Below, piece after piece: positions 1 through 64,000 of a stretch of 64,000 nt of DNA (position 1 is its first letter; each line of letters begins with the position of its first letter). Where the stretch lies: assembly GCF_004297265.1 (NCBI RefSeq), contig NZ_SCUT01000009.1, positions 1-64,000 on the forward strand, in the 5' to 3' direction. The notes beneath the pieces were generated by a model. It ran no database searches and was not told where the DNA came from. It saw nothing but the letters and a program-made list of their open reading frames with translations. This DNA is from Reyranella sp. (GTDB taxonomy: Bacteria; Pseudomonadota; Alphaproteobacteria; Reyranellales; Reyranellaceae). A program made the position numbers and the translations under genes.

Positions 1-1181
1 CGGATCTCGTTCACCTCGCGGCTGGCGATGGTGCGGGTGATGGCGTCGCTGTCCTTGGACGGCGAGCTGGTGTTCATGTTGTTGAAGGCGGCCGAGGCCG
101 ACGAATAGAGCGTCTGCGGCTTCTGGTTGGTGCGGGCGTACCACTGGCGCCCCTCGTGATAGGTCGAGCAGCCGGGATACTTGTCCGTCGCGTCGAACGG
201 GTTCTTGTCCTCGGGCGGCGTGTCGGATGTGTCCGGCGCCACCGTCGTGTCGGTGAAGCCCGTGGTGCCGTCCCCGGCCCGGCCGATGAAGCCATAGACG
301 CCGTTCTTGCCCTTGTAGACGTTGTAGGAGTTCGCGCCCGCGGCATCGGTCCAGGTGATCTTGGAGGTCTGCGTGGTGGCGCTCACGGACGCCGACGCCA
401 CGCTCTCCTCGCCGGTCTCTTCGCTCACGGCCGTGACGACATAGTCGAAGCCGGACCCGGCTGAGCTGGAGGCCAGTGCCGTCGGCGGCTGCTGGGTCGG
501 GGCGTAGGTGATCGCCGTCAGCGACCACGCCGCATGGCCGGTGCGTGTCAGGTTGCGCGGGGCGTAGGACGGGTGCGTCAGCGTCATCGTGTCGGCGCTC
601 TGCACGAACTTGAGCCGCGGCAGGTCGGCCTCGACGTAGGGGGTCGCCAGCGTATAGAGCCGCGCCACGGTGCCGCCCGAGGTCCAGGCGCCGTAACCCG
701 ACGTGTCGATCCCGATCGAGAGGGTGCTAGCGCCCAGCGCCGTCACGGTCACGGTGCGGCGGTTCAGCGCCGTTATGCCGGCGATGCCGTCGAGGAACAC
801 CCGGTCGCCCGTCGAGTATCCGTGCGCGCCGGAGGTCGTGACGACGCCGGGATTGGCCAGGCTGATGCCGGCGATCGTCACCGCCCCTTCCAGGACGTAG
901 CCGCCCTCCTTGACGACCCGCATCTTCTGGTCGCCGAACTCCAGCACGTAGGTCTGCTCGGTATTGAAGGCGAAGGGCACCAGGCGCGAGCGCCTGGTGG
1001 CGTCCAGGACCGTGCCGACGAACGCCGTCCCCGCCCGCGTGCTGGCCCCGCCGAACGGATGGATGAACCAGTTGAGGCAGGTCGCGAGGCCAACCTGGTA
1101 CTTCGCCAGATCGACGCGGCCGTGCAGCGCCGGCGACAGCTCCCCGGCGGCGAAGCTCGGGAGGACGAGCGGCACGGTCAT
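1..1181 (-). CDS. Phage tail protein with FnIII-like segment (partial)
   Basis: The reading frame opens at an ATG at 1181 and is still open at the left edge, so the C-terminus is missing. The first residues (MTVPLVLPSFAAGELSPALHG) and the downstream STRAGT/FVG segment resemble a structural protein common in podovirus-type prophages of alphaproteobacteria, usually encoded next to the gp11-like adaptor. Around residues 250-320 there is a fibronectin type III-like stretch (YVVTAV, ITWTDAAGANSYNVYKG, ending FTDTT). Its start overlaps the stop of the upstream adaptor gene by four bases (ATGA), so the two are probably translationally coupled. A role in the tail or tail tube is inferred from position and resemblance. 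Confidence 0.75.
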   Translation of the reverse strand, partial: MTVPLVLPSFAAGELSPALHGRVDLAKYQVGLATCLNWFIHPFGGASTRAGTAFVGTVLDATRRSRLVPFAFNTEQTYVLEFGDQKMRVVKEGGYVLEGAVTIAGISLANPGVVTTSGAHGYSTGDRVFLDGIAGITALNRRTVTVTALGASTLSIGIDTSGYGAWTSGGTVARLYTLATPYVEADLPRLKFVQSADTMTLTHPSYAPRNLTRTGHAAWSLTAITYAPTQQPPTALASSSAGSGFDYVVTAVSEETGEESVASASVSATTQTSKITWTDAAGANSYNVYKGKNGVYGFIGRAGDGTTGFTDTTVAPDTSDTPPEDKNPFDATDKYPGCSTYHEGRQWYARTNQKPQTLYSSASAAFNNMNTSSPSKDSDAITRTIASREVNEI

Positions 1182-1798
1182 GGCACGCTCCCGTCGAGGC
1201 CGCGCACTGCGAGGCTCTGCGCCAACCGGTCCGCGTCGCCCGGCAGCATGCCCTCGTTGGCACTGTCGGCCAGGGCACGCTCGATGCGCTCCTGAGCCCG
1301 GCGTGCGAGGCGCTCGGCGAGGTCCTCCTTCTGCGTGATGGCATGCGCAACCGACGCCGCGAGGCAGTCGACGAAGGCCAGGATGAAGCCCGGCGTGAAG
1401 CGTGCCGGATCGGTGACCCTCTGGGCATAGACCGCCGATACCTGGTCCTCGTTGCAGTAGAGGAAGGTCCCGCTGCCGTTGGAGGCGATCTCGAAGCCGG
1501 TCGCCTGCGAGCCGGCGACCCAGCTCGCGCCGCCGAAATCAAGCCGCCGCATCCTGAGGCAGTCGGACGGATAGGCGTAGCTCGAGGCCCAGCGCGCCGG
1601 CGGCGTTCCCGAGGCCGCAAGCGCCTGCGAGACACGGTTGAAGTTCCAGTCGACCAGCGACTGGAGCTCGTCGCGCACGGTCGCGTACCAGAGATTGAGT
1701 TGCCGCGCCTCGGTGCTGTTCTCCGTCAGATCGGCGATGGTGGCGCGCGTGCCGAGCCGGCTGAGCGCCATGTTGCCGATATCGGTGTCGGCCGGCAT
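1178..1798 (-). CDS. Phage tail adaptor protein, T7 gp11-like
   Basis: This 206-residue protein starts DTDIGNMALSRLGTRATIADLTENSTEARQ-type sequence and continues with YATVRDELQSLVDWNFNR. That N-terminal pattern is typical of tail tubular protein A / head-tail adaptor proteins of podoviruses, which sit between the portal ring and the tail nozzle. Length is close to the family norm of about 200 residues. It sits between the holin-like gene and the large tail gene in the late operon. Identification rests on the N-terminal signature and on synteny. Confidence 0.75.
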   Translation of the reverse strand: MPADTDIGNMALSRLGTRATIADLTENSTEARQLNLWYATVRDELQSLVDWNFNRVSQALAASGTPPARWASSYAYPSDCLRMRRLDFGGASWVAGSQATGFEIASNGSGTFLYCNEDQVSAVYAQRVTDPARFTPGFILAFVDCLAASVAHAITQKEDLAERLARRAQERIERALADSANEGMLPGDADRLAQSLAVRGLDGSVP

Positions 1799-2341
1799 CT
1801 AGCGCCCTCCCCCCGCCACGACGGCCTTCTCCAGTGCCGCGGACTTCTGCGCCGAGCCCGAGCTGGAGCCGACCCAATAGGCGACGATATCGCCGAACTT
1901 CGCCCCCAGGGTGCCGAGCAGGATGTAGGCGATCTCGCGCGAAGCGGACGGGATCTCCTGGCGGACGACGAACCACAGCGCGGCCATAAAAGCCGCCGTC
2001 ACGAGCATGCTGACGACGACAGCGCCCCACGCGATGGCGGAACCCGCCTTCGCGAGTTCAACGGTCTGGTTGCGGGCGCTCTGCACGTCGGCGAGCTGCG
2101 CCTGCAGCGTCTCGAACGCCTGCCGCCGCGCGTCCGCCTCGGCCTGGATCACCGCCATCCTGAACTGCAGAGCCAGGTTGGGATCGGCCGAAATCGCGCG
2201 CTCGATGCCGCCGGCATCCGACGTACCCAGGATCTCCTGAGCGATGCCGGTGACCTTCGACACCGCGGCGCCGGTCTTGTCGCCCATGATCCAGGATGCG
2301 ACGGTCGGCGCGAGGCCGAGCAGCAGAGGGAGAAAGGGCAT
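1799..2341 (-). CDS. Holin-like phage membrane protein
   Basis: This 180-residue protein has a hydrophobic N-terminus, a long charged helical middle (about residues 55-95) and two strongly hydrophobic segments at about 100-124 and 135-157. It lies directly downstream of the lysozyme gene, with the lysozyme stop next to its start, as expected of a lysis cassette. The layout matches phage holins of the three-TM type that release the endolysin through the inner membrane. There is no diagnostic sequence motif, so holin is an inference from topology and neighbours. Confidence 0.6.
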   Translation of the reverse strand: MPFLPLLLGLAPTVASWIMGDKTGAAVSKVTGIAQEILGTSDAGGIERAISADPNLALQFRMAVIQAEADARRQAFETLQAQLADVQSARNQTVELAKAGSAIAWGAVVVSMLVTAAFMAALWFVVRQEIPSASREIAYILLGTLGAKFGDIVAYWVGSSSGSAQKSAALEKAVVAGGGR

Positions 2342-2815
2342 CTAGGCCTCCTGTGAAAGGAACAGATCGCGCTCGGCGGCGCGGCGCGCGACGAGGCCCG
2401 GCAATGGCCCGGAGGCGCCGTTGATCCAGCGCTCGAATTGTCCGGCCGCGCCCTCGTAGTCCCCGCCATTCAGCAGCCGCAGCAGCGTCGAGTGCACGAA
2501 GGCGTGGACGCCGACGTTGAAGATGAAGCTTGCCAGCGCGTCGAACTGGCCTTGCGTCAATGGCACCTCCACCCGGGTCCGCACCGCGGCCTCGGCCAGG
2601 CCGAGATCCTGCCGCAGCCATTCGCTGGCCTGTTCTTCCGTGCAGGTGTCCCCACGGCGAACGCCGGCCGTATGGCCGTAGCCGATGGTCCAGGGTTCGC
2701 CCGTGACCTTGTTTCCCGGATCGGGATAGGCTTCCTGCTCCAGACCTTCCGAAACCTTGATCAGGGACAGGCCGACATCGGACGTGACCATCAGGGAGTT
2801 GGCGACGTGGCTCAA
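2342..2815 (-). CDS. Phage endolysin, GH24 lysozyme
   Basis: The protein is a T4-type muramidase that cleaves peptidoglycan during lysis. The catalytic signature is clear: Glu in KVSEGLE, Asp in the AYPDPG segment, and TIGYGHT. A C-terminal ALASFIFNVG and GLVARRAAERDLF complete the family pattern. I start at a TTG at 2815 because AGGAG lies six bases upstream and the preceding gene ends at 2824; an ATG at 2791 (MVTSDVG) is the alternative and would give 149 rather than 157 residues. No signal-anchor segment is evident, so export probably depends on the neighbouring holin. Confidence 0.88.
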   Translation of the reverse strand: MSHVANSLMVTSDVGLSLIKVSEGLEQEAYPDPGNKVTGEPWTIGYGHTAGVRRGDTCTEEQASEWLRQDLGLAEAAVRTRVEVPLTQGQFDALASFIFNVGVHAFVHSTLLRLLNGGDYEGAAGQFERWINGASGPLPGLVARRAAERDLFLSQEA

Positions 2816-2823
2816 GATGGCTC

Positions 2824-3087
2824 CTATGGCTTGAACTTCTGGCCGGCGAACATGATCAGCGCGCCAATGAGGCAGATGACGACGGCCTGGCCGATCTGCT
2901 TCAGCGCGCCGTTGCGCACGGTGCGGTAGGCGTTGAAGAGATCGCGCAGGCCGCGGATGTGCTCGGGCGCGTCCTCGTCGCCGAGACCCACGCCGGCCAG
3001 CGCCTTCTTGGCGCCGCGCTCGGCCGCGTCCTCGAGCATCGCCTCGAGGGCGGCCTTCGGCATCGTGACGGGATCGCGGCCGCTCAT
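2824..3087 (-). CDS. DUF6127 family phage membrane protein
   Basis: This 87-residue protein has the DUF6127 pattern: ALEAMLEDAAERGAKKALA, then GLGDEDAPEHIRGLRDL, then a single hydrophobic C-terminal helix (VVICLIGALIMFAGQ). Members of this family are encoded beside lysozyme genes in alphaproteobacterial prophages and gene-transfer-agent-like clusters, but their biochemical role is unknown. Here it is immediately upstream of the endolysin and ends nine bases before its TTG start. A role in lysis is suggested only by position. Confidence 0.7.
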   Translation of the reverse strand: MSGRDPVTMPKAALEAMLEDAAERGAKKALAGVGLGDEDAPEHIRGLRDLFNAYRTVRNGALKQIGQAVVICLIGALIMFAGQKFKP

Positions 3088-3089
3088 TC

Positions 3090-3317
3090 CTAGGGCTCGA
3101 TCGTCTGCGGAAACTCCGGGTCTCCGCTATCCATCTGCGGCAGCGCAGCGAGGTACGCCCAGTGTGCTTCGTGCGCCGGGTCGGCCAGCACGTCGACGCC
3201 CAGGATGAACACGCCGCCCTGATGCTCGACCGGCTCGAGGGCGGCCGAAGGCACCCTGGTCGACGGGCCGCGGACATGATCGGCCTGCCCGGCTGTGAGG
3301 AGAATGAACATAGCCAT
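3090..3317 (-). CDS. Small phage protein of unknown function
   Basis: This 75-residue protein begins MAMFILLTAGQADHVRGPS and contains PVEHQGGVFILGVDVLADPAHEAHW. I do not recognise a domain. It is packed between the receptor-like gene, whose stop it touches at 3317, and the DUF6127 gene at 3087, so it belongs to the late phage operon. Its N-terminal half reads like a small beta-rich domain. The function is unknown. Confidence 0.55.
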   Translation of the reverse strand: MAMFILLTAGQADHVRGPSTRVPSAALEPVEHQGGVFILGVDVLADPAHEAHWAYLAALPQMDSGDPEFPQTIEP

Positions 3318-4150
3318 CAGACCTGCGCTCCTACCGCCGTATGCAACGCCTGGATGTTGGCGTACTGCGCCGCTTCCTGCGCGTCGCTGAGAGGGCCGCC
3401 GAGAACGACAAAGCTGAAGGCGCCGGCGCGAGTGTTCGTGAGTGATCCAACGAAATTCAGGCCGCCAATGAAGACGCTGTGCGTCGGGCGGGAAGCATTG
3501 CTCACGGTGAGGCCGGTCGCGTCCGTAAGCCGGACGCCCCGGTCATACCCCAGCATGGTAGTGCCGCCACCGGCGCGACTGACGGACTTCAGTCCCCGAC
3601 TGTCAGCCGGCGAGATCGCGAAGTTTCCAGGCGAGCCATCGGCGGTGTTCAAGCCACCCCGAAGCATGCCTGAGCCGACCTGATTGGTGATGAAACCTTT
3701 ATTCACGGCACCTGTGTACGCACCAGCCGATACCGAAGCGGCGTTAACGACGTTGGTACGCTCGTAGACGGCGAGGCGCTGGGCGGACACGGTCCAGTTG
3801 ACGCCGTGCGAGGCCGGAATGAAGCCCGTATCGATGTAGCTGGTACTGCCGTTCGTAACGAAGTCGCGGTCCGTCGTGAAGGTCGGCGAGTTGACCGCCG
3901 TGGCGAGGCGCCGTTGCTTCAGCGAGGTCAACGCCTGCACCGCGTTCTCTCCGCAGAGAGGTAGGTAGTCGTCGGTCAGGGCCCAGAGACCGGCCGCCTT
4001 CTCGCCGAAGACGAACTGGTCGACGACGATCAGGCGCGCGAGCGAGACCGGGCCGCCGTTGGCGATGACTGCATCGCGCCACGCCAGCACGTCGGCATCG
4101 AAGGCCCGCGGGCTGCCGCCGCGCACCCGATTCAGGAAGGTGATCGGCAT
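3317..4150 (-). CDS. Phage receptor-binding or fibre-like protein
   Basis: This 277-residue protein is beta-rich and full of Gly, Ser, Thr and Asn after residue 60 (for example GSTSYIDTGFIPASHG and FIGGLNFVGSLTNTRAGAFSFVVLGG), with an N-terminal region containing DAVIANGGPVSLARL and ALTSLKQRRLATA. Proteins with this architecture occur late in phage operons and often contain a lectin-like jelly roll used for host or capsid decoration. I see no catalytic motif. Its GC content looks lower than that of the neighbouring head genes, which is common for fast-evolving fibre genes. Function is inferred. Confidence 0.55.
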   Translation of the reverse strand: MPITFLNRVRGGSPRAFDADVLAWRDAVIANGGPVSLARLIVVDQFVFGEKAAGLWALTDDYLPLCGENAVQALTSLKQRRLATAVNSPTFTTDRDFVTNGSTSYIDTGFIPASHGVNWTVSAQRLAVYERTNVVNAASVSAGAYTGAVNKGFITNQVGSGMLRGGLNTADGSPGNFAISPADSRGLKSVSRAGGGTTMLGYDRGVRLTDATGLTVSNASRPTHSVFIGGLNFVGSLTNTRAGAFSFVVLGGPLSDAQEAAQYANIQALHTAVGAQV

Positions 4151-4154
4151 GGGA

Positions 4155-4520
4155 TCACGCCCCCGTATAGACGGTGAGCTTCTGGCCGTTGGTGCCGATC
4201 TGGGTCATGGCGCTCTGCGCCTCCTTGCCCGTGATCTGCACGGTGTCGCCGCCCGAAAGAGAGATGCCGGCATCGAGCGCGCAGAGGCCGCCGGTTGGAT
4301 CGAACGCGGCATCGCCGTTGGCGTTCGCGCTGCTCACGATGACGACGCGTCGCGTGGGATCTGCCGGGACCAGCTCGGCCGAGGCGCCGGTCATGATGAC
4401 GGTCGACCTGGTGAGCGCCGCCCCCGTGAGGGTCGTCAGCACGACCGGCAGCGGCCTTACCTCCGAGACTGGGACGGCGCTGCGCTGGGCGGCGGACTGA
4501 TAGGCGATGTCTTGTGCCAT
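4155..4520 (-). CDS. Phage protein of unknown function, beta-rich
   Basis: This 121-residue protein is rich in Val, Thr, Gly and Ala and lacks Cys-rich or catalytic motifs. Segments such as RRVVIVSSANANGDAAFDP and GDTVQITGKEAQSAMTQIG suggest a compact beta fold of the kind seen in head-decoration or head-tail completion proteins. AGGAG stands upstream of its ATG. It is separated from the next gene upstream by an 85-base gap with a strong hairpin (4543-4566). No family is recognised. Confidence 0.55.
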   Translation of the reverse strand: MAQDIAYQSAAQRSAVPVSEVRPLPVVLTTLTGAALTRSTVIMTGASAELVPADPTRRVVIVSSANANGDAAFDPTGGLCALDAGISLSGGDTVQITGKEAQSAMTQIGTNGQKLTVYTGA

Positions 4521-4542
4521 GAATTCTGCTCCTCGCGATGCC

Positions 4543-4566
4543 GGGGCCGGCCGGACGACCGGCCCC
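4543..4566. other. GC-rich hairpin inside the phage late operon
   Basis: Perfect eight-base arms (GGGGCCGG and CCGGCCCC) enclose an eight-base loop in the gap between two minus-strand phage genes. On the plus strand the hairpin is followed by TTCTTCT, but no plus-strand gene precedes it. On the coding strand no T-run follows, so it is not a convincing intrinsic terminator there. It may act as an mRNA processing or stability element. Confidence 0.4.
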
Positions 4567-4605
4567 TTCTTCTGTGCTCACTGCCCGTTGATCACCGCTC
4601 GACGA

Positions 4606-4869
4606 TCATTGGACGAGGACGACCTGATCGCCCGGCTTGGCGGCCTTGACCGGGGTGCCGTCGCCGCGACCGCCCAGCGGGTCGCCGAAAATCGGCGCCT
4701 CCGCCGCACTGCGGCGGCGCGGGGCGTCGACCGGCGCCAACGAGAGGCCCGGCGGGCCTGACCACAGGATACGAGCGCCGATCGGATGGAGCTGGACGCC
4801 GTCGTAGAAGGGATTGTCGACGACGATGTACTCAGCGGACTTGTCGTGCTTGTCGCTCTTGAGGGCCAT
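4606..4869 (-). CDS. Small phage protein of unknown function
   Basis: This 87-residue protein begins MALKSDKHDKSAEYIVVDN and has a segment FYDGVQLHPIGARILWSGPPG followed by a Pro/Gly/Arg-rich tail. It follows the capsid cement gene directly. Short proteins at this position in podovirus-type operons are usually head-associated, but I recognise no domain. The middle segment repeats the style of a single small beta domain with a disordered tail. Confidence 0.55.
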   Translation of the reverse strand: MALKSDKHDKSAEYIVVDNPFYDGVQLHPIGARILWSGPPGLSLAPVDAPRRRSAAEAPIFGDPLGGRGDGTPVKAAKPGDQVVLVQ

Positions 4870-4883
4870 GACGATGTCTCCGT

Positions 4884-5312
4884 TCAGCTCACGGTGAAGC
4901 CTGACGCGTAGGCCCTGCTGGCCTGGCGGTCGTGTGTGAGGAAGGCGGTGAACGTGCCCGCCGTCAGCGGACCGGTCGCCACCGTGTAGTTGGTGCGCAG
5001 GTAACGCTCGGCATCGAGCGGTACCTTTGCGCGCAGCACCTCGGTGCCGGCCGGGAGTGCTGCCTTGCCGATCGCGCCGGAGCTCGCGAGCACGACGGGC
5101 GAGGAGAAGCCCGCATTGTCGTCGGTCTCCAGGGTGAAGGCGACCGTCGCGGCGCCGGCGGCCGTCACGCCCTGCGTGACAAGGATCACCAGCTCGAGCG
5201 GCTCGCCGTTGCCCATGTCGCGGGCCGCGCCCAGATCGACGATGTCGGTCGAGGCGACGGTAGTGGTGACCGCCTGGTCCGTGCCGAAGGTGTTGAGCTT
5301 GTCGTACATCAT
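4884..5312 (-). CDS. Capsid cement protein, Bbp16-like
   Basis: This 142-residue protein starts MMYDKLNTFGTDQAVT and continues with STDIVDLGAARDMGNGEPLEL and FTLETDDNAGFSSP. The pattern matches the Bbp16-type capsid cement proteins that follow the major capsid gene in Bordetella BPP-1-like podoviruses and stabilise the shell. I begin at the first of two consecutive ATG codons (5312 and 5309); GGAAAGGA lies upstream. The longer open frame in this region is an out-of-frame reading through the capsid gene. Confidence 0.75.
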   Translation of the reverse strand: MMYDKLNTFGTDQAVTTTVASTDIVDLGAARDMGNGEPLELVILVTQGVTAAGAATVAFTLETDDNAGFSSPVVLASSGAIGKAALPAGTEVLRAKVPLDAERYLRTNYTVATGPLTAGTFTAFLTHDRQASRAYASGFTVS

Positions 5313-5341
5313 GGTCTCTGTGTCCTTTCCTGTGGCGTCGA

Positions 5342-6361
5342 CTACGACACGGTCGCTTCGGCCAGCGTGATCTGATCGCACTTGCGGATCGGGATGCCGC
5401 CGAACGAGTCGAAGATGCGGCCGTCGCTCTCGTCGAGCGTGCGGCGGATGTTGGTGTTGTTGGTGGTGGCTGCGACCGAGGCGCCGAGGTTGCGCTGGAT
5501 GTCCAGCCACTGCTTGGTCGTGCGGTTCATGTACCAGGCCGGCCGGCACATCTTGATGTTGGGGATCTTGTTCATCGCCCGCATCATCAGCTTGACCAGG
5601 TCGGCCGGCGTCGAGCCCGCGAGATCCGACACGTCGATGTTGCCGATGCGAACGACGTAGCGCCAATCGCGCACGGTCAGGCCCGCATCCCACTTGTAGT
5701 GCGTGCGATAACCCTGGTAACGATTGCCGGCGGCATCGAGCAGCGTCTGCTCGCCCAGGTCCTTCATCGACAGTCCGGCCTTGCTGCCCTTGGGGAAGAT
5801 GCCGTGCACGGTGAGATCGCCCCAGCCGACCAGCCAGATCGACGTGTTGTCGGAGCCCGAGCCGCCGCCGGAAATGAAGTTGTTGGCGGTCTGCGACGTC
5901 GAGGTCGACGTCGTGTTGTAGCGCGGCGCGAATCCCATGAAGCGTTCGGGATTGGTCGCGGTGTTGCCGTAGAACAGCACGCCGGCGAGCTGCTGCGTCA
6001 GGCCCTCGAGGAAGGCGCGGTCCTCGCTCAGGCGATAGGTCGCCGTGTTGCCGTTGAGATCCGCCAGCGCCTTGTCGATCTCCGAGTAGGTCTCGAGCAT
6101 GCCGCAGGAATCGGTGATCTGCGTGCTCGTGCTCTTCGTCGGCACGATGCCCTCGTTGAAGCGGCGCCAGGTACCGGTCGGCAGCGAGGTCTGCACGCTG
6201 GTGCGGTGGCCGGTGGGCAGGTTGCCCTCGTTCCACACCATGTCGTCGGTGATCTCGTTCATCTGCGACAGGAGCTGGATGACCTGCGCGATGCTGCCAT
6301 CGGGATCGATGACCTTTGACCAGTCGGCCAGGGTCGGATTGGTCACGGAAAGCGTTGCCAT
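5342..6361 (-). CDS. Phage major capsid protein
   Basis: This 339-residue protein begins MATLSVTNPTLADWSKVIDP and contains QMNEITDDMVWNEGNLPTGH, LSEDRAFLEGLTQQLAGVLF and IPNIKMCRPAWYMNRTTKQW. These are hallmarks of the Bbp17-type major capsid proteins of podovirus-like prophages. It forms the icosahedral shell and is assembled with the scaffold-like protein encoded just upstream. Length and gene order (scaffold, capsid, cement) fit the family. The C-terminal part (RIFDSFGGIPIRKCDQI) is also characteristic. Confidence 0.85.
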   Translation of the reverse strand: MATLSVTNPTLADWSKVIDPDGSIAQVIQLLSQMNEITDDMVWNEGNLPTGHRTSVQTSLPTGTWRRFNEGIVPTKSTSTQITDSCGMLETYSEIDKALADLNGNTATYRLSEDRAFLEGLTQQLAGVLFYGNTATNPERFMGFAPRYNTTSTSTSQTANNFISGGGSGSDNTSIWLVGWGDLTVHGIFPKGSKAGLSMKDLGEQTLLDAAGNRYQGYRTHYKWDAGLTVRDWRYVVRIGNIDVSDLAGSTPADLVKLMMRAMNKIPNIKMCRPAWYMNRTTKQWLDIQRNLGASVAATTNNTNIRRTLDESDGRIFDSFGGIPIRKCDQITLAEATVS

Positions 6362-6373
6362 GGAGCTTGGTTC

Positions 6374-6982
6374 CTAGTTGTGCTGGGAGTTGGGATAGAG
6401 AGCCTTGGGGTCCATCGTGCCGGTCCCGCGGCCGGCATTGCCGCCCACGAACGAGTCGTCCTTGATGGTGCTGGCGACCTTCACCATCCCGCGGATGAGT
6501 CCCGGGTGGTTGGTGAAGCCCAGCCCTTCGAGATAGGCGATCGTCTGCCGATCGAAGACCTTGGCGAGTGCGGTGCGGGCATTGCCCAGCGCCTCGGGCG
6601 AGAACTCCTTTTCGGACGTCGCGCGCCATTCGGTCGTCTGCTTCGTCCACGAAGACGCGGCGTGGTCGTTGACCGCCCGCGCGATCTCTCTGTCGCGCTC
6701 GACGGTGAAGTCGATCAGCTTCTGCGCCGTCTCCGGCGCGATCTTCTCGCTGCCGAACAGCTTCGTCGCTTCGCCGAACACCGGATCGTCGGCGCGGTAA
6801 CCTTCGGGAAGGCGGAGGCCGGAATAGTCGGCCGGCGCTTCGGCAGCCGCTTCCGCTCCAGCTTCAGGAGCCGCTGGCTCGTCGCGGGGCCCGATCGTCG
6901 GCGTTACTTCCGCGTTGGCGGCGCCAGATCCCTCCGTGTCGGCAACCTGCCGTGGGGGTGTCGTGTCGAATGCGTCAGCCAT
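6374..6982 (-). CDS. Phage scaffold-like protein
   Basis: This 202-residue protein has an acidic, Ala/Glu/Pro-rich disordered N-terminus (about 1-50) and then a helical, charged region (LPEGYRADDPVFGEATKLF, TEWRATSEKEFSPEALGNA). It lies immediately upstream of the major capsid gene and shares the general features of capsid scaffolds: low complexity, high helix content, no cysteines. Its start overlaps the stop of the previous gene by eight bases. The assignment depends mainly on composition and location. Confidence 0.65.
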   Translation of the reverse strand: MADAFDTTPPRQVADTEGSGAANAEVTPTIGPRDEPAAPEAGAEAAAEAPADYSGLRLPEGYRADDPVFGEATKLFGSEKIAPETAQKLIDFTVERDREIARAVNDHAASSWTKQTTEWRATSEKEFSPEALGNARTALAKVFDRQTIAYLEGLGFTNHPGLIRGMVKVASTIKDDSFVGGNAGRGTGTMDPKALYPNSQHN

Positions 6983-7331
6983 CGTTCTGCTCCTCCGCGG
7001 CCCAGGCCGCCAATTCGGCTTCCATCTCGCTGAAGCGGGCTTCCGCGCTCATCAGCTCGGTCATCTCCGGCGTGTGCCGTTCGAGCTCGCCCAGCAGCTC
7101 GATGCCGATGCTGCGGCGGCCGGCGCGGTAGTCCTGGTGACGCTGCGCCTCGGGGCCGCCCGGCACGTAGCCATCGCTGCGGATGTCGCAGAGGCCGAGC
7201 AGTCCGTGCACGAAACGGCGGCCGGCCTCCGTCGCCATGACCGCGCAGAGGTCGTCGGCGACGCGCTCCTGCGCCAGCTTCTCCCGCCGCTCGGCCTCGC
7301 GGACCTGCCGGGCATCGTTTGGATCGTGCAT
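6975..7331 (-). CDS. Bbp19-like phage protein
   Basis: This 118-residue protein begins MHDPNDARQVREAERREKLA and contains GRRFVHGLLGLCDIRSDGY and HTPEMTELMSAEARFSEM. It resembles the Bbp19-type proteins encoded between portal and scaffold genes in BPP-1-like phages; their role is not established. Its ATG lies three bases beyond the expected portal stop at 7334. Because of the portal frameshift, the raw open frame reads through from the portal gene into this one, but the initiation codon and family resemblance support a separate gene. Confidence 0.7.
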   Translation of the reverse strand: MHDPNDARQVREAERREKLAQERVADDLCAVMATEAGRRFVHGLLGLCDIRSDGYVPGGPEAQRHQDYRAGRRSIGIELLGELERHTPEMTELMSAEARFSEMEAELAAWAAEEQNDG

Positions 7332-7333
7332 CT

Positions 7334-9005
7334 CTAGACTCCCAGTACGGTTTGAAGGGCGTTGCGGCCGCCGCCGACCTCGGTCTCGCTCAGGGTCTTG
7401 GCGCCCTCGGCGACGGCGCCAGCCATCTGCAACGCCTGCGCCGCCTGGGCCTATCGCTCGCGCGGCGCGAAGCTTTGCCACCACGTCGTCGGCCACGGTG
7501 ATGGCGGCCGGCGCACCGAGCTTGTCGGCGTAGACATCGATGCTCTCGTCGGCGTTCAGTTTGTCGAGCACTTCGGGTCGCGTTGCGGAGATGCTGCCGG
7601 CGAAGGCCCACAACCGCTCGACGGTGCCGAGGTCGGCCGCCTTCTGGGCCTGCGCCAGGATCGAGATCAGCTCGACGTCGAGCGGATAGCCATGCAGTTC
7701 CGGCGGCGGATCGGTGAAAAGGCCGTTCTCGGCCATGATCGTGAAGGTGCGCTGGACCAGCGGCTGCAGCAGGTCATCGTGCAGGTTCTCCAGCACAGGC
7801 CCGAGCATCTGCATCTTCTCCTCGCGACGCGTGCTGATCTCGAGCTGGTTGCGTGGCTGCACGCCCTCCATGTCGGAGATCATCAGGAAGAGGTCCGCGA
7901 AGAACGCCGACTTTATGGCGGCCTGGGTGCGCACAACGAGACGCTCGACCTCGGCGATGGCGCCGGGAGCCGTCTGGTAGAGCGGCCACATCCCCGCTCC
8001 CCTCTCCTGGGTGGTGAAGTAGTTGATGGCGCCGGGCAGCACCGACGAGGCCGAGCCGCGCAGGCTGACATGCGCGCCCATCGGCGGATTCACGTGCTTG
8101 TCGACGGCGTTGTGTTCCCGCTTCTTCAGGATCTGCAGCGACTTCACGTCGGGCAGCGCGTCGTGGCCGGGCCCCTTCGAATAGGCGTCGTTACCGATCG
8201 GCGACCAGCGCGGCGTCAGCGCCGGGAACTGCGAATAGCCGCCGCGGTGGATGAACTCGCCTTCCGCCTGGCCGCCGCCCTCGCGCCAGTAAACCGAGCG
8301 GAACTTCTTGCCCGCCTGGTCGAGCCGGCCCTTCTCGAAGTCGGTGTTGGGCTCGATCATGTGCAGGATCGCGATCTCGGTATCCGCATCGGCGCCGCGC
8401 GCCCGCTCGGCGATCTCGCAAACGCCGTGGCCGGGCCAGCGCTCCTGGATCTGGCGATACGAATACATGAAGCGTCGCGCCAGCGTGTCGACCCGGCCAC
8501 GCCAGTCGAGGCCCAGCCAGTATTCGCCGGTCGACAGCGTGTAGAGGCGGATCACGTCCTCGCGGTCGAACTCGACGATCGCGCAGCCGGTTCCGAATTG
8601 ACCCAGCTCCTCGTACATCGACGGCAACGCCGAGTAGAGATTGCCGGCGTTGAACACCATGCGCATGCGCTCGGCGCATTCGTCGAGCCACACCTTCACC
8701 GGCGTCAGCGACGCCACGCGGCGGTCGGGAATCGAGAGGCGGAACCACGGCCTGGCCGGCGAGGTGACACCCGACATCAGCCCGGCCACCAGGGTCCGCA
8801 ACGCAAAGAGTGCCGTGGGATCGAGGATGGCGGCATTGGCCTGCGCGCCGCGGCCCCCCTGGTTGGGCGAAGTGAAGAACTGGCCGCGCCGCGGATTGAC
8901 GAAGCGCGACAACTCGCGCCAACCCGGCTCCCAGGACTGGCGCTGGCGCTTCAGGACGTTGAGACGGGCGTCGATGTGGCGGCGGAGGGCAGGATCGTGG
9001 GCCAT
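7334..9005 (-). pseudogene. Phage portal (head-tail connector) gene with a 1-base frameshift near its 3' end
   Basis: The first 517 or so codons encode a podovirus-type portal protein: SWEPGWRELSRFVNPRRGQF, LVAGLMSGVTSPARPWFRLS, then VNPPMGAHVSLRG and IKSAFFADLFLMISDM. This protein forms the dodecameric DNA gateway. At about 7450-7451 the frame shifts. The expected ending is present in another frame (AQAAQALQMAGAVAEGAKT, then VGGGRNALQTVLGV) and stops at 7334, just before the next gene. One extra base in a GG/CCC run would explain it. Only about 39 residues are affected, so the protein may still fold, or the shift may be a sequencing error. Confidence 0.8.
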
Positions 9006-9008
9006 TGC

Positions 9009-9247
9009 TCAGGCCCCCAGCATCGTCTTGCCGCTTACGGCGGTCGTGGAAGCAGCGCCGGTGAGGCCGAGGCCGCCGTCGCGATCGTCGAAGCATAGCC
9101 CGCCATCGCAGCGGCGCGCTTCTTCTGCGCCTCCCGCGCCTCTCGCACCGACGGATCGGCCATCGACGGGACGGGATCGGGCGCCGGCGGGAGGGCCAGC
9201 GGTGACATCGGAGGATAAGCGGCCTGTCCGCCACCAAAAATTCCCAA
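9009..9247 (-). pseudogene. Small phage gene upstream of portal, apparently frameshifted
   Basis: The gene starts at a TTG at 9247 with AGGAG upstream and begins MGIFGGGQAAYPPMSP, then REAREAQKKRAAAMAGYASTI. The uninterrupted frame ends at 9035 in an unlikely Ala/Ser/Pro tail. In another frame the sequence continues GGLGLTGAASTTAVSGKTML and stops at 9009, next to the portal start. Small proteins at this position typically end in a Gly/Leu-rich tail of the form TLLG, so the shifted frame looks like the true C-terminus. One missing G in the GCGGCC run near 9072-9078 would account for it. Confidence 0.55.
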
Positions 9248-9384
9248 GGGCGTCTCTCCTGTGAGCGAGCCCTTGAGTTACTGACGAACCGGATTCTGGG
9301 GATGCAAGCGGGAAGTTTTGGGAAGTGGCCGCGACAGCCTTTTAGGCGATAGCGTTCACCCATGCCCGTTTGCGCATCCAGCAA

Positions 9385-10248
9385 CTAGTTCCTGCGTGCC
9401 GGCCTTTCCGATTCGTCCAGCACGAAGCGAATCGGCACTTTCACTCGTACCGGCTGAGGCTTGCCGTTGACAAGATACGGCTGAAATCGCGCAACCTTCA
9501 CAGCCTCGATCGCCGCCTCATCGAGCGCCGGATGACCGGATGATTTTTCCACGACGATGATGCTCGGAAGACCATTCACATCGACAGTCACGTCGATGAG
9601 GGTCGAGCCCTCGTGTCCCGCCTGCCTGGAACCGGCCGGGTAGACCGGTCGAGGCGGCGCAAGAACAGCCAGGGGCAACGCCGGGTGTGTCGCGGGACTG
9701 GCATTCTGCGGTGCTGGCGTGCGCAACGCAGGAGGCAAGATGCGGCCGCTATATTCCTTGACGCAGGTAGCCAGCCGCTTCGTTGCTTCTTCTACGCCGG
9801 CGAGGTTGACGGTGAAGTTGCGCTGGTTTGCGCTGACCTCCAGCGGTCGATCCGATTTCAGTTCCTCGAAGAACTCGGGCGCCGCTCGGAATGTCATCAA
9901 GGTGGGCGTTCTCGCGGTTCCGATGAAGGTGAAGGTGCGCCCGCCGATGGCGAAGGTGGCCGAATAGGTCTCACCGGCCTTCAATCCCCAGCTCGGAACC
10001 TCGGCAGACATCCCCCGGCTGCCGCTGTACCCTTGACCCAGGTACAGAATGAAGCCGTCGGCAAATATCCGTCGGATTCCGCACCCGTCGAACGCCGGGT
10101 TCGTGCCGCGCGTCGTCGCCCGCAACTGCCAAGGTCCCACCTGAGCGACGGAATCCGGAAAAGTGTCGGCACTGGCAGTTCCCACCGCGATGGGCACAAC
10201 AGCCATGGATATGGCCATCGCCGCACGGCAAATACGCCAGAAAACCAT
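9385..10248 (-). CDS. TonB-domain secreted protein carried inside the prophage
   Basis: I start at the ATG at 10248 because it gives a signal-peptide-like N-terminus (MVFWRICRAAMAISMAVVP... ASA). Residues of about 25-170 resemble a secreted beta domain that recurs in the protein at 57420-57914. The last 80 residues form a TonB C-terminal domain: PVYPAGSRQAGHEGSTLIDV, VDVNGLPSIIVVEKSSGHP, LDEAAIEAV and FQPYLVNGKPQPV. There is no N-terminal membrane anchor after the signal peptide and no long Pro/Lys spacer, so a classical ExbB/ExbD-coupled TonB is doubtful. It lies between terminase and portal and has its own terminator upstream, as phage morons do. Confidence 0.75.
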   Translation of the reverse strand: MVFWRICRAAMAISMAVVPIAVGTASADTFPDSVAQVGPWQLRATTRGTNPAFDGCGIRRIFADGFILYLGQGYSGSRGMSAEVPSWGLKAGETYSATFAIGGRTFTFIGTARTPTLMTFRAAPEFFEELKSDRPLEVSANQRNFTVNLAGVEEATKRLATCVKEYSGRILPPALRTPAPQNASPATHPALPLAVLAPPRPVYPAGSRQAGHEGSTLIDVTVDVNGLPSIIVVEKSSGHPALDEAAIEAVKVARFQPYLVNGKPQPVRVKVPIRFVLDESERPARRN

Positions 10249-10424
10249 CGGATGTCTGATGTCGATCCTCCGCACCGCCGGCCGCAACGGTAGCTTGTTC
10301 GGCCACGGCGGTACAACGACACCCGCAGGATAGTATACAAATCCGGATCCAATGCGGGCATGCCGCATCCGCTGTCGCCACAGTCCGACGGCATCGCCTG
10401 CGGCGCGCCGCCTTGGTCGGAGAA

Positions 10425-10471
10425 CTGAAAAGGCCCGCCGCTCCCTCGGAGACGAGGGGAACGGCGGGCCT
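10425..10471 (-). terminator. Intrinsic terminator after terminase gene
   Basis: Downstream of the terminase stop (10579), the ten-base arms AGGCCCGCCG and CGGCGGGCCT form a hairpin with partly paired interior, and on the coding strand a TTTT run follows. This should stop transcription from the terminase gene before the TonB-domain gene, implying separate expression of the latter. Confidence 0.65.
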
Positions 10472-10578
10472 CCAGACATCGTGTCGGCCGATCGATCGGT
10501 CGCCCGGGATGCCTCCCAAATCGCCTCTTCGTGCGACTGGCCTCGACCATGCCAATGCAGTCTGTGTGAGTCCAGCGC

Positions 10579-12177
10579 TCAGAGATCCGTGTGCGGGTCG
10601 TAGTCGGACTCGATCGTGACGGCGGCCGGCGCGCCCGTCCCGCCGACCGTCACGAACCGTGTCTCCTGCGGCAGATCCGCCACCGGATAGGCGAAGGTGA
10701 GCGCGAGACCGTCGGCATTGTCGGGCGAGGCCAGGCCGCGCTTCTTCATGTCCTCCTTCTTCTCGAGCTGGATCGCGTTATGGAGGTTGAAGCCGTATTC
10801 GCGCCCCGTGAGTTCGGCCAACAGCTCGGGATCGTCGGGGATGGCGCCGGTTTTCAGCCAGGCGCGCATCGACGCCCACATCTCGGCAGCCTTGTTGGCG
10901 GTGAGCGGCATGCCGTCGCCCAGAGTATAGCGATCGGCACGGCCGCCGAAATTGACACCGACGACGAGGTGGCCCCCCAGCATCTGGCGCACGCGGTCGA
11001 CGACACCGGCGCCGATGCCGCCCTCGTCGATGAACACCGCCGTCGCGCGATGCCGGATGGCCTGCTCGGCGACTTTGCCCGACAGGACCATTAAATCACC
11101 GACCCGGAGCTTGATCGCGGGGACAGTGCGCGCGTCACGACCGCGCCGGAACCAGATGGTGCTCTGATCGTCGCCGCCGCGCGCGCAATCGACGCCCATC
11201 ACCAGCGGCTGGCGCAGATGGCCTTCAGCTGGGCGCCGCGCGGCTTCCTCTACCGTCTCGCCGTCGATGAACTGCATGGCGCCCCCTCTCGGAAACTCAC
11301 CTTTCACGCGGACGCGGAAGAAATCGCTGTCGTCGCCATAGTCGGCGGCCCAGCGCGCGATCTCGTCCTTGTCGGTGAGCGAGACCTTGCGACCGTCGAC
11401 CTGGTGCCGCTGCCAGCGATGCCGGAAGCGGCCGAAGCATTCGCGGAAGCGGCCGGTGTTGCGCGTCGGATTGCCGGTAGCCAACCACAGGATCTCGGTG
11501 TTGTGGTCGGTCAGAGCACCCTCGATGGTTTCCCAGACCGGATCGGGAATGGCCGAGGCCTCGTCGAAGGCGACGAACAGGCGCCGGCCCTGGTTGTGCA
11601 GGCCGGCGAAAGCCTCGGTGCTGCGCAGACTCCAGGGCACGGCGTCGATGCGCCAGGTCCGCTCGTGCGCGGGCTGCGTGCTGGCGATGGACGTGGCCCC
11701 GATCTCGAACCAGCCGGCGCAGATAGCCAGCCGCAGCCACTTGGTGAGTTCGGGCCAGGTCTTGGTCTTGAGCTGCGTCGCGGTGTTGGCCGTCACGACC
11801 CCGCGCGTGTCGCGGAAGGTGGCGAGTGCCCAGACGATGATCCACGCCACCAGCGCCGACTTGCCGACACCATGGCCCGAGGCGACGGCGACGCGGATCG
11901 CGGCGGAGGCGCTGTCGAGGGACCGCCCGATCTCCTGAAGCACCTCACGCTGCCACAGCTCAGGCCCCGCGTCCTTCGCCAGCACCGTCCCCGCCTCGCC
12001 CCAGGGGAAGGCGAACAGCACGAAACCAAGCGGATCGTGCGCATAGGTCCCGATCTCGACAGCCAGGGGATCGAGGGCGGCGGCCTGCGAGAAGGATGGG
12101 GAATCCGGAACGTCGGCCACGATCTGGGTTCTGATGGACCGGATTCTGCGTTTGCAAGGAGAAAGCACATCCTCCAA
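10579..12177 (-). CDS. terL: Phage terminase large subunit
   Basis: This packaging motor protein has an ATPase domain with Walker A (ASGHGVGKS, residues 99-107) and Walker B ([12 protein letters not shown]205-E206), a coupling motif (WLATGNPT), and an RNase H-like nuclease domain beginning [12 protein letters not shown] with D330. The start is uncertain: the longest frame opens at TTG 12177 behind GGGGGA, while a GTG at 12120 gives 513 residues beginning [12 protein letters not shown]. Either start lies close to leuC on the other strand. No small terminase subunit gene is found to its right, where one would be expected. Confidence 0.88.
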
Positions 12178-12200
12178 GTTCCCCCAAAGCAGGACAGGTC

Positions 12201-13613
12201 ATGACGGCGCCGTATCCACGCACCCTCTACGACAAGATTTGGGACGCACATGTCGTCGAGCGGCTGGGCGGGCGGACATGCGTGCTCTATGTGGACCGAC
12301 ACCTGCTCGACGAGGTGCACAGCCCGCAGGCCTTCGATGGGTTGCGGCGTGCCGGGCGTCCGGTGCGGCGGCCCGCCGCGACGCTTGCCGTCGTCGATCA
12401 CAATGTCCCCACCGAAGGCCGACGCAACGGTATCACGGAGCCGAAGTCGCGGGCGCAGGTCGCCGCGCTGGAAGCCAATGTCGCGTCGTTCGGCGTGCCC
12501 TACATACCGTTGCTCGACGAACGCCAGGGCATCGTCCACGTGATCGGGCCCGAGCTCGGCTTCTCATTGCCAGGACAGACCATCGTGAGTGGCGATTCTC
12601 ATGCCTCCACGCACGGGGCCTTGGGCGCGCTCGCCTTCGGCGTTGGCGCATCGGAGGTCGAACAGGTACTGGCGACGCAGACGCTGGTGCAAGAGAAGGC
12701 ATGCAACATGAAGGTCGAGGCGACGGGCGGCCTGCCCTTCGGCACCTCGGCCAAGGACCTGGCGCTCGCGATCGTCGGACAGGTCGGCGCGGCGGGCGGC
12801 AGCGGCCATACGATCGAATTCTGCGGAGACACGATTGCGTCGCTCGACATGGCCGGCCGTATGACGGTGAGCAACATGGCGGTCGAGATGGGGGCTCGCG
12901 CGGGCCTGATCGCGCCCGACGAAGCGACCTTCGCCTATGTGCGGGGCCGCGAGCGGGCGCCCGAAGGTGGCGCGCTCGACCACGCCATCCAGTGGTGGCG
13001 TACCCTGCCCTCCGATGCCGGCGCATCGTGGGACCGGGTAACGACGATCGACGCCACACAAATCGCCCCGATGGTGACGTGGGGGACCAACCCCGAGACA
13101 GCACTGGCGATCACCGGCGCCGCGCCCGATCCGGACGACGAGCTCGATCTCCAGCGCCGCACCCAACGCCGGCGCATGCTCGACTATATGGGACTGATAC
13201 CGGGGCAGAAGCTCGCCGGCCTGAAGGTCGATGCCGTCTTCATTGGCTCATGCACCAACGGGCGCCTCGAAGACATCCGCGCTGCCGCGAGCGTGCTACG
13301 AGGCCGCAGGGTGGCGCCCGGCGTGCGAGCGCTTGTCGTTCCAGGATCCGGGCTCGTGAAACGGCAGGCGGAAGAAGAAGGGCTCGACCGCGTGCTCATC
13401 GACGCGGGCTTCGAATGGCGACAGCCTGGCTGCTCGATGTGCCTTGCCATGAACCCGGACCGGTTGTCGCCCGGACAGCGCTGCGCCAGCACGTCGAACC
13501 GCAACTTCGAGGGACGCCAGGGAGCGGCGGCCCGCACCCACCTCGTTTCGCCAGCCATGGCGTCGGCCGCTGCGGTGATGGGCGCCTTGGTCGACGTGCG
13601 GGAGCTGGCCTGA
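12201..13613 (+). CDS. leuC: 3-isopropylmalate dehydratase large subunit
   Basis: This 470-residue protein isomerises 2-isopropylmalate to 3-isopropylmalate in leucine synthesis, using a 4Fe-4S cluster. It shows [38 protein letters not shown] and the cluster cysteines C351 (GSCTNGR), C411 and C414 (CSMC). Length matches the family. AGGACAGGTC precedes the ATG. The small subunit gene leuD, normally adjacent, is not found in this window: the next gene is an unrelated ORF on the opposite strand. It begins 23 bases from the end of the prophage structural module. Confidence 0.92.
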
Positions 13614-13619
13614 ACGTGT

Positions 13620-13889
13620 CTAGACGGGCGGCGTGACGTCGATCTCCTCGAGATATTCGATCTCGCGCTCGTAAGTCATGTCTCCGATGGCGAGACCGAT
13701 GCTGACCATTGCGTCATCGACATCATCACCGGTCACGGCGTACTTGGCCGCTAGCTTATCCAGCACCGCCCGAATCTCGGCCTCGGCGCCCAGCCGGTCG
13801 CGCTCCAGAATATCCAGCCGCTCCCGTGGATCCGTTGGGCCGACCAAATACTTGGTGAAATCGTCAAGGAGTGTACGTGCCGTTTCCAT
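13620..13889 (-). CDS. Hypothetical acidic protein
   Basis: This 89-residue protein begins METARTLLDDFTKYLVGPTD and contains ERLDILERDRLGAEAEIRAV and a C-terminal YEREIEYLEEID. It is helical and acidic with no Cys, signal peptide or membrane segment. I do not recognise a family. It converges on leuC with only six bases between the stops. Upstream, a seven-base inverted repeat (13895-13916) places its ribosome binding site in a stem. Confidence 0.55.
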   Translation of the reverse strand: METARTLLDDFTKYLVGPTDPRERLDILERDRLGAEAEIRAVLDKLAAKYAVTGDDVDDAMVSIGLAIGDMTYEREIEYLEEIDVTPPV

Positions 13890-13894
13890 TCTTC

Positions 13895-13916
13895 ACTCTC
13901 CGTCCTGTTGGAGAGT
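13895..13916 (-). promoter_or_regulatory. Hairpin that would mask a ribosome binding site
   Basis: On the minus strand, ACTCTCC and GGAGAGT form perfect seven-base arms around an eight-base loop. The 3' arm contains the GGAG Shine-Dalgarno sequence located about eight bases before the ATG at 13889. Pairing would hide the site. Whether it regulates translation, for example by temperature, is unknown. Confidence 0.35.
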
Positions 13917-13974
13917 CAACTCCTGGGCGCTGTGGTTGTTGCGTGACCGCGCCTCGCTGGTGACAAAAATGTCA

Positions 13975-13998
13975 CAAAAAGGGGCCCGAGAGGGCCCC
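13975..13998 (-). terminator. Intrinsic terminator of the stress-protein operon
   Basis: GGGGCCC and GGGCCCC form a hairpin at 13981-13998 with a four-base loop. On the minus strand a run of T follows (AAAAA on plus, 13976-13980). It lies 25 bases beyond the stop of the general stress protein gene. On the plus strand TTCTTCT follows, so it might also act weakly in that direction. Confidence 0.7.
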
Positions 13999-14022
13999 TT
14001 CTTCTCCAGAATTTGGCGCCGC

Positions 14023-14610
14023 TCAGCCCGGCCAGTTGGCACGCATGCGGTCGATCTCGGCCTGGCTCGGACGATACGGTGGGGCCTTGGGATCGAAGCT
14101 CTTCCAGCCGGCAGCGCGATATTCTGCGCCGCGCGCCATCGGGTCGATTGGGCTCGACGCAGCAAGGATCGCCTCAATACGCGCCGCATCGCCGTCCGGT
14201 ACGCGCGCAGTGACAAGCGTTCCGCCACGCCGCACGGCTTCCGAGTAGACCTCGGCGTGGTCGCGGTCGGTGCCGGCATCGGCGAGCGCACCCACGATTC
14301 CGCCAGCGGCCGCGCCACCCGCCGCGACGGCGGCGGTCGAGGCGAGCCAACCCGCGGCCACGACAGGACCGAGGCCCGGGATTGCCAACATGCCGAGGCC
14401 TGCCAGGAGCCCTGCGCCCGCGCCGACAGCGCCACCAATACCGGCACCGGCCGCTGTCTTGTTCACGTCGTCGACATCGGCGTACTCGGCGCTGACGTAC
14501 TTGTTGGCCACGATGCTCACGTCGCTGCTCGGGACACCCGCCCGCTCCACTGCATCGACGGCCGCACGTGCCTGGGCATAGCTGTCATAGGCTCGGCTTA
14601 TGGTCTTCAT
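14023..14610 (-). CDS. General stress protein 17M-like domain protein
   Basis: This 195-residue protein begins MKTISRAYDSYAQARAAVDA and VERAGVPSSDVSIVANK, the pattern of the general stress protein 17M-like (YflT-type) fold, in which a ferredoxin-like domain scans for dipping between signals. The middle (about 50-110) is an Ala/Gly-rich hydrophobic stretch (AAGAGIGGAVGAGAGLLAGL), as in glycine-zipper proteins that associate with membranes. The C-terminus (GGTLVTARVPDGDAARIEAI) closes the domain. It follows the EF-hand gene by 20 bases, has AGGAGG upstream, and is followed by a good terminator. Confidence 0.7.
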   Translation of the reverse strand: MKTISRAYDSYAQARAAVDAVERAGVPSSDVSIVANKYVSAEYADVDDVNKTAAGAGIGGAVGAGAGLLAGLGMLAIPGLGPVVAAGWLASTAAVAAGGAAAGGIVGALADAGTDRDHAEVYSEAVRRGGTLVTARVPDGDAARIEAILAASSPIDPMARGAEYRAAGWKSFDPKAPPYRPSQAEIDRMRANWPG

Positions 14611-14630
14611 GGTCGTGTTCCTCCTCGCGG

Positions 14631-15089
14631 TTACTGATTGGCTGTGACGACGTTGCCCTTGTAGTCCACGGCAACCTCGACCGACTTGCCGCCCTGCTGG
14701 GCGGTGCCACGCCAGATGCCGTCAGCGTCCTTCTTGAGCCCCGTCACGCCGTCCATGCCCTGAGCAATGATGCGATCCTTCGCCTGCCCCTCGGTGAAGG
14801 AGTTGGAGCCCTTCAGGGGCGCACCCGCATCGGCCTTCTTTGCCTTGTAGGCGTCGGCCTTGCAGGCGTTCATGAACTCGCCCTGCGTAATCGTACCTTC
14901 CGTCGCGACCGTCATGCCGGCAACGCGCATAAACGAGATGTAACGGATGGCCTCACCTCCCGAGACGTTGCCGTCGCTGTTGGCGTCGGCCTTCTTCCAC
15001 ATGTCCTGGCACTCGGCGTCCGTGGCGGCGAATGCGGGGGCGCTGACAGCCCACGCCGCGATGGCCGCAAGGGCACACATCTTCTTCAT
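14631..15089 (-). CDS. Secreted EF-hand protein
   Basis: This 152-residue protein has a signal peptide (MKKMCALAAIAAWAVSAPAFA) and one canonical calcium-binding EF loop, D35-A-N37-S-D39-G-N41-V-S43-G-G-E46. Its C-terminal 40 residues (GIWRGTAQQGGKSVEVAVDY) resemble a small PepSY-like beta-hairpin domain. It is likely periplasmic. It is first in a two-gene unit with the general stress protein. GGAGG stands before its ATG. Calcium binding is predicted from the loop; the cellular role is unknown. Confidence 0.7.
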   Translation of the reverse strand: MKKMCALAAIAAWAVSAPAFAATDAECQDMWKKADANSDGNVSGGEAIRYISFMRVAGMTVATEGTITQGEFMNACKADAYKAKKADAGAPLKGSNSFTEGQAKDRIIAQGMDGVTGLKKDADGIWRGTAQQGGKSVEVAVDYKGNVVTANQ

Positions 15090-15254
15090 TTCTTCGTTCC
15101 TCCAAGATGGAGCTGATCAAGTCAGCCGCCGCTTCAACGGGCCGCGCGCGAATGGTTGCGGTACGCCAGCGAACGGCTCGGCTTTTGCTGCAACTTCGAC
15201 TGGACGTGCCGCGTTATCTCCGGGAGCGACACGAGATTCAGCCCGAGGAATGCC

Positions 15255-15593
15255 ATGACCAAGACGGAACAGCTCATGCAGGAGCGCGACGACCTGAAGG
15301 CGAAGATCGCGAGCGCCGGAAAAACCGGCGGGGCATCGAAGCGCGAGACATCGGATCTCAAGATGATGGAGCAGGAACTCCTGGCGCTCGAGCAGCGCAT
15401 TGCCCGGGAAGAGACGGGCAAAGCCAGCGCTTCCGGCAATAAGCCGGCCTCCCTGGCCGAGAAGATGGACAAGAAGCTGGATGCCGCTCTCAAGGACAGT
15501 TTCCCGGGGTCCGATCCTGTATCGTTCATCGAGGCCACTCCCGTCCAGCCCGGCGACGAGTCGCTCACCGCAGTGAAAGCCGGTAAACGCTGA
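15255..15593 (+). CDS. Hypothetical coiled-coil protein with SFPGSDP motif
   Basis: I start at the ATG at 15255 (GAGGA six bases upstream), giving 112 residues. The N-terminal half is a coiled coil (TEQLMQERDDLKAKIASAG, MMEQELLALEQRIAREE). The C-terminal half has LDAALKDSFPGSDPVS, a short motif frequently seen at the ends of small alphaproteobacterial proteins of unknown function. It is transcribed divergently from the EF-hand gene. No enzymatic motif is visible. Confidence 0.6.
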   Translation: MTKTEQLMQERDDLKAKIASAGKTGGASKRETSDLKMMEQELLALEQRIAREETGKASASGNKPASLAEKMDKKLDAALKDSFPGSDPVSFIEATPVQPGDESLTAVKAGKR

Positions 15594-15839
15594 TCGCTCC
15601 CCGATCGAATGCAGGTCCCGGCAGACAATGACCGGCGCGGCATAATCGGGCAGGCCTTGCTCCAGCGTCTTTGCCCGCAACCCGTGCGCCAACACGTTCC
15701 GGATCATTCCAGGCCCTGGCCCGCGCGTGTACAGCACAGAACCATGTCGACCACGCCGCCCCTTGCCGCCAGCTGGGGCGGCGTGGACGCGGTTGAGTTG
15801 CTCGCGGCTCATGGCGCCCGCTTTTCACGCTCCTCGACC

Positions 15840-16291
15840 GATTGACGAGCACGACGCCGTCCCTGTCGAGCACGAGCGGTAGCGGTCCGCCTGGAAATCG
15901 CAAGATCGATCGGCACTGTCGCATCTCTAACTTCTGCACAACCCACGGCATCACGAACCACAACGATCCCAACGCAGCTGGGACGAGGGCGCCGACAAGG
16001 GCGGTCATCCTGTCGTCTGCCACCATGAACACGAGAATGTAGGTGTCGGCTGCGAGGCCAGTCATGAGGGGCAGTAGAGCCCAGGTCATGAGCCTGGAAG
16101 CCAGGTCAAGGAAGAAACCGCGAGTGACGCGACGGGTCTCCTGCAGCCAGGGTCTCGAAGCGCTGATTGAATACGGCGATAAGCTGGAAGCCCATGATCG
16201 CCTGAACGCCCGGCAGAACCATGCGAGCCTCGTCGGTCGCGTGGGTTGCTTCCTCTTCGAGACTCTCGCGATGCTCCTGCTGGGCGTTCAT
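15840..16291 (-). pseudogene. DUF6328 membrane protein gene, internally deleted
   Basis: The N-terminus (16291-16106) reads THATDEARMVLPGVQAIMGF and QLIAVFNQRFETL, and a second frame (from about 16150 to about 15850) reads TRGFFLDLASRLMTWALLPL and GLAADTYILVFMVADDRMTA, then LGSLWFVMPWVV. Both halves match DUF6328, a predicted multi-pass membrane family, but the roughly 40 residues that should lie between them are missing and the halves are in different frames. This indicates an internal deletion with frameshift. The first frame stops in 12 unrelated residues. The downstream border of the remnant is uncertain. Confidence 0.65.
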
Positions 16292-16303
16292 CGGGTCAGC
16301 AGA

Positions 16304-16843
16304 TCATTGCATCTGCACCGGTTGGCTCTGGGCGAGCTTATGGCCGGTGAAGGAGCGGGTCTGTGGCGGCGGTAGGGCACCCGCTTCCTTGAACTCGGCG
16401 AGGAGCTGCGCCTTGCGGGCCTTCAGCCGGTCACCGAGATCGTCGAGGTCCATGCCGGCGTCCCGCGCCTCGGCGAACAGGCCCTCGGAACGCATTTCCT
16501 CTTCCTTGACGTGATGCTTGATCATCTCGGACAGGACCTTGACCTTGGCGTCGTAGAATTCGTCCGACGGCGAACCCTCCAGCAGTTCGGCGATCAGGAC
16601 CTTGGCGCCGTCATGCTCGACATAGGCCTCTTCGAGCAGTTCTCCGTCTTCGATCTTGCCCTTGCAGGCCGGATAGAAAATCTCCTCCTCAATGGTAGCA
16701 TGTACCGTCAACTCGGTGCAGATCTCCTTCACCAGCGCGACCTTACGGTCCTCCGACCGGGCCTTCTCGAACGACTCGAACAGCTCCTCGACCTTGCGAT
16801 GGTCGGCCTTGAGCAGAGCAACCGCATTCTCTTTCGTAGCCAT
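16304..16843 (-). CDS. Hemerythrin HHE-domain protein
   Basis: This 179-residue protein has the histidine and acidic ligands of a di-iron hemerythrin-like four-helix bundle: H15 (ADHRKVE), H48 (VHATIEEEIFYP), H77 (EHDGAK) and H110-H111 with E114-E116 (KHHVKEEE). Such proteins bind oxygen, nitric oxide or peroxide, or store iron. It lies directly downstream of the large catalase gene on the same strand (56 bases between them), which supports a role in oxidative stress. The last 30 residues are a disordered Pro/Gln-rich tail. Confidence 0.82.
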   Translation of the reverse strand: MATKENAVALLKADHRKVEELFESFEKARSEDRKVALVKEICTELTVHATIEEEIFYPACKGKIEDGELLEEAYVEHDGAKVLIAELLEGSPSDEFYDAKVKVLSEMIKHHVKEEEMRSEGLFAEARDAGMDLDDLGDRLKARKAQLLAEFKEAGALPPPQTRSFTGHKLAQSQPVQMQ

Positions 16844-16899
16844 GAAGTCTCCTATGGTTGGCTTGTCGGCGAAACGGGCTGCCCCGGGTTCAGTTGCAA

Positions 16900-19074
16900 T
16901 CAGTTCGGCGCAAGATTCGAGAGGCGCCGGGGGAAGCGATGCTGGGCGAGGTTGTCGAGCAGGAGGGTCGTGAGCTTGGTGGCGCCGACAACCACCCCTT
17001 CCGCATCGGTGATGCCGATCCGTTCGAACAGGGCGCGCGCGTCCTCCGCCGCCACGATCGGCTTGCCGTGCCGGAAAGCTTCGTCGATGAAGCGCTGGCC
17101 CAGCGGCATGGCCATCAGCCCCTCGGCGACGCCGGGCGGGATCAGTACGGCGTCGTAGATCACCGATGGCGCGTTGGGCGCGGCGCGGTTGACCGGCAGC
17201 GGCTTGCTCGTGGAGTCGATGACGGCGCCGGCAGTCGGACCAATCAGCTCGGGCACCTGGCCGGCCTTTGTGAGGTCGCCGACCATCGTCTTCACGAGGG
17301 CCGAGTCGACCCCCTCCCCTACCAGGATGGCGATCTTGCGCCCGCGCACCAGGGGCGGGGCCCGGTCCATGGAAAGTGCCGGGGAGCGAAGTTCGTCCGC
17401 CTTAGGATTGAGCGGTCCCGACGGAGTCGGGGCCGAGGGGGTCGGCGCCTCGGGCGTGCCGGCTGGAGCAACCTCGATACCGGTCGCCCCGTGGACCATG
17501 TCGGCGAGTTGCGGGGAGATGTTGCACAGCAGCTCGTTCATGACGCGGTGCCGCACACCCTGGTCGACGACCATATTGAGCTCGAAGGCGAAAGCCGCGG
17601 CGATGTGGTCCTTCTCCCAGTCACTCATGCTGTTCCAGAACATCGTCGCCTGGCTGAAGTGGTCGCTGAAACTGTCGCTGCGCTGGCGCAGTTTGGCGCC
17701 AGCCTCCTGCACCGCGACCGAACGGAACGCCCCCGCCGCGGTGGGCGAATGCATCGGGCAGCCGCCGCCCAGGCTGTTGGGGAAGTATGAGACTTTGCCG
17801 GGATTGATCGTTATCCGCCCGAACCCGTCGCGCTGGTTGTTGTCCACCGGTCGCAGTGAGCGGTTGATGGGCAACTCGTGGAAGTTCGGCCCGACGCGGC
17901 GCAACTGCGTGTCGATATAGGAGAAGAGCCTTCCCTGCAGCAGTGGATCGTTGGTGAAGTCGATGCCCGGCACGATATGCCCGGTATGGAAGGCCACCTG
18001 CTCTGTCTCGGCGAAGAAATTGTCCGGATTTCGATTGAGCGTGAGCTTCCCGACCTTGCGGATCGGGACGAGCTCCTCCGGGATGAGCTTCGTCGCGTCG
18101 AGCAGATCGAAGTCGAACTTGTGCTCATCGACCGGCTCGACGATCTGCAGGCCGAGCTCCCATTCCGGGAAGTCGCCACGCTCTATGGCTTCCCAAAGGT
18201 CGCGCCGGTTGAAATCCGGATCACGACCGCCCAGAAGGTTCGCCTCGTCCCAGATGAGCGAGCACACACCCTTCAGGGGCTTCCAATGAAATTTGACGAA
18301 GCGCCAACCACCCTCGGCATCGACGAGGCGGAAAGTGTGGACGCCGAACCCCTCCATGGTCGCGTAGCTGCGCGGCAGCGCGCGATCGCTCATGAGCCAC
18401 ATCAGCATGTGGGCACTCTCTGGCGTCAGCGATACGAAGTCCCAGAACGTGTCATGAGCCGATTGCGCCTGCGGAATCTCATTGTGTGGCTCGGGCTTCA
18501 CCGCATGGATCAGGTCGGGGAACTTGTTGGCATCCTGGATGAAGAACACCGGCATGTTGTTGCCGACCAGATCCCAAACGCCTTCCTGGGTGTAGAATTT
18601 GACCGCGAAGCCTCGAACATCGCGCGGCGTGTCGGTCGACCCCCGCGAGCCTGCGACCGTCGAAAAGCGCACGAAGACCGGTGTCTGGACCTGCGGGTCG
18701 CGAAAGACCTGCGCACAGGACAATGCCGAGAGGTCTTCATAGACCTGAAACACACCGTGCGCCCCCGCCCCGCGCGCATGCACCACGCGCTCCGGGATTC
18801 GCTCATGGTCGAAATGCGTGATCTTTTCACGCATCAGCATGTCTTCAAGCAGCGTCGGCCCGCGCACGCCATCTTTCAGCGAGTTCTGGTCATCGCTGAC
18901 GCCGACACCCTGATTGGTGGTGAGCAGGTCACCGGGAGCGGCCGTATCGGGGCGAAGATCACTCGTCTTGGCCGTGTCCTGCCGCGTTGCCGTTTTCCTG
19001 TCGAGAGCCGTGTCCTGTCCTGCCGTGCGGGGAGAGGGAGGAGCCATCGTCGGCGGTACGGGCTTCTTGGCCAT
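16900..19074 (-). CDS. katE: Large-subunit catalase, KatE/HPII type
   Basis: This clade-II haem catalase removes hydrogen peroxide. I begin at ATG 19074 (MAKKPVPPTM), giving 724 residues. The N-terminal 60 residues are a low-complexity extension. The core has the catalytic His segment (FDHERIPERVVHARGAGAHG), FSTVAGSRGSTDTPRDVRGF, FFIQDANKFPDL and the haem-ligand Tyr region (LFSYIDTQLRRVGPNFHELP). The C-terminal 150 residues (GRKIAILVGEGVDSALV onward) form the DJ-1/PfpI-like domain of HPII enzymes. It is followed by the hemerythrin gene. No clear promoter was found in the 200 bases upstream. Confidence 0.93.
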   Translation of the reverse strand: MAKKPVPPTMAPPSPRTAGQDTALDRKTATRQDTAKTSDLRPDTAAPGDLLTTNQGVGVSDDQNSLKDGVRGPTLLEDMLMREKITHFDHERIPERVVHARGAGAHGVFQVYEDLSALSCAQVFRDPQVQTPVFVRFSTVAGSRGSTDTPRDVRGFAVKFYTQEGVWDLVGNNMPVFFIQDANKFPDLIHAVKPEPHNEIPQAQSAHDTFWDFVSLTPESAHMLMWLMSDRALPRSYATMEGFGVHTFRLVDAEGGWRFVKFHWKPLKGVCSLIWDEANLLGGRDPDFNRRDLWEAIERGDFPEWELGLQIVEPVDEHKFDFDLLDATKLIPEELVPIRKVGKLTLNRNPDNFFAETEQVAFHTGHIVPGIDFTNDPLLQGRLFSYIDTQLRRVGPNFHELPINRSLRPVDNNQRDGFGRITINPGKVSYFPNSLGGGCPMHSPTAAGAFRSVAVQEAGAKLRQRSDSFSDHFSQATMFWNSMSDWEKDHIAAAFAFELNMVVDQGVRHRVMNELLCNISPQLADMVHGATGIEVAPAGTPEAPTPSAPTPSGPLNPKADELRSPALSMDRAPPLVRGRKIAILVGEGVDSALVKTMVGDLTKAGQVPELIGPTAGAVIDSTSKPLPVNRAAPNAPSVIYDAVLIPPGVAEGLMAMPLGQRFIDEAFRHGKPIVAAEDARALFERIGITDAEGVVVGATKLTTLLLDNLAQHRFPRRLSNLAPN

Positions 19075-19274
19075 GGGAGGTTCCGTTCGGTTGTGCGTGA
19101 GGAGCGCTGCCAACGCAGCCGCAGGAAGAACGGTTGCCCTCCTTTCGACATTGTGCGCGCGAGGGAGCAAAGAGGACCTAGCGTCGCCCCATCGCCCTGC
19201 TCTTTGCCGGCGCAGTGTTGCGAATCGCAAGGATCGCTGGCGCGCAGCAGCGGCCGCTTTCGGACGCTCAACGA

Positions 19275-19874
19275 CTACCAGCGGCGCAGAAGATCCTCGG
19301 TCGTTGTCGCCTCCACCTGCGCGGCGAAGCGCGTGCGGAACAGGTCGACAAGCGCATCATGTGCGCCGTCGCTGGTGCTGCACAGAGCATCGATTGGCAG
19401 CACGATGCGGAAGCCCAAGTCGATCGCTTGCATTACCGTCGCCAGCACGCAGACATCCGTCTCACCGCCAGTGACGACCAGGGTGGTGACGCGCCGTCGC
19501 TTCAGAGCTGCGGCGAAGCCGGCGCGACTGAACGCGGAGTTGGCCGGCTTGTCGACCGTGCGGGCCGGCGGCACCAGTCGGGCCAGCGGCTCGACCAGCT
19601 CGAGCAGGTGTGGCTCCAGCACCTCGCGCGTCATCTGCGGCCAGCGTTCGTAATACGTACGCCACGCGCCCTGGGCGGCATCGGGCGCAAGAGGCGGCGA
19701 GAATCGGGTGAAGACGGTGTGTCGGACATGCCACTTCGCGATCTCGGTGACGGCCGGCAGAACGCGAGGCAGCCACGGTACCTGCCACGCCGTCTCCTCC
19801 GCAAAGAGCCGCTGCATGTCAATGCAGAGATGCAGCGTACGGTCGGCCTCCAGCCGGAAGCCCGCATCCTTCAC
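19275..19874 (-). CDS. Isochorismatase-like cysteine hydrolase
   Basis: This 199-residue protein has the catalytic triad of the family: D19 (LCIDMQ), K109 (VDKPANSAF) and C142 (GGETDVCVLAT). Members hydrolyse amides or vinyl ethers, for example nicotinamide or isochorismate; the substrate here cannot be read from sequence. It is the last gene of a three-gene unit, starting 11 bases after the stop of the 19885-20343 gene. Length matches family norms. Confidence 0.82.
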   Translation of the reverse strand: MKDAGFRLEADRTLHLCIDMQRLFAEETAWQVPWLPRVLPAVTEIAKWHVRHTVFTRFSPPLAPDAAQGAWRTYYERWPQMTREVLEPHLLELVEPLARLVPPARTVDKPANSAFSRAGFAAALKRRRVTTLVVTGGETDVCVLATVMQAIDLGFRIVLPIDALCSTSDGAHDALVDLFRTRFAAQVEATTTEDLLRRW

Positions 19875-19884
19875 GCCACGCCCC

Positions 19885-20343
19885 TCAGTCCTGACCCCAG
19901 CGATAGCGCGATTGTTCTTCCGCCTCGCGGGCAGCTACACGGGCACGACGGCCGGCACCGCGCCCATCGGGCGGTCCGGCGATGGCAAGCAACGCCTCGT
20001 GGCGCGCCTCGTCGAGCTGGAATTGGCGGCGACCGCGCCAAAACAGGGCCTCGACCTCGGTGGCGCCGGTTGCTTCGGTAAGACGCTCGAAATCATCCTG
20101 TTCGGTCAGCGCGCAGTGGATCACCAGGCTGTTGCCGTCGCGGGACGGTTGCACCGCGAATGGCCCCTTGAGCTTGAGCTGGCTGCAGGTACGCACGATC
20201 AAATTGGCGGCAAACCTGAGCCGCGCACTGTCGAAGGGATCATCGTCGCGCCGCCCTCCCGCAAAACAGGGCGCGAGTTCGCCCGCCAAGAGGAAAGCGG
20301 CATCAGGGGAACCAGCCAGGTCGGCCCAGGCGATGCGCGGCAT
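19885..20343 (-). CDS. Hypothetical protein
   Basis: This 152-residue protein begins MPRIAWADLAGSPDAAFLLA and contains FAANLIVRTCSQLKLKGPFA and NSLVIHCALTEQDDFERLTE, then an Arg/Ala-rich tail. I recognise no domain. It has a mixed alpha/beta character. It lies between a small upstream gene (20365-20562) and the cysteine hydrolase with gaps of 21 and 10 bases, so the three are probably cotranscribed. The Cys and His residues do not form an obvious metal site. Confidence 0.5.
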   Translation of the reverse strand: MPRIAWADLAGSPDAAFLLAGELAPCFAGGRRDDDPFDSARLRFAANLIVRTCSQLKLKGPFAVQPSRDGNSLVIHCALTEQDDFERLTEATGATEVEALFWRGRRQFQLDEARHEALLAIAGPPDGRGAGRRARVAAREAEEQSRYRWGQD

Positions 20344-20364
20344 CGGCGATTATCCCCGCAGCGA

Positions 20365-20562
20365 CTACGGTTCGGTTCGCGATGGAGGAACCACGGGAAT
20401 CTGCGGCATCTTTCGTCCAACGCGCGCGTCGGAGTCGGTCGACATGTCCCGCCGCTCACGCAACATCCGATCGGCAAGCGATCGCCGGCGGCGCCCTTCT
20501 CCCAAGGCGCGCAACGAGGCCAGTTCAAACCCCAGTTCCGCATGGGTCGCGTCGAACGGCAT
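20365..20562 (-). CDS. Small hypothetical protein
   Basis: This 65-residue protein begins MPFDATHAELGFELASLRAL and has an Arg-rich centre (GEGRRRRSLADRMLRERRDM) and a Pro-rich end. A very strong ribosome binding site (GAGGAGGAGAGG) precedes the ATG, which is the main argument that it is real. It is first in the unit leading to the cysteine hydrolase. The function is unknown; a basic helix could bind nucleic acid, but this is only a guess. Confidence 0.5.
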   Translation of the reverse strand: MPFDATHAELGFELASLRALGEGRRRRSLADRMLRERRDMSTDSDARVGRKMPQIPVVPPSRTEP

Positions 20563-20827
20563 CCTCTCCTCCTCACGCTGGCGAACATCGCGTCACCTCT
20601 TTGCCAACGGGACTTCTTCAAGGCGGTTGCAGGGGGGTTGTGACAAATTCGCATCATGGGAGGACGCGTGGCCGACCGAAAAGGTTCATCGAACGCGCCT
20701 TTTCAGGATCTGCTCAACCGCGCGCGAACAATCTTCATAAGAAGCGCACTGCAACCTGGTACCGCACACGGACGCGGAAGGCTGAATAAACGCCACCGCC
20801 GGCAAAAGGTTGCAAAGTTTCTATTCT

Positions 20828-20848
20828 CGCCGGCAGACAGCCGGCGAC
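20828..20848 (-). terminator. Possible weak terminator hairpin
   Basis: TCGCCGGC and GCCGGCGA form eight-base arms around a five-base loop, six bases after the stop of the 20854-21186 gene on the minus strand. What follows is AT-rich (GAATAGAAAC) but not a T-run, so termination efficiency is doubtful. Confidence 0.35.
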
Positions 20849-20853
20849 GCGGT

Positions 20854-21186
20854 TTATTTGCCCGCCTCAGCCGCCGTGCCAGTTGCCTCGGTCGTACTGG
20901 CGGGTCGCACCTCAGCACGCAGGGCCTGGCGCAATTCGACGGCAGTCATATCGTCGTGGAGGCCCGGCAACAACGCCAGCCCGTCGGGAATCGGGGCGAC
21001 ATGCTCGGCAGCGCGGACGGCTTCTAATCCCGCCTCATACCGGCCCTCACGAAGCAATTCTATGGCCGAGAGGATGTGGTAGGCCTCCCGCCGATTTGGA
21101 TTGCGCCGGAAGCGTTCCAAGACGAGCACGAATCGATGGATACGCTGGCAAAGTAAGTGACGTGTCGCGTCCGCCAAATCCGTCAT
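20854..21186 (-). CDS. Hypothetical protein
   Basis: This 110-residue protein, taken from the ATG at 21186 (MTDLADATRHLLC), contains ERFRRNPNRREAYHILSAIE and LLREGRYEAGLEAVRAAEHV, which looks like a pair of helices of TPR type. The C-terminus is Ala/Thr-rich and disordered. A longer version from a TTG at 21222 is possible but less likely. No neighbours suggest a role. Confidence 0.5.
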   Translation of the reverse strand: MTDLADATRHLLCQRIHRFVLVLERFRRNPNRREAYHILSAIELLREGRYEAGLEAVRAAEHVAPIPDGLALLPGLHDDMTAVELRQALRAEVRPASTTEATGTAAEAGK

Positions 21187-21267
21187 GACTTCACCACTAT
21201 CGCAACATCGATTGGCATCCAAGCATTCGATTCGCCGCGGTGATATGCGAGTCGGTAAATTGTGAAT

Positions 21268-21293
21268 GGAACGCTTCGAGCATGCAAATTGTT
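21268..21293 (+). promoter_or_regulatory. Possible EcfG-type general stress promoter
   Basis: GGAAC at 21268-21272 is followed after 17 bases by TGTT (21290-21293). The alphaproteobacterial general-stress sigma factor EcfG uses GGAAC, 16-17 bases, then CGTT; here one base of the -10 differs. It points toward the small gene at 21432. This is a pattern match only. Confidence 0.3.
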
Positions 21294-21431
21294 CACGAAG
21301 TTTTGTTCGCGAATTGCCGCATTCGAGATGGGAATAGTCGATTTGTCGGAACGCGCAGCCCGGGTCGCGCGTGATGCAACAGAAAAGGCTGGCGCGCGTA
21401 GTCGCTCATGTCACAGCGTGCGGAGGATGGC

Positions 21432-21614
21432 ATGGCCAGAAAAATTGCAGTCGCCGGCATCGAAGGTTCGCTCGAAGTCAATGACGACGGCGAACTCGTT
21501 TACATGAAATCGGAGTTGCAAACCGAGGTGCTGAAGCCCGAGCAAGCGATCCGGCGCTGGCCGGCGGCGGAAATACAGATCCGCCAGGCACTCGCCGCAC
21601 TCGAGGCCCATTAG
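21432..21614 (+). CDS. Small hypothetical protein
   Basis: This 60-residue protein starts MARKIAVAGIEGSLEVNDDG and continues ELVYMKSELQTEVLKPEQAI and IQIRQALAALEAH. GGAGG lies seven bases before the ATG at 21432. It has a short beta hairpin followed by a helix; no known domain is apparent. A possible EcfG-type promoter lies 140 bases upstream, in line with the stress-related genes nearby. Confidence 0.45.
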   Translation: MARKIAVAGIEGSLEVNDDGELVYMKSELQTEVLKPEQAIRRWPAAEIQIRQALAALEAH

Positions 21615-21715
21615 AGCGCGGAACAATTTAGTCTGACACGACAGGAGGCATGCCCGCTGATGAGGGGCGGTGGCCGCCAGTACAGCGCGGGAAGCCTGCT
21701 CCGGTCGTCGGCGCC

Positions 21716-22039
21716 CTAGGCTTCCGGAGTGCGGCCGTCGAGCTGTTTGGAGGTCGCAGCTTCCGCCGACTGAGACGCGGACCTGAGCCCATCCGAAGCA
21801 ACCTGTAGCTCAGCCGCCAGCGCGGCACGCTCCCCCTTGAGTTCATCGTTGCGACGATTGAGGTAAGCCCGGCGGCGACGGATTGCCCCCTGTCGCCGAG
21901 GCTCGGCCGTCATGTCGAGTTCGGTCTTGAGTTCAGCGCTTTCGGCCGCAAGCCGAAGGAGCTCTGCTTTTATTTCGAGCGTCCTTTCGGTGCAGTAATA
22001 CTTGGAAAGCTGCAAGCTTCGCGTGCGCTCATCGGCCAT
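21716..22039 (-). CDS. Small coiled-coil protein
   Basis: Taken from the ATG at 22039 (MADERTRSLQLSKYYC), with GAGG six bases upstream, this 107-residue protein is almost entirely helical and charged (ALLRLAAESAELKTEL-like heptads, then LNRRNDELKGERAALAAELQ). It is probably a cytoplasmic coiled coil. No family is recognised. The longer frame extends the N-terminus by 53 residues without any supporting start signal. Nothing was seen in the 280 bases upstream. Confidence 0.5.
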   Translation of the reverse strand: MADERTRSLQLSKYYCTERTLEIKAELLRLAAESAELKTELDMTAEPRRQGAIRRRRAYLNRRNDELKGERAALAAELQVASDGLRSASQSAEAATSKQLDGRTPEA

Positions 22040-22318
22040 TTCCATCCTCTGACAATTATCGAAATCATGTACGCCATCTCGATCGGCTGGAATCAACGTG
22101 GACATTGGCAGCAGCTTTCGCCACATCCTCCCGAAAGCAGTCACCACTTTTTCGGGAATAGTTGGCGTCGCCTCGCCAAAAGGACGAGATTTTTGCACTC
22201 TGGCCGGCGTTTACGCGAAATTTCCTCCTCCCGCGATGTTCGAGCTGCAACAAATGCTTTGGAGCGGCAACAGTGACGGCCCCGGGTACCGCTGCCGCGC
22301 CTTCGCCGTCGTTTTGCG

Positions 22319-23086
22319 TCAGGCCGACTTGGCCTTCAGCTCCTCGAGCTGCTGACGGGCGCCCGCGATCATGCAGGAGAGATCGGCGGTCAGCATCACC
22401 ATGTCGAAGCCGCGTTTCACGGCGCCGGCCGCGAAGGGTGCGGCGGCACAATGCATGACGCACTTGATGCCGGCCTTGTGCGCCGCATCACGGATCTTGT
22501 CGCAGGTCGCGATGTGGAGCGGATCGGGATTGTCGCCGCGCGGCGGCAGGCCGAGCGCGAACGAAAGGTCAGCCGGGCCGATATAGACGGCATCGAGGCC
22601 CGGCGTCGCGCAGATGGCTTCGAGGTTGGCGATGCCTTCCTTGGTCTCGATCATCGCCATGACGATGATCTCGTCATTGGCCTTGGCGACGTAGTCCGCG
22701 CCGCCATAGTGAACGGCGCGCACCGGGCCAGACGAGCGCATGCCCACCGGCGGATAGCGGCATGCCGCGACGGCCTTGGCGGCTTCCTCGGCATTGTTGA
22801 CCAGTGGCACGATGATGCCGTAGGCGCCGAGATCGAGCGCTTTCATGATCGCGGCCGGCTCGTTCCAGGCCACGCGCACCACCGGCACCGTGTCGGTCTG
22901 GGAGATCGCCTGCAGCATTGGCGCCACGTCCTTCATCTCCGAGAGGCCATGCTGCAGGTCGACGCACAGCGCGTCAAAGCCCTGCCGTGCCATCACCTCG
23001 GCGGTAAAGGTGTTCGGCACCGAGAGCCAGCCCAAGGTCGCGCACTTCCCCGCGGCCCAAATCTCTTTGATCTTGTTCTTTCGCAT
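22319..23086 (-). CDS. HpcH/HpaI family aldolase
   Basis: This 255-residue class II (metal-dependent) pyruvate aldolase-like enzyme begins MRKNKIKEIWAAGKCATLGW with AAAGG seven bases upstream. It shows DALCVDLQHGLSE, VPVVRVAWNEPAAIMKALDL, AYGIIVPLVNNAEEA and YPPVGMRSSGP, the substrate- and metal-binding segments, plus MIETKEGIANLEAI with metal-ligand Glu. The relatives cleave 4-hydroxy-2-oxo acids in aromatic degradation or act on sugar-derived keto acids. There is no degradation operon around it, so the substrate is unknown. Confidence 0.88.
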   Translation of the reverse strand: MRKNKIKEIWAAGKCATLGWLSVPNTFTAEVMARQGFDALCVDLQHGLSEMKDVAPMLQAISQTDTVPVVRVAWNEPAAIMKALDLGAYGIIVPLVNNAEEAAKAVAACRYPPVGMRSSGPVRAVHYGGADYVAKANDEIIVMAMIETKEGIANLEAICATPGLDAVYIGPADLSFALGLPPRGDNPDPLHIATCDKIRDAAHKAGIKCVMHCAAAPFAAGAVKRGFDMVMLTADLSCMIAGARQQLEELKAKSA

Positions 23087-23178
23087 GGCCGGACCTTTCA
23101 TTCGTCCAAGAGTCGCTGAAGCGGCGGAATTGGGCACGATCAGGCACCCTGCATCAAGAGCCCAAAATCGCTGAGCGA

Positions 23179-24708
23179 TCAACGCCGCAACGGCGGCTGG
23201 CCAAGAGTCCGACTGCGGGAAAGGCGGCGAGCGGCGAGTGCAGCGACCGCTCCCGTCAGCAGCAACAGGACATCCATGCCGGCCACCGGCCACAGGTGCC
23301 GGAGGGCAAGGCTGCAGGCGAGATGGTCACCGGTCGTGATCCAGTTGAGTAGAACCGCCGCTACCGCCAAAGCGGCAATCGTCCAGCACTGCTCGATCCA
23401 CGCCCCGCCCGGCCGCAGCCACGCATGCGCGAAGGTCGCGAGCCACGCCAGGTAGAAGATCCAGATCTCCAGCGCCGCCCGATCATAGCCGGCAAAGGTC
23501 GCGCCGAGCGGAAGGATGCGATTGACGACGAAGAAAGCGAGCGTGGCGGCGATGATGCCCGTCACCGAGCCCACTGTCAGGCCCTCGACGACCGGCACGC
23601 CGTGAAGACCCAGCTGCTCGTGCCTCTTGCGGCGCGACTCCAGCCAGAACAGATAGCCGGTTGCGATCAGGACGCAGCCGACGAGGCCCAGCACGAAATA
23701 GATCCAGCGCAGAGTCCAGTGGCTGAACTGGATCATGTGAAGCCCGGAAATGAATCGCTGGGCCGACAAGATCGGCTTGGGTGCAATGCGCCGGTGCAGC
23801 AGTGCGCCGGTGCTCGAGTCGAAGTAGACGATGTCGTCGCTGAACGACACGCGGTCCACGCCGTGGCGGGCGAACTGCACCACGGCGGCGGCATCGCCTG
23901 GATTGCGGACGAACAGGTACCGGGGCGTCTCGCCGTCCCAGAGCCGCCGCGCCTCCGCCGTCATGGCATCGAGGGAAGCGAGCTCGCCGGGCCTTCCGGC
24001 CTTGGGCTTATCGTAGATTCCGTACGCTTCGCGGGTGAAGGCGCGCGGCTCGTCGTCGTAGGCGAACTTGATCGTGCCGGGGAAATACACCGTATAGAAA
24101 ATGATCACGCCCGACAGGGTGATCACGAAATGGAACGGCAGGCCCAGCACGCCGGTCACGTTGTGCAGGTCTAGCACCAGCCGGCGCGGCTGCCTGTCGG
24201 CCCGGAAGGTGAAGAAGTCGGTGAAGATCTTGCGGTGGATCACCACGCCGGAGACGCAGATCGCCATCATGGCCATCGCCGCCAAGCCGACGATCCAGTA
24301 GCCGAGATCGACATGCAGCATGTAGTGGAAGGGATAGAGGAAGCGTGTGCCCGCCCATGTGCCCGGCTCGGGTAGAGCGGCCCCTGTCGTGGGATCGATC
24401 AGGCCGAAAACAGAGCGCGAACCTTCGCGTGAGATCACCTGGATAACGGGCTCGCGGTCGGTCGGGAGGATCGCCAGCCACGACCGCGCTTTCGCGGCCG
24501 CGGCTGCGTCATAGGAAGGCCGCAGCGCCTCCGCGGGGAATGACCCGTCCGTCAAGGGGAGCCGGATCATCGGCGCCATCCACTGGTCGATCTCGCGATC
24601 GAACACCGAAAGCGTTCCCATCCAGAAGATGGCGAACAGCAATCCACCCAAGACGATCCCCGCCCAGGTATGAAGCCAGTTCATGGAGGCGCGGAAGCCG
24701 GTCTCCAT
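23179..24708 (-). CDS. PepSY-associated membrane protein of iron unit 1
   Basis: This 509-residue inner-membrane protein begins METGFRASMNWLHTWAGIVL and has hydrophobic segments at the N-terminus, around residues 140-165 (YWIVGLAAMAMMAICVSGVV), 190-215 and four near the C-terminus. The repeated PepSY-TM signature (HNVTGVLGLPFHFVITLSG; LFWLESRRKRH) marks a family thought to reduce ferric siderophores during or after uptake. The start at 24708 is chosen by alignment with its paralogue at 42656. It ends a four-gene iron unit, 22 bases after the receptor gene. Confidence 0.85.
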   Translation of the reverse strand: METGFRASMNWLHTWAGIVLGGLLFAIFWMGTLSVFDREIDQWMAPMIRLPLTDGSFPAEALRPSYDAAAAAKARSWLAILPTDREPVIQVISREGSRSVFGLIDPTTGAALPEPGTWAGTRFLYPFHYMLHVDLGYWIVGLAAMAMMAICVSGVVIHRKIFTDFFTFRADRQPRRLVLDLHNVTGVLGLPFHFVITLSGVIIFYTVYFPGTIKFAYDDEPRAFTREAYGIYDKPKAGRPGELASLDAMTAEARRLWDGETPRYLFVRNPGDAAAVVQFARHGVDRVSFSDDIVYFDSSTGALLHRRIAPKPILSAQRFISGLHMIQFSHWTLRWIYFVLGLVGCVLIATGYLFWLESRRKRHEQLGLHGVPVVEGLTVGSVTGIIAATLAFFVVNRILPLGATFAGYDRAALEIWIFYLAWLATFAHAWLRPGGAWIEQCWTIAALAVAAVLLNWITTGDHLACSLALRHLWPVAGMDVLLLLTGAVAALAARRLSRSRTLGQPPLRR

Positions 24709-24730
24709 CTCAACCAACCGCTGCCGACGC

Positions 24731-27223
24731 CTAGAAGTCCGCCGTCAGCGCCAGCCGGAACGTGCGAGGTGTGCCGACATTGAGGCGCGTGTTGAACGAC
24801 ACCATCGACCAGTAGTTGGTATCGAGCAGGTTCTCGACGTTGAAGCGGATGGCCACCGGCTTGCCGGTCGGACTCTGTGCATCGCTCAGGACGTAGCGCG
24901 CGCCGACATCGAAGCGCACCCACTCAGGGATGCTGAGCCGCGGATCGGTGAGCCCGACATACTGCGTGCCGGTGTAGATGACGCGGCCGTCGAGCGTCAG
25001 GCCGCGGGCGAAGGGCGTGTCCCATTCGGCCGCCAGATTGACCTGTACGTTGGGCGCACCGGCGGCCTGCCAGCCGTCGTTCACGCCGCCCGCCGTGCTG
25101 ACCAGGATCGCCTCCTGGAACATCGCACCGCCCAGCAGCCGCACGCCCTCGGTCGGCGCGCCGAACATGTTGATCTCGATGCCGCGATTGCGCTGCAGGC
25201 CGTTCTGCGTGAGCATATTGGTCGCCGCGTTGGCGATGGCGCTGGGCTGGCTGATCTGGAAGGCACTGAGCGTCGTGGTGAACTTGCCCCAGTCGATCTT
25301 GGTGCCGACTTCGAACTGGGTCGACTGGTAGGGCGCGAATATCTGCCCGGCATTGGCGAAGGTCGGCCCGACGACCGTGCCGGGCTGCAGGCCCTGGATG
25401 AAGTTGCCGTAGAACGACACTTCTTTCCAAGGCCGCACGACCAGCGCCACCGACGGGCTGATCGCATCCTGGGTGTAACCCGACGTCCGGTTGCCGGTTA
25501 CGATATTGAAATTCTCGCCCACGATCTGCTGGTAGCGCGCGCCGAGCGTGAGCTGGACGCGCTTCTCGGCAAGCGATAGCGTGTCGGCGATCGCCAGGCT
25601 GGTGAGCTGGAGCGTGCTCGACTTGTTCGGTGACATGGTCGTGATGTTGGGTCGCGCGACGACGTTCGGCGTGTAGATGTTCGAGGCATAGGCGGTGCCG
25701 ATTCCGCGGCCGAAGCCGAACACCTGCTGGTAGCGCATCGCGCTCACGGCAAATGTATGCCCGACCGGACCGGTGGTCGCCTCGCCGCGCAGGCCGATCT
25801 CGCTCGTCCACTTTGTTTCGTAGGAGGTGTTGTACAACGGCGTCTGCGTGCTGTTGCCGCTGAGCCCACTGACGATGGGATCACCCGACCACAGCGACGA
25901 CCAGCGATTGTCGTGTGCGCCGATGGCGCCGTAGAGCGTCACGCCCGGCCAGACATCGACCTCGCCGCGCAACGCGCCGAACAGGTCCTGGGCGCTCGTA
26001 AAGCTCCAGGGCAGGATGAAGTTGTTGTTGAGATCCGGCACGCCCGGCACCGGCGCGCCCGGCGCGCCCGGCGCGACAGTGGCGTAGCCGATGCCGCCGC
26101 TGATGTACTGGGACTGGTAGCCGCCGTCCAGGGACAGCCGGAAGCCGTCGCCGCGATAATCGACGCCGATCGTCGCCAGCCCCAGCTCCTCGGCGTTCCA
26201 CATCACCGCCGTCTGGCCGGCGCGATAGGCGCCGTTGATGCGCACACCCACTTCCTTTTCGGGGCCGAAGCGGCGGCCGATATCGACGGCGCCGCCGAAC
26301 TGCGCGGCCGAGCTATAGGCGGCCGTCACGCGGTTCATCGGCTCGTCGTGGGCACGCTTGGGCACCACGTTGATCGTGCCGCCGATCGCGCCGGTGGGCG
26401 GCATGCCGTTCAGCATCGCGCTCGGCCCCTTCAGCACCTCGATGCGTTCGGCCAGTTCGACACCGATCGCATAGGTCGGCAGCAGGCCGTAAAGCCCGCC
26501 ATAGGCGATGTCCGTGCACTCGACGGTGAAGCCGCGGATCATCATGTTCTGCGCGCCGTTGTTGCCGCTCGGCCGGACGGCACGCACCGACGGATCGTCG
26601 ATCAGCACGTCGCGGATGGTCTGCGCCTGCTGGTCCTGCGCCTTCTTGGCGGTGTAGCTCGTCTGGTTGAACGGCGTGTCCATGACGTCGCGGTTGCCGA
26701 GCAGGCCGAGCTGGCCGCCGGTCGCCACCTGTCCGCCGGCGTACGCGGGCGGGATGTTGTCGATCATCGCCTGCGACGGCACCGGAAAGACGCCCTGCAC
26801 CTGTACGGGATCGAGCATCATGGCCGACGATCCCATCGTGGTGATCGTCACCGATGTGGGCGAGGAGTAACGGAAGGTCGCACCCGTTCCCGAAAGGAGC
26901 CGCTGCAGCGCCTGCTCGACGGTCATCGTTCCGCTGACGCCCGCGGTCGATTTGCCGGCCACCGAACCGGCATCGAAGACGATCTGAAGTCCGGCTTGGC
27001 GGCCGAAACTCGTGAGCGCCGCGGCCAGAGGCTGGGCCGGTATGTCGAACGAAGCCGTGCGCGGCGCGGGAGCCTGCGCCTGCAGTTCTTCTGCCGGTGT
27101 CTGCGCCCACGCTGGGGCGCACAGGCTCACGCAGATCGCTGAAGCCGTACCGAAAGCAAGCGCCGAACCATAGGCGACCGAAAGGACGCCCGGCAGCCGC
27201 GCCGTCTCAACATTCGCAGGCAC
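24731..27223 (-). CDS. TonB-dependent siderophore receptor with STN domain, unit 1
   Basis: This outer-membrane receptor starts at GTG 27223 behind GGGGAG (830 residues). A signal peptide ends near APAWA. An STN (secretin/TonB short N-terminal) domain follows (SFDIPAQPLAAALTSFGRQA, TVEQALQRLLSGTGATFRY), the module that contacts FecR in cell-surface signalling. The plug has TIRDVLIDDPSVR, NMMIRGFTVE, ERIEVLKGPSAMLNGMPPTG, GGTINVVPKRA. The barrel ends in a typical aromatic-terminated strand (TFRLALTADF). Upstream fecR and fecI genes complete a transcription-regulating uptake unit. The ligand is not known. Confidence 0.9.
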   Translation of the reverse strand: MPANVETARLPGVLSVAYGSALAFGTASAICVSLCAPAWAQTPAEELQAQAPAPRTASFDIPAQPLAAALTSFGRQAGLQIVFDAGSVAGKSTAGVSGTMTVEQALQRLLSGTGATFRYSSPTSVTITTMGSSAMMLDPVQVQGVFPVPSQAMIDNIPPAYAGGQVATGGQLGLLGNRDVMDTPFNQTSYTAKKAQDQQAQTIRDVLIDDPSVRAVRPSGNNGAQNMMIRGFTVECTDIAYGGLYGLLPTYAIGVELAERIEVLKGPSAMLNGMPPTGAIGGTINVVPKRAHDEPMNRVTAAYSSAAQFGGAVDIGRRFGPEKEVGVRINGAYRAGQTAVMWNAEELGLATIGVDYRGDGFRLSLDGGYQSQYISGGIGYATVAPGAPGAPVPGVPDLNNNFILPWSFTSAQDLFGALRGEVDVWPGVTLYGAIGAHDNRWSSLWSGDPIVSGLSGNSTQTPLYNTSYETKWTSEIGLRGEATTGPVGHTFAVSAMRYQQVFGFGRGIGTAYASNIYTPNVVARPNITTMSPNKSSTLQLTSLAIADTLSLAEKRVQLTLGARYQQIVGENFNIVTGNRTSGYTQDAISPSVALVVRPWKEVSFYGNFIQGLQPGTVVGPTFANAGQIFAPYQSTQFEVGTKIDWGKFTTTLSAFQISQPSAIANAATNMLTQNGLQRNRGIEINMFGAPTEGVRLLGGAMFQEAILVSTAGGVNDGWQAAGAPNVQVNLAAEWDTPFARGLTLDGRVIYTGTQYVGLTDPRLSIPEWVRFDVGARYVLSDAQSPTGKPVAIRFNVENLLDTNYWSMVSFNTRLNVGTPRTFRLALTADF

Positions 27224-27245
27224 GAAAACTCTCCCCAAATTTCTG

Positions 27246-27290
27246 TGCCGGCGGGTACACGGGCTCGCCCGGCGCACGCTTGCGCCGGGC
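27246..27290 (-). promoter_or_regulatory. Leader element and hairpin upstream of receptor 1
   Basis: The element TGCCGGCGGGTACACGG (plus strand, 27246-27262) recurs almost identically before the second receptor gene, at the same distance (23-24 bases) from the start codon. Just upstream on the coding strand, GCCCGGCGCA and TGCGCCGGGC form ten-base arms with a CGCT loop (27267-27290). The hairpin lies between fecR and the receptor gene. A regulatory or mRNA-processing role is inferred from conservation. Confidence 0.5.
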
Positions 27291-27365
27291 TCTCACTGAG
27301 GAAACGAACGGACAGCGGGAAACTTAACGGCTGCTTCGTCACAAAAGATGACACTCGTCCGTTCT

Positions 27366-28322
27366 TCAGCGAGAGGAAATCACCGTCAGGTAGGGTGAGA
27401 GCCTGGTGACACGGCCCTGCTGGAGATCGACCAGTGCGCGCAGGGCATCGTCGGGACGATCGAGATCGATGATGCCCGACACCAGGCTGTCGGCGATCCG
27501 GGAATCGGCGAAGACGATCATACCTGGCATACGGCGGCCGACCTGCCCGACGACGTCGCGCATGACGGCATCGTAGGCGACCAGCCGGCGGTCCCGCCAC
27601 GTGGCGACATCGCCCGGCATCATCGTTCCACGGCCGACCGGTCCGTCGCTGAAAATGTGGATCCATTGTCCGGCGGTCAGCGCCGCCACCTCGCCCGCCT
27701 TGCTCCGCGTGACATTCACGCTACCGCTCTGGACCGACACGGTGACGCCGGTTTCCGATTTCGCAACATCGAACGCCGTACCGGTCACGGTGACATCGAC
27801 CTGTCCCGCGCTCACGACGAACGGCCGCTGCGGCGACGGCGTGACCTCAAAGAAGGCCTGGCCGGACAGCAGCCGGACGGACCGGCGGGCTTCCGCATAC
27901 TCGACCGCCACTGCGCTGCCGGCGTCGAGGGCGATCCGGCTCCCGTCCTCCAAAGCAACATCGCGCGTCTCGGCCATCCCCGTCATGTGATCGGCCGTCA
28001 GGCGCAGCTGCATTGCCGGAACGGCAAACAGGGCCACGCACGCGGCCAGGGCCGCGCCGGCCGTCATCAATACGGGCCTGCGATACCAGGACCGCCCGGC
28101 ACGCGTCGCTTCACGGCGCACGGGCGTGAGCGGGGGAAGGCTGGCCGAAGCATCCCATACGGGCCCAACCTCCGCATAGGCCCGCCGACGCATCTCGCTC
28201 CGGGATAGCCAGCTCTCGAATTCCGCACGCAGGACGGCATCGCCGGGCGCATTCTCCAGCCGCATGAGCCAGTCGATTACCTGGCTTTGAAGGGACTCAC
28301 CCTTGGCGGGCGCCGGGTTCAC
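27366..28322 (-). CDS. fecR: FecR family anti-sigma regulator, unit 1
   Basis: This 318-residue protein starts at GTG 28322 (GAGGAA upstream). The cytoplasmic N-terminus has the anti-sigma region (VIDWLMRLENAPGDAVLRAE, FESWLSRSEMRRRAYAEV, VW). A transmembrane segment lies near residues 83-105 (LMTAGAALAACVALFAVPAM), and the periplasmic part has the FecR motif (DVALEDGSRIALDAGSAVAV, RSVRLLSGQAFFEV, GTAFDV) followed by a secretin-like STN partner domain. It relays siderophore binding from the receptor to the FecI sigma factor. Confidence 0.88.
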   Translation of the reverse strand: MNPAPAKGESLQSQVIDWLMRLENAPGDAVLRAEFESWLSRSEMRRRAYAEVGPVWDASASLPPLTPVRREATRAGRSWYRRPVLMTAGAALAACVALFAVPAMQLRLTADHMTGMAETRDVALEDGSRIALDAGSAVAVEYAEARRSVRLLSGQAFFEVTPSPQRPFVVSAGQVDVTVTGTAFDVAKSETGVTVSVQSGSVNVTRSKAGEVAALTAGQWIHIFSDGPVGRGTMMPGDVATWRDRRLVAYDAVMRDVVGQVGRRMPGMIVFADSRIADSLVSGIIDLDRPDDALRALVDLQQGRVTRLSPYLTVISSR

Positions 28323-28407
28323 AGTCTTTGTTCCTCAGTACGGAGCAGCAGGGCAGATTCTCCCTGAACGACGAATGGCCGCCTACGAGTTTAATGGCCC
28401 GTGCGTG

Positions 28408-28932
28408 TCAATCGAAGATCAATCCCTCGGCTCCAGGCCGGTTCAGTGTGCAGTGGAGCAGCGCGTCCTTGATCATCTTGTGCACGCGCGGCACCGAGAC
28501 GCCGAGATGGGTTGCGATCTCCTGGAGAGTACGGCGTTCGACACGATACAGGACGAAGGCGACCTGGGTGCGTTCCGGCAATCCGGCCAGGCTCCTCTCC
28601 AGCGAGCGCAGCTCGTCGCGGAAATGGAGGATGCGTTCTGCCGACGGTGCCTCGCTGGGCACGCTCTCCATCGTCTCGGCGGTGATCGGATGGGGAAGAT
28701 GGACGGACCTGCGCCTCAGCCAGTCGACCGCGAGATTGCGCACGATGGAGAAGAGATATTTGGTCGGCTGCGCGAGATCGCCCGATTCGCCGACCTTCGA
28801 CGAGAAGCGGAGCCACGCTTCCTGGACGAGATCCTCCGCGCTCGCCCGGTCACGCAGCAGGTGATGGGCGTAGTTCAGCAGCTCGTTTCGATGCGCCATA
28901 TAGACGGCGAGCGATGACTCCGCGGGCGCCAA
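28408..28932 (-). CDS. fecI: FecI-type ECF sigma factor, unit 1
   Basis: Sigma-2 region: YMAHRNELLNYAHHLLRDRA and AEDLVQEAWLRF; sigma-4 region: LPERTQVAFVLYRVERRTLQ, EIATHLGVSVPRVHKMIKDA. It directs transcription of the receptor unit. The open frame extends to 28965, but that ATG lies inside a palindrome over the predicted transcription start, so I prefer the TTG at 28932 (LAPAESSLAVYM), which aligns exactly with the paralogue at 48488. The gene stops 85 bases before fecR, in the same orientation. Confidence 0.85.
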   Translation of the reverse strand: MAPAESSLAVYMAHRNELLNYAHHLLRDRASAEDLVQEAWLRFSSKVGESGDLAQPTKYLFSIVRNLAVDWLRRRSVHLPHPITAETMESVPSEAPSAERILHFRDELRSLERSLAGLPERTQVAFVLYRVERRTLQEIATHLGVSVPRVHKMIKDALLHCTLNRPGAEGLIFD

Positions 28933-28948
28933 TAGGCTTCGCTCCCAA

Positions 28949-28997
28949 ATGCGAACGGTTCGCATTCTCCCTTACCGAGTGCCGACCGGCTTTGCAA
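28949..28997 (-). promoter_or_regulatory. Promoter and Fur-like operator of fecI unit 1
   Basis: On the minus strand, TTGCAA (28997-28992), 17 bases, then TAAGGG (28974-28969) form a weak housekeeping promoter. A 7-1-7 palindrome TGCGAAC-G-GTTCGCA (28950-28964) covers the predicted start of transcription. The same arrangement precedes the second fecI. The shape resembles Fur-family operators, so iron-dependent repression is likely; the regulator is inferred. Confidence 0.6.
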
Positions 28998-29027
28998 GAT
29001 GATGCGCCCGTTATCGTAGCCGAAGCC

Positions 29028-29444
29028 CTACGCCGACACCTCGGGCGCCTCGAATGACGGCAGGGTGGCGCGGATCGCGGGCGAATCGAGCCACTTGCGG
29101 GCCTTTCCGGCATCGGTGAACACGCGCATTGGCCGCTTGGCAGCAGCAAGGATGCCGAGCACGCGCGACATCATCGCATACCTGTCGTCCGGCAAGACGA
29201 TGGCCAGCGGCCCGTGATCCTGGATGCCGTCCTGCAGCGCTCGCATGCGCACCCCGATGCCCAGCATGTCGATCGAACTCATCTGCGTGTCGCCGTTGGT
29301 ACCGTCGAACAATTTGCGATAGCGGAGCCCGTTCGCACCCACCATCGCATCGAGCATCTCATTCACTTCGGCGAGGTCGACGTTGCCATCGCAGGTCGCC
29401 ACGAAGATCTGCAGTCGCGAGTCGATGGTCCAGTGCAAAGGCAT
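29028..29444 (-). CDS. STAS/SpoIIAA-like protein, paralogue A
   Basis: This 138-residue protein begins MPLHWTIDSRLQIFVATCDG and contains GLRYRKLFDGTNGDTQMSSI and VLGILAAAKRPMRVFTDAGK, ending KARKWLDSPAI. The fold pattern (beta, helix, KLFDG turn) is like SpoIIAA/STAS proteins of the type often found with sensor systems, but no phosphorylatable Ser is obvious. A close paralogue lies at 53982-54410. Function is unknown. Confidence 0.6.
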   Translation of the reverse strand: MPLHWTIDSRLQIFVATCDGNVDLAEVNEMLDAMVGANGLRYRKLFDGTNGDTQMSSIDMLGIGVRMRALQDGIQDHGPLAIVLPDDRYAMMSRVLGILAAAKRPMRVFTDAGKARKWLDSPAIRATLPSFEAPEVSA

Positions 29445-29616
29445 CTACAGAAAGTCCGCAACGCACACGAAAACAAGCGCTACCGACAATGATCGGCGGA
29501 CTGAGTCCTGGCAAGGGTCGCGCGTCGTCTCCGCATCGCCGTGAGCAGATTTTCCTCCGTTGCAATGAGCCATGGGTCACCCGTAGATGACACCCGCCAA
29601 TGGTGGGGAGATCGTG

Positions 29617-30063
29617 ATGACCGGCGTGAAGGCAGCGAAGGACGAGCGGCGCGGGGACTATAAGTGGTCGATGCCGGTCGCGAGCCGGTGGTCGGACTGC
29701 GACGCCTACGGCCACGTCAACAACGCCGTCTATTACAGCTGGTTCGATACTTCGCTCACGACGCTCGCCATCGAGCGGGGCATCCTGCGAGCGCCGGGCC
29801 AGACCTCGATCGGCCTGTGCATCGCGAGCGGCTGCGAATTCCTGGCGCCGGTCGACTTTCCCCAGACGGTCGATGTCGGAATCCGGCTTGGCCGCATCGG
29901 CAACAGCTCGCTGCGCTACGAGCTGGCAATCTTCACGCGGGAGAGTGAGACGCCCGCCGCCGTCGGCCACTTCGTCCACGTCTATGTCGACGTCGCGACC
30001 CGCGCGAGCGTGTCCCTCACCGAGGCCCAGAAGGCGGCGGTGACTGATCTCCTGGCGGCTTGA
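29617..30063 (+). CDS. Hot-dog acyl-CoA thioesterase, YbgC/FadM type
   Basis: This 148-residue protein starts at ATG 29617 behind GGGGAG. It has the thioesterase signature SRWSDCDAYGHVNNAVYYSW with the catalytic Asp, followed by FDTSLTTLAIERGIL and VGIRLGRIGNSSLRYELAIF. Family members hydrolyse 4-hydroxybenzoyl-CoA or short acyl-CoAs. No pathway genes adjoin it. Length is typical. Confidence 0.85.
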   Translation: MTGVKAAKDERRGDYKWSMPVASRWSDCDAYGHVNNAVYYSWFDTSLTTLAIERGILRAPGQTSIGLCIASGCEFLAPVDFPQTVDVGIRLGRIGNSSLRYELAIFTRESETPAAVGHFVHVYVDVATRASVSLTEAQKAAVTDLLAA

Positions 30064-30161
30064 GATTCAACCGGCGCGACATGCGATCAGACACAACCCG
30101 CAAATGCGTTGAAGCGAGAGGGGGAAACGGCCTAGCCTGTTGTCACGACCTTGGGGGGTAT

Positions 30162-31130
30162 ATGCGTTGGTTTCTGGTTTTGGGATTGGGAGCGCTCCTG
30201 ACGGGCTGCGCGAGCGCCCAGCTCAACTACAACACGGCAGATCTCGCCTCTTCACTTGGCTCCCTCCAAAAACGACAGATCTTTTACAATCTGGCGCAGG
30301 CCCTCGATGATCCCGAGTTCATCCCTTCGCAAGTGACGATCTCAATCGGCACCGCCCAAACGGCCAACGCGGTCAATCCGAACCTCAGCATTCCCCTGGG
30401 CTCGGGTTTCGCCTCTGCGGCCCGAATCACCGAAGGGGGGAGGAACGCGGGCAATCAGTTCACGGGAACGTTCACGACGGCCGCGACCGGGCTGGGTATC
30501 CAGCTCGTCGATTCGTGGAACCAGAGCTGGACCATGGTGCCCGCGAACGGATCCAATCAGCTCAGGCGTCTCCGGGCACTCTATCAATACGCGACCGGCT
30601 CCTTTCCTCATGTCGAACCGGGCCGGGAGATCAGCGAGGACGAGGCGGAGAAGGCCTTTCTCTGTGAGTATCCCCTGCAGGCCCTGGCGGTGCCGTCATC
30701 GCCGCCCGGCGACAACATTGCCTATCGTCTCGAAGGCTGCCCGGAAAACGGGCACGGGCCGCGTTCGCGGTTGATGTACGCCGACCCAAATTTCACGCAG
30801 GGGCCCAACTGCGTGATCTGCGTGGACGACCTGAAGTCGAAGTTCCCCCGGCTCTATGTCAATCCGCACCTGAAATACCGTTTCATCCACAGCGGGAAAG
30901 ACAAGACGGACGACATGGTCAAGGTGGGCGAGCACGGCTTCACCTCCTTCTACGTCTGCGCCTCCCGAAAGAGCGACTGCAGACGCGCGCCCCAGCAGGA
31001 ACCATTCGACGGGCGCAAGGCCTTCAGCGATTTCGTGCTGTTCGTCTATGAAGCCATGACCGTGCCAGCCGGCGGTTCGGGGAGCGGCAAGTCGACGGGC
31101 GGCGCCAACTTCGTCTATTCCGTCCGGTGA
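30162..31130 (+). CDS. Hypothetical lipoprotein
   Basis: This 322-residue protein starts at ATG 30162 (GGGGGG upstream) with a lipoprotein signal peptide, MRWFLVLGLGALLTGCASAQ, whose lipobox LLTGC predicts lipidation at the cysteine. Remaining sequence has DPEFIPSQVTISIGTAQTAN and several paired cysteines (FLCEYP, EGCPENGHG, NCVICVDDL, YVCASRKSDC). It is probably attached to the outer membrane. I recognise no family. The first 34 codons of the longer frame are unsupported. Confidence 0.6.
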   Translation: MRWFLVLGLGALLTGCASAQLNYNTADLASSLGSLQKRQIFYNLAQALDDPEFIPSQVTISIGTAQTANAVNPNLSIPLGSGFASAARITEGGRNAGNQFTGTFTTAATGLGIQLVDSWNQSWTMVPANGSNQLRRLRALYQYATGSFPHVEPGREISEDEAEKAFLCEYPLQALAVPSSPPGDNIAYRLEGCPENGHGPRSRLMYADPNFTQGPNCVICVDDLKSKFPRLYVNPHLKYRFIHSGKDKTDDMVKVGEHGFTSFYVCASRKSDCRRAPQQEPFDGRKAFSDFVLFVYEAMTVPAGGSGSGKSTGGANFVYSVR

Positions 31131-31186
31131 TGCCGGCGGCGCCGGGAGATCGCGATATCGCCCTTCATCAATTTCGGGAGAATACC

Positions 31187-31765
31187 ATGTCCGCCAAGGA
31201 TCCCGCCGTCAGTCGCTTCCCCGTCCCCGCCCTTACCGATATGCCCGCCGACATCCGCGAGCGCATCGAGAAGGTCCAGGAGAAGTCGGGATTCATCCCC
31301 AACGTCTTCCTCGTGCTGGCGCATCGGCCCGACGAGTTCCGCGCCTTCTTCGCCTATCACGACGCGCTGATGGACAAGCCCGGCAACCTCAGCAAGGCCG
31401 AACGCGAGATGATCGTCGTGGCGACCTCGAACCTGAATCAGTGCCAGTATTGCGTGATCGCCCATGGCGCGATCCTGCGCATCCGCGCCAAGGACCCGCT
31501 GATCGCCGACCAGGTCGCCATCAACTACCGCAAGGCCGACATCTCGCCACGCCAGAAGGCGATGCTCGACTTCGCCGTGAAAGTGAGCCAGTCCGCCCAT
31601 CTCGTCGGCGACGACGACATGGAGACGCTGAAGCAGCACGGCTTCGACGAGGAAGACGTCTGGGACATCGCGGCCATCGCCTCCTTCTTCGGCCTGTCGA
31701 ACCGCATGGCCAACGTCACCAGCATGCGCCCGAACTCCGAGTTCTATGCGATGGGGCGCGGCTGA
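31187..31765 (+). CDS. AhpD-like peroxidase-related protein
   Basis: This 192-residue protein has the carboxymuconolactone decarboxylase/AhpD fold with the redox motif C86-Q-Y-C89 followed by H93 (NLNQCQYCVIAHG). Flanking segments (IPNVFLVLAHRPDEFRAFFA, SPRQKAMLDFAVKV) are typical of peroxidase-related enzymes. CGGGAG precedes the ATG at 31187. Antioxidant activity is predicted from the CxxC-H arrangement. Confidence 0.85.
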   Translation: MSAKDPAVSRFPVPALTDMPADIRERIEKVQEKSGFIPNVFLVLAHRPDEFRAFFAYHDALMDKPGNLSKAEREMIVVATSNLNQCQYCVIAHGAILRIRAKDPLIADQVAINYRKADISPRQKAMLDFAVKVSQSAHLVGDDDMETLKQHGFDEEDVWDIAAIASFFGLSNRMANVTSMRPNSEFYAMGRG

Positions 31766-31781
31766 AGGGCGAGGCCCGCTC

Positions 31782-32498
31782 TCACCTCGCCGCAAGCCGC
31801 AGGCCGGCAACGGCCATGACGGCCGCCAGGACGAATCGCACCATGCGGTCGGAGATGCGAAGAATCGCGGCGGTGCCGACGGCTGCGCCCAGGAGCGCGA
31901 CACAGGCGAAGAGCGGAAGCTCCGGCGCGAATTGTTGGCCGGTGAGGAGAGTGCCCGCCATTGCGGTCAACGAATTGCCGAGGATGAACGGCGCCGACAG
32001 GCCAGCGGCTTCCTTGGGCCGGGCCCAGCCGAGCACGATCAGTGCGGGCGCGATGAAGACGCCGCCGCCGATGCCGGAGAGTCCGGAGAGAAAACCCGCC
32101 GCCGCCCCGATGCCCGCCAGACCTACCCTTGAGGCCGCGACGCCCGGCAGGAGGGCAGTTGCGGGCCTCACGACCATCAGCACGGCCGCCGCGAGCAGCA
32201 GAGCGCCGGTCACGGACGTATAGAGTCCCGACGGCAGGGCGATCACGCCGCCGACGAACGCAGCGGGAAGCGCAGGGACGGCCAGCGACATCAACATATG
32301 CCAGTCGATCAACCCGGCCGCGTGGAGCCGCCAGCTCGTATAGGACGCCGCAACGACATTCATGGCGAGCGCCGTTGGCCGAAGCTGGTCGACCGGAACG
32401 CCGGCCATGGCCATGACTGCGAGAAAGCCCGTCCCGCCAGCTTGGCCGACGGTGGCGTAGACGACCGAAATGGCGAACAGCGCCAGCGCGATGAGCAT
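31782..32498 (-). CDS. TauE/SafE family membrane exporter
   Basis: This 238-residue protein has about eight hydrophobic segments and the two repeated family motifs: VGQAGGTGFLAVMAMAGV with RPTALAMNVV, and SGLSGIGGGVFIAPALIV with GLSAPFILGNSL. Members export sulfite, sulfoacetate or other small organic anions. It converges on the AhpD-like gene with 16 bases between stops and lies just downstream of the nitroreductase gene on the same strand. The substrate is not known. Confidence 0.85.
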   Translation of the reverse strand: MLIALALFAISVVYATVGQAGGTGFLAVMAMAGVPVDQLRPTALAMNVVAASYTSWRLHAAGLIDWHMLMSLAVPALPAAFVGGVIALPSGLYTSVTGALLLAAAVLMVVRPATALLPGVAASRVGLAGIGAAAGFLSGLSGIGGGVFIAPALIVLGWARPKEAAGLSAPFILGNSLTAMAGTLLTGQQFAPELPLFACVALLGAAVGTAAILRISDRMVRFVLAAVMAVAGLRLAAR

Positions 32499-32510
32499 GA
32501 TGATCGCCCC

Positions 32511-33185
32511 TCAGTCGAAGCCGACGTACCTCACGAATTCCGCTGCGGGCGTCCGCTCGGAGCGGACGGCGTTGGCGGGAAACGAGTCGTCGGGATAGCC
32601 CAAGGCGACGCAGGTCATGATCGCCTCATCGTCGGAAATGCCCGCGACCTCGCGCACGATATCTGACCGGGCGATGCCCTGCCCGTTCACCACGGCGCCG
32701 ATGCCGCGATCCCACGCCGCCAGCACGATGCCGTAACACAGCGCGCCCAGGTCGAAGTGGCAGGTGGCGCCGGGATCGAGGACGCGGTCGTAGGTGAGCA
32801 CCAGAGAGACCGGCGCATCGAACTGGCGGAAGCCGCGCATCACCCAGTCTTGGCGCATCGCCTTGTCGTCGCGCGCGATGCCCATGGCGGCGAAGAGCTG
32901 CTTGGCGATGTCGACCTGGCGTTGGCGATGGGCGCCCTCATAGGGACCGTGGGTGAAGATGTCCCGCTTCGAGGGCTTGCCCGCCGCCATCTCCTCCATG
33001 TTGCGCCGGCGCACCTCGTCGAGCGGCGCGCCGGTCAGCACATGCACGTGCCACGGCTGGCTGTTCATCGACGACGGCGCACGCTTGGCATCCTCGATGA
33101 TCTCCTGGATCACCGACTTCGAGATCGCCTTCTTCGCGAAGCCGCGCGTGCTGCGGCGACTATGCACCAGTTCCCGGAAGTCCAT
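32511..33185 (-). CDS. Nitroreductase-family flavoprotein
   Basis: This 224-residue protein begins MDFRELVHSRRSTRGFAKKA and shows AKRAPSSMNSQPWHVHVLTG, the FMN-binding Ser/Asn segment, and DLGALCYGIVLAAWDRGIGA, VALGYPDDSFPANA at the C-terminus. Such enzymes reduce nitroaromatics or quinones using NAD(P)H and FMN. It ends 13 bases before the TauE/SafE gene starts, so the two are probably cotranscribed. Length is typical of the family. Confidence 0.88.
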   Translation of the reverse strand: MDFRELVHSRRSTRGFAKKAISKSVIQEIIEDAKRAPSSMNSQPWHVHVLTGAPLDEVRRRNMEEMAAGKPSKRDIFTHGPYEGAHRQRQVDIAKQLFAAMGIARDDKAMRQDWVMRGFRQFDAPVSLVLTYDRVLDPGATCHFDLGALCYGIVLAAWDRGIGAVVNGQGIARSDIVREVAGISDDEAIMTCVALGYPDDSFPANAVRSERTPAAEFVRYVGFD

Positions 33186-33308
33186 GTTTCCTCATACGCC
33201 GTGTTGGAAACAGGATAACAGGCGCTTCCTATTCGCGAACCCAGGCCGCGCGGCGGGTTCCGTATGCCGGGCGACCCCAAGAATAGACGGATTCGAGCAG
33301 AATCTGAG

Positions 33309-33674
33309 CTACGCGGCGGCCTGTAAGCGCCGGGGCGGCATTGCCTGGGCGATCTTCAGTTCGCGGGTGAGTTCGGGAATCGTCAGCATTCCCGGGCGCA
33401 GCAGCAGGCGGGCCACGCCGGAATTGCGGCGGTTCTCCTCAGGCCACAGAGCGCGCCGCGCCAGCGAGCGCGAATCGTCGTATTTGCTGGCCCGCAGCGC
33501 GATGATCGACGCCGCGAGGCAGCGCTGTTCCCATTCGCCGAATGTGCCGACTCCGCGGCCCAGTGCGGCGAGAATCGTGGTGATGGCCGAAACGGCCAAC
33601 CTCTTCTTGTCTTCGGAAGACAGACCTTCGGATGAGAGGGCGAGCGATTTGCGGAGCGATTCGATTTCGGACAT
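33309..33674 (-). CDS. Hypothetical protein
   Basis: Taken from the ATG at 33674, this 121-residue protein begins MSEIESLRKSLALSSEGLSS and contains RGVGTFGEWEQRCLAASIIA and SLARRALWPEENRRNSG. It is helical and basic at the C-terminus (ELTRELKIAQAMPPRRLQ). I recognise no domain. The longer frame from 33860 has no supporting ribosome site. Confidence 0.45.
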   Translation of the reverse strand: MSEIESLRKSLALSSEGLSSEDKKRLAVSAITTILAALGRGVGTFGEWEQRCLAASIIALRASKYDDSRSLARRALWPEENRRNSGVARLLLRPGMLTIPELTRELKIAQAMPPRRLQAAA

Positions 33675-33751
33675 CGGCGCGTTATACTCATTCAAGCGCG
33701 TCTGTGAAGTGCGAAGACTCGTCGTCGAGGAATTCAGCACCATGAACGCAC

Positions 33752-34069
33752 TCAGCGTCCCGATCGGAGTTCCGTCCGGCTCCAGGGCAGCCAAGCGCAG
33801 AATCCGCCAACGAGCCCGGCTGTGCCGCCAAATCCGGCCATCTCGAACGTAATCCTGCAACCCTCAGCCGTCCGAATACTGCCGATCGAGCTGACGCGGC
33901 CGGTGCTGGACGAAAAGAGTGGCGCCGAGGGAAGTGCCAAAAGCAGGACCGTTGGCGGAGCCCCCACGAGGAGCCCGCCAGTCGCAGCGGCACAAAGACC
34001 GATCCGGCCCTGGCGACGGGCGCACAATGCCGCCGGAAGTCCGACGACCAGGGCATAGACAAGCGCCAC
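33752..34069 (-). CDS. Hypothetical membrane protein
   Basis: This 105-residue protein from a GTG at 34069 has three hydrophobic segments (ALVYALVVGLPAALCARRQG; CAAATGGLLVGAPPTVLLLA; GGTAGLVGGFCAWLPW). The upstream frame is open for about 28 codons but lacks a start codon other than this GTG. It may be a truncated or short inner-membrane protein. No family is recognised. The 290 bases between it and the M48 gene contain only short open frames that I cannot support. Confidence 0.4.
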   Translation of the reverse strand: MALVYALVVGLPAALCARRQGRIGLCAAATGGLLVGAPPTVLLLALPSAPLFSSSTGRVSSIGSIRTAEGCRITFEMAGFGGTAGLVGGFCAWLPWSRTELRSGR

Positions 34070-34358
34070 GCCGGTGAACAGGGAGAACGCACGTAATTGC
34101 GGACCGGGCTGCCATGCTGCGGCCCGTACTCCGGCTGCAACGCTTCCGCTTCACTGTCGGCGCATCCCGTGACTCCCGTCAGGCAACGACCGCACCCGGG
34201 CTTTCCAGAAAGATTCTGAGCGCGTTCATTCTCACCCCTTCCCCATGACAGTAACACGGGTTCCGATGGAACGACTTCGCGGCCGGTTGACTCCTCCACA
34301 TATCTATCGGTAGCATAATTACAGGCGCTACAACCTGAGGAAGCGTCGAGGGGAACGA

Positions 34359-35168
34359 ATGAAAAGGCGATCGCTTCTGGCGTTTGGAGGCGCCTGCGCG
34401 CTGTGCGGCTGCGCAGGCGCGGTGCATCAACTACCGCAGGTCAGCGACAGTCATCTCAGCCTCGCTCAGAGCGAAGTGCAGGGCGCTGGCGGCCCACCCC
34501 AACGCCGGGTGCTGACAGACGAACAGGTCGACGAAATCATGCGTTCCGCCCTCGCCCGCATCCGGCCACCGGCCGACCGGATGTGCCGCGAGATGAACGT
34601 CGGCGTATGCGACTGGCGCTTCATGGGGTCGGCGAACCGCTCGATGAACGCCGGCGCGGGCGCCAACGGCCTGATCTTCGTCAATCGCGGCGTGGTCGAA
34701 TATGCCTCGAACGAGGAGGAAGTTTGCCTCGTGTTCGCACACGAGATCGGCCACCAGGCGGCGAATCACATCGCCACGAGCCAGCGTAACCAGATGACAG
34801 GCGCGCTGATAGGCGCAATCCTCCTGGGTGCGGCCGGCGCGGCCGCATCCTATCGCAGCCCCTATGTCGGCCAGGTGACGCGCTCGGCGATGGATGCCGG
34901 CGCCAACCTCGGCGGCGCGGTCGGCCGCATCTCGTTCTCCAAGGAGCAGGAGCGCGAAGCCGACTATCTCGCCGCGGTGATCCTCTATCGCTCGGATATC
35001 GACCTCGACAAGGCACGCGGCATGCTGGTGACCCTGGCCCGTTCGTCGGGACGCCGCGACACTGGCATGCTCGACACCCATCCCGCGGGGCCCGACCGCC
35101 TTGCGAGCTGGGACCGCGCTGTCGCGGAGATACGCGCATCGCAGGGTGCGTTGCCGGCGCGGGCGTAA
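34359..35168 (+). CDS. M48 family metalloprotease lipoprotein
   Basis: This 269-residue protein has a lipoprotein signal peptide (MKRRSLLAFGGACALCGC) and the zinc-metalloprotease motif H128-E-I-G-H132 (VFAHEIGHQAANHI). The third zinc ligand lies in the conserved FSKEQEREADYLAA segment. The sequence YDIDLDKARGMLVTLARSSG-like region and THPAGPDRLASW are typical of periplasmic M48 proteases that degrade misfolded outer-membrane proteins (YcaL/LoiP group). Location is probably the outer membrane, facing the periplasm. Confidence 0.88.
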   Translation: MKRRSLLAFGGACALCGCAGAVHQLPQVSDSHLSLAQSEVQGAGGPPQRRVLTDEQVDEIMRSALARIRPPADRMCREMNVGVCDWRFMGSANRSMNAGAGANGLIFVNRGVVEYASNEEEVCLVFAHEIGHQAANHIATSQRNQMTGALIGAILLGAAGAAASYRSPYVGQVTRSAMDAGANLGGAVGRISFSKEQEREADYLAAVILYRSDIDLDKARGMLVTLARSSGRRDTGMLDTHPAGPDRLASWDRAVAEIRASQGALPARA

Positions 35169-35216
35169 GCGGAGCCTGTGACCTCCGACGGACGTCACTC
35201 GCAGCGACGCGCCAGA

Positions 35217-36155
35217 CTAGTCACGTTGCCGGCGCGAGGGCTTGTCCACCCAGCGCCAGGTGCGGGACGCTTCGACCAGGTGGTCGACGAAGGACGAGAC
35301 GCGCAGCGAGACGGCGGAGTTCTTGTAGTAGACCGCATGCATCGCCTGTGTGGTGCCCGGATTTTGGTCGGCCAGCACTTCGACCAGGGCGCCGCGGGCG
35401 CGGTCGCCGTCGGTCATGAAGTCCGACAGGCATACGATCCCCTGCCCGTTCAGGGCGAGCTGGTGCAGGACCTCGCCGCTGCTGGCAGCGATGTCGGGGC
35501 GGATGTGCAGCGCCTTGTCGCTGCCGTGGCGCAGTGGCCAAACGTTCAGGCTGTCGGGCTGGCTGAAGCCCAGCAGCATGTGCCCGCTCCCGGGTGCCAG
35601 AAGCTCGTCCGCGCTGTCGGGCAGACCGTGGCGCTTGATGTAGGCGGGGCTGGCCAGAAGGCGGATGCGGCAATGGCCCAGCAACCGGCTGTGTAGAGTC
35701 GAATCCTTCAGCGGGCCGATGCGGATTGCGAGATCGATGCGCCGCTCCAGCAGGTCGACATAGCCCTCGTTGTTGCTGAGTTCCAGCTCGACCAGCGGGT
35801 AGCGCCGCCGATAGCCGTCCATCAGCGGCGCCAGCACATGAAGCATGACCGGCGTCGAAGCGTCGATGCGGAGCGGGCCGGAGGGCTGGCCATGCCGCTG
35901 CACCAGCCGTTCCTCGGCTGCCTGCACCGACGCGAGGATGGCCCGCGCATCCTCGAGGAAGCCGCAGCCCTCGTCCGTCAGGTCGAGGCGGCGCGTCGTG
36001 CGGCGCAGCAGGGTCGTGCGCAGCGACTTCTCCAGCCGGCGCAGCAGGCGACTGGTGGTGGAAACGGGCTGCCCCAGCCGCAGCGCCGCGGCGGTCAGCG
36101 AGCCGGTGTCGACCACGGTGAGGAAGACCTCGATCTCTTCCAGGGAGAATTTCAT
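35217..36155 (-). CDS. LysR-type transcriptional regulator
   Basis: The 312-residue protein has an N-terminal winged helix-turn-helix (SLEEIEVFLTVVDTGSLTAA, LGQPVSTTSRLLRRLEKSLR, TLLRRTTRRLDLTDEG) and a substrate-binding domain (GPLRIDASTPVMLHVLAPLM; IRIGPLKDSTLHSRLLGHCR). It is divergent from the MFS exporter at 36263 with a 107-base gap, the usual arrangement for a regulator controlling its neighbour. The inducer is unknown. Confidence 0.9.
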   Translation of the reverse strand: MKFSLEEIEVFLTVVDTGSLTAAALRLGQPVSTTSRLLRRLEKSLRTTLLRRTTRRLDLTDEGCGFLEDARAILASVQAAEERLVQRHGQPSGPLRIDASTPVMLHVLAPLMDGYRRRYPLVELELSNNEGYVDLLERRIDLAIRIGPLKDSTLHSRLLGHCRIRLLASPAYIKRHGLPDSADELLAPGSGHMLLGFSQPDSLNVWPLRHGSDKALHIRPDIAASSGEVLHQLALNGQGIVCLSDFMTDGDRARGALVEVLADQNPGTTQAMHAVYYKNSAVSLRVSSFVDHLVEASRTWRWVDKPSRRQRD

Positions 36156-36262
36156 CTTGCCATTTTTAGCAAAAGTCTTTGCGGGCTGCAGGTGCTTATC
36201 GGCAAAAGCGGGAACGCAATATTGGGCGGTATCCGTTCAGCCCCAACGCGTAGTGCCCCAGC

Positions 36263-37486
36263 ATGCCGACTTCCGCCGCGTCTCCCGTCAACACCAGCGC
36301 CTCGAGTATCAGCGCCTTCTGGCCTCTCCTCGCCCTCGCCATCGGTGCCTTCGGCATCGGCACGACCGAGTTCGGTCCGATGGGCATGCTGCCGACCATC
36401 GCCCAGGGCGTGGATGTCTCCATCCCGACTGCCGGCCTGCTGGTCTCGGCCTATGCGGTGGGCGTCCTGGTCGGCGCGCCGGTAATGACCTTGCTGCTGG
36501 CGCGCTGGCCGCGCCGCCGGGCGCTGATCGCTTTGATGGCCATCTTCACCGCCGGCAACCTCTTCTCGGCAGTGGCGCCCGACTACACGAGCCTGCTGTT
36601 CGCGCGGCTGATCACCAGCTTCAACCACGGTGCCTTCTTCGGCCTGGGCTCGCTGGTCGCCGCCAGCCTCGTGCCGCGCGAGAGGCAGGCGAGCGCGGTG
36701 GCAGCCATGTTCATGGGCCTGACGATCGCCAATGTCGGCGGCGTGCCGGCCGCGACCTGGTTCGGCCAGGCGATCGGATGGCGCGCATCCTTTGCCGCCA
36801 TCGCTCTGCTGGGCCTCCTCGCCATGACTTCGCTGCGGCTCGCTCTGCCGGCGGGAAGCGCGGGAGAGCGAGTCGACGTGCGTGCCGAACTGCGCGTCAT
36901 CAGGCGGCCCGCCGTGCTGATGGCGCTCACCACCACGGTGATGGGCGCCGGCGCGATGTTCACGCTCTACACCTACATCAGCCCGTCGCTGCAGACCCTC
37001 TCCAATGCCTCGCCGGGCTTCATCACCGCGATGCTGATGCTGATCGGAGTCGGCTTCACGATCGGCAATGCCGTCGGAGGCAAGCTGGCGGACCGCTCGG
37101 TCGACGGCGCGCTGATCGCCTTCCTGTCGTTGCTGGTCGTCTCGATGCTGGCCTTCCCGTGGTTCGCTGCCAGCAAGCCTGGCGTGGCGATCGGTCTACT
37201 CGTCTGGGGCACGGCCGCCTTTGCCGTGGTGCCGCCGCTGCAGATGCGGGTGATGCGCGCCGCCACCGGCGCGCCAGGCCTCGCCTCGTCGGTGAACATC
37301 GGCGCGTTCAACCTCGGCAACGCGTTGGGCGCCGCACTCGGCGCCGAGATGTTGCGGGCGGGCTTCGGCTACGGCGCCGTGGCGGTCTCGGGCGCCATGT
37401 TGGCGGCGGTGAGCCTGGTGCTCCTACTGGCGCAGATGCAGGTCACGCGCCGGCAGCTTGCCGCCGAGGCGCCGGGCTGCGATTGA
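36263..37486 (+). CDS. MFS drug/sugar exporter, DHA1 (AraJ-like)
   Basis: This 407-residue protein has twelve hydrophobic segments with MFS signatures GIGTTEFGPMGMLPTIAQGV, LVSAYAVGVLVGAPVMTLLL, LARWPRRRALIALMAIFTAG and FNHGAFFGLGSLVAA. These match the AraJ/PbuE-like DHA1 exporters of arabinose, purines or drugs. It lies divergent to the LysR gene, which probably regulates it. The first 17 residues are a disordered extension. Confidence 0.9.
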   Translation: MPTSAASPVNTSASSISAFWPLLALAIGAFGIGTTEFGPMGMLPTIAQGVDVSIPTAGLLVSAYAVGVLVGAPVMTLLLARWPRRRALIALMAIFTAGNLFSAVAPDYTSLLFARLITSFNHGAFFGLGSLVAASLVPRERQASAVAAMFMGLTIANVGGVPAATWFGQAIGWRASFAAIALLGLLAMTSLRLALPAGSAGERVDVRAELRVIRRPAVLMALTTTVMGAGAMFTLYTYISPSLQTLSNASPGFITAMLMLIGVGFTIGNAVGGKLADRSVDGALIAFLSLLVVSMLAFPWFAASKPGVAIGLLVWGTAAFAVVPPLQMRVMRAATGAPGLASSVNIGAFNLGNALGAALGAEMLRAGFGYGAVAVSGAMLAAVSLVLLLAQMQVTRRQLAAEAPGCD

Positions 37487-37492
37487 AACTGG

Positions 37493-37735
37493 CTAGGCCT
37501 CGTCCGGATCTTCCTCGACGTCCTTGATCGCGATCGCGTCGGCGAAGCGCCGGGCCACGACGGGGAGGCCCGCCGCCTCGGCGACGCGCAGGCCCTCGCG
37601 GTTGGCGTCGAGACGCGCGAAATCCTCCGGCGGCGCGGCGGCCAGCGCCCGCTGGATGAGGTCGATGGCCTCGCTGAATTTCCCCTGATTCCGCAGGGCA
37701 GCCGCCACCTTGATGGCGTCGTCGAGGCTGCTCAT
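37493..37735 (-). CDS. Small TPR-like hypothetical protein
   Basis: This 80-residue protein starts at ATG 37735 with AGGAGG upstream. It contains IKVAAALRNQGKFSEAIDLI and QRALAAAPPEDFARLDANRE, which looks like one and a half TPR repeats, ending in an acidic tail (EEDPDEA). A protein-binding role is suggested. It converges with the MFS gene, six bases between stops. A short alternative reading frame at 37741-37860 was not supported. Confidence 0.55.
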   Translation of the reverse strand: MSSLDDAIKVAAALRNQGKFSEAIDLIQRALAAAPPEDFARLDANREGLRVAEAAGLPVVARRFADAIAIKDVEEDPDEA

Positions 37736-37857
37736 GAATTCCTCCTGATGCGAACTTCTCAACGGCGAGCGGATGTGGGAGTTGCCTCGAGCAGGCCGCT
37801 TGCCGCGCCGGCCACCGCTGCGGCGGCGATGACCGGGAGCAGCTCGGAGCACTCGAA

Positions 37858-38376
37858 CTAGAGCTGCGGGAAGAGCCGCGGCCCCCTCGCATAGGGGATC
37901 ACCATCGCCCCCGGCCCGCCATTGACCAATTGGTCGACCGTATCGACCAATGCGCGCGGCGATACCGGCTTCGTGATCAGGGGCCGCAGCGCCAGTTCGT
38001 GCGGCAAGGTGCTGGCGTCGTCGGCAATCACCGCGAACGGCACCTGTTCCGCGGCCAGCCAGTCGGCAACGGCGAAGGGCGCACTTCGGCGGGAGTCGAC
38101 GTCGATCACGGCCGCGTCGAGGCGGCCGCTCCTCACGAGCCGTTCCACCTCGCCCTGGCTGCCGGCAGGCCCGACGATGCGGTAGCCGGCATCGCGCAGA
38201 TGCTTCTGCATTTCGAGCGCCAACGGGAGCTGATCTTCGACGATCAGGATACGGCCGCGCGGGGGACGGTCGACCGTCCCGGCATATCCGCAGGGTGGGA
38301 AGACTTCAGCGCCATCGGCCTGGGAATCCAGGTCTGAAGACCATTCAGGCCGGTAGGCTGCCGACCTTGCGATCAT
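37858..38376 (-). CDS. Single-domain response regulator
   Basis: This 172-residue protein carries a REC domain from about residue 40: RILIVEDQLPLALEMQKHLR (acidic pair E-D), YRIVGPAGSQGEVERLV, AAVIDVDSRRSAPFAVADWL with the phospho-acceptor Asp, and PLITKPVSPRALVDTV with the conserved Lys. It lacks an output domain. AGGAGG is well placed before the ATG at 38376. No histidine kinase is encoded nearby. Such orphan receivers often act in stress signalling. Confidence 0.8.
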   Translation of the reverse strand: MIARSAAYRPEWSSDLDSQADGAEVFPPCGYAGTVDRPPRGRILIVEDQLPLALEMQKHLRDAGYRIVGPAGSQGEVERLVRSGRLDAAVIDVDSRRSAPFAVADWLAAEQVPFAVIADDASTLPHELALRPLITKPVSPRALVDTVDQLVNGGPGAMVIPYARGPRLFPQL

Positions 38377-38468
38377 GACGAACCTCCTAAATGTTGCGTG
38401 ATTGGATGGAAGGGAAGCGCCCGCCGCGCGGGCGGCGAACGCTCCTCTCCCCCTGTCGGACGCCGCGC

Positions 38469-38915
38469 CTACTGCTTCGAAAGGCGTGGCGTGGAACCCG
38501 ACTCGATGCGGATGGCGCGGGCCTTCTTCTCCTCCGGAATCTCGCGCTTCAGCTCGATCGTCAGAAGTCCGTTCGCCAAGCCGGCCCCAACCACTTTCAC
38601 GTGGTCCGCGAGCTGGAAGCGACGCTCGAACTCCCGCGCGGCGATACCGCGATAGAGATACTCCTTCTCTTCCGAGCCGGGCTGGGCCTTGCCGGTCACG
38701 AGAAGCTCCTCCTCCTTCTGGGTGATGCTGAGCTCGGCCTCCGAGAAGCCTGCCACCGCCATGACGATGCGGTAGGTATCGTCGCCGGCCTTCTCGATAT
38801 TGTACGGAGGATAGCCCTGGGCGCCCTGGCTCACCACGGAATCGAGCATGTGGAACACCCGGTCGAACCCGACCGTGTCACGATAGAAAGGGGAAAAATC
38901 GAAAGCGGTACGCAT
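38469..38915 (-). CDS. hspA: Hsp20-family small heat shock chaperone
   Basis: This 148-residue alpha-crystallin-domain protein starts at ATG 38915 (GGAGG six bases upstream; the earlier ATG at 38921 is too close to the ribosome site). It contains YNIEKAGDDTYRIVMAVAGF, ELSITQKEEELLVTGKAQPG, LYRGIAAREFERRFQLADHV and GLLTIELKREIPEE, matching IbpA-type chaperones. It holds unfolded proteins during heat shock. A sigma-32-like promoter lies 65-92 bases upstream. Confidence 0.9.
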   Translation of the reverse strand: MRTAFDFSPFYRDTVGFDRVFHMLDSVVSQGAQGYPPYNIEKAGDDTYRIVMAVAGFSEAELSITQKEEELLVTGKAQPGSEEKEYLYRGIAAREFERRFQLADHVKVVGAGLANGLLTIELKREIPEEKKARAIRIESGSTPRLSKQ

Positions 38916-38979
38916 GTTCATCCTCCACTCCTGAGCGATGGTTTTGCGAAGCGGTCCCCCGAAGGGCGACCGGCTGACG

Positions 38980-39007
38980 ATCTAGGTTCGGCCCGGTGGC
39001 CTTCAAG
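38980..39007 (-). promoter_or_regulatory. Sigma-32 (RpoH) type promoter of hsp20
   Basis: On the minus strand CTTG (39007-39004), 17 bases, then CCTAGAT (38986-38980) matches the alphaproteobacterial RpoH promoter pattern CTTG-N17-CYTATNT with one deviation. It precedes the Hsp20 gene by 65 bases. The leader between includes a small hairpin with a TTCG loop. Confidence 0.6.
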
Positions 39008-39079
39008 TCGCCGCCTCCAGATTTTTTTGCGGTCGGTCCTCCGCGCGCCGCCAACCTGTGTGGCGGGAGAGACCGGCAG

Positions 39080-39910
39080 TCAGGGGACCGAGACGATGAT
39101 CAACGTGGAGATGGGCCGCACCTGCGCGCCGAACGGCGCGACCACCGCCCGCAGCGACCCCACCGGATCGCGCAGGTCGTAGAAGCCGGTGAAGCGCTGG
39201 CGCAAGAGATTGCCGTCGGTCACGACGATCCAGCCGCCATGGTACCGGCGCAGTCGGTCGATCGCGTCGCCGACCGTCGACCCATCGGCGTTCAGCCTGT
39301 GGCGGCGCCAAGAGCCCGCGCCGGAGTCGTTGACGGGGCCCTGCTCGATCGTTCCGTCAGCCCGGGCAACGAGCTGTTCGCCGGCCTGCAACCGCCGCAA
39401 CACCGGTCCCCTTACTCCCTGCCCCGTTTCCGGAGATGGCATCCTGACCTCGACGGAACCGTCCTCAACCGCGACGCTGACGGCCTCGTCGGCGAGCCGG
39501 ACGTTGAAGGCCGTGCCCGTGACGACGACCGACACGCCGCCGGCTTTTACGATGAAAGGGCGCGCGTCGCCGGACTTCACCTTGAAGAACGCTTCTCCGG
39601 AACGAAGCTTCAACCGCCGGTCCGTCGCGCTGAACTGCACGTCGAGGGCGCTGGCGGCCCCCAGCTCGACGAGCGACCCGTCCGGCAGGTCGACATTCCG
39701 GTGCTCGGCGGTCGTCGTCACGTGATCCACACCGAAATTCTTCACCAGCGAGGGCGCGCAGAAGGACAGGACCAGCACCGCAAGGAGGGAAACGCCCACC
39801 ACCCCCCAGCGCCGACTGCGGGACGGTCGCGACAGATCGCGCGCCAGGCGTTTCTGCGCCTTCGCTTGCCGAATGAGGTCCCTGCCGGGCGTGCTTGTTG
39901 TCATCTTCAT
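39080..39910 (-). CDS. Orphan FecR-domain protein
   Basis: This 276-residue protein has a transmembrane segment near residues 35-55 ([18 protein letters not shown]) and the periplasmic FecR motif ([48 protein letters not shown]), then an STN-like end. The usual cytoplasmic anti-sigma helix is shortened to a basic stretch ([19 protein letters not shown]). It has no FecI or receptor gene beside it, unlike the two complete units. It may regulate a distant sigma factor or act as a scavenger of signals. Confidence 0.8.
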
Positions 39911-40173
39911 TCATCCAAGCCGGCATCGACGTCGAGCCATATCCCACCATGGCCCACCAACCGGCAAATACTCCCGACAACGTTCTATGCCAGGACTGGG
40001 CGCCGGTCGACGTCTCCCGCGGCAGCAACGCGGACGGCCGTCACACCATGGTATCGCCTCCCGCACCCTCTCGCCGCGGCGGGGTGGGCGTCGCGGCGCC
40101 GACAGCCGCCATCGCAGCCTGTTTCGCCACGGCGGAATGCACTAGTCTGTTCCTGCAAGGATCAGGGGATGCA

Positions 40174-40833
40174 ATGTCAGGCAATCACGATCACGCTCAT
40201 GACCACGGGCATGACCACAGGCATGACCACGAGCATGGGTCCGAGTTGTCGGAGATGCAGCTTCGCGTCCGCGCGCTCGAAACCATTCTGACCGAGAAGG
40301 GTTACGTCGATCCGGCGGCGCTCGACTCGATCATCGAAACCTACGAGACGAAGATCGGGCCGCATATCGGGGCGCGGGTCGTGGCGCGGGCCTGGGCGGA
40401 CCCTGAGTTCCGCACGGCGCTGCTCATGGACGCCAGCAAAGCGATCGCTCAGCTCGGGCTCGAGCAGAAGGTCGGCGATCACCTGATTGCCGTCGAGAAC
40501 ACACCGACCACGCACAACATGATCGTCTGCACCCTGTGCTCCTGCTATCCGTGGGATCTGCTCGGCCTGCCGCCGGCCTGGTATAAGTCCGCGCCCTACC
40601 GCGCCCGCACGGTCAAGGAGCCGCGCAAGGTGCTGGCCGATTTCGGCGTGACGCTGCCCGACGAGACGAAGGTCCGCGTGTGGGACTCCACGGCCGAGAC
40701 GCGTTTCATCGTGCTGCCGATGCGGCCCGCTGCGACCGAGGGATGGTCCGAGGAGAAGCTCGCCGGGCTGGTCACCCGCGATTCGATGATCGGCACCGGC
40801 TTACCGAAGGAAGTGAACGAGGTGGCGGCATGA
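40174..40833 (+). CDS. nthA: Nitrile hydratase alpha subunit, cobalt type
   Basis: This 219-residue protein converts nitriles to amides together with the beta subunit. The metal site C119-T-L-C122-S-C124 ([10 protein letters not shown]) has Thr after the first Cys, the cobalt-type signature; iron enzymes have Ser. Residues 5-21 form an unusual alternating histidine tail (nine His). It continues [20 protein letters not shown]. The start at 40174 is preceded by AGGGGATGCA. The stop overlaps the beta-subunit start (ATGA), indicating tight translational coupling. Confidence 0.92.
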
Positions 40834-41489
40834 ACGGCGTGCACGACATGGGCGGCATGGACGGCTTCGGCCATGTCGCGCCCGATCCTCACGAAGTCCC
40901 CTTCCATGACGACTGGCAGGCGCGTTCCTTCGCCCTCAACCGGGTCATGGGCTCGGCCGGCGAATGGAACATCGACGTCGGCCGCTACTGGATCGAGACC
41001 TTGCCGCCGGCAGTCTATCTCTCCTCTTCCTACTACAAGAAGTGGTTCTTGCGCCTCGAGCGCCTCTGCCTCGACCGGGGCCTCGTCTCAGAATCCGAGC
41101 TGGTCAGCGGCCATTCGAGCGGTCCGGGCCGCCCCCTGAAGCGCAAGCCGCTGTCGGGCCCGAAGGCCGGCGTCGGCATAAGCCGCCCGAACTACGACCA
41201 GCCGTCGCGAGCGCCTGCTGTCTTCGAGATCGGCCAGAAGGTGCGCGCCCGAAACATCCATCCCCGCTCCCACACGCGCCTTCCGCGCTTCGCCCGCGGC
41301 CATATCGGCACGATCGAGCGCATCCAGGGCTGCCACACCTTTCCCGACGCGATGGTCGAGAAGGGTATCGAGCAGGGCGAATGGCTCTACACCGTGGTGT
41401 TCGACGGGCGGGAGCTGTGGGGGCCGGACGCGGAAGACGGCGCCACCGTCTCCATCGAGGCGTTCGAGCCGTACCTGGAGCCGGCGTGA
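40830..41489 (+). CDS. nthB: Nitrile hydratase beta subunit
   Basis: This 219-residue protein begins [20 protein letters not shown], the conserved beta N-terminus, and has [60 protein letters not shown] and the C-terminal [20 protein letters not shown]. Both halves of the family fold (helical N-domain, beta-roll C-domain) are present. It overlaps alpha by four bases and the accessory gene by one base. Confidence 0.92.
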
Positions 41490-41872
41490 TGGCTTCGGAT
41501 CTCGCATCCATTCGCGAGGCACTCAACGCTCTGCCGGGTATTCCCTGCGAAGGCGAGGCGCCGGTCTTCGCGGAACCGTGGCAGGCCCAGGCTTTCGCCA
41601 TGGTGCTCACCTTGCAGCAACGCGGCGTCTTTTCCTGGAACGAGTGGGCCGAGGAGCTTGGCGCGCAGATCAAGTCCGCCATCGCGGGCGGCGACCCCGA
41701 CGACGGGTCGACCTACTATCGCCACTGGCTGGCGACACTCGAACGGCTCGTGGCGCGCAAGGGCATCGCGTCGACGGAAGCGCTCGACCGCTATTACCAC
41801 GCCTGGGACCATGCAGCCGATCGTACGCCGCACGGCCAGACGATCGAGCTCAGGGCAGACGACTTTCGATGA
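41489..41872 (+). CDS. Nitrile hydratase accessory protein
   Basis: This 127-residue protein resembles the N-terminal half of the beta subunit (WQAQAFAMVLTLQQRGVFSW, NEWAEELGAQIKSAIAGGDP, TYYRHWLATLERLVARKGI). Such small beta-like proteins help insert cobalt and oxidise the active-site cysteines of the alpha subunit. It overlaps the beta stop and the next gene start (TGATG and ATGA), so all four genes form one operon. The role follows from family knowledge and operon position. Confidence 0.85.
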   Translation: MASDLASIREALNALPGIPCEGEAPVFAEPWQAQAFAMVLTLQQRGVFSWNEWAEELGAQIKSAIAGGDPDDGSTYYRHWLATLERLVARKGIASTEALDRYYHAWDHAADRTPHGQTIELRADDFR

Positions 41873-42291
41873 ACGACGCGAAGATCCGGACCGGCGGATG
41901 CCATTGCGGTGCAGTGCGTTTCGAGGTGACGCTCAGCGACGGCTTCAACTCGATCCGCCGCTGCACCTGTTCCTTCTGCCGCATGCGTGGCGCCGTCGTG
42001 ACCATGGCGGAGATGGGCGGGATCAAATTCCTGCAGGGCGAGGAGGCGCTGACCAGCTACCGCTTCCACACCGGGACGGCACAGCACTTCTTCTGTTCGC
42101 GCTGCGGGATCTACACGCATCACCAGCGGCGATCAGACACCAGCCTCTATGCCGTGAACGTGGCCTGTCTCGACGGGGTCAGCCCGTTCGACTTCGCCGA
42201 AGTGCCCGTCATGGACGGCATCAACCATACCAACGACACCGGCAAGCCCACGCGGCGGGCCGGCACACTGCGGTTCATCCCGGCCGACTGA
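41869..42291 (+). CDS. GFA/CENP-V family zinc protein
   Basis: This 140-residue protein has the zinc-ligand pattern of glutathione-dependent formaldehyde-activating (GFA) proteins: GGCHCGAVRFEVTL, CTCSFCRMRG and FFCSRCGIYTHHQ. It is the last gene of the nitrile hydratase operon, starting in the ATGA overlap. Formaldehyde or related electrophile handling is possible, but no direct link between GFA proteins and nitrile hydration is established; the coupling here is itself notable. Confidence 0.85.
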   Translation: MNDAKIRTGGCHCGAVRFEVTLSDGFNSIRRCTCSFCRMRGAVVTMAEMGGIKFLQGEEALTSYRFHTGTAQHFFCSRCGIYTHHQRRSDTSLYAVNVACLDGVSPFDFAEVPVMDGINHTNDTGKPTRRAGTLRFIPAD

Positions 42292-42359
42292 AGATTGCCG
42301 GGAACGGCTGTGCGCCCGGCGGGTTACTCGGATCCTGACCATCCGGAGAGGAGTGGCAC

Positions 42360-42659
42360 ATGGACCACAGCAAGCATGTCCGCCTGGCGGCCGAAGAACT
42401 CACCGCGGAAGTCCTCAAGGACGCCACCATCTACGGCCCGGGCGACGAGAAGATCGGCTCGGTCGCCCATTTGCACGGCTCGGGCTCGACGGCCCAGGTC
42501 GTGATCGATGTCGGCGGCTTCCTCGGCATCGGTGCCAAGCCGGTGGGTGTCCTGATCGCCGGCCTCGACTTCATGCGCGACGAGGACGGCGACGTCCATG
42601 CGGTGACGGGCTGGACGAAGGACCAGCTCAAGGCGATGCCCGAGCACGGCGACCGCTAG
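42360..42659 (+). CDS. PRC-barrel domain protein
   Basis: This 99-residue protein begins MDHSKHVRLAAEELTAEVLK and contains IYGPGDEKIGSVAHLHGSGS and QVVIDVGGFLGIGAKPVGVL, typical of PRC-barrel beta domains. Such domains are widespread in stress or photosynthetic proteins. GGAGAGG lies ahead of the ATG. It converges with the PepSY gene, whose stop it overlaps by four bases. Confidence 0.75.
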   Translation: MDHSKHVRLAAEELTAEVLKDATIYGPGDEKIGSVAHLHGSGSTAQVVIDVGGFLGIGAKPVGVLIAGLDFMRDEDGDVHAVTGWTKDQLKAMPEHGDR

Positions 42660-44167
42660 GTCGCGCGCTGCAACCTGGAGGCCGTCCAACCCGCCACCGC
42701 AGCCCCGAACAGAAGCAAGAAATCCATGCCGGCGACTGGCCAGAGGTGAGGCTGCGAGAGGCTGCGCCACAGGTGATCGCCAGTTGTGAGCCCGTTGAGG
42801 GTCACCGCCACGACCGCCAGCGCGGCGATTGCCGCGCACTGCTCCCGCCAGGCCACGCGCGGACGGCTCCACGCGTGAACGAACGTCAGCAGCCACATCA
42901 CGTAGAAAGCCCAGATCTCGAGCTCGCGGCGTTCGAGGCCCCATGCCGAGGCGTTCGGCGGCAACAGCCTGTTGGCGACGAAGAAGGCGAGCGTGGCCGC
43001 CACGATCCCGCTGACGAAGCCGACCGTCAGCGCCTCGACGAAGCGTACACCACGCAGACTGAGCTGGGTATGGCGCTTGCGGCGCGATTCCAGCCAGAAG
43101 AGGAATCCCGTGGCGATCAGGACACAGCCCGCGAGGCCCAGCGCGAAGTAGAGCCAGCGCAGACTCCAGTGATCGAACTGGATGAAGTGGAACCCGGTGA
43201 TGAAGCGATGGACGTTCATCACGGGCTTCCCCGTGTTGCTTGAAAGGATGGCGCCCGTGCCGGCGTCGAGGTAGAGCGCGTCGACCGGCATGGTCACGCG
43301 ATCGTCGACGAACGAGCGGCGCACCTCGACATAGGCGTTGGCGTCGCCCCGGTGGAACACCCGGAACAATTGCGGTGTCCCCCCTTCCCACCGACGCGAT
43401 GCCTCCGCGACCATGGCATCCAGCGATGCCAAGGGCGGCCCCGGCCGGTTGAGCCGCGGCCGCCCGTAGATGCCGTAGGACTCCTGCACGAAGGCCTGCC
43501 GGTCGCCGCGATAGGACATCTCCCAGGCACCGGAGAAGTAGACCGTGAAGAAGATGACCAGACCCGACAGGGTGATGAAGAAGTGGAAGGGCAGCCCGAG
43601 CACGCCTGTGACATTGTGCAGGTCCAGCACGACCCGCCGCGGCTTCCGGTCGGACCGGAAGGTGAAGAAGTCGGCGAAGATCTTCCGATGGATGACCACG
43701 CCGGACACACAGAGCGCCAGCATCGCCATCCCTGCAAAGCCTACGATCCAGAGGCCCAGCGACCAGGCCTTGATGTGCAGGTTGACGTGGAACGGATAGA
43801 TGAATCCCGATCCCCCCCACGTGCCGGCGTCCGGAAGAAGGGCCGACGTCGAGGGATCGGCGTGGCGGTACCGCAGCCGGCCCGCGCCGTCCAGGTAGCC
43901 AACCCGGGCGACGGGTTCGCGATCGTCTGGAAAGAGAACAAGCCATTGTGGCGATGCACCGATCACGGGCTGCAGTTCGCGGGCGAGCGCATCGACCGAT
44001 TTCAGCTCGGCTGGCACCAGCCGCGTGGCGGGCATCATCCAGCGATCGATCTCACGGTCGAACACCGACAGGGTACCCATCCAGAAGACCGCGAACAGCA
44101 CCGCGCCGACGCAGACGCCCGCCCAGGTGTGCAGCCAGCTCATGGAGGCGCGGAAGGTCTGCTCCAT
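42656..44167 (-). CDS. PepSY-associated membrane protein of iron unit 2
   Basis: This 503-residue paralogue of the 23179 protein begins MEQTFRASMSWLHTWAGVCV and shows the same PepSY-TM signature (HNVTGVLGLPFHFFITLSG; LFWLESRRKRHTQLSLRG) and the same C-terminal four-helix block. Likely role: reduction or handling of iron-siderophore complexes at the inner membrane. It ends the second four-gene iron unit, 22 bases after the receptor gene. The ATG choice matches the paralogue. Confidence 0.85.
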   Translation of the reverse strand: MEQTFRASMSWLHTWAGVCVGAVLFAVFWMGTLSVFDREIDRWMMPATRLVPAELKSVDALARELQPVIGASPQWLVLFPDDREPVARVGYLDGAGRLRYRHADPSTSALLPDAGTWGGSGFIYPFHVNLHIKAWSLGLWIVGFAGMAMLALCVSGVVIHRKIFADFFTFRSDRKPRRVVLDLHNVTGVLGLPFHFFITLSGLVIFFTVYFSGAWEMSYRGDRQAFVQESYGIYGRPRLNRPGPPLASLDAMVAEASRRWEGGTPQLFRVFHRGDANAYVEVRRSFVDDRVTMPVDALYLDAGTGAILSSNTGKPVMNVHRFITGFHFIQFDHWSLRWLYFALGLAGCVLIATGFLFWLESRRKRHTQLSLRGVRFVEALTVGFVSGIVAATLAFFVANRLLPPNASAWGLERRELEIWAFYVMWLLTFVHAWSRPRVAWREQCAAIAALAVVAVTLNGLTTGDHLWRSLSQPHLWPVAGMDFLLLFGAAVAGWTASRLQRAT

Positions 44168-44189
44168 GTCGAGCCCGCGCCTCCGAGCG

Positions 44190-46637
44190 CTAGAAATCCG
44201 CCGTCAGCGACAGGCGGAAGGTGCGCGGCGCGCCGAGGAACATGAACGTCGCCGTCTGGTTGCTGCCCGCCCAGTAGTTGGCATCGAGGATGTTGTCGAC
44301 GTCGAAGCGGGCCACCAGCATCTTGCCCTTCGCGCCTGGATTCTCGAACGTGTAACGCGCGCCAAGATCGAAGCGGGTCCATTGCGGCATCATGCGCCGT
44401 GGATAGGTCGTGTCGATGTACTGCGGGCCGGTGTAGATGGCACGCCCCGCGAGGGTGAGGCCCGGTACGAACGGCAGGTCGACCTCGCCCGACAGGTTCA
44501 GCGTGAACTGCGGCGTGAAAGGCGCGATCCAGCCATCGGCCGCCCCGCCCTGCGTCTTGGCGAGCACCGGGTTGAGGAACATGGCGCCCCCCAGGAGCCG
44601 GAACCCCTTGGCCGGTTCGCCGAACATGTTCAGCTCGAGGCCCTGGTTGACCTGCTGGCCGTTCACGCTCTGCGTGTTGGTCGCCGTGTTGGTGATCACG
44701 CTGGGCTGCGTGATCTGGAACAGCGCCGCGGTGGTCGTGAAGGTGCCCCAGTCGACCTTCACGCCGACCTCGATCTGATTGGACACGTAGGGCGGCAGGA
44801 TCGTGCCGGCATTGGCGAACGGCACTTGCACCACGGTACCCTGCTGCAGGCCCTGGATGTAGTTGCCGTAGAGCGAGACGTTCTCGAGCGGCTTCACGAT
44901 CAGCGCCACGGCCGGGCTGACGACGGTCTGGTCGTAGCTGGCCGTCAGGGCGCCGGTCACGGCGTTGAAATTGGCGGACTGGACATTCTGGGCGCGCAGG
45001 CCGGCCGTGAGCTGGACGCGGTTGTTCAGCGAGAAGATCGTGTCGGCGATGCCAATGCTGTTGAAACCGGACGTCGAGGTCTTGTTCGCCGCCGGCGTCG
45101 GTATGTTCGGCCGCGCGATCAAGGTCGAATTGTAGATGTTGGTCGCGAAGGCGCCGCCCGGCTGCGAGACGTTGACCTGGCCGTTGTCCTGCTGAAGGGT
45201 CGAAGCGGTGAGCGCAAGCTCGTGGTTGACGTCGGCCGTGCTGAACAGGGCGCGCAGGCCGCCCTGGGCGGTCAGGCTCGTCGTGTACTGGCTGAAATTG
45301 AGCGGCGCCAGCGCCGTGCCCGCGCCGTTGAAATTCGTGATCGTCGTCGCCGCCGAATAGAGGCCGCCCATCCGGTAGTCGTGTGCGCCGGCCGAGGCGT
45401 AGAGCGTGACGTTGTCGGTGATGTCCATCTCGAGCCGGAAAACGCCGAAGGCATCCTTGCGGCCCTGAAAGCCCCAGGGCTGCGCGGTAGGATTGCTGCG
45501 GGCGCTCGGCGCATACGGGAGTTGCACGCCCGGCGCCAGGGTCAGGTAGGGCGTGATGCCCGAAATGTACTGGTTCTGGTATCCCAGATCGGCCGAGAGC
45601 CGCACGCGCTCGCCGCGGACATCGAAGCCGAGGACTGCCAGCGCCCTCTGGTCGGCATTGTACTGGATGTCGGTCTGGCCGCCCCGGAACACGCCGTTGA
45701 AGCGCACGCCGAATTCCTTGTCCTCGCCGAAGCGGCGTCCGAAATCGATGTGCCCGCCAAACTGGCTGCCGGAGATGTAGCTCGCCGTCGCCTGGGTCAG
45801 ATCCTCATTGGGCGCCCGCTTCGGCACGACGTTGACATTGCCGCCGATCGACCCGAAGGGCGGGATGCCGTTCAGCAGCGCACTCGGTCCCTTCAGAACC
45901 TCCACTCGCTCGGCCATCTCCGCCATGATCGACGAGTTGGGCAGCATTCCATAAAGGCCGCCATACGAGGTGTCGGAATTGTCGACGGGAAAGCCGCGGA
46001 TCTTGACCTGATCGGTGCCGGGACTGTTGTCGCCCCGGGTGATCCGGACCGACGGGTCGTCGATCAGCACGTCTCGCACGGTCTTTGCCTGCTGGTCCTG
46101 CGCTTTCTTGGCGGTGTAGTTCGACTGATTGAACGGCGTGTCCATCACGGCGCGATTGCCGAGCAGGCCGAGCTGACCGCCGGTCGCGACCTGCCCGCCC
46201 GCATAGACCGGGGGCGCGTTGTCGATCATCGCCTGCGGCGGCACGATGAACGCACCCTGTACCTGCACGGGATCGAGCTGCAGGGCGCCGCCGGCGTCCG
46301 GCACACCGGAGATCGTGACCGTGTTGGCCGAGGTGAAGCGGAAGGTCACGCCGGTTCCCGCGAGCAACAGTTGCAGGGCATGCTCGGCCGTCATGCTGCC
46401 GCCGATCGCAGTGCTCGTCTTGCCGGCGACGGCTGAGTTGTTGACGACGATCTGCACGCCTGCCTGCTGGCCGAAGGCGGTCAGGGCCTGCGCCAGTGGC
46501 TGTGACGGCACATTGAAGGTCGCCGGGCGGCCGGCCTGTGCCTGTTGCGGTCCGCCAGCCGCGACGCCCTGAGCGAGCACGTCGCCGGCCATCAGGGAAC
46601 CTGCCGCTACGGCGGCAACCGTGATCCTCGCAAACAC
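44190..46637 (-). CDS. TonB-dependent siderophore receptor with STN domain, unit 2
   Basis: This 815-residue receptor starts at GTG 46637 behind GGGGGAG. A signal peptide (MFARITVAAVAAGSLMAGDV) is followed by an STN domain (TFNVPSQPLAQALTAFGQQA, AEHALQLLLAGTGVTFRF). The plug has VRDVLIDDPSVRI, VKIRGFPVDNSDTSYG, ERVEVLKGPSALLNGIPPFG, NVNVVPKRA. The barrel ends FRLSLTADF. The plug resembles unit 1 closely (GQLGLLGNR, VMDTPFNQ), while the barrel loops differ, suggesting a different ligand. Confidence 0.9.
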   Translation of the reverse strand: MFARITVAAVAAGSLMAGDVLAQGVAAGGPQQAQAGRPATFNVPSQPLAQALTAFGQQAGVQIVVNNSAVAGKTSTAIGGSMTAEHALQLLLAGTGVTFRFTSANTVTISGVPDAGGALQLDPVQVQGAFIVPPQAMIDNAPPVYAGGQVATGGQLGLLGNRAVMDTPFNQSNYTAKKAQDQQAKTVRDVLIDDPSVRITRGDNSPGTDQVKIRGFPVDNSDTSYGGLYGMLPNSSIMAEMAERVEVLKGPSALLNGIPPFGSIGGNVNVVPKRAPNEDLTQATASYISGSQFGGHIDFGRRFGEDKEFGVRFNGVFRGGQTDIQYNADQRALAVLGFDVRGERVRLSADLGYQNQYISGITPYLTLAPGVQLPYAPSARSNPTAQPWGFQGRKDAFGVFRLEMDITDNVTLYASAGAHDYRMGGLYSAATTITNFNGAGTALAPLNFSQYTTSLTAQGGLRALFSTADVNHELALTASTLQQDNGQVNVSQPGGAFATNIYNSTLIARPNIPTPAANKTSTSGFNSIGIADTIFSLNNRVQLTAGLRAQNVQSANFNAVTGALTASYDQTVVSPAVALIVKPLENVSLYGNYIQGLQQGTVVQVPFANAGTILPPYVSNQIEVGVKVDWGTFTTTAALFQITQPSVITNTATNTQSVNGQQVNQGLELNMFGEPAKGFRLLGGAMFLNPVLAKTQGGAADGWIAPFTPQFTLNLSGEVDLPFVPGLTLAGRAIYTGPQYIDTTYPRRMMPQWTRFDLGARYTFENPGAKGKMLVARFDVDNILDANYWAGSNQTATFMFLGAPRTFRLSLTADF

Positions 46638-46660
46638 AGACTTCTCCCCCGAAAGTCCGT

Positions 46661-46704
46661 TGCCGGCGGGTCACGGAACTCGACGCCGCGGGCAACACGC
46701 CCGC
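46661..46704 (-). promoter_or_regulatory. Leader element and hairpin upstream of receptor 2
   Basis: The sequence TGCCGGCGGGTCACGG (46661-46676, plus strand) matches the element upstream of receptor 1 and sits 24 bases before the GTG start. Next to it GCGGGC and GCCCGC pair around a five-base loop (46688-46704 region). Spacing and order match the unit 1 leader, although the hairpin sequences differ, which suggests selection on structure. Confidence 0.5.
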
Positions 46705-46811
46705 ACTCGCGGAACAAGACTGATGGGGACGGTTCGACTTAAGCAGAAATCGCAAAAAAGTTCGCGCCGCGCCTAGCCTCATTCCGAGTCCGATCGGATC
46801 ACGAATGCCAA

Positions 46812-46861
46812 CCTCATGCTGAGGAGCGCTCCGACGGAGCGCGTCTTGAACTCCTCAGGAT
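46812..46861. repeat. REP-like intergenic palindrome
   Basis: Between the receptor and fecR of unit 2 is a nested inverted repeat. The outer arms CTGAGGAG and CTCCTCAG enclose a perfect GCGCTCC-GAC-GGAGCGC stem (46826-46842). Intergenic elements of this form (CTCATGCTGAGGAGC followed by a short GC hairpin and a TGAAC...CTCAGGAT end) are scattered in many alphaproteobacterial genomes. Confidence 0.6.
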
Positions 46862-46895
46862 AAGTTGGTGCGGGTCGACTTGAAGCGGAAAGACT

Positions 46896-47870
46896 CTAAC
46901 GCTTCGAAATGACCGACAGGTAGGGCGTGATCTGGCTGAGCTTGCCGTGCTGGGATTCGGCCAGCGCGTTCAATGCTTCGCGTGGCTGGGTGAGATCGAT
47001 GACGCCCGAGATCGACCGGCCGTTCATCGAACCGTCACGAACGACGATCATGCCCGGCAGATAGCGGCCGAGGATCTCCACCATGTCGCCCACGGTGGCG
47101 TCGTGCACCACCAGGCGGCGCGAGCGCCACGAGGCGACCGTGGACGGCACGACCTGTTCCTGCCGCGCGGACCTCGCCTGCCGGTCGAAGACGAGACGGT
47201 CGCCCATGCCGAGGCGGCTGACTTCGGCCACGCCCGGCGACGCCACCTCGACCGTGCCGGACTGGACGGCGACCGTCACCGTGCTCGCGAGCTTGTCGAC
47301 GCTGAACGCGGTGCCCGTGACGCGCACCGACAGATCGGCTGCGTTCACCCGGAATGGCCGATCCGGATTCGGATGGACTTGGAAGAAGGCCTGCCCGGCG
47401 AGAAGGATCACTTTCCGCTCGGCCCCGGAATAGTCGACGGCGATCGCACTGTCGGCATCGAGGCTCGCCAGGCTGCCGTCGGGAAGGACGACATCGCTCA
47501 ATTCGGCGACGCCTGTGATGTGATCGGCCTCGAGATGGCGCTGAATCACCGGCGCCGCAACCAGCAGCAGGCAGGCGGCGGCCAGCAGGGCGCCGGCGCT
47601 CGCCCAGAAGATGCGCGGTCGCCTGCGTGGCTTCAGCGGCAGGATGTCGGCGGGCGTGGCCGGCGTCGCGATCAATTCCGGCGGGAGCTTGCCCAGGCGC
47701 GCCCATGTGTGCTCGGCCGAACGGAACGCCGCACGGTGGGCTTCATTCTGCTGCAACCAGCTCTCGAATTCGTTTCGCAGCGCGCCGTCGCCGGGAGACC
47801 CTTCGAGCCGCAGGAGCCAGTGCGCCGCCTGAAGCCGGACCGGATTGTTCTTGCTGTTGGTTCCGTTCAC
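46896..47870 (-). CDS. fecR: FecR family anti-sigma regulator, unit 2
   Basis: This 324-residue protein, from GTG 47870 (GGGGAAACC upstream), has an anti-sigma N-terminus (AAHWLLRLEGSPGDGALRNE, FESWLQQNEAHRAAF), a transmembrane segment near 95-115 (FWASAGALLAAACLLLVAAP), and the FecR motif (DVVLPDGSLASLDADSAIAV, GQAFFQVHPNPDRPF, GTAFSV). The C-terminus is an STN-like domain. It stands between the fecI and receptor genes and should transmit receptor occupancy to the sigma factor. Confidence 0.88.
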   Translation of the reverse strand: MNGTNSKNNPVRLQAAHWLLRLEGSPGDGALRNEFESWLQQNEAHRAAFRSAEHTWARLGKLPPELIATPATPADILPLKPRRRPRIFWASAGALLAAACLLLVAAPVIQRHLEADHITGVAELSDVVLPDGSLASLDADSAIAVDYSGAERKVILLAGQAFFQVHPNPDRPFRVNAADLSVRVTGTAFSVDKLASTVTVAVQSGTVEVASPGVAEVSRLGMGDRLVFDRQARSARQEQVVPSTVASWRSRRLVVHDATVGDMVEILGRYLPGMIVVRDGSMNGRSISGVIDLTQPREALNALAESQHGKLSQITPYLSVISKR

Positions 47871-47972
47871 GAAGGTTTCCCCGGTTCGAGGCAGCGGAAG
47901 CTGCCATCCTCCCCGACACCTAGACGGTTGTCGCGGCGCCAACTTAAGAACGCCCGGCAAAAAATGTTGCCG

Positions 47973-48488
47973 CTACCTGTCCTCGTCGCCGAGCAGGCGC
48001 TGCATGGCATGCACCAGCGCCTCGGCCACGATCTGGTGGGTGCGCGGGACGGAGAGTTTGAGACGGTCCGCCACTTCCTGAAGCGGCCGTTCCTCGAGCT
48101 TGTACATGCGGAAGGCGAGCTGGGTCCGTTCGGGCAGTTCCTGGATCGCGTCGAGCAGCGCCCGGAACTCGTCGCGCTGCAACACGACGTCCTCGGCGGT
48201 CGGGGTCGACGCGGGCAGCACCTGCCAAGTCGCGCTCTCCGGCGACTGCGGCACTTCCCTCACCCGGCGCTTGGCCCAGTCGAGCGCCAGGTTCCGGACG
48301 ATGGAATAGAGGTAGCTCAGCGGATGGCCGATCTCCTGCCCCTTGGCGTCCCGCGACGACAGGCGCAGCCAGGCTTCCTGCACGACATCCTCGGCGACCG
48401 CCCGGTCGCCCAGGAACTTGTTGGCATAGTTCAGCAGGTCGTCGCGATGCTCGATGTAGACGGACAGGGACGTGGACGAGGGTGCCAA
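47973..48488 (-). CDS. fecI: FecI-type ECF sigma factor, unit 2
   Basis: This sigma factor has the region-2 segment YIEHRDDLLNYANKFLGDRA with VAEDVVQEAWLRL and region-4 segment LPERTQLAFRMYKLEERPLQ, VADRLKLSVPRTHQIVAEAL. It is homologous to the unit 1 sigma throughout. The frame extends to GTG 48521, inside the predicted promoter, so I prefer TTG 48488 (LAPSSTSLSVY), which aligns with the unit 1 start. It lies 102 bases upstream of fecR and is divergent from the SGNH hydrolase gene. Confidence 0.85.
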   Translation of the reverse strand: MAPSSTSLSVYIEHRDDLLNYANKFLGDRAVAEDVVQEAWLRLSSRDAKGQEIGHPLSYLYSIVRNLALDWAKRRVREVPQSPESATWQVLPASTPTAEDVVLQRDEFRALLDAIQELPERTQLAFRMYKLEERPLQEVADRLKLSVPRTHQIVAEALVHAMQRLLGDEDR

Positions 48489-48502
48489 AAGTCGACCAGA
48501 AA

Positions 48503-48549
48503 TGCGAATGATTCGCAACACCTATAGGCGGATCGTCACCTGAAATCAA
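48503..48549 (-). promoter_or_regulatory. Promoter and Fur-like operator of fecI unit 2
   Basis: On the minus strand TTGATT (48549-48544), 17 bases, then TATAGG (48526-48521) is a good housekeeping promoter. The palindrome TGCGAAT-G-ATTCGCA (48503-48517) covers the predicted transcription start. The 7-1-7 architecture and position are the same as at the unit 1 fecI promoter, consistent with iron-responsive repression. Confidence 0.65.
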
Positions 48550-48672
48550 TCGGTCCGCATCGCGTCGACGCCCTGACAGCTACGGCTGCGGGCGACAATG
48601 TCGCCCTTTTCCTCGCACGCCGGTCCCCCTAGAACGGCTTCCCGAGGAGCATCAGCAGCAGAGGACAAGCCC

Positions 48673-50184
48673 TTGAACGGTCGAACGTTGGCGAATGCCA
48701 TCATGGTGTCCGTCACCATTCTGATCGGGTTGATCTTCGCCGAAGGCGCCGCGCGCGTCCTGGCAGGACTGCCCCTCACCCAGCTCGAACTGCCCGTCCG
48801 CCTGGTGAACATCGGCAACGATACGACGGCCGAGCGCCTCGACGACGTGCCGCGGGCACCGTCGGTCGAGCGGGCCTGGTTCTTCAGCGATCCGCCGCCG
48901 CTGCCCAATCGCAAGCCGGTGCCGCCCGAGGCGATGGAGCTCGACCGTACCCTGCAGAAGGCGGGCACCCCGTTCCAATCCCCCGAGGTCTTCAAGATCT
49001 GGAACTCGGTGCTGGTGGGCGATCCCTGCAAGAGCCCGTTCTTCGCCAACGCGCCGGGTTCGCTCGAACTCTTCGATCCCGAGGACGGCAAGCCCAACCC
49101 GCCCTTCCGCTTCAGACCGGACACCACCTCGCCGATCGGGCTGGTGACCAACGATCTGGGCTGGCGCGGCGCGCCGATCGATTTCGCGCGCGCGCCGAAG
49201 ACCATCCGCATCGTGTTCGCCGGCGCCTCGACGACGGCCGACACGCACCAGATGCCCTATTCCTATCCGGAGTTCATCGCGCACTGGCTGAACCTGTGGG
49301 CGGCGAAGAACCGACCCGACCTCAAGATCGAGGTCGCCAGCGCGGCCCGCGAATCGATCAACTCCGAGGGAATCGAGTCGATCGTCCGCACCGAGATCGT
49401 GCCGGCGCGGCCGGACCTGGTGATCTATCATGAGGGCGGCAACCAGTTCAGGCTGGAGAGCCTGGTGGCGTCGATGCCCCAGGGCGAGAAGCCGCAGCCG
49501 ATGAAGCCGCGCGAGCCGCCTGGACCTGCGTGGCTCAACGTACTGGCGCGCTATTCGGATATCGTGCGCCGCATCCAGGTCCTGCGCGCCTCCGACGAGC
49601 TGCCGTCCACAGGACTGGAGGCGCCCAAGCCCGACTACCAGCTCACCTGGCCGAAGGATCTGTCCGAGACCGATCCCGACCTCGCGCGCAAGGACCTGCC
49701 GGTGTCGCTCACTCAGATCCTGGGTGACCTCGACCGGATCCAGGCCGACCTGAAGCCCATCGATGCCGAGCTGGCGGTCACCTCGTTCCTGTGGATGGTG
49801 AAGGACGGGCTGAAGCTCGACCCGGTCCGCAATCGCATGATCTGGGATTACCTGAACCTCTACATGTACCCTTGGCGCTATCGCGACCTCGAGCGGCTGG
49901 CCAACTTCCAGAACCGGGTGCTGAAGAAATACACGCAGGAACACGGCATCGACTTCATCGACGTCGCCGGCCGCATGCCGTTCGATCCCGACCTCTATGC
50001 CGACGGCGTCCACACGACCTATCCCGGCACGCGCATGAAGGGTTGGGTGATCCTGCAGCAGCTCGTTCCGCTGATCGAGGCACGCCTGAAGTCGGGCGCC
50101 TGGCCCAGGCCGCAGCCGGCGATGGACAGCACGCCGCCCTGGTTCAAGACGCCGCCGCGCCGCATCGAGGTTCACTGCAAGTAG
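48673..50184 (+). CDS. Membrane-anchored SGNH/GDSL-like hydrolase
   Basis: I favour TTG 48673 (AGAGGA upstream); an ATG at 48598 is the alternative and adds 25 unlikely residues. An N-terminal membrane anchor (LANAIMVSVTILIGLIFAEG) precedes an SGNH fold: FAGASTTADTHQ (nucleophile Ser), EGGNQFRL (Asn) and DPDLYADGVHTTYPGT with the catalytic Asp-His pair. Substrates of such periplasmic hydrolases are usually esters on polysaccharides. Its divergence from fecI may be coincidental. About 503 residues. Confidence 0.75.
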   Translation: MNGRTLANAIMVSVTILIGLIFAEGAARVLAGLPLTQLELPVRLVNIGNDTTAERLDDVPRAPSVERAWFFSDPPPLPNRKPVPPEAMELDRTLQKAGTPFQSPEVFKIWNSVLVGDPCKSPFFANAPGSLELFDPEDGKPNPPFRFRPDTTSPIGLVTNDLGWRGAPIDFARAPKTIRIVFAGASTTADTHQMPYSYPEFIAHWLNLWAAKNRPDLKIEVASAARESINSEGIESIVRTEIVPARPDLVIYHEGGNQFRLESLVASMPQGEKPQPMKPREPPGPAWLNVLARYSDIVRRIQVLRASDELPSTGLEAPKPDYQLTWPKDLSETDPDLARKDLPVSLTQILGDLDRIQADLKPIDAELAVTSFLWMVKDGLKLDPVRNRMIWDYLNLYMYPWRYRDLERLANFQNRVLKKYTQEHGIDFIDVAGRMPFDPDLYADGVHTTYPGTRMKGWVILQQLVPLIEARLKSGAWPRPQPAMDSTPPWFKTPPRRIEVHCK

Positions 50185-50386
50185 GGAGGTCGCCGGCCGC
50201 AATGCTGCCGGCTCACTCCAGCCTGGGAGCCGCAGCGTCGGATTTCTTTGAATCCCGGCGCAACCATTCTCGGCATTCTCACAACGTCGTGAGTTCCTTC
50301 AGTAGCATTGAAACCAGTCACACTCACTCTGCGTAGTACACCCGAGGCGACGCCTTAGGTTCCGTCTACGGAGTTTGGAATTAGAC

Positions 50387-51211
50387 ATGCCGGCAAACGA
50401 TCATTTGAAACAGCTTATGGTCGACAACCTCAAGGATTGCGCACTTGTACTGCTCGATACGGACGGCAGAGTCTTGAGTTGGAATGCCGGGGCGACGAAC
50501 CTGCTCGGCTACGAAGAGGCCCAGGCGGTCGGGCGGGCCTACGGAAGCATCCTCCCGCCTGAGTCCTGTGACTGCGACGGCGCACCCCTGTCGCTGGCCA
50601 TAGCCCGCAAGAAGGGCCGGCACGAAGAGATCTGCCAGCGGACCCACAGAAACGGGGCGCGTCGGGCACTGAGAGAAGTCGTCATTTCCCTACGCGACTC
50701 CCGGCGCAACCTGGTCGCGTTCGGCCTCATGATGCAGTCGCTCGAAGCCGCCCTGCAGAGCGGACCCCGAGCTGGCCGCGGGTCGGCAATCGGCGAGAGC
50801 ACCTCGCTTCCCAAGGTCCTTGTGGTCGATGACGACGACCAGGTCCGCATGACGGCCGAGGCCACGCTCAAGGACCTGGACTATGAAGTGCTCGCAGTTG
50901 CGAGTGGCGCGGAGGCGCTGGACATCCTGAGACGTGACGACAGTATCGATGTGCTCTTCACCGACGTGGTGATGCCCGGCATGGATGGCGGCGAGCTTGC
51001 GGAACAGGCGCGGCTGCTCAGGCCCGACCTCAGGGTCCTCTTTACGTCAGGCTACTTCGCCCACGCTTTGATCCGGAGAGGCAACATCACGCCGAACACC
51101 AACCTTCTGGTGAAGCCCTATCGCCCGAGAGACCTTGCCCGGAAAATGAAGGTGATCCTGGCGGATGACGTTCCCGGAGATGGCGATCGCCCGGAAGCCG
51201 GACACGGCTAG
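50387..51211 (+). CDS. PAS-REC signalling protein
   Basis: This 274-residue protein begins with a PAS domain (CALVLLDTDGRVLSWNAGATN, LLGYEEAQAVGRAYGSIL) and ends with a receiver domain (KVLVVDDDDQVRMTAEATLK, DVLFTDVVMPGMDGGELA with phospho-acceptor Asp, and NTNLLVKPYRPRDLARKM with Lys). No histidine-kinase or DNA-binding domain is present. It probably relays a redox or light signal to a partner. The start at ATG 50387 is chosen over TTG 50375. Confidence 0.82.
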   Translation: MPANDHLKQLMVDNLKDCALVLLDTDGRVLSWNAGATNLLGYEEAQAVGRAYGSILPPESCDCDGAPLSLAIARKKGRHEEICQRTHRNGARRALREVVISLRDSRRNLVAFGLMMQSLEAALQSGPRAGRGSAIGESTSLPKVLVVDDDDQVRMTAEATLKDLDYEVLAVASGAEALDILRRDDSIDVLFTDVVMPGMDGGELAEQARLLRPDLRVLFTSGYFAHALIRRGNITPNTNLLVKPYRPRDLARKMKVILADDVPGDGDRPEAGHG

Positions 51212-51263
51212 CATTGCGGCGCACGCGCCAGGACGATGCGCGCATACTCCGGCGGTTCGTACC

Positions 51264-51680
51264 ATGCGCATCGCCGCCCTGCTGTTGGTCTTGCTGCTCG
51301 CATGGACCGGCCCGTCGGCCTCCGCCATGACTTTCTGGGCGCTCACCCTTCCGGAGGGCCGGCGGATCGTCCTGGCCGAGGGGTAGGTTGCCGAGGGCGA
51401 TGCCGGCCGCCTGAAAGTCGCGCTGTGATTCGACCGATCGCGACGTACTCGGACACAAGGTGCTGGCGCTGGACAGTCCAGGCGGCCTTGTTGTCGAAGC
51501 CTTTGCCATGGTCGATGTGATGGAATGCAACGCATCTCGACCCTGTTTCGGTCGGGCGCGGAGTATGCCTCGCCCTGCGCCATCATCGGCGAGCGGCGCG
51601 CCGCCGGCGACGATTGCCATCCTCCCGGCGGACGGCGCATGGTGGGTCACGCCGTGGACGGCGAAGGGGAGAGAGCGACG
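51264..51680 (+). pseudogene. Decayed ClpP-like periplasmic protein gene
   Basis: A signal peptide (MRIAALLLVLLLAWTGPSAS) leads into TFWALTLPEGRRIVLAEG, after which TAG stops the frame at 51386. VAEGDAGRLKVAL then a second stop follows. In another frame, LALDSPGGLVVEAFAMVDVM and, further on, the RSGAEYASPCAIIG segment match COG3904-type predicted periplasmic proteins with a ClpP-like fold. At least two stops and frame changes show a degraded gene. Confidence 0.65.
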
Positions 51681-52136
51681 GTGCGGACATTGGGCAACAT
51701 TCTGTGGCACATCCCGTTCCTCGGGTTCCTCACAGCGGCCTTCTATTGGCTGCTTGGCCTGCTGCTCACGCTGCTGGTCGTCACCGCGCCGCTGGGGCTC
51801 GGGCTGATGGAGTTCGGCAAGTTCCTGCTGGCGCCGTTCGGCAACGAGATGGTGAGCAGGTCCGATCTCGACATGCCGCAGAACCCGGTGTGGCGCGCCT
51901 ACTCGACCTTGGTGATGATCCTCTACCTGCCGTTCGGCGTGGTGTTCGTGATCCTGAACGCGATCCAGGTGTTCGCGCTGTGCCTGTCGATCGTCGGCAT
52001 CCCGGTTGCCCTGGTGATCGCCAAGTCGCTCGGCACCGTGCTCAACCCGGTGAACAAGGTCTGCGTGCCGTCGGCGGTCGCCGAAGAGATGGCGCGCCGC
52101 AACGCCCGCGCCGAGATCGACCGGCGCCGCGGCTGA
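51681..52136 (+). CDS. YccF-domain inner membrane protein
   Basis: Starting at GTG 51681 (GGGGAGAGAG upstream), this 151-residue protein has several hydrophobic segments and the YccF repeat: LGNILWHIPFLGFLTAAFYW, TAPLGLGLMEFGKFLLAPFG and CLSIVGIPVALVIAKSLG. The family is conserved but its role is uncertain; a channel or membrane-stress function has been suggested. It immediately follows a pseudogene. Confidence 0.8.
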   Translation: MRTLGNILWHIPFLGFLTAAFYWLLGLLLTLLVVTAPLGLGLMEFGKFLLAPFGNEMVSRSDLDMPQNPVWRAYSTLVMILYLPFGVVFVILNAIQVFALCLSIVGIPVALVIAKSLGTVLNPVNKVCVPSAVAEEMARRNARAEIDRRRG

Positions 52137-52162
52137 TACCATCATTCCGAACGAGCGCGCGA

Positions 52163-52360
52163 TCAGCAGGAAGCCGCGTCTCCGCCGCCGCTTCCGTCCG
52201 CCGGCGGCCGAAGAACGTCCGCCGCAGCCCTGTCCTCCGCGAGTTCCTCGGCCAGCTTCTGCTGGACATAGCGGCGTTGTGCCTCGTCGAGCTGCCCGCT
52301 CGCGAGTTGCTTCGTCAGGTTCTCGATATTTTTCCGGCGGATGAAGTCCTGCATGGCCAT
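52163..52360 (-). CDS. Small helical hypothetical protein
   Basis: This 65-residue protein starts MAMQDFIRRKNIENLTKQLA and SGQLDEAQRRYVQQKLAEEL, a single amphipathic helical pair, then a Gly-rich end. GGAGGGGCGC precedes the ATG. It is likely a small cytoplasmic helical protein. No family is recognised. It converges with YccF. Confidence 0.5.
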   Translation of the reverse strand: MAMQDFIRRKNIENLTKQLASGQLDEAQRRYVQQKLAEELAEDRAAADVLRPPADGSGGGDAASC

Positions 52361-52607
52361 GCGCCCCTCCGGCGTTGGACTGCAGCCCCATGCAATACCC
52401 TACGCCTGCAAGACGCAACCTGCAGACGCCTACGCCAGATATGCGAAACGCGTGGGTGGCAGCGCCTCGCCGGGTTCAGCCCCCGAAGGCAGCGCCGAGG
52501 AGAGCCGGTCCGCCAAGGGCCTTGCCAACGCCTTGTCCAACGAAAAACATGCAACGTCGCCAACGGTCGCCTGTTGGCGGAACCAGCATGTCTTCAGCGG
52601 AGGTTCC

Positions 52608-52856
52608 ATGTCGATGAAAGTGCCGTTCGCGGCGATGTTCCTGATCCTGGCCGGCTGCAGCAGCGGCGGCAGCGCCGGCACCACCGGCGGCAACCCCGGC
52701 GCCACCGGTGCGGCGTCGGAGCGCTACATGGGCGTCCGATCCAACGTCAACGCGACCTGGACCGGCGCCACCAGCTCCTCGACCATGCTCGAGCAGCGGA
52801 TCAAGGAAGATTCGGCGCGCGGCGCCGCCAGCGGCGGCGGCGACACGAAATACTGA
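52608..52856 (+). CDS. Small lipoprotein
   Basis: This 82-residue protein has a lipoprotein signal (MSMKVPFAAMFLILAGCSSG) with lipobox LAGC. After a Gly/Ser/Thr-rich linker comes SERYMGVRSNVNATWTGATS and EQRIKEDSARGAASGGG. It is probably membrane-anchored through a diacylglycerol group. GGAGG precedes the first of two ATGs. The function is unknown. Confidence 0.5.
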   Translation: MSMKVPFAAMFLILAGCSSGGSAGTTGGNPGATGAASERYMGVRSNVNATWTGATSSSTMLEQRIKEDSARGAASGGGDTKY

Positions 52857-53233
52857 GCCCGCCACACCAAGAACAGGCCGGGATTGGCACGATAGCTTGC
52901 CAGCCCCATGCCCCTCGGCTACGCAACTCCCTCCAGCAACGAAGCGGTCCGAGTTCACCTTGCCTAAGTAACACCGGTCTCAGCAGTTCCCCGATCGTGC
53001 GGCGACGCGATGCGACGCCGCCTGTCCTTGCGCATGCGCATGAGTGCCTGCGCGCGTGAGCCCGTCGGGTGGCGGTTCGAGACCGGTTTGGCATCGCTGA
53101 CCACCGCCTCCAGGACTGCTTCATTCATTCGCGTCCGCTTCAGATCATCCCTGCCACGCCGCGCCCCTGACCAGAGGGGGCCTCGCTCCAGCCGCCGCCT
53201 CGCCGGGCTTCCCAACGGGAAGATCCAACCGGC
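52857..53233. other. Intergenic stretch without a recognised gene
   Basis: This 377-base region holds no gene I can support. On the minus strand a 53-residue reading (MNEAVLEAVVSDAKPVSNRH, then RMRKDRRRRIASPHD) is open and looks slightly protein-like, but it has no ribosome site and no recognised relative. No repeats or promoter patterns were evident. Confidence 0.4.
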
Positions 53234-53860
53234 GTGTCCAATATCCATCCCCAGACCCTGCGCGTGCAGTGGACGATGACTCCCCGAACCGAGCCGCAAC
53301 CCTGGCTCCATTGCAGCCGCTGCCGCGGCCCGCGCGGCTTCCGCAGCAGCGGCCGCATTCGGCTCAACGCCAACGGCCGGCGCGTCGACGCCTGGCTCGT
53401 CTACCGATGCGCCGACTGCGACGGCACCTGGAACCGCCCGATCGTCGAGCGCCGCGCCGTCGGCACGCTCGACCGCGAATACCTGCGGGCGCTGCAGTCG
53501 AACGACCCCACCCTCGTTCGCACCCTCGCCTTCGATGTCGCCGCGCTGAAGCGCTGGACCGATCGCATGCAGGAGTTCGACGACGTGCTGGTGACGCAGT
53601 GCGTCCTCGAAGAACCACGCCGGATGCCGGTGCTGAGACTGGAGATCGAGTGCCGCGTACCGCACCCGATCGGTCTGCGCACCGACCGGCTTCTAGCGAG
53701 TGAGTTGCGACTGTCGCGGAGTGCGGTTCGGCGGATGGCAAAGGCGGGGATGATCCGGACGGTGCCGGAGGGCGCCGATCTTCGACGGCTGGTGCGGGAT
53801 GGGATGCAGGTGGTCGTCGAGACAGCGCAGGCCGTGCCTTCGGTGTGCTTTACCCAATGA
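53234..53860 (+). CDS. DUF1062 domain protein
   Basis: This 208-residue protein has DUF1062 features: a CxxC pair (WLHCSRCRGPRGFRSSGRIR), another Cys pair (YRCADCDGTWNRP), and the middle EYLRALQSNDPTLVRTLAFD region, finishing with RSAVRRMAKAGMIR, which looks like a small helix-turn-helix or S4-type helix. The zinc-ribbon-like N-terminus suggests nucleic-acid or metal binding. The start is a GTG at 53234; the ATG at 53276 is possible but would remove conserved residues. Confidence 0.75.
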   Translation: MSNIHPQTLRVQWTMTPRTEPQPWLHCSRCRGPRGFRSSGRIRLNANGRRVDAWLVYRCADCDGTWNRPIVERRAVGTLDREYLRALQSNDPTLVRTLAFDVAALKRWTDRMQEFDDVLVTQCVLEEPRRMPVLRLEIECRVPHPIGLRTDRLLASELRLSRSAVRRMAKAGMIRTVPEGADLRRLVRDGMQVVVETAQAVPSVCFTQ

Positions 53861-53981
53861 CGCGGACGGACAATCAGTCAGTCTGAGATCCGTTCCCGGA
53901 ATGGATTGGTCGGTTATCAGCCCATTCCTCCAAGGTGCAAACACGACATCAATCAGGCTGTTCGGAGCGTACGCGGGCGGC

Positions 53982-54410
53982 TCAGTTCGGCACGCTGGCC
54001 AGGATGGCGGGCGAGTCGAGCCAGGCGCGGGCCTTGTCCGCCTGCTTGAACACGCGCATTGGCCTCTTGGGGACGGCGAGGATCCCCAGCAACCGCGCCA
54101 CCTGCCAGTAATTCTCGTCGCGCACGACGAGGGCGAGCGGACCGATCGCGGAGCCGGCGGCAATGTGCAGGGATCGAAGGCGAACGCCCACCGAGAGCAG
54201 CTCCGTCGGACCCATCAGAGTCTCGCCCAGGAGGCCGTCGAACAGCTTGCGGTAGCCCAGGATGCTCGAACTGGCGACGACGTCCAGCATGCGATGGAAC
54301 TCGGCGAGTTCGACGGCGCCCTCCGCGACGGCCACCAGGAGCTTGGCCCGCGAATCGATCGTCCAGTGGAGCGGCATGCCTTCGGCGATCCTGTAGAGAA
54401 GCGCAGTCAT
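53982..54410 (-). CDS. STAS/SpoIIAA-like protein, paralogue B
   Basis: This 142-residue paralogue of the 29028 protein begins MTALLYRIAEGMPLHWTIDS and has ILGYRKLFDGLLGETLMGPT and RLLGILAVPKRPMRVFKQAD, ending KARAWLDSPAI. The pair shares about a third to a half of positions by eye, strongest around KLFDG, PKRPMRVF and WLDSPAI. The function is unknown; a role in partner-switching signalling is only a guess. Confidence 0.6.
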   Translation of the reverse strand: MTALLYRIAEGMPLHWTIDSRAKLLVAVAEGAVELAEFHRMLDVVASSSILGYRKLFDGLLGETLMGPTELLSVGVRLRSLHIAAGSAIGPLALVVRDENYWQVARLLGILAVPKRPMRVFKQADKARAWLDSPAILASVPN

Positions 54411-54524
54411 TTAGCGGCTACGATGCAGAGGACGCAACGGTCTTCAGAAGGCCCTGGCCCTGGTGCCGTCCTGCAGGGCCGCGCCCAGCGCGACGGCGAT
54501 GTCGGTCCGGGCAGCTCCCTTCCT

Positions 54525-55526
54525 TCAAGACTGCGCTGAAGCGCGCCAGGTGGCTGGTGGTGCTCCATAGGCGCGAGCGAATGCACGGTTGAAGGAAGCT
54601 TCGCTTGCGTACCCGGCATTGAAGGCAATGTCGGCGATCGCCTGCCGAGTGGTCGCAAGCGCAACGCTCGCGAGATAGAGACGCCACTCGCGTACGTACT
54701 GAATTGGCGAGATGTCGAGTACCGCTCGAAAGCGCTCCGCGAACACGCTGCGGGAGATTCTCGCTGCGTCCGCAAGAGCCTCCAGCGACCATTCCCTGCG
54801 CGGGTCCTCGTGGATGATGGAAAGACAACGGGACAGGGACGGATCGGCGAGAGCAGCAAGCCAGCCGACCGCCCGCGGCGCAGAGGTCACGATCTGGTGT
54901 CGCAGAACCTCGATGAAGATGATTTCGGTGAGCCGCGGAACCATCGAGACGCTACCGGCGCGCGGCCGATCGACCTCGGTGATCATCTGGCGAACCGTTG
55001 AATCGAGCCAGCTTGGACCGCCGCTCGCTCCGGGACGGACATGGACGAACTCCGGAAGAGACCGGCTGAAGGGAGAAAACCCCAGAGCCTCGCACTGCAG
55101 GTAACCACACAGCATTCGCACGCCGGCCACGTCGTCCCCGTAGCGCAGCAGCGGAACCTCCCGCCATGGCTTCGGCGGCAGATCCTTGGTTGGCGTGACC
55201 AGTCTGCCATCGCGGCCACTTCCGAGCTGATGGCCCGAGCCGAAGGGGAACAGCACCACGTCACCGGCTTCCAGTGTGGTCTGGTCATCCGCGAACCTGA
55301 GCCAGCACGTCCCCTCGGCGACAATGTGGAACGGGATCACCCCGCTGCCCCGGCTGGACGCCAGGGAATTGAAGGCGGGCGTTGCATCGGTCTGCCAGCT
55401 ACCACTCGGCATGAAGCAGAACTGCAGAGAGCCGGAAAGCCTTATCGTCGACAGAAGTGACGACAGCACGTCATCCAGAGCGACGCCGCGGGCACTTTCA
55501 GGATTCTCGGACAATCTATACGGCAT
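54525..55526 (-). CDS. AraC-family transcriptional regulator
   Basis: From ATG 55526, this 333-residue protein has an N-terminal cupin (LQFCFMPSGSWQTDATPAFN, VIPFHIVAEGTCWLRFADDQ, DVVLFPFGSGHQL) and a C-terminal AraC DNA-binding domain (EWSLEALADAARISRSVFAE, SPIQYVREWRLYLASVALAT, NAGYASEASFNRAFARAYG). Genes of this cupin type often regulate a divergent small enzyme. It is divergent from the DsrE gene with 68 bases between starts. Confidence 0.88.
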   Translation of the reverse strand: MPYRLSENPESARGVALDDVLSSLLSTIRLSGSLQFCFMPSGSWQTDATPAFNSLASSRGSGVIPFHIVAEGTCWLRFADDQTTLEAGDVVLFPFGSGHQLGSGRDGRLVTPTKDLPPKPWREVPLLRYGDDVAGVRMLCGYLQCEALGFSPFSRSLPEFVHVRPGASGGPSWLDSTVRQMITEVDRPRAGSVSMVPRLTEIIFIEVLRHQIVTSAPRAVGWLAALADPSLSRCLSIIHEDPRREWSLEALADAARISRSVFAERFRAVLDISPIQYVREWRLYLASVALATTRQAIADIAFNAGYASEASFNRAFARAYGAPPATWRASAQS

Positions 55527-55594
55527 GGCGGCCAAATACGCCCGACGGGCGCTCCAGTATCACTCACGCGTCAACCCGAACACTGGAGATTACA

Positions 55595-55963
55595 ATGACA
55601 CAACAAACTGACAAGCTCGTCGTTCTCGTGACGAAGGGCATCGACTCCGAGCTCTCGTCGGTGGCGTTCACGATTGCCAATGGCGGCATCACCGCAGGCC
55701 TCAAGGTATCTGTGTTTCTGACCAGCACAGCCATCGACCTCGTGCGCAAGGGAGGCCACGCGATGACCCATGTGGCGCCGCTCGATCCGCTCGCCGCACT
55801 GATCGCGGATTTCCAGAAGCGCGGCGGCACCATCTGGGCCTGCCCTCCCTGCGTCAAGGCGCGTGGTTACGAGCAGGCCGACCTGATCGAGGGCGTAACC
55901 ATCACCGGCGCCAGCGCCATGCACGCGCAGATCAAGGAGGGCGCGGCAACGCTATCGTTCTGA
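55595..55963 (+). CDS. DsrE-family protein
   Basis: This 122-residue protein has a DsrE-like alpha/beta fold (DKLVVLVTKGIDSELSSVAF, GLKVSVFLTSTAIDLVRKGG) and a CxxC pair C83-P-P-C86 in TIWACPPCVKARGY. DsrE-like proteins transfer sulfur or reduce disulfides. It is divergent from the AraC regulator and probably controlled by it. The ATG at 55595 follows GGAGATTACA. Confidence 0.8.
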   Translation: MTQQTDKLVVLVTKGIDSELSSVAFTIANGGITAGLKVSVFLTSTAIDLVRKGGHAMTHVAPLDPLAALIADFQKRGGTIWACPPCVKARGYEQADLIEGVTITGASAMHAQIKEGAATLSF

Positions 55964-56039
55964 CGGTCCGCCTCTGTGGCTGCGGCGCCTACGCTCGGTC
56001 GCCGTGACGCGCCGTACGGCCACTTATCGGCACGGTCGC

Positions 56040-57248
56040 TCATCCCCGGGCACGCCAACCCGCGGCCCGGGGATCCGGCCGCGGGCTCAGCATCAGGACC
56101 AGGGCTCCGAGCACCGCGGAGACGAACGAGCCCAGCAGGATGCCGATCTTGACGTCGTCCTGCAGGGCCGCGTTGTTGGGGAAGGCGAGCAGGCCGATGA
56201 ACAGGCTCATCGTGAAGCCGATGCCGCAGAGCAGCGACACGCCCAGCACATGCAGCGGTGCGGCGCCGACAGGTGCGGCGGCCCAGCCGAGCTTCACGGT
56301 CGCCCGGGCGGTGCCGTAGACTCCGATCACCTTGCCCAGAACGAGCCCGCCCGCGACGCCCAGGGTCAGCGGATCGACCAGCGCGGCCGCGTCGAAGCCG
56401 GCCAGCGACACGCCGGCATTGGCGAAGCCGAAGATCGGGATGATGACGAACGGCACCACCTTGGCCAGCGCGTGCTCCAGCCGATGCAGCGGCGAATAGA
56501 CTCCGCGTTCGTGCCCGCCCCCCGCCGCGCGGGTGAGCGGGATGGTGAAGGCCAGGGCCACGCCCGCGACCGTCGCATGGACGCCCGAGAGCAGCACCAG
56601 CAGCCACAGGACCGCGCCCAGGATCAGATACGGCCACAGCGCCTTCACCCCCAGCCGGTTGAGCGCCAGCAACGCCGCCAGCACGGCGGCCGCACCGCCC
56701 AGTGCCGCGAGGTCGAGATTGCCGGTGTAGAAGATCGCGATGATCAGCACCGCGCCGAGATCGTCGATGATGGCGAGCGCCGTCAGGAACACCTTCATCG
56801 AGGCCGGCACCCGGTTGCCGAACAGCGAGAGCACGCCCAGTGCGAAGGCAATGTCGGTCGCGGTGGGAATCGCCCAGCCGCGGATCACCTCGCCGTTGTT
56901 CCAGTTGAGCCCGGCGAAGATCAGCGCCGGCACCGCCATGCCGCCGGCAGCGCAAAGGCCGGGCAGGATGCGCCGCGACCAGGTCGAGAGCTGGCCGTCG
57001 ACGATCTCGCGCTTGATCTCCAGCCCGACCAGCAGGAAGAACACCGCCATCAGCGCATCGTTGATCCAGTGCGACACGCTGAGCGGACCCACATAGGCCT
57101 TCAGCGCGGCGAAGTACGTCGCCGCAACGCCCGAGTTGGCGACGATCAGCGCCAGCGCCGCTGCCGCCATGAGCACGATGCCTCCCGAGGCTTCGCTTTC
57201 GATGAAGCGGCGCAGCAGGGTCGGACGCCGGTGAGGATTGCGGGTCAT
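56040..57248 (-). CDS. nhaA: Na+/H+ antiporter NhaA
   Basis: This 402-residue protein begins MTRNPHRRPTLLRRFIESEA and shows the NhaA pattern of about twelve hydrophobic segments with the proton-and-sodium-binding Asp pair in ALAIIDDLGAVLIIAIFYTG, HWINDALMAVFFLLVGLEIK and GWAIPTATDIAFALGVLSLF. It exports sodium in exchange for protons. The ATG is at 57248. The longer frame upstream is not supported. Confidence 0.92.
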   Translation of the reverse strand: MTRNPHRRPTLLRRFIESEASGGIVLMAAAALALIVANSGVAATYFAALKAYVGPLSVSHWINDALMAVFFLLVGLEIKREIVDGQLSTWSRRILPGLCAAGGMAVPALIFAGLNWNNGEVIRGWAIPTATDIAFALGVLSLFGNRVPASMKVFLTALAIIDDLGAVLIIAIFYTGNLDLAALGGAAAVLAALLALNRLGVKALWPYLILGAVLWLLVLLSGVHATVAGVALAFTIPLTRAAGGGHERGVYSPLHRLEHALAKVVPFVIIPIFGFANAGVSLAGFDAAALVDPLTLGVAGGLVLGKVIGVYGTARATVKLGWAAAPVGAAPLHVLGVSLLCGIGFTMSLFIGLLAFPNNAALQDDVKIGILLGSFVSAVLGALVLMLSPRPDPRAAGWRARG

Positions 57249-57419
57249 GGTCTCGCAAGGACAAAGGACCGCTGGCGGCCCGACCAGCGCTATTCCCTGC
57301 CCGCGCCGATGTGCGGACACCCGCGTTTCTTGTGGCCGATGTGATGCGGGAGGGCAACAAGATCCAGCTGCAGCGGCCTGCGAATTCGTGGCATAGGGGC
57401 GCTCTCGGGGGAGGTGACG

Positions 57420-57914
57420 ATGGTTGGGCGTTTGCGGGGCTTTCTGGCCCTGGGATCGATGGTGGCGGCGTTCGGGTTGGCGGCGCCCGCGGTGGCGCAG
57501 ACGAAGAAGCTCGGCACCTTCGGTGGCTGGGACATCAGCATCGTCCACGACAAGGGCAAGTTCGTGCGCTGCATCGCCGATACGACGGGTCCGAACAATG
57601 AAGGGCTGCGGATGAGCTTCGGCGACGATGGTCGGCGCCAGTTCATTCTGCCGGGCTCCGGCACGAGCAGCGCCCGGGACGAGGCCGTGATCGTGCTCAG
57701 GCCCAGCGGCAAGCGGTTCACCTTCAAGATGGCGCAGGGATCTCCCGACCGGCTGTGGAGCCCGGCGCTCGAGAACAGCTTCACCGACGTGTTCTTCGAA
57801 TCGAAGCGCATGGAAGTTCAGCTTCCCGCACGTAACGTGACGCGCAGCTTCGACCTCGGAGATCCAGACACGATGAGCGCGCGGATCGACGGCTGCATGA
57901 TGTCCCATCAGTAG
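57420..57914 (+). CDS. Secreted protein, domain shared with the phage TonB protein
   Basis: From ATG 57420 (GGAGG upstream) this 164-residue protein has a signal peptide (MVGRLRGFLALGSMVAAFG, ending AVAQ) and a beta-rich domain with WDISIVHDKGKFVRCIADTT, RQFILPGSGTSSA and FFESKRMEVQL, closing with a Cys near the end. The order of strands and the two cysteines resemble the first domain of the TonB-like protein at 9385-10248. It may be periplasmic. Function unknown. Confidence 0.6.
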   Translation: MVGRLRGFLALGSMVAAFGLAAPAVAQTKKLGTFGGWDISIVHDKGKFVRCIADTTGPNNEGLRMSFGDDGRRQFILPGSGTSSARDEAVIVLRPSGKRFTFKMAQGSPDRLWSPALENSFTDVFFESKRMEVQLPARNVTRSFDLGDPDTMSARIDGCMMSHQ

Positions 57915-57931
57915 AGTTGACCGGAGTCCGA

Positions 57932-58711
57932 ATGATGACACGCAAAGACCTGGTTTCCGTGGCGACGGGACTTGCCCTCCTCGCCCTTCCCGCGGGCGCG
58001 CAGGCCGAGCCGGGCGATGCCGCCTTTTGCCAGCAATATGCGGCGGCAGCGGCGACCGCAGCGAAGGACGCCATCGCAATCAATCCGGCCTGCCAGGATT
58101 TCAGCAAGGGCGTGCATGCCGTCACCAAGATGCATGTCGACTGGTGCCTGAAGACCGACCGCACCGAGGTAGAGAGCGCCTCGACCCACATCCGACGGCT
58201 CGCCAGCCGCTGCACCAACGGCCAGTTGGCCGCCCCCAACGGCTATGGCGGCTACGACATCGTCGCCAACGACAGGTTCGAGAAGCCTTGGGGCCAGGCC
58301 GGCCCCTGGCGGATTCGCGCCGCCCGCAGCGGCCAGACGTTCATGTACTGCGTGGCGGATTCGAATGCCGGCGGCCGCCGGGTCCGCATCGGCGTCGATC
58401 TCGTGCAACCGGGCGATTCGCGACAGTGGCAGGTCGCGGTGCCGATGAAGGGGCCGAAGGACTGGCAGGGCTCGTTCCAGGTCGACGGCAAGGGTTTCGG
58501 CAATGGCGGCGGCAACCAGATGAGCGGCGTCGGCGCCGGCGGCTGGAGCATTGCCTGGCTGGGCGAGTCCGAACTCTCGGGCCTGCGCAAGGGCGGGCGT
58601 GAAGGCATGGTGGGCGTCGAGACGCAGGATTACGAATTCCCGCTGACAGACGTCGGCGCGGCGATCCGCCAGCTCGAAGACTGCCGCAGGAAGCGCGGCC
58701 TGGGCGGCTGA
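57932..58711 (+). CDS. Secreted hypothetical protein
   Basis: From ATG 57932 (GGAG upstream) this 259-residue protein has a signal peptide (MMTRKDLVSVATGLALLALP, ending AQA). The mature part has AFCQQYAAAAATAAKDAIAI, WCLKTDRTEVE and several cysteines (ACQDF, RCTNG, YCVADSN, CRRKR). The C-terminal half (WSIAWLGESELSGLRKG) is beta-rich. It follows the 57420 gene closely, so the two secreted proteins are probably expressed together. The family is not recognised. Confidence 0.55.
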   Translation: MMTRKDLVSVATGLALLALPAGAQAEPGDAAFCQQYAAAAATAAKDAIAINPACQDFSKGVHAVTKMHVDWCLKTDRTEVESASTHIRRLASRCTNGQLAAPNGYGGYDIVANDRFEKPWGQAGPWRIRAARSGQTFMYCVADSNAGGRRVRIGVDLVQPGDSRQWQVAVPMKGPKDWQGSFQVDGKGFGNGGGNQMSGVGAGGWSIAWLGESELSGLRKGGREGMVGVETQDYEFPLTDVGAAIRQLEDCRRKRGLGG

Positions 58712-58717
58712 TCCGGC

Positions 58718-58918
58718 TTAGGCGTGGCGCAGGGCGCCGCGCAGCTGTTCGACGGTGGACTGGGCGGCCACGATGCGGCCCATCAGGTTGACCCTGCGGA
58801 TGACCAGGCTGGTGTTGCGCGGATTGACGTTCAGCGCCTTCGACAGATCGTTGAGATCGTCGCGCAGCCGGTTGAGATTCGTCTCGAGTTCGGCAAGCTT
58901 CCTGTCGTCCCTGCGCAC
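58718..58918 (-). CDS. Small coiled-coil hypothetical protein
   Basis: This 66-residue protein is almost wholly helical: KLAELETNLNRLRDDLNDLS, then NTSLVIRRVNLMGRIVAAQS and TVEQLRGALRHA. It lacks membrane segments. It ends seven bases past the stop of the secreted protein gene on the other strand. No family is recognised. Confidence 0.5.
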   Translation of the reverse strand: MRRDDRKLAELETNLNRLRDDLNDLSKALNVNPRNTSLVIRRVNLMGRIVAAQSTVEQLRGALRHA

Positions 58919-59014
58919 CGCTACCCTCGCAAAAACCGCCTTCCGCAGGATATCATGAGCACCGTGACGCCGGCGGGGCGGGGGCGCGTCCCTTTTGTAT
59001 CAATCGTATGGGCG

Positions 59015-60022
59015 CTACCCGGACACGAGCCAGTTCAACCTCGTTTCGAAACCGCTCCTTCCCATCGACGACAGGATGTCGTGGTCTTCGACCCCGGGAA
59101 CCGGGTCCAGGTCCACCCCGGGCAGATGCGCCATGTTTTCTGCTTCCTGGCGATCCACTGTGTTCCTCTCGCCAAAGGTCATGCGGACCAAAGGCCGCCG
59201 GTGCGCCCGGCCGTAGAGCGCGGCCATGTCCAGAGAGCCCGGATCGATCGGGGCGGCCGATGGCCGGCGACGCTTCTGCCGTTCGAGGACGCGTTGGGCG
59301 CTTTCGTCCAGCCGGGACGGTCCCGACAGGCTGAGAACCCTCCGTGCGGACAGATCCAGCCCATAGAGAAGGGCGCCGAACGTTCCGGCGGAACTGCCCG
59401 TGCAGAGTATCCGCTCGCCTCCCAGCAGCCGCGCGACCTCGGACAGGCACTCGATCGTATAGTCGTAGCTTGTCCCCAAAGATCCGATGCCGCCCGCGTA
59501 GAACATCCCGTCGTGATCACGAAGATAGACGACGCTCGCATCGAGCCTTCGAAACCACTGGTGCATGAGCACGAGTGGACCGGAAAAGCGCTTGGCCCCG
59601 CCGGTGAAGACGAAAAGCACGCTACGCGATCCCTTGCGGGGCACGATCTGGATTTCCGCCGCCGGATCGTCCTTGAACTCCATCTCGTCCTGGTCTGGAG
59701 GAGTCTCCGGTGCTGCGAGAACGAGCGATGGAAGCTTGCCGGTACTGGTGTCGGCATGTCCGAGAATGTTCGAAACATAGTGTTTCGCCGCCGCCAGGGA
59801 GCCGCATTCGAGGATGGTCCACAATACGACTCTGTGCCTGTACGTCGGCTCGGCGAGCCGCGCGGCGGGCTCACCACGCTCGAAACCGCGCAGGAAATCC
59901 AGGGTTTCCTGGATCAGCAGCCTTTCATTGAGCCATGCGTAGTTCCTGACCTCGGCTTCGACGGCTTCCCTCTCGCCGCCCGCCCAGCGCCTGAGGAGTT
60001 TCCGGGTCTCGTAGGTCAGCAT
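59015..60022 (-). CDS. Alpha/beta hydrolase of the ACP operon
   Basis: This 335-residue protein has a helical N-terminus of about 115 residues (MLTYETRKLLRRWAGGERE) and then an alpha/beta hydrolase region: SVLFVFTGGAKRFSGPLVLM, the nucleophile elbow G209-S-S211-A-G (CTGSSAGTFGALLYGL), D290 and H314 (VEDHDILSSMG) as possible triad partners. The general type resembles Asp2/esterase-like proteins. It overlaps the ACP stop by seven bases (60016-60022), so it is translationally coupled to it and may release or transfer an ACP-bound acyl group. Confidence 0.65.
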   Translation of the reverse strand: MLTYETRKLLRRWAGGEREAVEAEVRNYAWLNERLLIQETLDFLRGFERGEPAARLAEPTYRHRVVLWTILECGSLAAAKHYVSNILGHADTSTGKLPSLVLAAPETPPDQDEMEFKDDPAAEIQIVPRKGSRSVLFVFTGGAKRFSGPLVLMHQWFRRLDASVVYLRDHDGMFYAGGIGSLGTSYDYTIECLSEVARLLGGERILCTGSSAGTFGALLYGLDLSARRVLSLSGPSRLDESAQRVLERQKRRRPSAAPIDPGSLDMAALYGRAHRRPLVRMTFGERNTVDRQEAENMAHLPGVDLDPVPGVEDHDILSSMGRSGFETRLNWLVSG

Positions 60023-60267
60023 GCTTGCCCGACGGGCCTCGCTGCATATTCGATGATCGCCTCGATCGACCTGCAATCGTCGAGGTCGTCCTCCGCGATC
60101 AACACTCCAAAGACTTCCTCGATCCGCATCAGGATCTGGGCGTGATCGAGGGAGTCGAAGCCGAAATCATAGAAATCCTCCGAGGCCTGCAGATCATCCG
60201 TGCAGACTCGCTCCACGACGCCAGCGATGATCTCCCGGACACCCTGCTCGGTCACCTTTATCGACAT
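60016..60267 (-). CDS. Free-standing acyl carrier protein
   Basis: This 83-residue protein has the phosphopantetheine site D38-S39-L40 in DFYDFGFDSLDHAQ and flanking helices (GVREIIAGVVERVCTDDLQA; HAQILMRIEEVFGVLIAEDD). The serine should carry 4'-phosphopantetheine. It is not beside fatty-acid synthase genes but in an operon with an ATP-grasp ligase and a hydrolase. The stop overlaps the hydrolase start. The gap to the 197-residue gene upstream is 32 bases. Confidence 0.88.
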   Translation of the reverse strand: MSIKVTEQGVREIIAGVVERVCTDDLQASEDFYDFGFDSLDHAQILMRIEEVFGVLIAEDDLDDCRSIEAIIEYAARPVGQAC

Positions 60268-60299
60268 CCCCTCTCCTTGGGTGCGCTATCAAACAATCT

Positions 60300-60893
60300 T
60301 CAGCGACGCGGCTGCCCTCGCGCAAGAAGTATCGTGCCGCCGCCATCTCCCTCCACCGTTCGCGCGGTCGCCTTCCAGTAGCGACCGCCCAGAAGCCGGC
60401 GAAGCGTCAACGAAGCGGGAGCGCGATGGGGCGGCAGCCGGGCGCAGGAGATCTCGGCGATCGTCCAGTAGTCATCCGGACAACTGCACTGCAGAAGATG
60501 CACGCTGGCAGCTGCGACACGCCGCATGAATGGCGCCCCTCCCGTGGGTATCGACGCGCTGTCGCCGGCAAAAATCGCACCTTCGACCAACGAGGACTCG
60601 TCGAGGGGCAACCGCTCCTGAATCGGCATGTCCCGGCGGCGGCGCAGGTGAAGCCGCCGGCGAACACCGTCGTCGAGATAGCTCACGGATCCGCAGATAT
60701 CCGCAGACGCGCAAGGCTCCGCGTCATCCCCGCAGACCTCGATGGCGCAGTCGCTTGCCACGGTCAGCGTGAGCCTGACGTCGGCCGCGGCCGCACCGAT
60801 CCGGCGCACGATGCCGTCGAAGATATCGGCCCCGTGAAGATAGGTCCGGTCGGCCGTGAACGGCGGCTCGAGGATGAAGGGCTGCAATGCCAT
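60300..60893 (-). CDS. Unknown protein of the ACP operon
   Basis: From ATG 60893, this 197-residue protein begins MALQPFILEPPFTADRTYLHGADIF... and has VRLTLTVASDCAIEVCGDDA, CASADICGSVSYLDDGVRRR and VAAASVHLLQCSCPDDYWTI. It has several cysteines and a mixed alpha/beta pattern that I cannot assign; the LHGADIFDGIV opening loosely recalls hot-dog or acyltransferase substrate-binding domains. The gene starts seven bases after the ATP-grasp stop. It is probably a dedicated partner of the ACP. Confidence 0.55.
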   Translation of the reverse strand: MALQPFILEPPFTADRTYLHGADIFDGIVRRIGAAAADVRLTLTVASDCAIEVCGDDAEPCASADICGSVSYLDDGVRRRLHLRRRRDMPIQERLPLDESSLVEGAIFAGDSASIPTGGAPFMRRVAAASVHLLQCSCPDDYWTIAEISCARLPPHRAPASLTLRRLLGGRYWKATARTVEGDGGGTILLARGQPRR

Positions 60894-60900
60894 CGGATAC

Positions 60901-62085
60901 CTAGGTCGCAACGACGTGCGGAACGAACCGGCTGTATTCGTCGAAGATGATCGGTCCGTCGGACTCGAGGATTCCGATCCCTTCGACCGCGCCTCCCACG
61001 ATCCAGCTCATGACGGACGCATGCCTCGTCTGCGTGGCACTCCGGAAGGTCGGCAACCGGTGAAGCGCCTGAACGACCCAGCCTTCACGCCCGTAAGGCC
61101 CGGGCGTCGACAGGCCGCCGGCGGGAAGGGTCTGGTCCCTCAACGTCACATTGTGCCCCTTGATGGAGAACAGGGGCTTGACGACGCAGTTGCCGGTAGG
61201 CGCCGCCGGATCGCCGGAAAACCAGGCGGGGAGCAGGTTGGGATGGCCGGGAAACAGCCGCCATAGCCACACCAGGATTCCCTTGGAGGCCAGAACCAGC
61301 TTCCACAGCGGTTCGATGACGCCGGGCGAACCGGCCGCGAGGAAATTTCGTCCATAGGGTTCGCGCAGCAGGACGTTCCAGCGATAGGCCTTGACCAGCG
61401 AACGGATCGGCAGACCGTCGGCATCGACCAGAAACCCGCTCCCGTTCAGCCGGATTGCCTCGAGGTCGACATAGCGCGCGTCATGGCCGGCCTGCGTGGC
61501 ACAGTCCTGCAGGTAGCGAGCCCAGATCTGGTCCTCGACGTTGCGCAGCGACGCGGCCATGTGGAGCGGCCGGGCCATTGTATCGCCGAGCCTGTGGAAC
61601 GAACCCACCAGCGCCTCGTGCAGATGGTTGAACTGGTCGTAGCTGGCAGGCAGGTCGCCGTCGCGTTGCCGATCCTCCAGCCAGATCCACTGGAACACGG
61701 CCGCCTCGAAGAGCGTACCGGCCGTATCGGCGTTGCACTCATGGAGTTTGGCGGGATGGAGACCGTCGAAGGCCAGGTCGAAGCGCGCCAGAAGGTCCGG
61801 GTCGCTGCGGCGCCAGCTCTCGCTCAGGGCACCCCAGCAGGTTTCGGGAATGCCGAGGGACCGCAGGATTTCGTCGTCGCGACTGGCGCGGTCAACGACC
61901 TGCAGGCAGAGATCCCAGAGTTCCGTCGACGCGGCCTCCACGAGACGTTCGATGCAGCCCGCCTCTAAGAGATAGTAGGCATCGTCCGTCCAATACGGCG
62001 ACTTGGCTGTGGTGTGGTAGCGAAAGCCGGTCTGCTCGGCCAGATCCCGCCAGTCGGGCCGTTCGGCGATTGCGAGGCGCTGCAC
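60901..62085 (-). CDS. Glutathionylspermidine-synthase-like ATP-grasp ligase
   Basis: This 394-residue protein from GTG 62085 resembles the C-terminal amide-bond-forming half of glutathionylspermidine synthase: RYHTTAKSPYWTDDAYYLLE, LARFDLAFDGLHPAKLHECN with NADTAGTLFEAAVFQWIWLE, ARYVDLEAIRLNGSGFLVDA, and NCVVKPLFSIKGHNVTLRDQ. In the family these regions bind ATP, Mg and the acceptor. The amidase half is absent. In this operon it sits with an ACP, so the acceptor might be ACP-bound rather than glutathione. The acceptor assignment is inference. Confidence 0.7.
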   Translation of the reverse strand: MQRLAIAERPDWRDLAEQTGFRYHTTAKSPYWTDDAYYLLEAGCIERLVEAASTELWDLCLQVVDRASRDDEILRSLGIPETCWGALSESWRRSDPDLLARFDLAFDGLHPAKLHECNADTAGTLFEAAVFQWIWLEDRQRDGDLPASYDQFNHLHEALVGSFHRLGDTMARPLHMAASLRNVEDQIWARYLQDCATQAGHDARYVDLEAIRLNGSGFLVDADGLPIRSLVKAYRWNVLLREPYGRNFLAAGSPGVIEPLWKLVLASKGILVWLWRLFPGHPNLLPAWFSGDPAAPTGNCVVKPLFSIKGHNVTLRDQTLPAGGLSTPGPYGREGWVVQALHRLPTFRSATQTRHASVMSWIVGGAVEGIGILESDGPIIFDEYSRFVPHVVAT

Positions 62086-62100
62086 GGTGGCGATCTTCGA

Positions 62101-62355
62101 CTAGTCTGACAGATCGCTATCGAGCATCGTGTCGCCAAAGAGCCCCAGACCCCGGGCATGAGAAGGACCCACCGGATGAGCGGATGGGACTGTCCCGGCT
62201 GGTGTCCGGGCCGCGGCGACATCGGACAAGCTCGGGAAACCGGCCCGATGCACTCCTCCGTCTTCTCCGCGCGCGACCCGGAAATAGGGTTGGTCGACCA
62301 TGAGGACGAGTGCGATCGCTCCGGAACGGCGCAGAGGGGCGGCGTTCCGCGCCAA
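62101..62355 (-). CDS. Small ORF at the head of the ACP operon
   Basis: From a TTG at 62355 with a strong AAGGAG eight bases upstream, this 84-residue protein reads LARNAAPLRRSGAIALVLMV, then PYFRVARGEDGGVHRAGFPS and ends LGLFGDTMLDSDLSD. The stop lies 16 bases before the ATP-grasp start. Codon third-position GC is only moderately high, so coding status is uncertain. It could be a peptide substrate of the ligase or an independent small protein. Confidence 0.4.
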   Translation of the reverse strand: MARNAAPLRRSGAIALVLMVDQPYFRVARGEDGGVHRAGFPSLSDVAAARTPAGTVPSAHPVGPSHARGLGLFGDTMLDSDLSD

Positions 62356-62654
62356 TCCGTCTGCTCCTTCGGACTGCCCTCGCCGTTCCATGGATGCTCC
62401 GCACTCAAGCCCGAAAAGGCACACTCGAACTGCGGAAACCATACCGGGTGCTTTTTACACCTTCAAGTTATGACTCTTCGCTCAGCGGCCTCGCCCCCTC
62501 TCGATCGCATCGCCGGCCGACGCGATCGTGGCGACGGCGGGCACCCCTTTTTCCTTTCGTTTGATTCGGGTATCCCACTTAATTCGACTATTTTGGATAT
62601 TTCGTTTATTGTCGGGCGCCTTCTGACGCAGCCGGCAACCGCATGGAGATGACG

Positions 62655-63101
62655 ATGCCCGTCGACGGATCTCTTTCCGAGCGCCTCCCGACACCTGACG
62701 AAGCCGAGAAGGCCAGGACGGCGAGCACGCTCCTGGCGCGCCACAGGGACAGGCGGGGCGGCCTGTCGCTCCGCGTCAGGAAGGGCGCCAAGGACGCCAC
62801 CGTGGAGCTTCCACCGGCGATCAGCCACCTGGTGCTCGACCTCCTGCTGGCCGTCGGCAAGGGCGAAGCGGTCGCGCTCGTGCCGTTCGGCGGGGATCTT
62901 TCCACCCAGCAGGCGGCCGACATGCTCCAGGTCTCCCGGCCCTTCCTCGTGAAGCTGATCGAGAACAAGGAGATCCCGTACCACAAGGTCGGCACCCATC
63001 GGCGCATCCGGGCACAAGACGTGTTCGCCTACAGGCAACGCCGCGACCGGACGCGCAACGACGCGCTGACCCGGCTCGCCCGGCTGAAGCAGGAGGTCTA
63101 G
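62655..63101 (+). CDS. Excisionase-type HTH DNA-binding protein
   Basis: From ATG 62655 (GGAG upstream) this 148-residue protein carries a helix-turn-helix of the excisionase/MerR-like kind in its C-terminal half: LSTQQAADMLQVSRPFLVKL, IENKEIPYHKVGTHRRIRAQ. The family often acts as the antitoxin in toxin-antitoxin pairs with PIN-domain RNases, but no PIN gene follows it. It may be an orphan antitoxin or a free regulator. Confidence 0.75.
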   Translation: MPVDGSLSERLPTPDEAEKARTASTLLARHRDRRGGLSLRVRKGAKDATVELPPAISHLVLDLLLAVGKGEAVALVPFGGDLSTQQAADMLQVSRPFLVKLIENKEIPYHKVGTHRRIRAQDVFAYRQRRDRTRNDALTRLARLKQEV

Positions 63102-63169
63102 GACTGAAGGGAACGCAGCGCGGTCGTGACTCCCTGGCGAGGAGAGCGTCGACGCGCTAGCGTCCTTCC

Positions 63170-63871
63170 ATGTGTGGGAAGTTCACGGCGCAGGCCGCGT
63201 GGCGCGAAGTCGTCGCCTTCTCGCAGCCACTGACCGGTGAAAGTGGCGGCGGTGATGCCGAGGGCGGTGGAGACGAGATCGTCACCTACCGAGTCGGCGG
63301 GCCCTTGCCGGTCATCATCCGGGATCGCGAGGCGGGCAGGCGCCGCGTCGTGCCGATGCGCTGGGGCTTCCCTGCGCCGAAGGACTGGCGCCGGCCGCAG
63401 CCGATCCATGCGCGTTCGGAGACGATCGACGAGCTTCGCACCTTCAGGACGGCCTTCGAGACCGGGCAGCGCGGCATCGTCCTGTTCCGGACCTTCAACG
63501 AAGGCGAGGAGATCCTGAAGGAGGGCCGCAAGCCCCAGACGAAGCAATGGACGGTCGATCCCCGGGACGGCCGCCCGCGCGGCTTCGCTTTCCTGTGGCG
63601 CGAATTCGAGATCCCGGACCTGCCGATGCCGATGCGGGCCTGCGTCATGGTCACCGTGCCGGCCAACGAGCTGATCCGCCGGACCATCAAGTCCCTGGAG
63701 GAGGACCCGCGAATGCCGGCGATCCTGGAGGACGACGTCTGGGCGACCTGGCTGGGTGAGGACGGCGCCTCGCCGGCCGAAGCCAAGGCCCTGCTTCGGA
63801 CGATGGAAGGCGTGAACTGGACGGCGGCGCCCGAGCCGAAAAAGCCAAAGCCCGCCGCGCCACGCCCATAG
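63170..63871 (+). CDS. SRAP (YedK/HMCES) family protein with atypical active site
   Basis: This 233-residue protein begins MCGKFTAQAAW, conserving the catalytic Cys2 that crosslinks abasic DNA sites. Typical active-site residues are altered: H80 (PIHARSET) stands where Asn is expected, and D179 (EDPRMP) where His is expected; E111 (FNEGEE) is retained. The middle has an inserted Gly/Asp-rich segment (residues 24-36). The C-terminal tail is Lys/Pro-rich. It may retain DNA-protein crosslinking with altered reversal. Confidence 0.85.
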   Translation: MCGKFTAQAAWREVVAFSQPLTGESGGGDAEGGGDEIVTYRVGGPLPVIIRDREAGRRRVVPMRWGFPAPKDWRRPQPIHARSETIDELRTFRTAFETGQRGIVLFRTFNEGEEILKEGRKPQTKQWTVDPRDGRPRGFAFLWREFEIPDLPMPMRACVMVTVPANELIRRTIKSLEEDPRMPAILEDDVWATWLGEDGASPAEAKALLRTMEGVNWTAAPEPKKPKPAAPRP

Positions 63872-63923
63872 CCGCGCGCGCGTGCCGTGCCGTCCTGCCA
63901 GCGATCCGACCGGCACAGGAATT

Positions 63924-64000
63924 CTACCCTCCCCCCATTCGCAACCGCGCCACCCGCTCCCGGCCCTTCTCGATCGCGTCGCCGATCGACGCTTCCGCGG
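63924..64000 (-). CDS. C-terminal fragment of a gene running off the right edge
   Basis: On the minus strand a frame enters at the right edge and ends with the residues AEASIGDAIEKGRERVARLR and MGGG at a TAG at 63924-63926. The reading is consistent with coding sequence. The rest of the gene is outside the window; its product cannot be named. Confidence 0.45.
   Translation of the reverse strand, partial: AEASIGDAIEKGRERVARLRMGGG

Follow-up and report, generated by a model that had tools for sequence, protein, structure and literature searches.

A four-gene cassette of Reyranella and Stella with a GspS-like ATP-grasp ligase and a free acyl carrier protein: possible handling of a carrier-bound acid

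The locus described here raises the question of whether a GspS-like ATP-grasp ligase can act on a free acyl carrier protein (ACP), when the genes for both lie in one tight row. It was found in the window, i.e., the whole stretch of 64,000 nucleotides analysed from a contig of Reyranella sp. (NZ_SCUT01000009.1). An earlier note on this DNA had described a minus-strand operon of five genes and suggested, by analogy with butirosin synthesis, that the ligase acts on the ACP. In our analysis the unit comprises four genes (Table 1). We tentatively propose, with confidence somewhat short of even, that this cassette uses its free carrier to load, handle and release one carboxylic (perhaps amino) acid.

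Table 1. Features of the cassette and the adjacent small ORF (positions in the window).
Feature	Position	Strand	Start codon and length	Family or remark
Four-gene unit: ATP-grasp ligase, double hotdog, ACP, alpha/beta hydrolase (in this order)	59015..62085	-		
YgiC/YjfC-type ATP-grasp ligase	60901..62085	-	GTG 62085, 394 aa	PF03738
Predicted double-hotdog protein	60300..60893	-	ATG 60893, 197 aa	open frame up to TTG 60911
Free acyl carrier protein	60016..60267	-	ATG 60267, 83 aa	PF00550; DSL site at Ser39
Alpha/beta hydrolase, helical N-terminal region	59015..60022	-	ATG 60022	open frame up to TTG 60076
Small ORF upstream of ligase	62101..62355	-	TTG 62355, 84 aa	probably no gene; outside the unit

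The tight spacing attributed to this operon, with gaps and overlaps of 7–32 bases, agrees with the coordinates: the ligase and hotdog genes are 7 bases apart, the hotdog and ACP genes 32 bases apart, and the ACP and hydrolase genes overlap by 7. The gene order recurs in relatives, and this recurrence, together with dN/dS values of 0.22–0.31 for the three core genes (hotdog, ACP and hydrolase; G000 vs G066), indicates that the gene set is more than chance. The small ORF that had been placed first in the operon was rejected as a cassette gene, since a slightly longer frame used as the query had no family match in Pfam or NCBIfam, a tblastn search (E ≤ 1) of the loci collected from other genomes found nothing, and the codon signal is weak (GC3 of 0.67 vs 0.76–0.81 in the four cassette genes). 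A promoter scan of the locus found none, and terminator counts are near the shuffle level. The statement that no fatty acid, polyketide or peptide synthetase gene lies nearby holds for the two domains looked at: PF00550 has seven matches in the genome, the cassette ACP being the sole one on the 132-kb contig, and the one match to PF14765 is on a different contig from the cassette.

The ligase is indeed GspS-like and devoid of the amidase half. It matches PF03738 (GSP_synth) over the full profile (1–371 of 371; 356.7 bits vs a cut-off of 29.3, E 2.1e-106), and the protein consists of the synthetase half alone; with the N-terminal amidase half absent, its 108 bits against the GspS/amidase equivalog NF007801 of NCBIfam are below the cut-off of 882. 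In the PDB sequence search it matches YgiC (7uk8, 7.3e-91). E. coli YgiC and YjfC (7uk8 and 7uk6; 308.5 and 273.6 bits) are full-length homologues, also carry PF03738 without the amidase half, and have six GspS catalytic positions in common with the cassette ligase. These residues, R101, D103, E116, N118, K268 and K303, are equivalent to R316, D318, E330, N332, K498 and K533 in the ATP-grasp core of E. coli GspS and trypanosomatid TryS, for which we assume the catalytic roles ascribed to them. All three full-length cassette ligases have the same residues here, as do at least 94% of 50 canonical rows.

Unlike GspS, YgiC and YjfC, the cassette ligase lacks two further arginines: GspS R538 and R598 correspond to I308 and L373 (P0001 numbering). 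These positions read I/V/N and L/L/M, respectively, in the cassette ligases of the window, G816 and G256, and I and L in the G058 ligase fragment. All 50 canonical relatives and the lone sister G416 have Arg at both, a conservation within the relatives examined rather than a curated criterion of PF03738. The cassette ligases also differ from YgiC and YjfC in having an ACP neighbour and invariant residues of their own (e.g., H115, C117, G123, W188 and R235), and the three full-length ones form a separate clade (support 100/100), distinct from the canonical copies in the Stella genomes. Judged from the alignment, the chemistry of the cassette ligase is probably altered relative to its family, since two active-site arginines kept by the relatives are lost, and glutathione and spermidine are unlikely substrates for a clade without these two arginines of GspS, TryS, YgiC and YjfC. 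The arginine loss could also signal lost ligase activity. In the comparison of G000 with G058, dN/dS was 0.16 for the C-terminal part of the ligase, 0.26 for the hotdog protein, 0.14 for the ACP and 0.29 for the hydrolase.

The free ACP with an intact DSL site was recognised correctly: it matches PF00550 (52.1 bits vs a cut-off of 20.8, E 7.9e-14), and D38, S39 and D41 are invariant in an alignment of seven rows. It falls under the cut-off of the fatty-acid-synthesis equivalog TIGR00517 (36.7 vs 70.45 bits). For the hydrolase, the family search and the PDB sequence search gave no match, but the predicted fold agrees with an alpha/beta hydrolase (pLDDT 74.9; Foldseek 2.5e-6; VIA Z 15.3, rmsd 4.1, 195 aligned), and the predicted triad S211, D290 and H314 (335-aa form) is invariant in seven rows. 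In NCBIfam, single hydrolase relatives gave weak matches only, including Asp2 and XcbB/CpsF (E 0.007–0.08). Gap123 (6oyc_B), which appeared in the structural comparison, agrees with the Asp2 lead, Gap2 and Asp2 being related.

The protein between ligase and ACP had been described as a cysteine-rich unknown. The protein is real, but cysteine richness was rejected as a family trait: the window copy has seven Cys in 197 residues, and a single Cys is invariant across six relatives. No sequence match was found in Pfam or PDB, nor, for the window copy, in NCBIfam. Its AlphaFold2 model (pLDDT 83.7) predicts two hotdog halves within one chain, as in the double-hotdog superfamily. The models, built on alignments of only four sequences, were compared with known structures, and for this protein acyl-ACP/CoA thioesterases and dehydratases top both the Foldseek (1.5e-5) and VIA rankings; VIA-align gave Z 10.8 with the PKS dehydratase 5hst_A (rmsd 3.4, 177 aligned) and Z 10.7 with TesB 4r9z_A (rmsd 3.5, 166 aligned). 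PKS dehydratases possess catalytic His and Asp motifs; judged by eye, the respective positions in the hotdog protein (P0002) seem to read Pro17 and Arg131. The family is found at strong E-values in at least 3 of 385 genomes of the class, weak matches (E 0.003–0.01, five genomes) being excluded from the counts. Weak C-terminal matches in G039 and G030 were dropped as chance because their positions fall among ribosomal-protein genes.

At least six cassettes were found, three in Reyranella and three in Stella. The core order is kept in six, the protein identity between cassettes of the two genera is 39–53%, and the carrier serine and hydrolase triad are intact in all six. In Stella G816 and G256, the cassette order is conserved though the surroundings are unrelated; at the G018 locus, only the 3' end of the hydrolase remains. 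The ligase is present in four of the six cassettes and missing from one per genus: in G066 no PF03738 match was found anywhere in the genome, and in G815 the sole copy is canonical and lies away from the cassette. Conservation of ACP and ligase together in relatives, a test set beforehand, was therefore seen in four cassettes but not in these two. G066 and G815 are on opposite sides of a deep split in the tree (branching within Stella is weakly supported, 5.4/45), and the ligase distribution may reflect two losses or a gain by transfer. The cassettes of Stella have diverged fast, which may reflect either selection or an older separation; silent sites are near saturation in this comparison. In the genome searches, scoring was restricted to a few top first-look candidates per genome (at most 8 for the hotdog search, 5 for the searches behind the hydrolase-relative count given below, 4 in another), which makes absences provisional and counts minimum values; one further search scored every candidate.

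Of 56 ATP-grasp loci retrieved, 54 were scanned, all but the window and the G058 fragment. Two of these, both cassettes, have an ACP in their flanks (~1.5 kb per side); the other 52 have none there. The hydrolase is linked to carriers more widely. A PP-binding domain lies within 2 kb of the hydrolase in 5 of the 17 relatives found outside cassettes (the G018 remnant left out), with 0.11 expected (P ~6e-8, assuming uniform placement), and in four of these five it is directly upstream on the same strand. The remaining 12, two more Stella relatives among them, have no carrier within 2 kb, at least three being less than 2 kb from a contig end. Two of the five with a carrier also have an AMP-binding ligase beside the pair: in G337 (L126) it is the first gene, followed by a free ACP and then a hydrolase relative, and in Stella G256, at a locus separate from its cassette (L123), a free ACP again precedes a hydrolase relative, with a divergent AMP-binding ligase ~1 kb off (hhalign probability of the hydrolase relatives 97.9 and 98.7, respectively; ligases 39% identical). 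No hotdog relative was seen at these two loci. They share with the cassette the free ACP followed by a hydrolase relative, while the AMP-binding ligase replaces the ATP-grasp; hence, a carboxylate activator beside the ACP–hydrolase pair recurs. In a third of the five, G320, the cluster around the hydrolase relative includes an AMP-binding/PP-binding protein as well as a ketosynthase. The ORF preceding the G410 pair, taken by eye for a P450, had no Pfam match, and this reading was not used.

We suppose that Ser39 of the ACP is primed by a host phosphopantetheinyl transferase. The ATP-grasp enzyme would activate the carboxylate as an acyl phosphate, a mechanism proposed for GspS with structural support (PMC2702004), and then hand it to the ACP thiol; alternatively, it may cap the ACP-bound unit. 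Gene position, a clade specific to the cassettes and an altered active site suggest this step. The double hotdog may act on or shelter the acyl-S-ACP, judging by its predicted fold, and dehydratase residues seem to be absent by eye. The hydrolase, with its predicted fold and conserved triad, could be a thioesterase releasing the unit or a transferase passing it to an acceptor. That the ATP-grasp acts on the ACP, as suggested earlier, is favoured by co-location, the dedicated clade and the AMP-ligase parallels, but the absence from two of the six cassettes weakens a required loader role, and in G066 and G815 another enzyme must load. In this reading, hotdog, ACP and hydrolase represent the stable core, and the ATP-grasp is a probable loader that can be dispensed with. 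It is also conceivable, although we consider it unlikely, that in this GspS-fold enzyme a free amine has been replaced as nucleophile by the thiol on the phosphopantetheine arm of an ACP dedicated to it. The ligase would then be an acid:carrier-protein ligase with the arginine loss as its mark, and it would work alongside a hotdog family whose chemistry is new, the four genes making up a self-contained pathway.

Several other explanations should be weighed against loading by the ligase. The ACP may receive its acyl group from housekeeping fatty acid synthesis or from another ligase, with the hotdog protein and hydrolase processing the acyl-ACP and the ATP-grasp acting late, and optionally, to couple the released acid to an amine in a GspS-like manner. 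This somewhat unlikely scheme fits the survival of the core with intact serine and triad in G066 and G815, the PDB labels of YgiC and YjfC (putative acid–amine ligases), and the thioesterases and dehydratases best matching the hotdog model; however, loss of the R538/R598 equivalents would be odd had the acid–amine reaction been kept, and the ligase is the first gene, like the AMP-binding ligase in G337. Less probable still, the ATP-grasp could be degenerate, dead or regulatory and on its way out, leaving hotdog, ACP and hydrolase as the working unit. The loss of two arginines present in all canonical rows, the two cassettes without ligase and the reduced G018 locus would suit such decay, but it is opposed by the six invariant GspS catalytic positions in the three full cassette ligases, the dN/dS of 0.16 for the ligase C-terminal part and retention of the ligase in four cassettes across two genera. 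A GspS/TryS-like glutathione/polyamine pathway with the ACP as a bystander, suggested by PF03738 membership, was rejected as very improbable given the equivalog score, the missing amidase half and arginines, and ACP linkage confined, among the loci scanned, to the cassette clade. Chance neighbours without joint function, which the rarity of the cassette might suggest (hotdog at strong E-values in at least 3 of 385 genomes), are scarcely credible and were rejected as well, since order, strand and tight spacing are kept across two genera at 39–53% identity and in the unrelated surroundings of G816 and G256.

Loading by the cassette ligase would have a counterpart in butirosin synthesis, where the ATP-grasp BtrJ loads the ACP BtrI. 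The likeness consists in an ATP-grasp ligase next to a free ACP, co-located here in four of six cassettes; BtrJ probably belongs to another ATP-grasp family, and its partners are the butirosin side-chain enzymes instead of a double hotdog and an alpha/beta hydrolase. Seryl-tRNA-synthetase-like amino acid:carrier protein ligases have been described, and peptide attachment to ACP has been likened to butirosin biosynthesis (PMC2922099). As proposed for the cassette, a dedicated non-NRPS loader has a free carrier as its neighbour; the loader, however, is a class-II synthetase rather than an ATP-grasp, and no hotdog protein is mentioned with it. In the azaserine cluster, the ATP-grasp gene azsJ lies beside carrier protein genes, and its authors think it uninvolved (PMC10445470), which calls for caution in taking co-location as function. 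No precedent for a GspS-like ligase paired with an ACP came up in searches of the open-access literature.

PF03738 was found in 38 of 65 Reyranella genomes, and we know of no substrates for the YgiC/YjfC-type ligases. A branch tied to one carrier gives a handle on this common family: the product should remain bound to an ACP of 83 residues, where mass spectrometry could detect it. Two further families come to light with the cassette, a double-hotdog family for which Pfam has no model and a hydrolase family recurring next to free carrier proteins. Upstream of the Stella cassettes, a conserved stretch without an Rfam match at the gathering threshold resembles, by eye, a structured RNA.

In the window, the cassette comprises four minus-strand genes, encoding an ATP-grasp ligase, a predicted double-hotdog protein, a free acyl carrier protein (ACP) and a hydrolase, packed so closely that 7 and 32 bases separate the first three and the last two overlap by 7. 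The tight array described by the earlier note is present in the sequence; the small ORF it added upstream of the ATP-grasp gene has no support as a gene.

Positions of the cassette genes and other features (in the window unless a locus or contig is named)
Feature	Position	Strand	Remark
Four-gene unit	62085 down to 59015	minus	head to tail
ATP-grasp ligase	first gene of unit	minus	394 aa
Double-hotdog protein (predicted)	second gene of unit	minus	197 aa
ACP	third gene of unit	minus	83 aa
Hydrolase	fourth gene of unit	minus	335 aa
nhaA-I RNA motif	57270-57322	minus	RF03057, 56 bits
Stretch upstream of cassette	62492-62549		possible repeat
HTH_17 gene	62643-63101		
SRAP (SOS-response-associated) peptidase gene	63170-63871	plus	after HTH_17 gene
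LysR-cassette stretches, Stella	L050 10553-10654; L097 10448-10549		about 100 bp
Compact ACP-hydrolase pairs	L126 4702-7414; L123 7065-10751; L091 9416-10715; L127 7689-8847		
Long open frame (L120)	G000 contig C10, about 9258-13472		2514 aa

Strong matches to the hotdog protein were found in G000 (the window's own genome), G058 and G066 among 76 genomes of the order, in at least three of 385 class genomes (G000, G066 and Stella G256) and in three of four Stella genomes, giving six cassettes in all. The order ligase-hotdog-ACP-hydrolase occurs in G000 and in Stella G256 and G816; in G058 the ligase is cut by the contig end. G066 has the last three genes and no PF03738 match anywhere in its genome. 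Stella G815 carries the same three genes at the chromosomal site used in G256, between the LysR side and a rnk-like gene (named by eye), and its only match to the window ligase is a canonical copy elsewhere. Since the ligase is present in some cassettes and absent from these two, the cassette has a core of three genes and a facultative ligase. Neither hotdog protein nor cassette ligase was found in Stella G817, and at the Reyranella site of G018 just the 3' end of the hydrolase is left.

By sequence, the ligase is a PF03738 member of a diverged clade. Its closest PDB entries are YgiC (308.5 bits) and YjfC (273.6), with TryS and GspS far lower (83 and 82 bits). The family named in the earlier note stands; by the tests made, the enzyme is not a bifunctional GspS. 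The three full-length cassette ligases group together (100/100) in a tree of 55 rows, sister to the lone G416 enzyme (100/99), and the canonical copies of Stella and Reyranella fall elsewhere. For GspS, PMC2702004 offers structural backing for a proposed mechanism in which the glycine carboxylate of glutathione is turned into an acyl phosphate and an amine attacks this intermediate. The cassette clade retains equivalents of GspS R316, D318, E330, N332, K498 and K533, and its new invariants include H115, C117, G123, W188 and R235. The R538 and R598 positions are occupied by I/V/N and L/L/M, as against Arg in all 50 canonical rows and in G416; Ile and Leu likewise fill these positions in the G058 ligase fragment. 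A scan with an ACP profile placed an ACP in the flanks of two of 54 ATP-grasp loci, both cassettes, with G416 among the other 52 (one G051 gene counted twice, the window and the G058 fragment left out). Finding the altered active site in exactly the branch that joined an ACP suggests that the enzyme may have changed substrate or nucleophile, the main alternative being that it has lost activity.

At least 17 hydrolase relatives occur outside cassettes (E<=0.001; G018 remnant excluded). A PF00550 match lies within 2 kb in five (G256 at 5267073, G320, G337, G410 contig 157 and G531), against 0.11 expected under uniform placement (P about 6e-8); for at least three of the other 12 (G410 contig 88, G700, G097) the contig stops less than 2 kb away. 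In four of the five the ACP gene immediately precedes the hydrolase relative and shares its strand; in G320 it lies 1.4 kb downstream, and the cluster includes an AMP-binding/PP-binding protein (fatty-acyl-AMP ligase by eye) and a ketosynthase. In G337 the genes for an AMP-binding ligase, ACP and hydrolase overlap, and in Stella G256 an AMP-binding ligase, 39% identical to that of G337, lies in divergent orientation about 1 kb from the pair; next to the pairs of G531 and G410 no ligase was recognised. The cassette ATP-grasp enzyme thus stands where some relatives have an AMP-binding ligase. The compact pairs listed in the table, all outside the cassettes, from the same class and two with a nearby AMP-binding ligase, look like a family of small uncharacterised carrier-protein modules.

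The hotdog protein gave no Pfam match for any of six relatives (E up to 10), and its window copy none in NCBIfam; a PDB sequence search was also without match. Its AlphaFold2 model (pLDDT 83.7, pTM 0.83) predicts a double hotdog (Foldseek, best 1.5e-5), comparable in VIA-align to PKS dehydratase (Z 10.8, rmsd 3.4, 177 aligned) and TesB (Z 10.7, rmsd 3.5, 166 aligned). In this family Pro17 and Arg131 (numbered as in the window protein) seem to stand where dehydratase motifs carry His and Asp, a lead obtained by eye. The hydrolase, whose window copy had no Pfam or NCBIfam family match, was modelled at pLDDT 74.9 and resembles alpha/beta hydrolases (Foldseek 2.5e-6; VIA Z 15.3, rmsd 4.1, 195 aligned); S211, D290 and H314 do not vary across seven rows.

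The sequences show directly how the genes are ordered, which families they belong to, which sites are conserved and that the ligases form a dedicated clade that has lost the two arginines; the hotdog and hydrolase folds are predicted. We suppose that the ACP would be primed, the ATP-grasp enzyme would activate an acid and load it, the hotdog protein may handle the carrier-bound unit and the hydrolase may release or transfer it. This whole chain is a tentative proposal, somewhat short of probable; carrier-bound chemistry by the three-gene core is likelier. In its proposed mode of action the cassette resembles systems that hold building blocks on a carrier protein and have a dedicated enzyme to load them, such as butirosin BtrJ/BtrI. 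Seryl-tRNA-synthetase-like carrier ligases, similarly dedicated loaders, are described in PMC2922099, which touches on butirosin.

Between G000 and G066, dN/dS is 0.31 for the hotdog protein, 0.22 for the ACP and 0.26 for the hydrolase, with 0.17 for nhaA and 0.23 for the gene at 57917 in the flanks. The cassette proteins of Stella G256 and G815 share 44-64% identity, against 92% for LysR, 88% for TrxB and 72% for Rnk, and therefore the cassette either diverges fast or has been exchanged, the silent sites being too saturated to tell these apart.

The stretch between LysR and the Stella cassettes is nearly identical in G256 and G815, better conserved than the remainder of the alignment (84%), and has at its end a hairpin and T run resembling a terminator; it had no Rfam match at the gathering threshold and is possibly an unannotated small RNA. 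The stretch upstream of the window cassette matches one place each in two other Reyranella genomes, in L045 (G018) and L044/L053 (G066), over 55-59 bp at about 80% identity, and is perhaps a repeat. The nhaA-I motif, also present in L044, just precedes a gene that, judged by eye and from the motif, encodes an NhaA-like antiporter. Away from the window, the single long frame of G000, with PS-DH and PP-binding matches, probably encodes a polyketide synthase.
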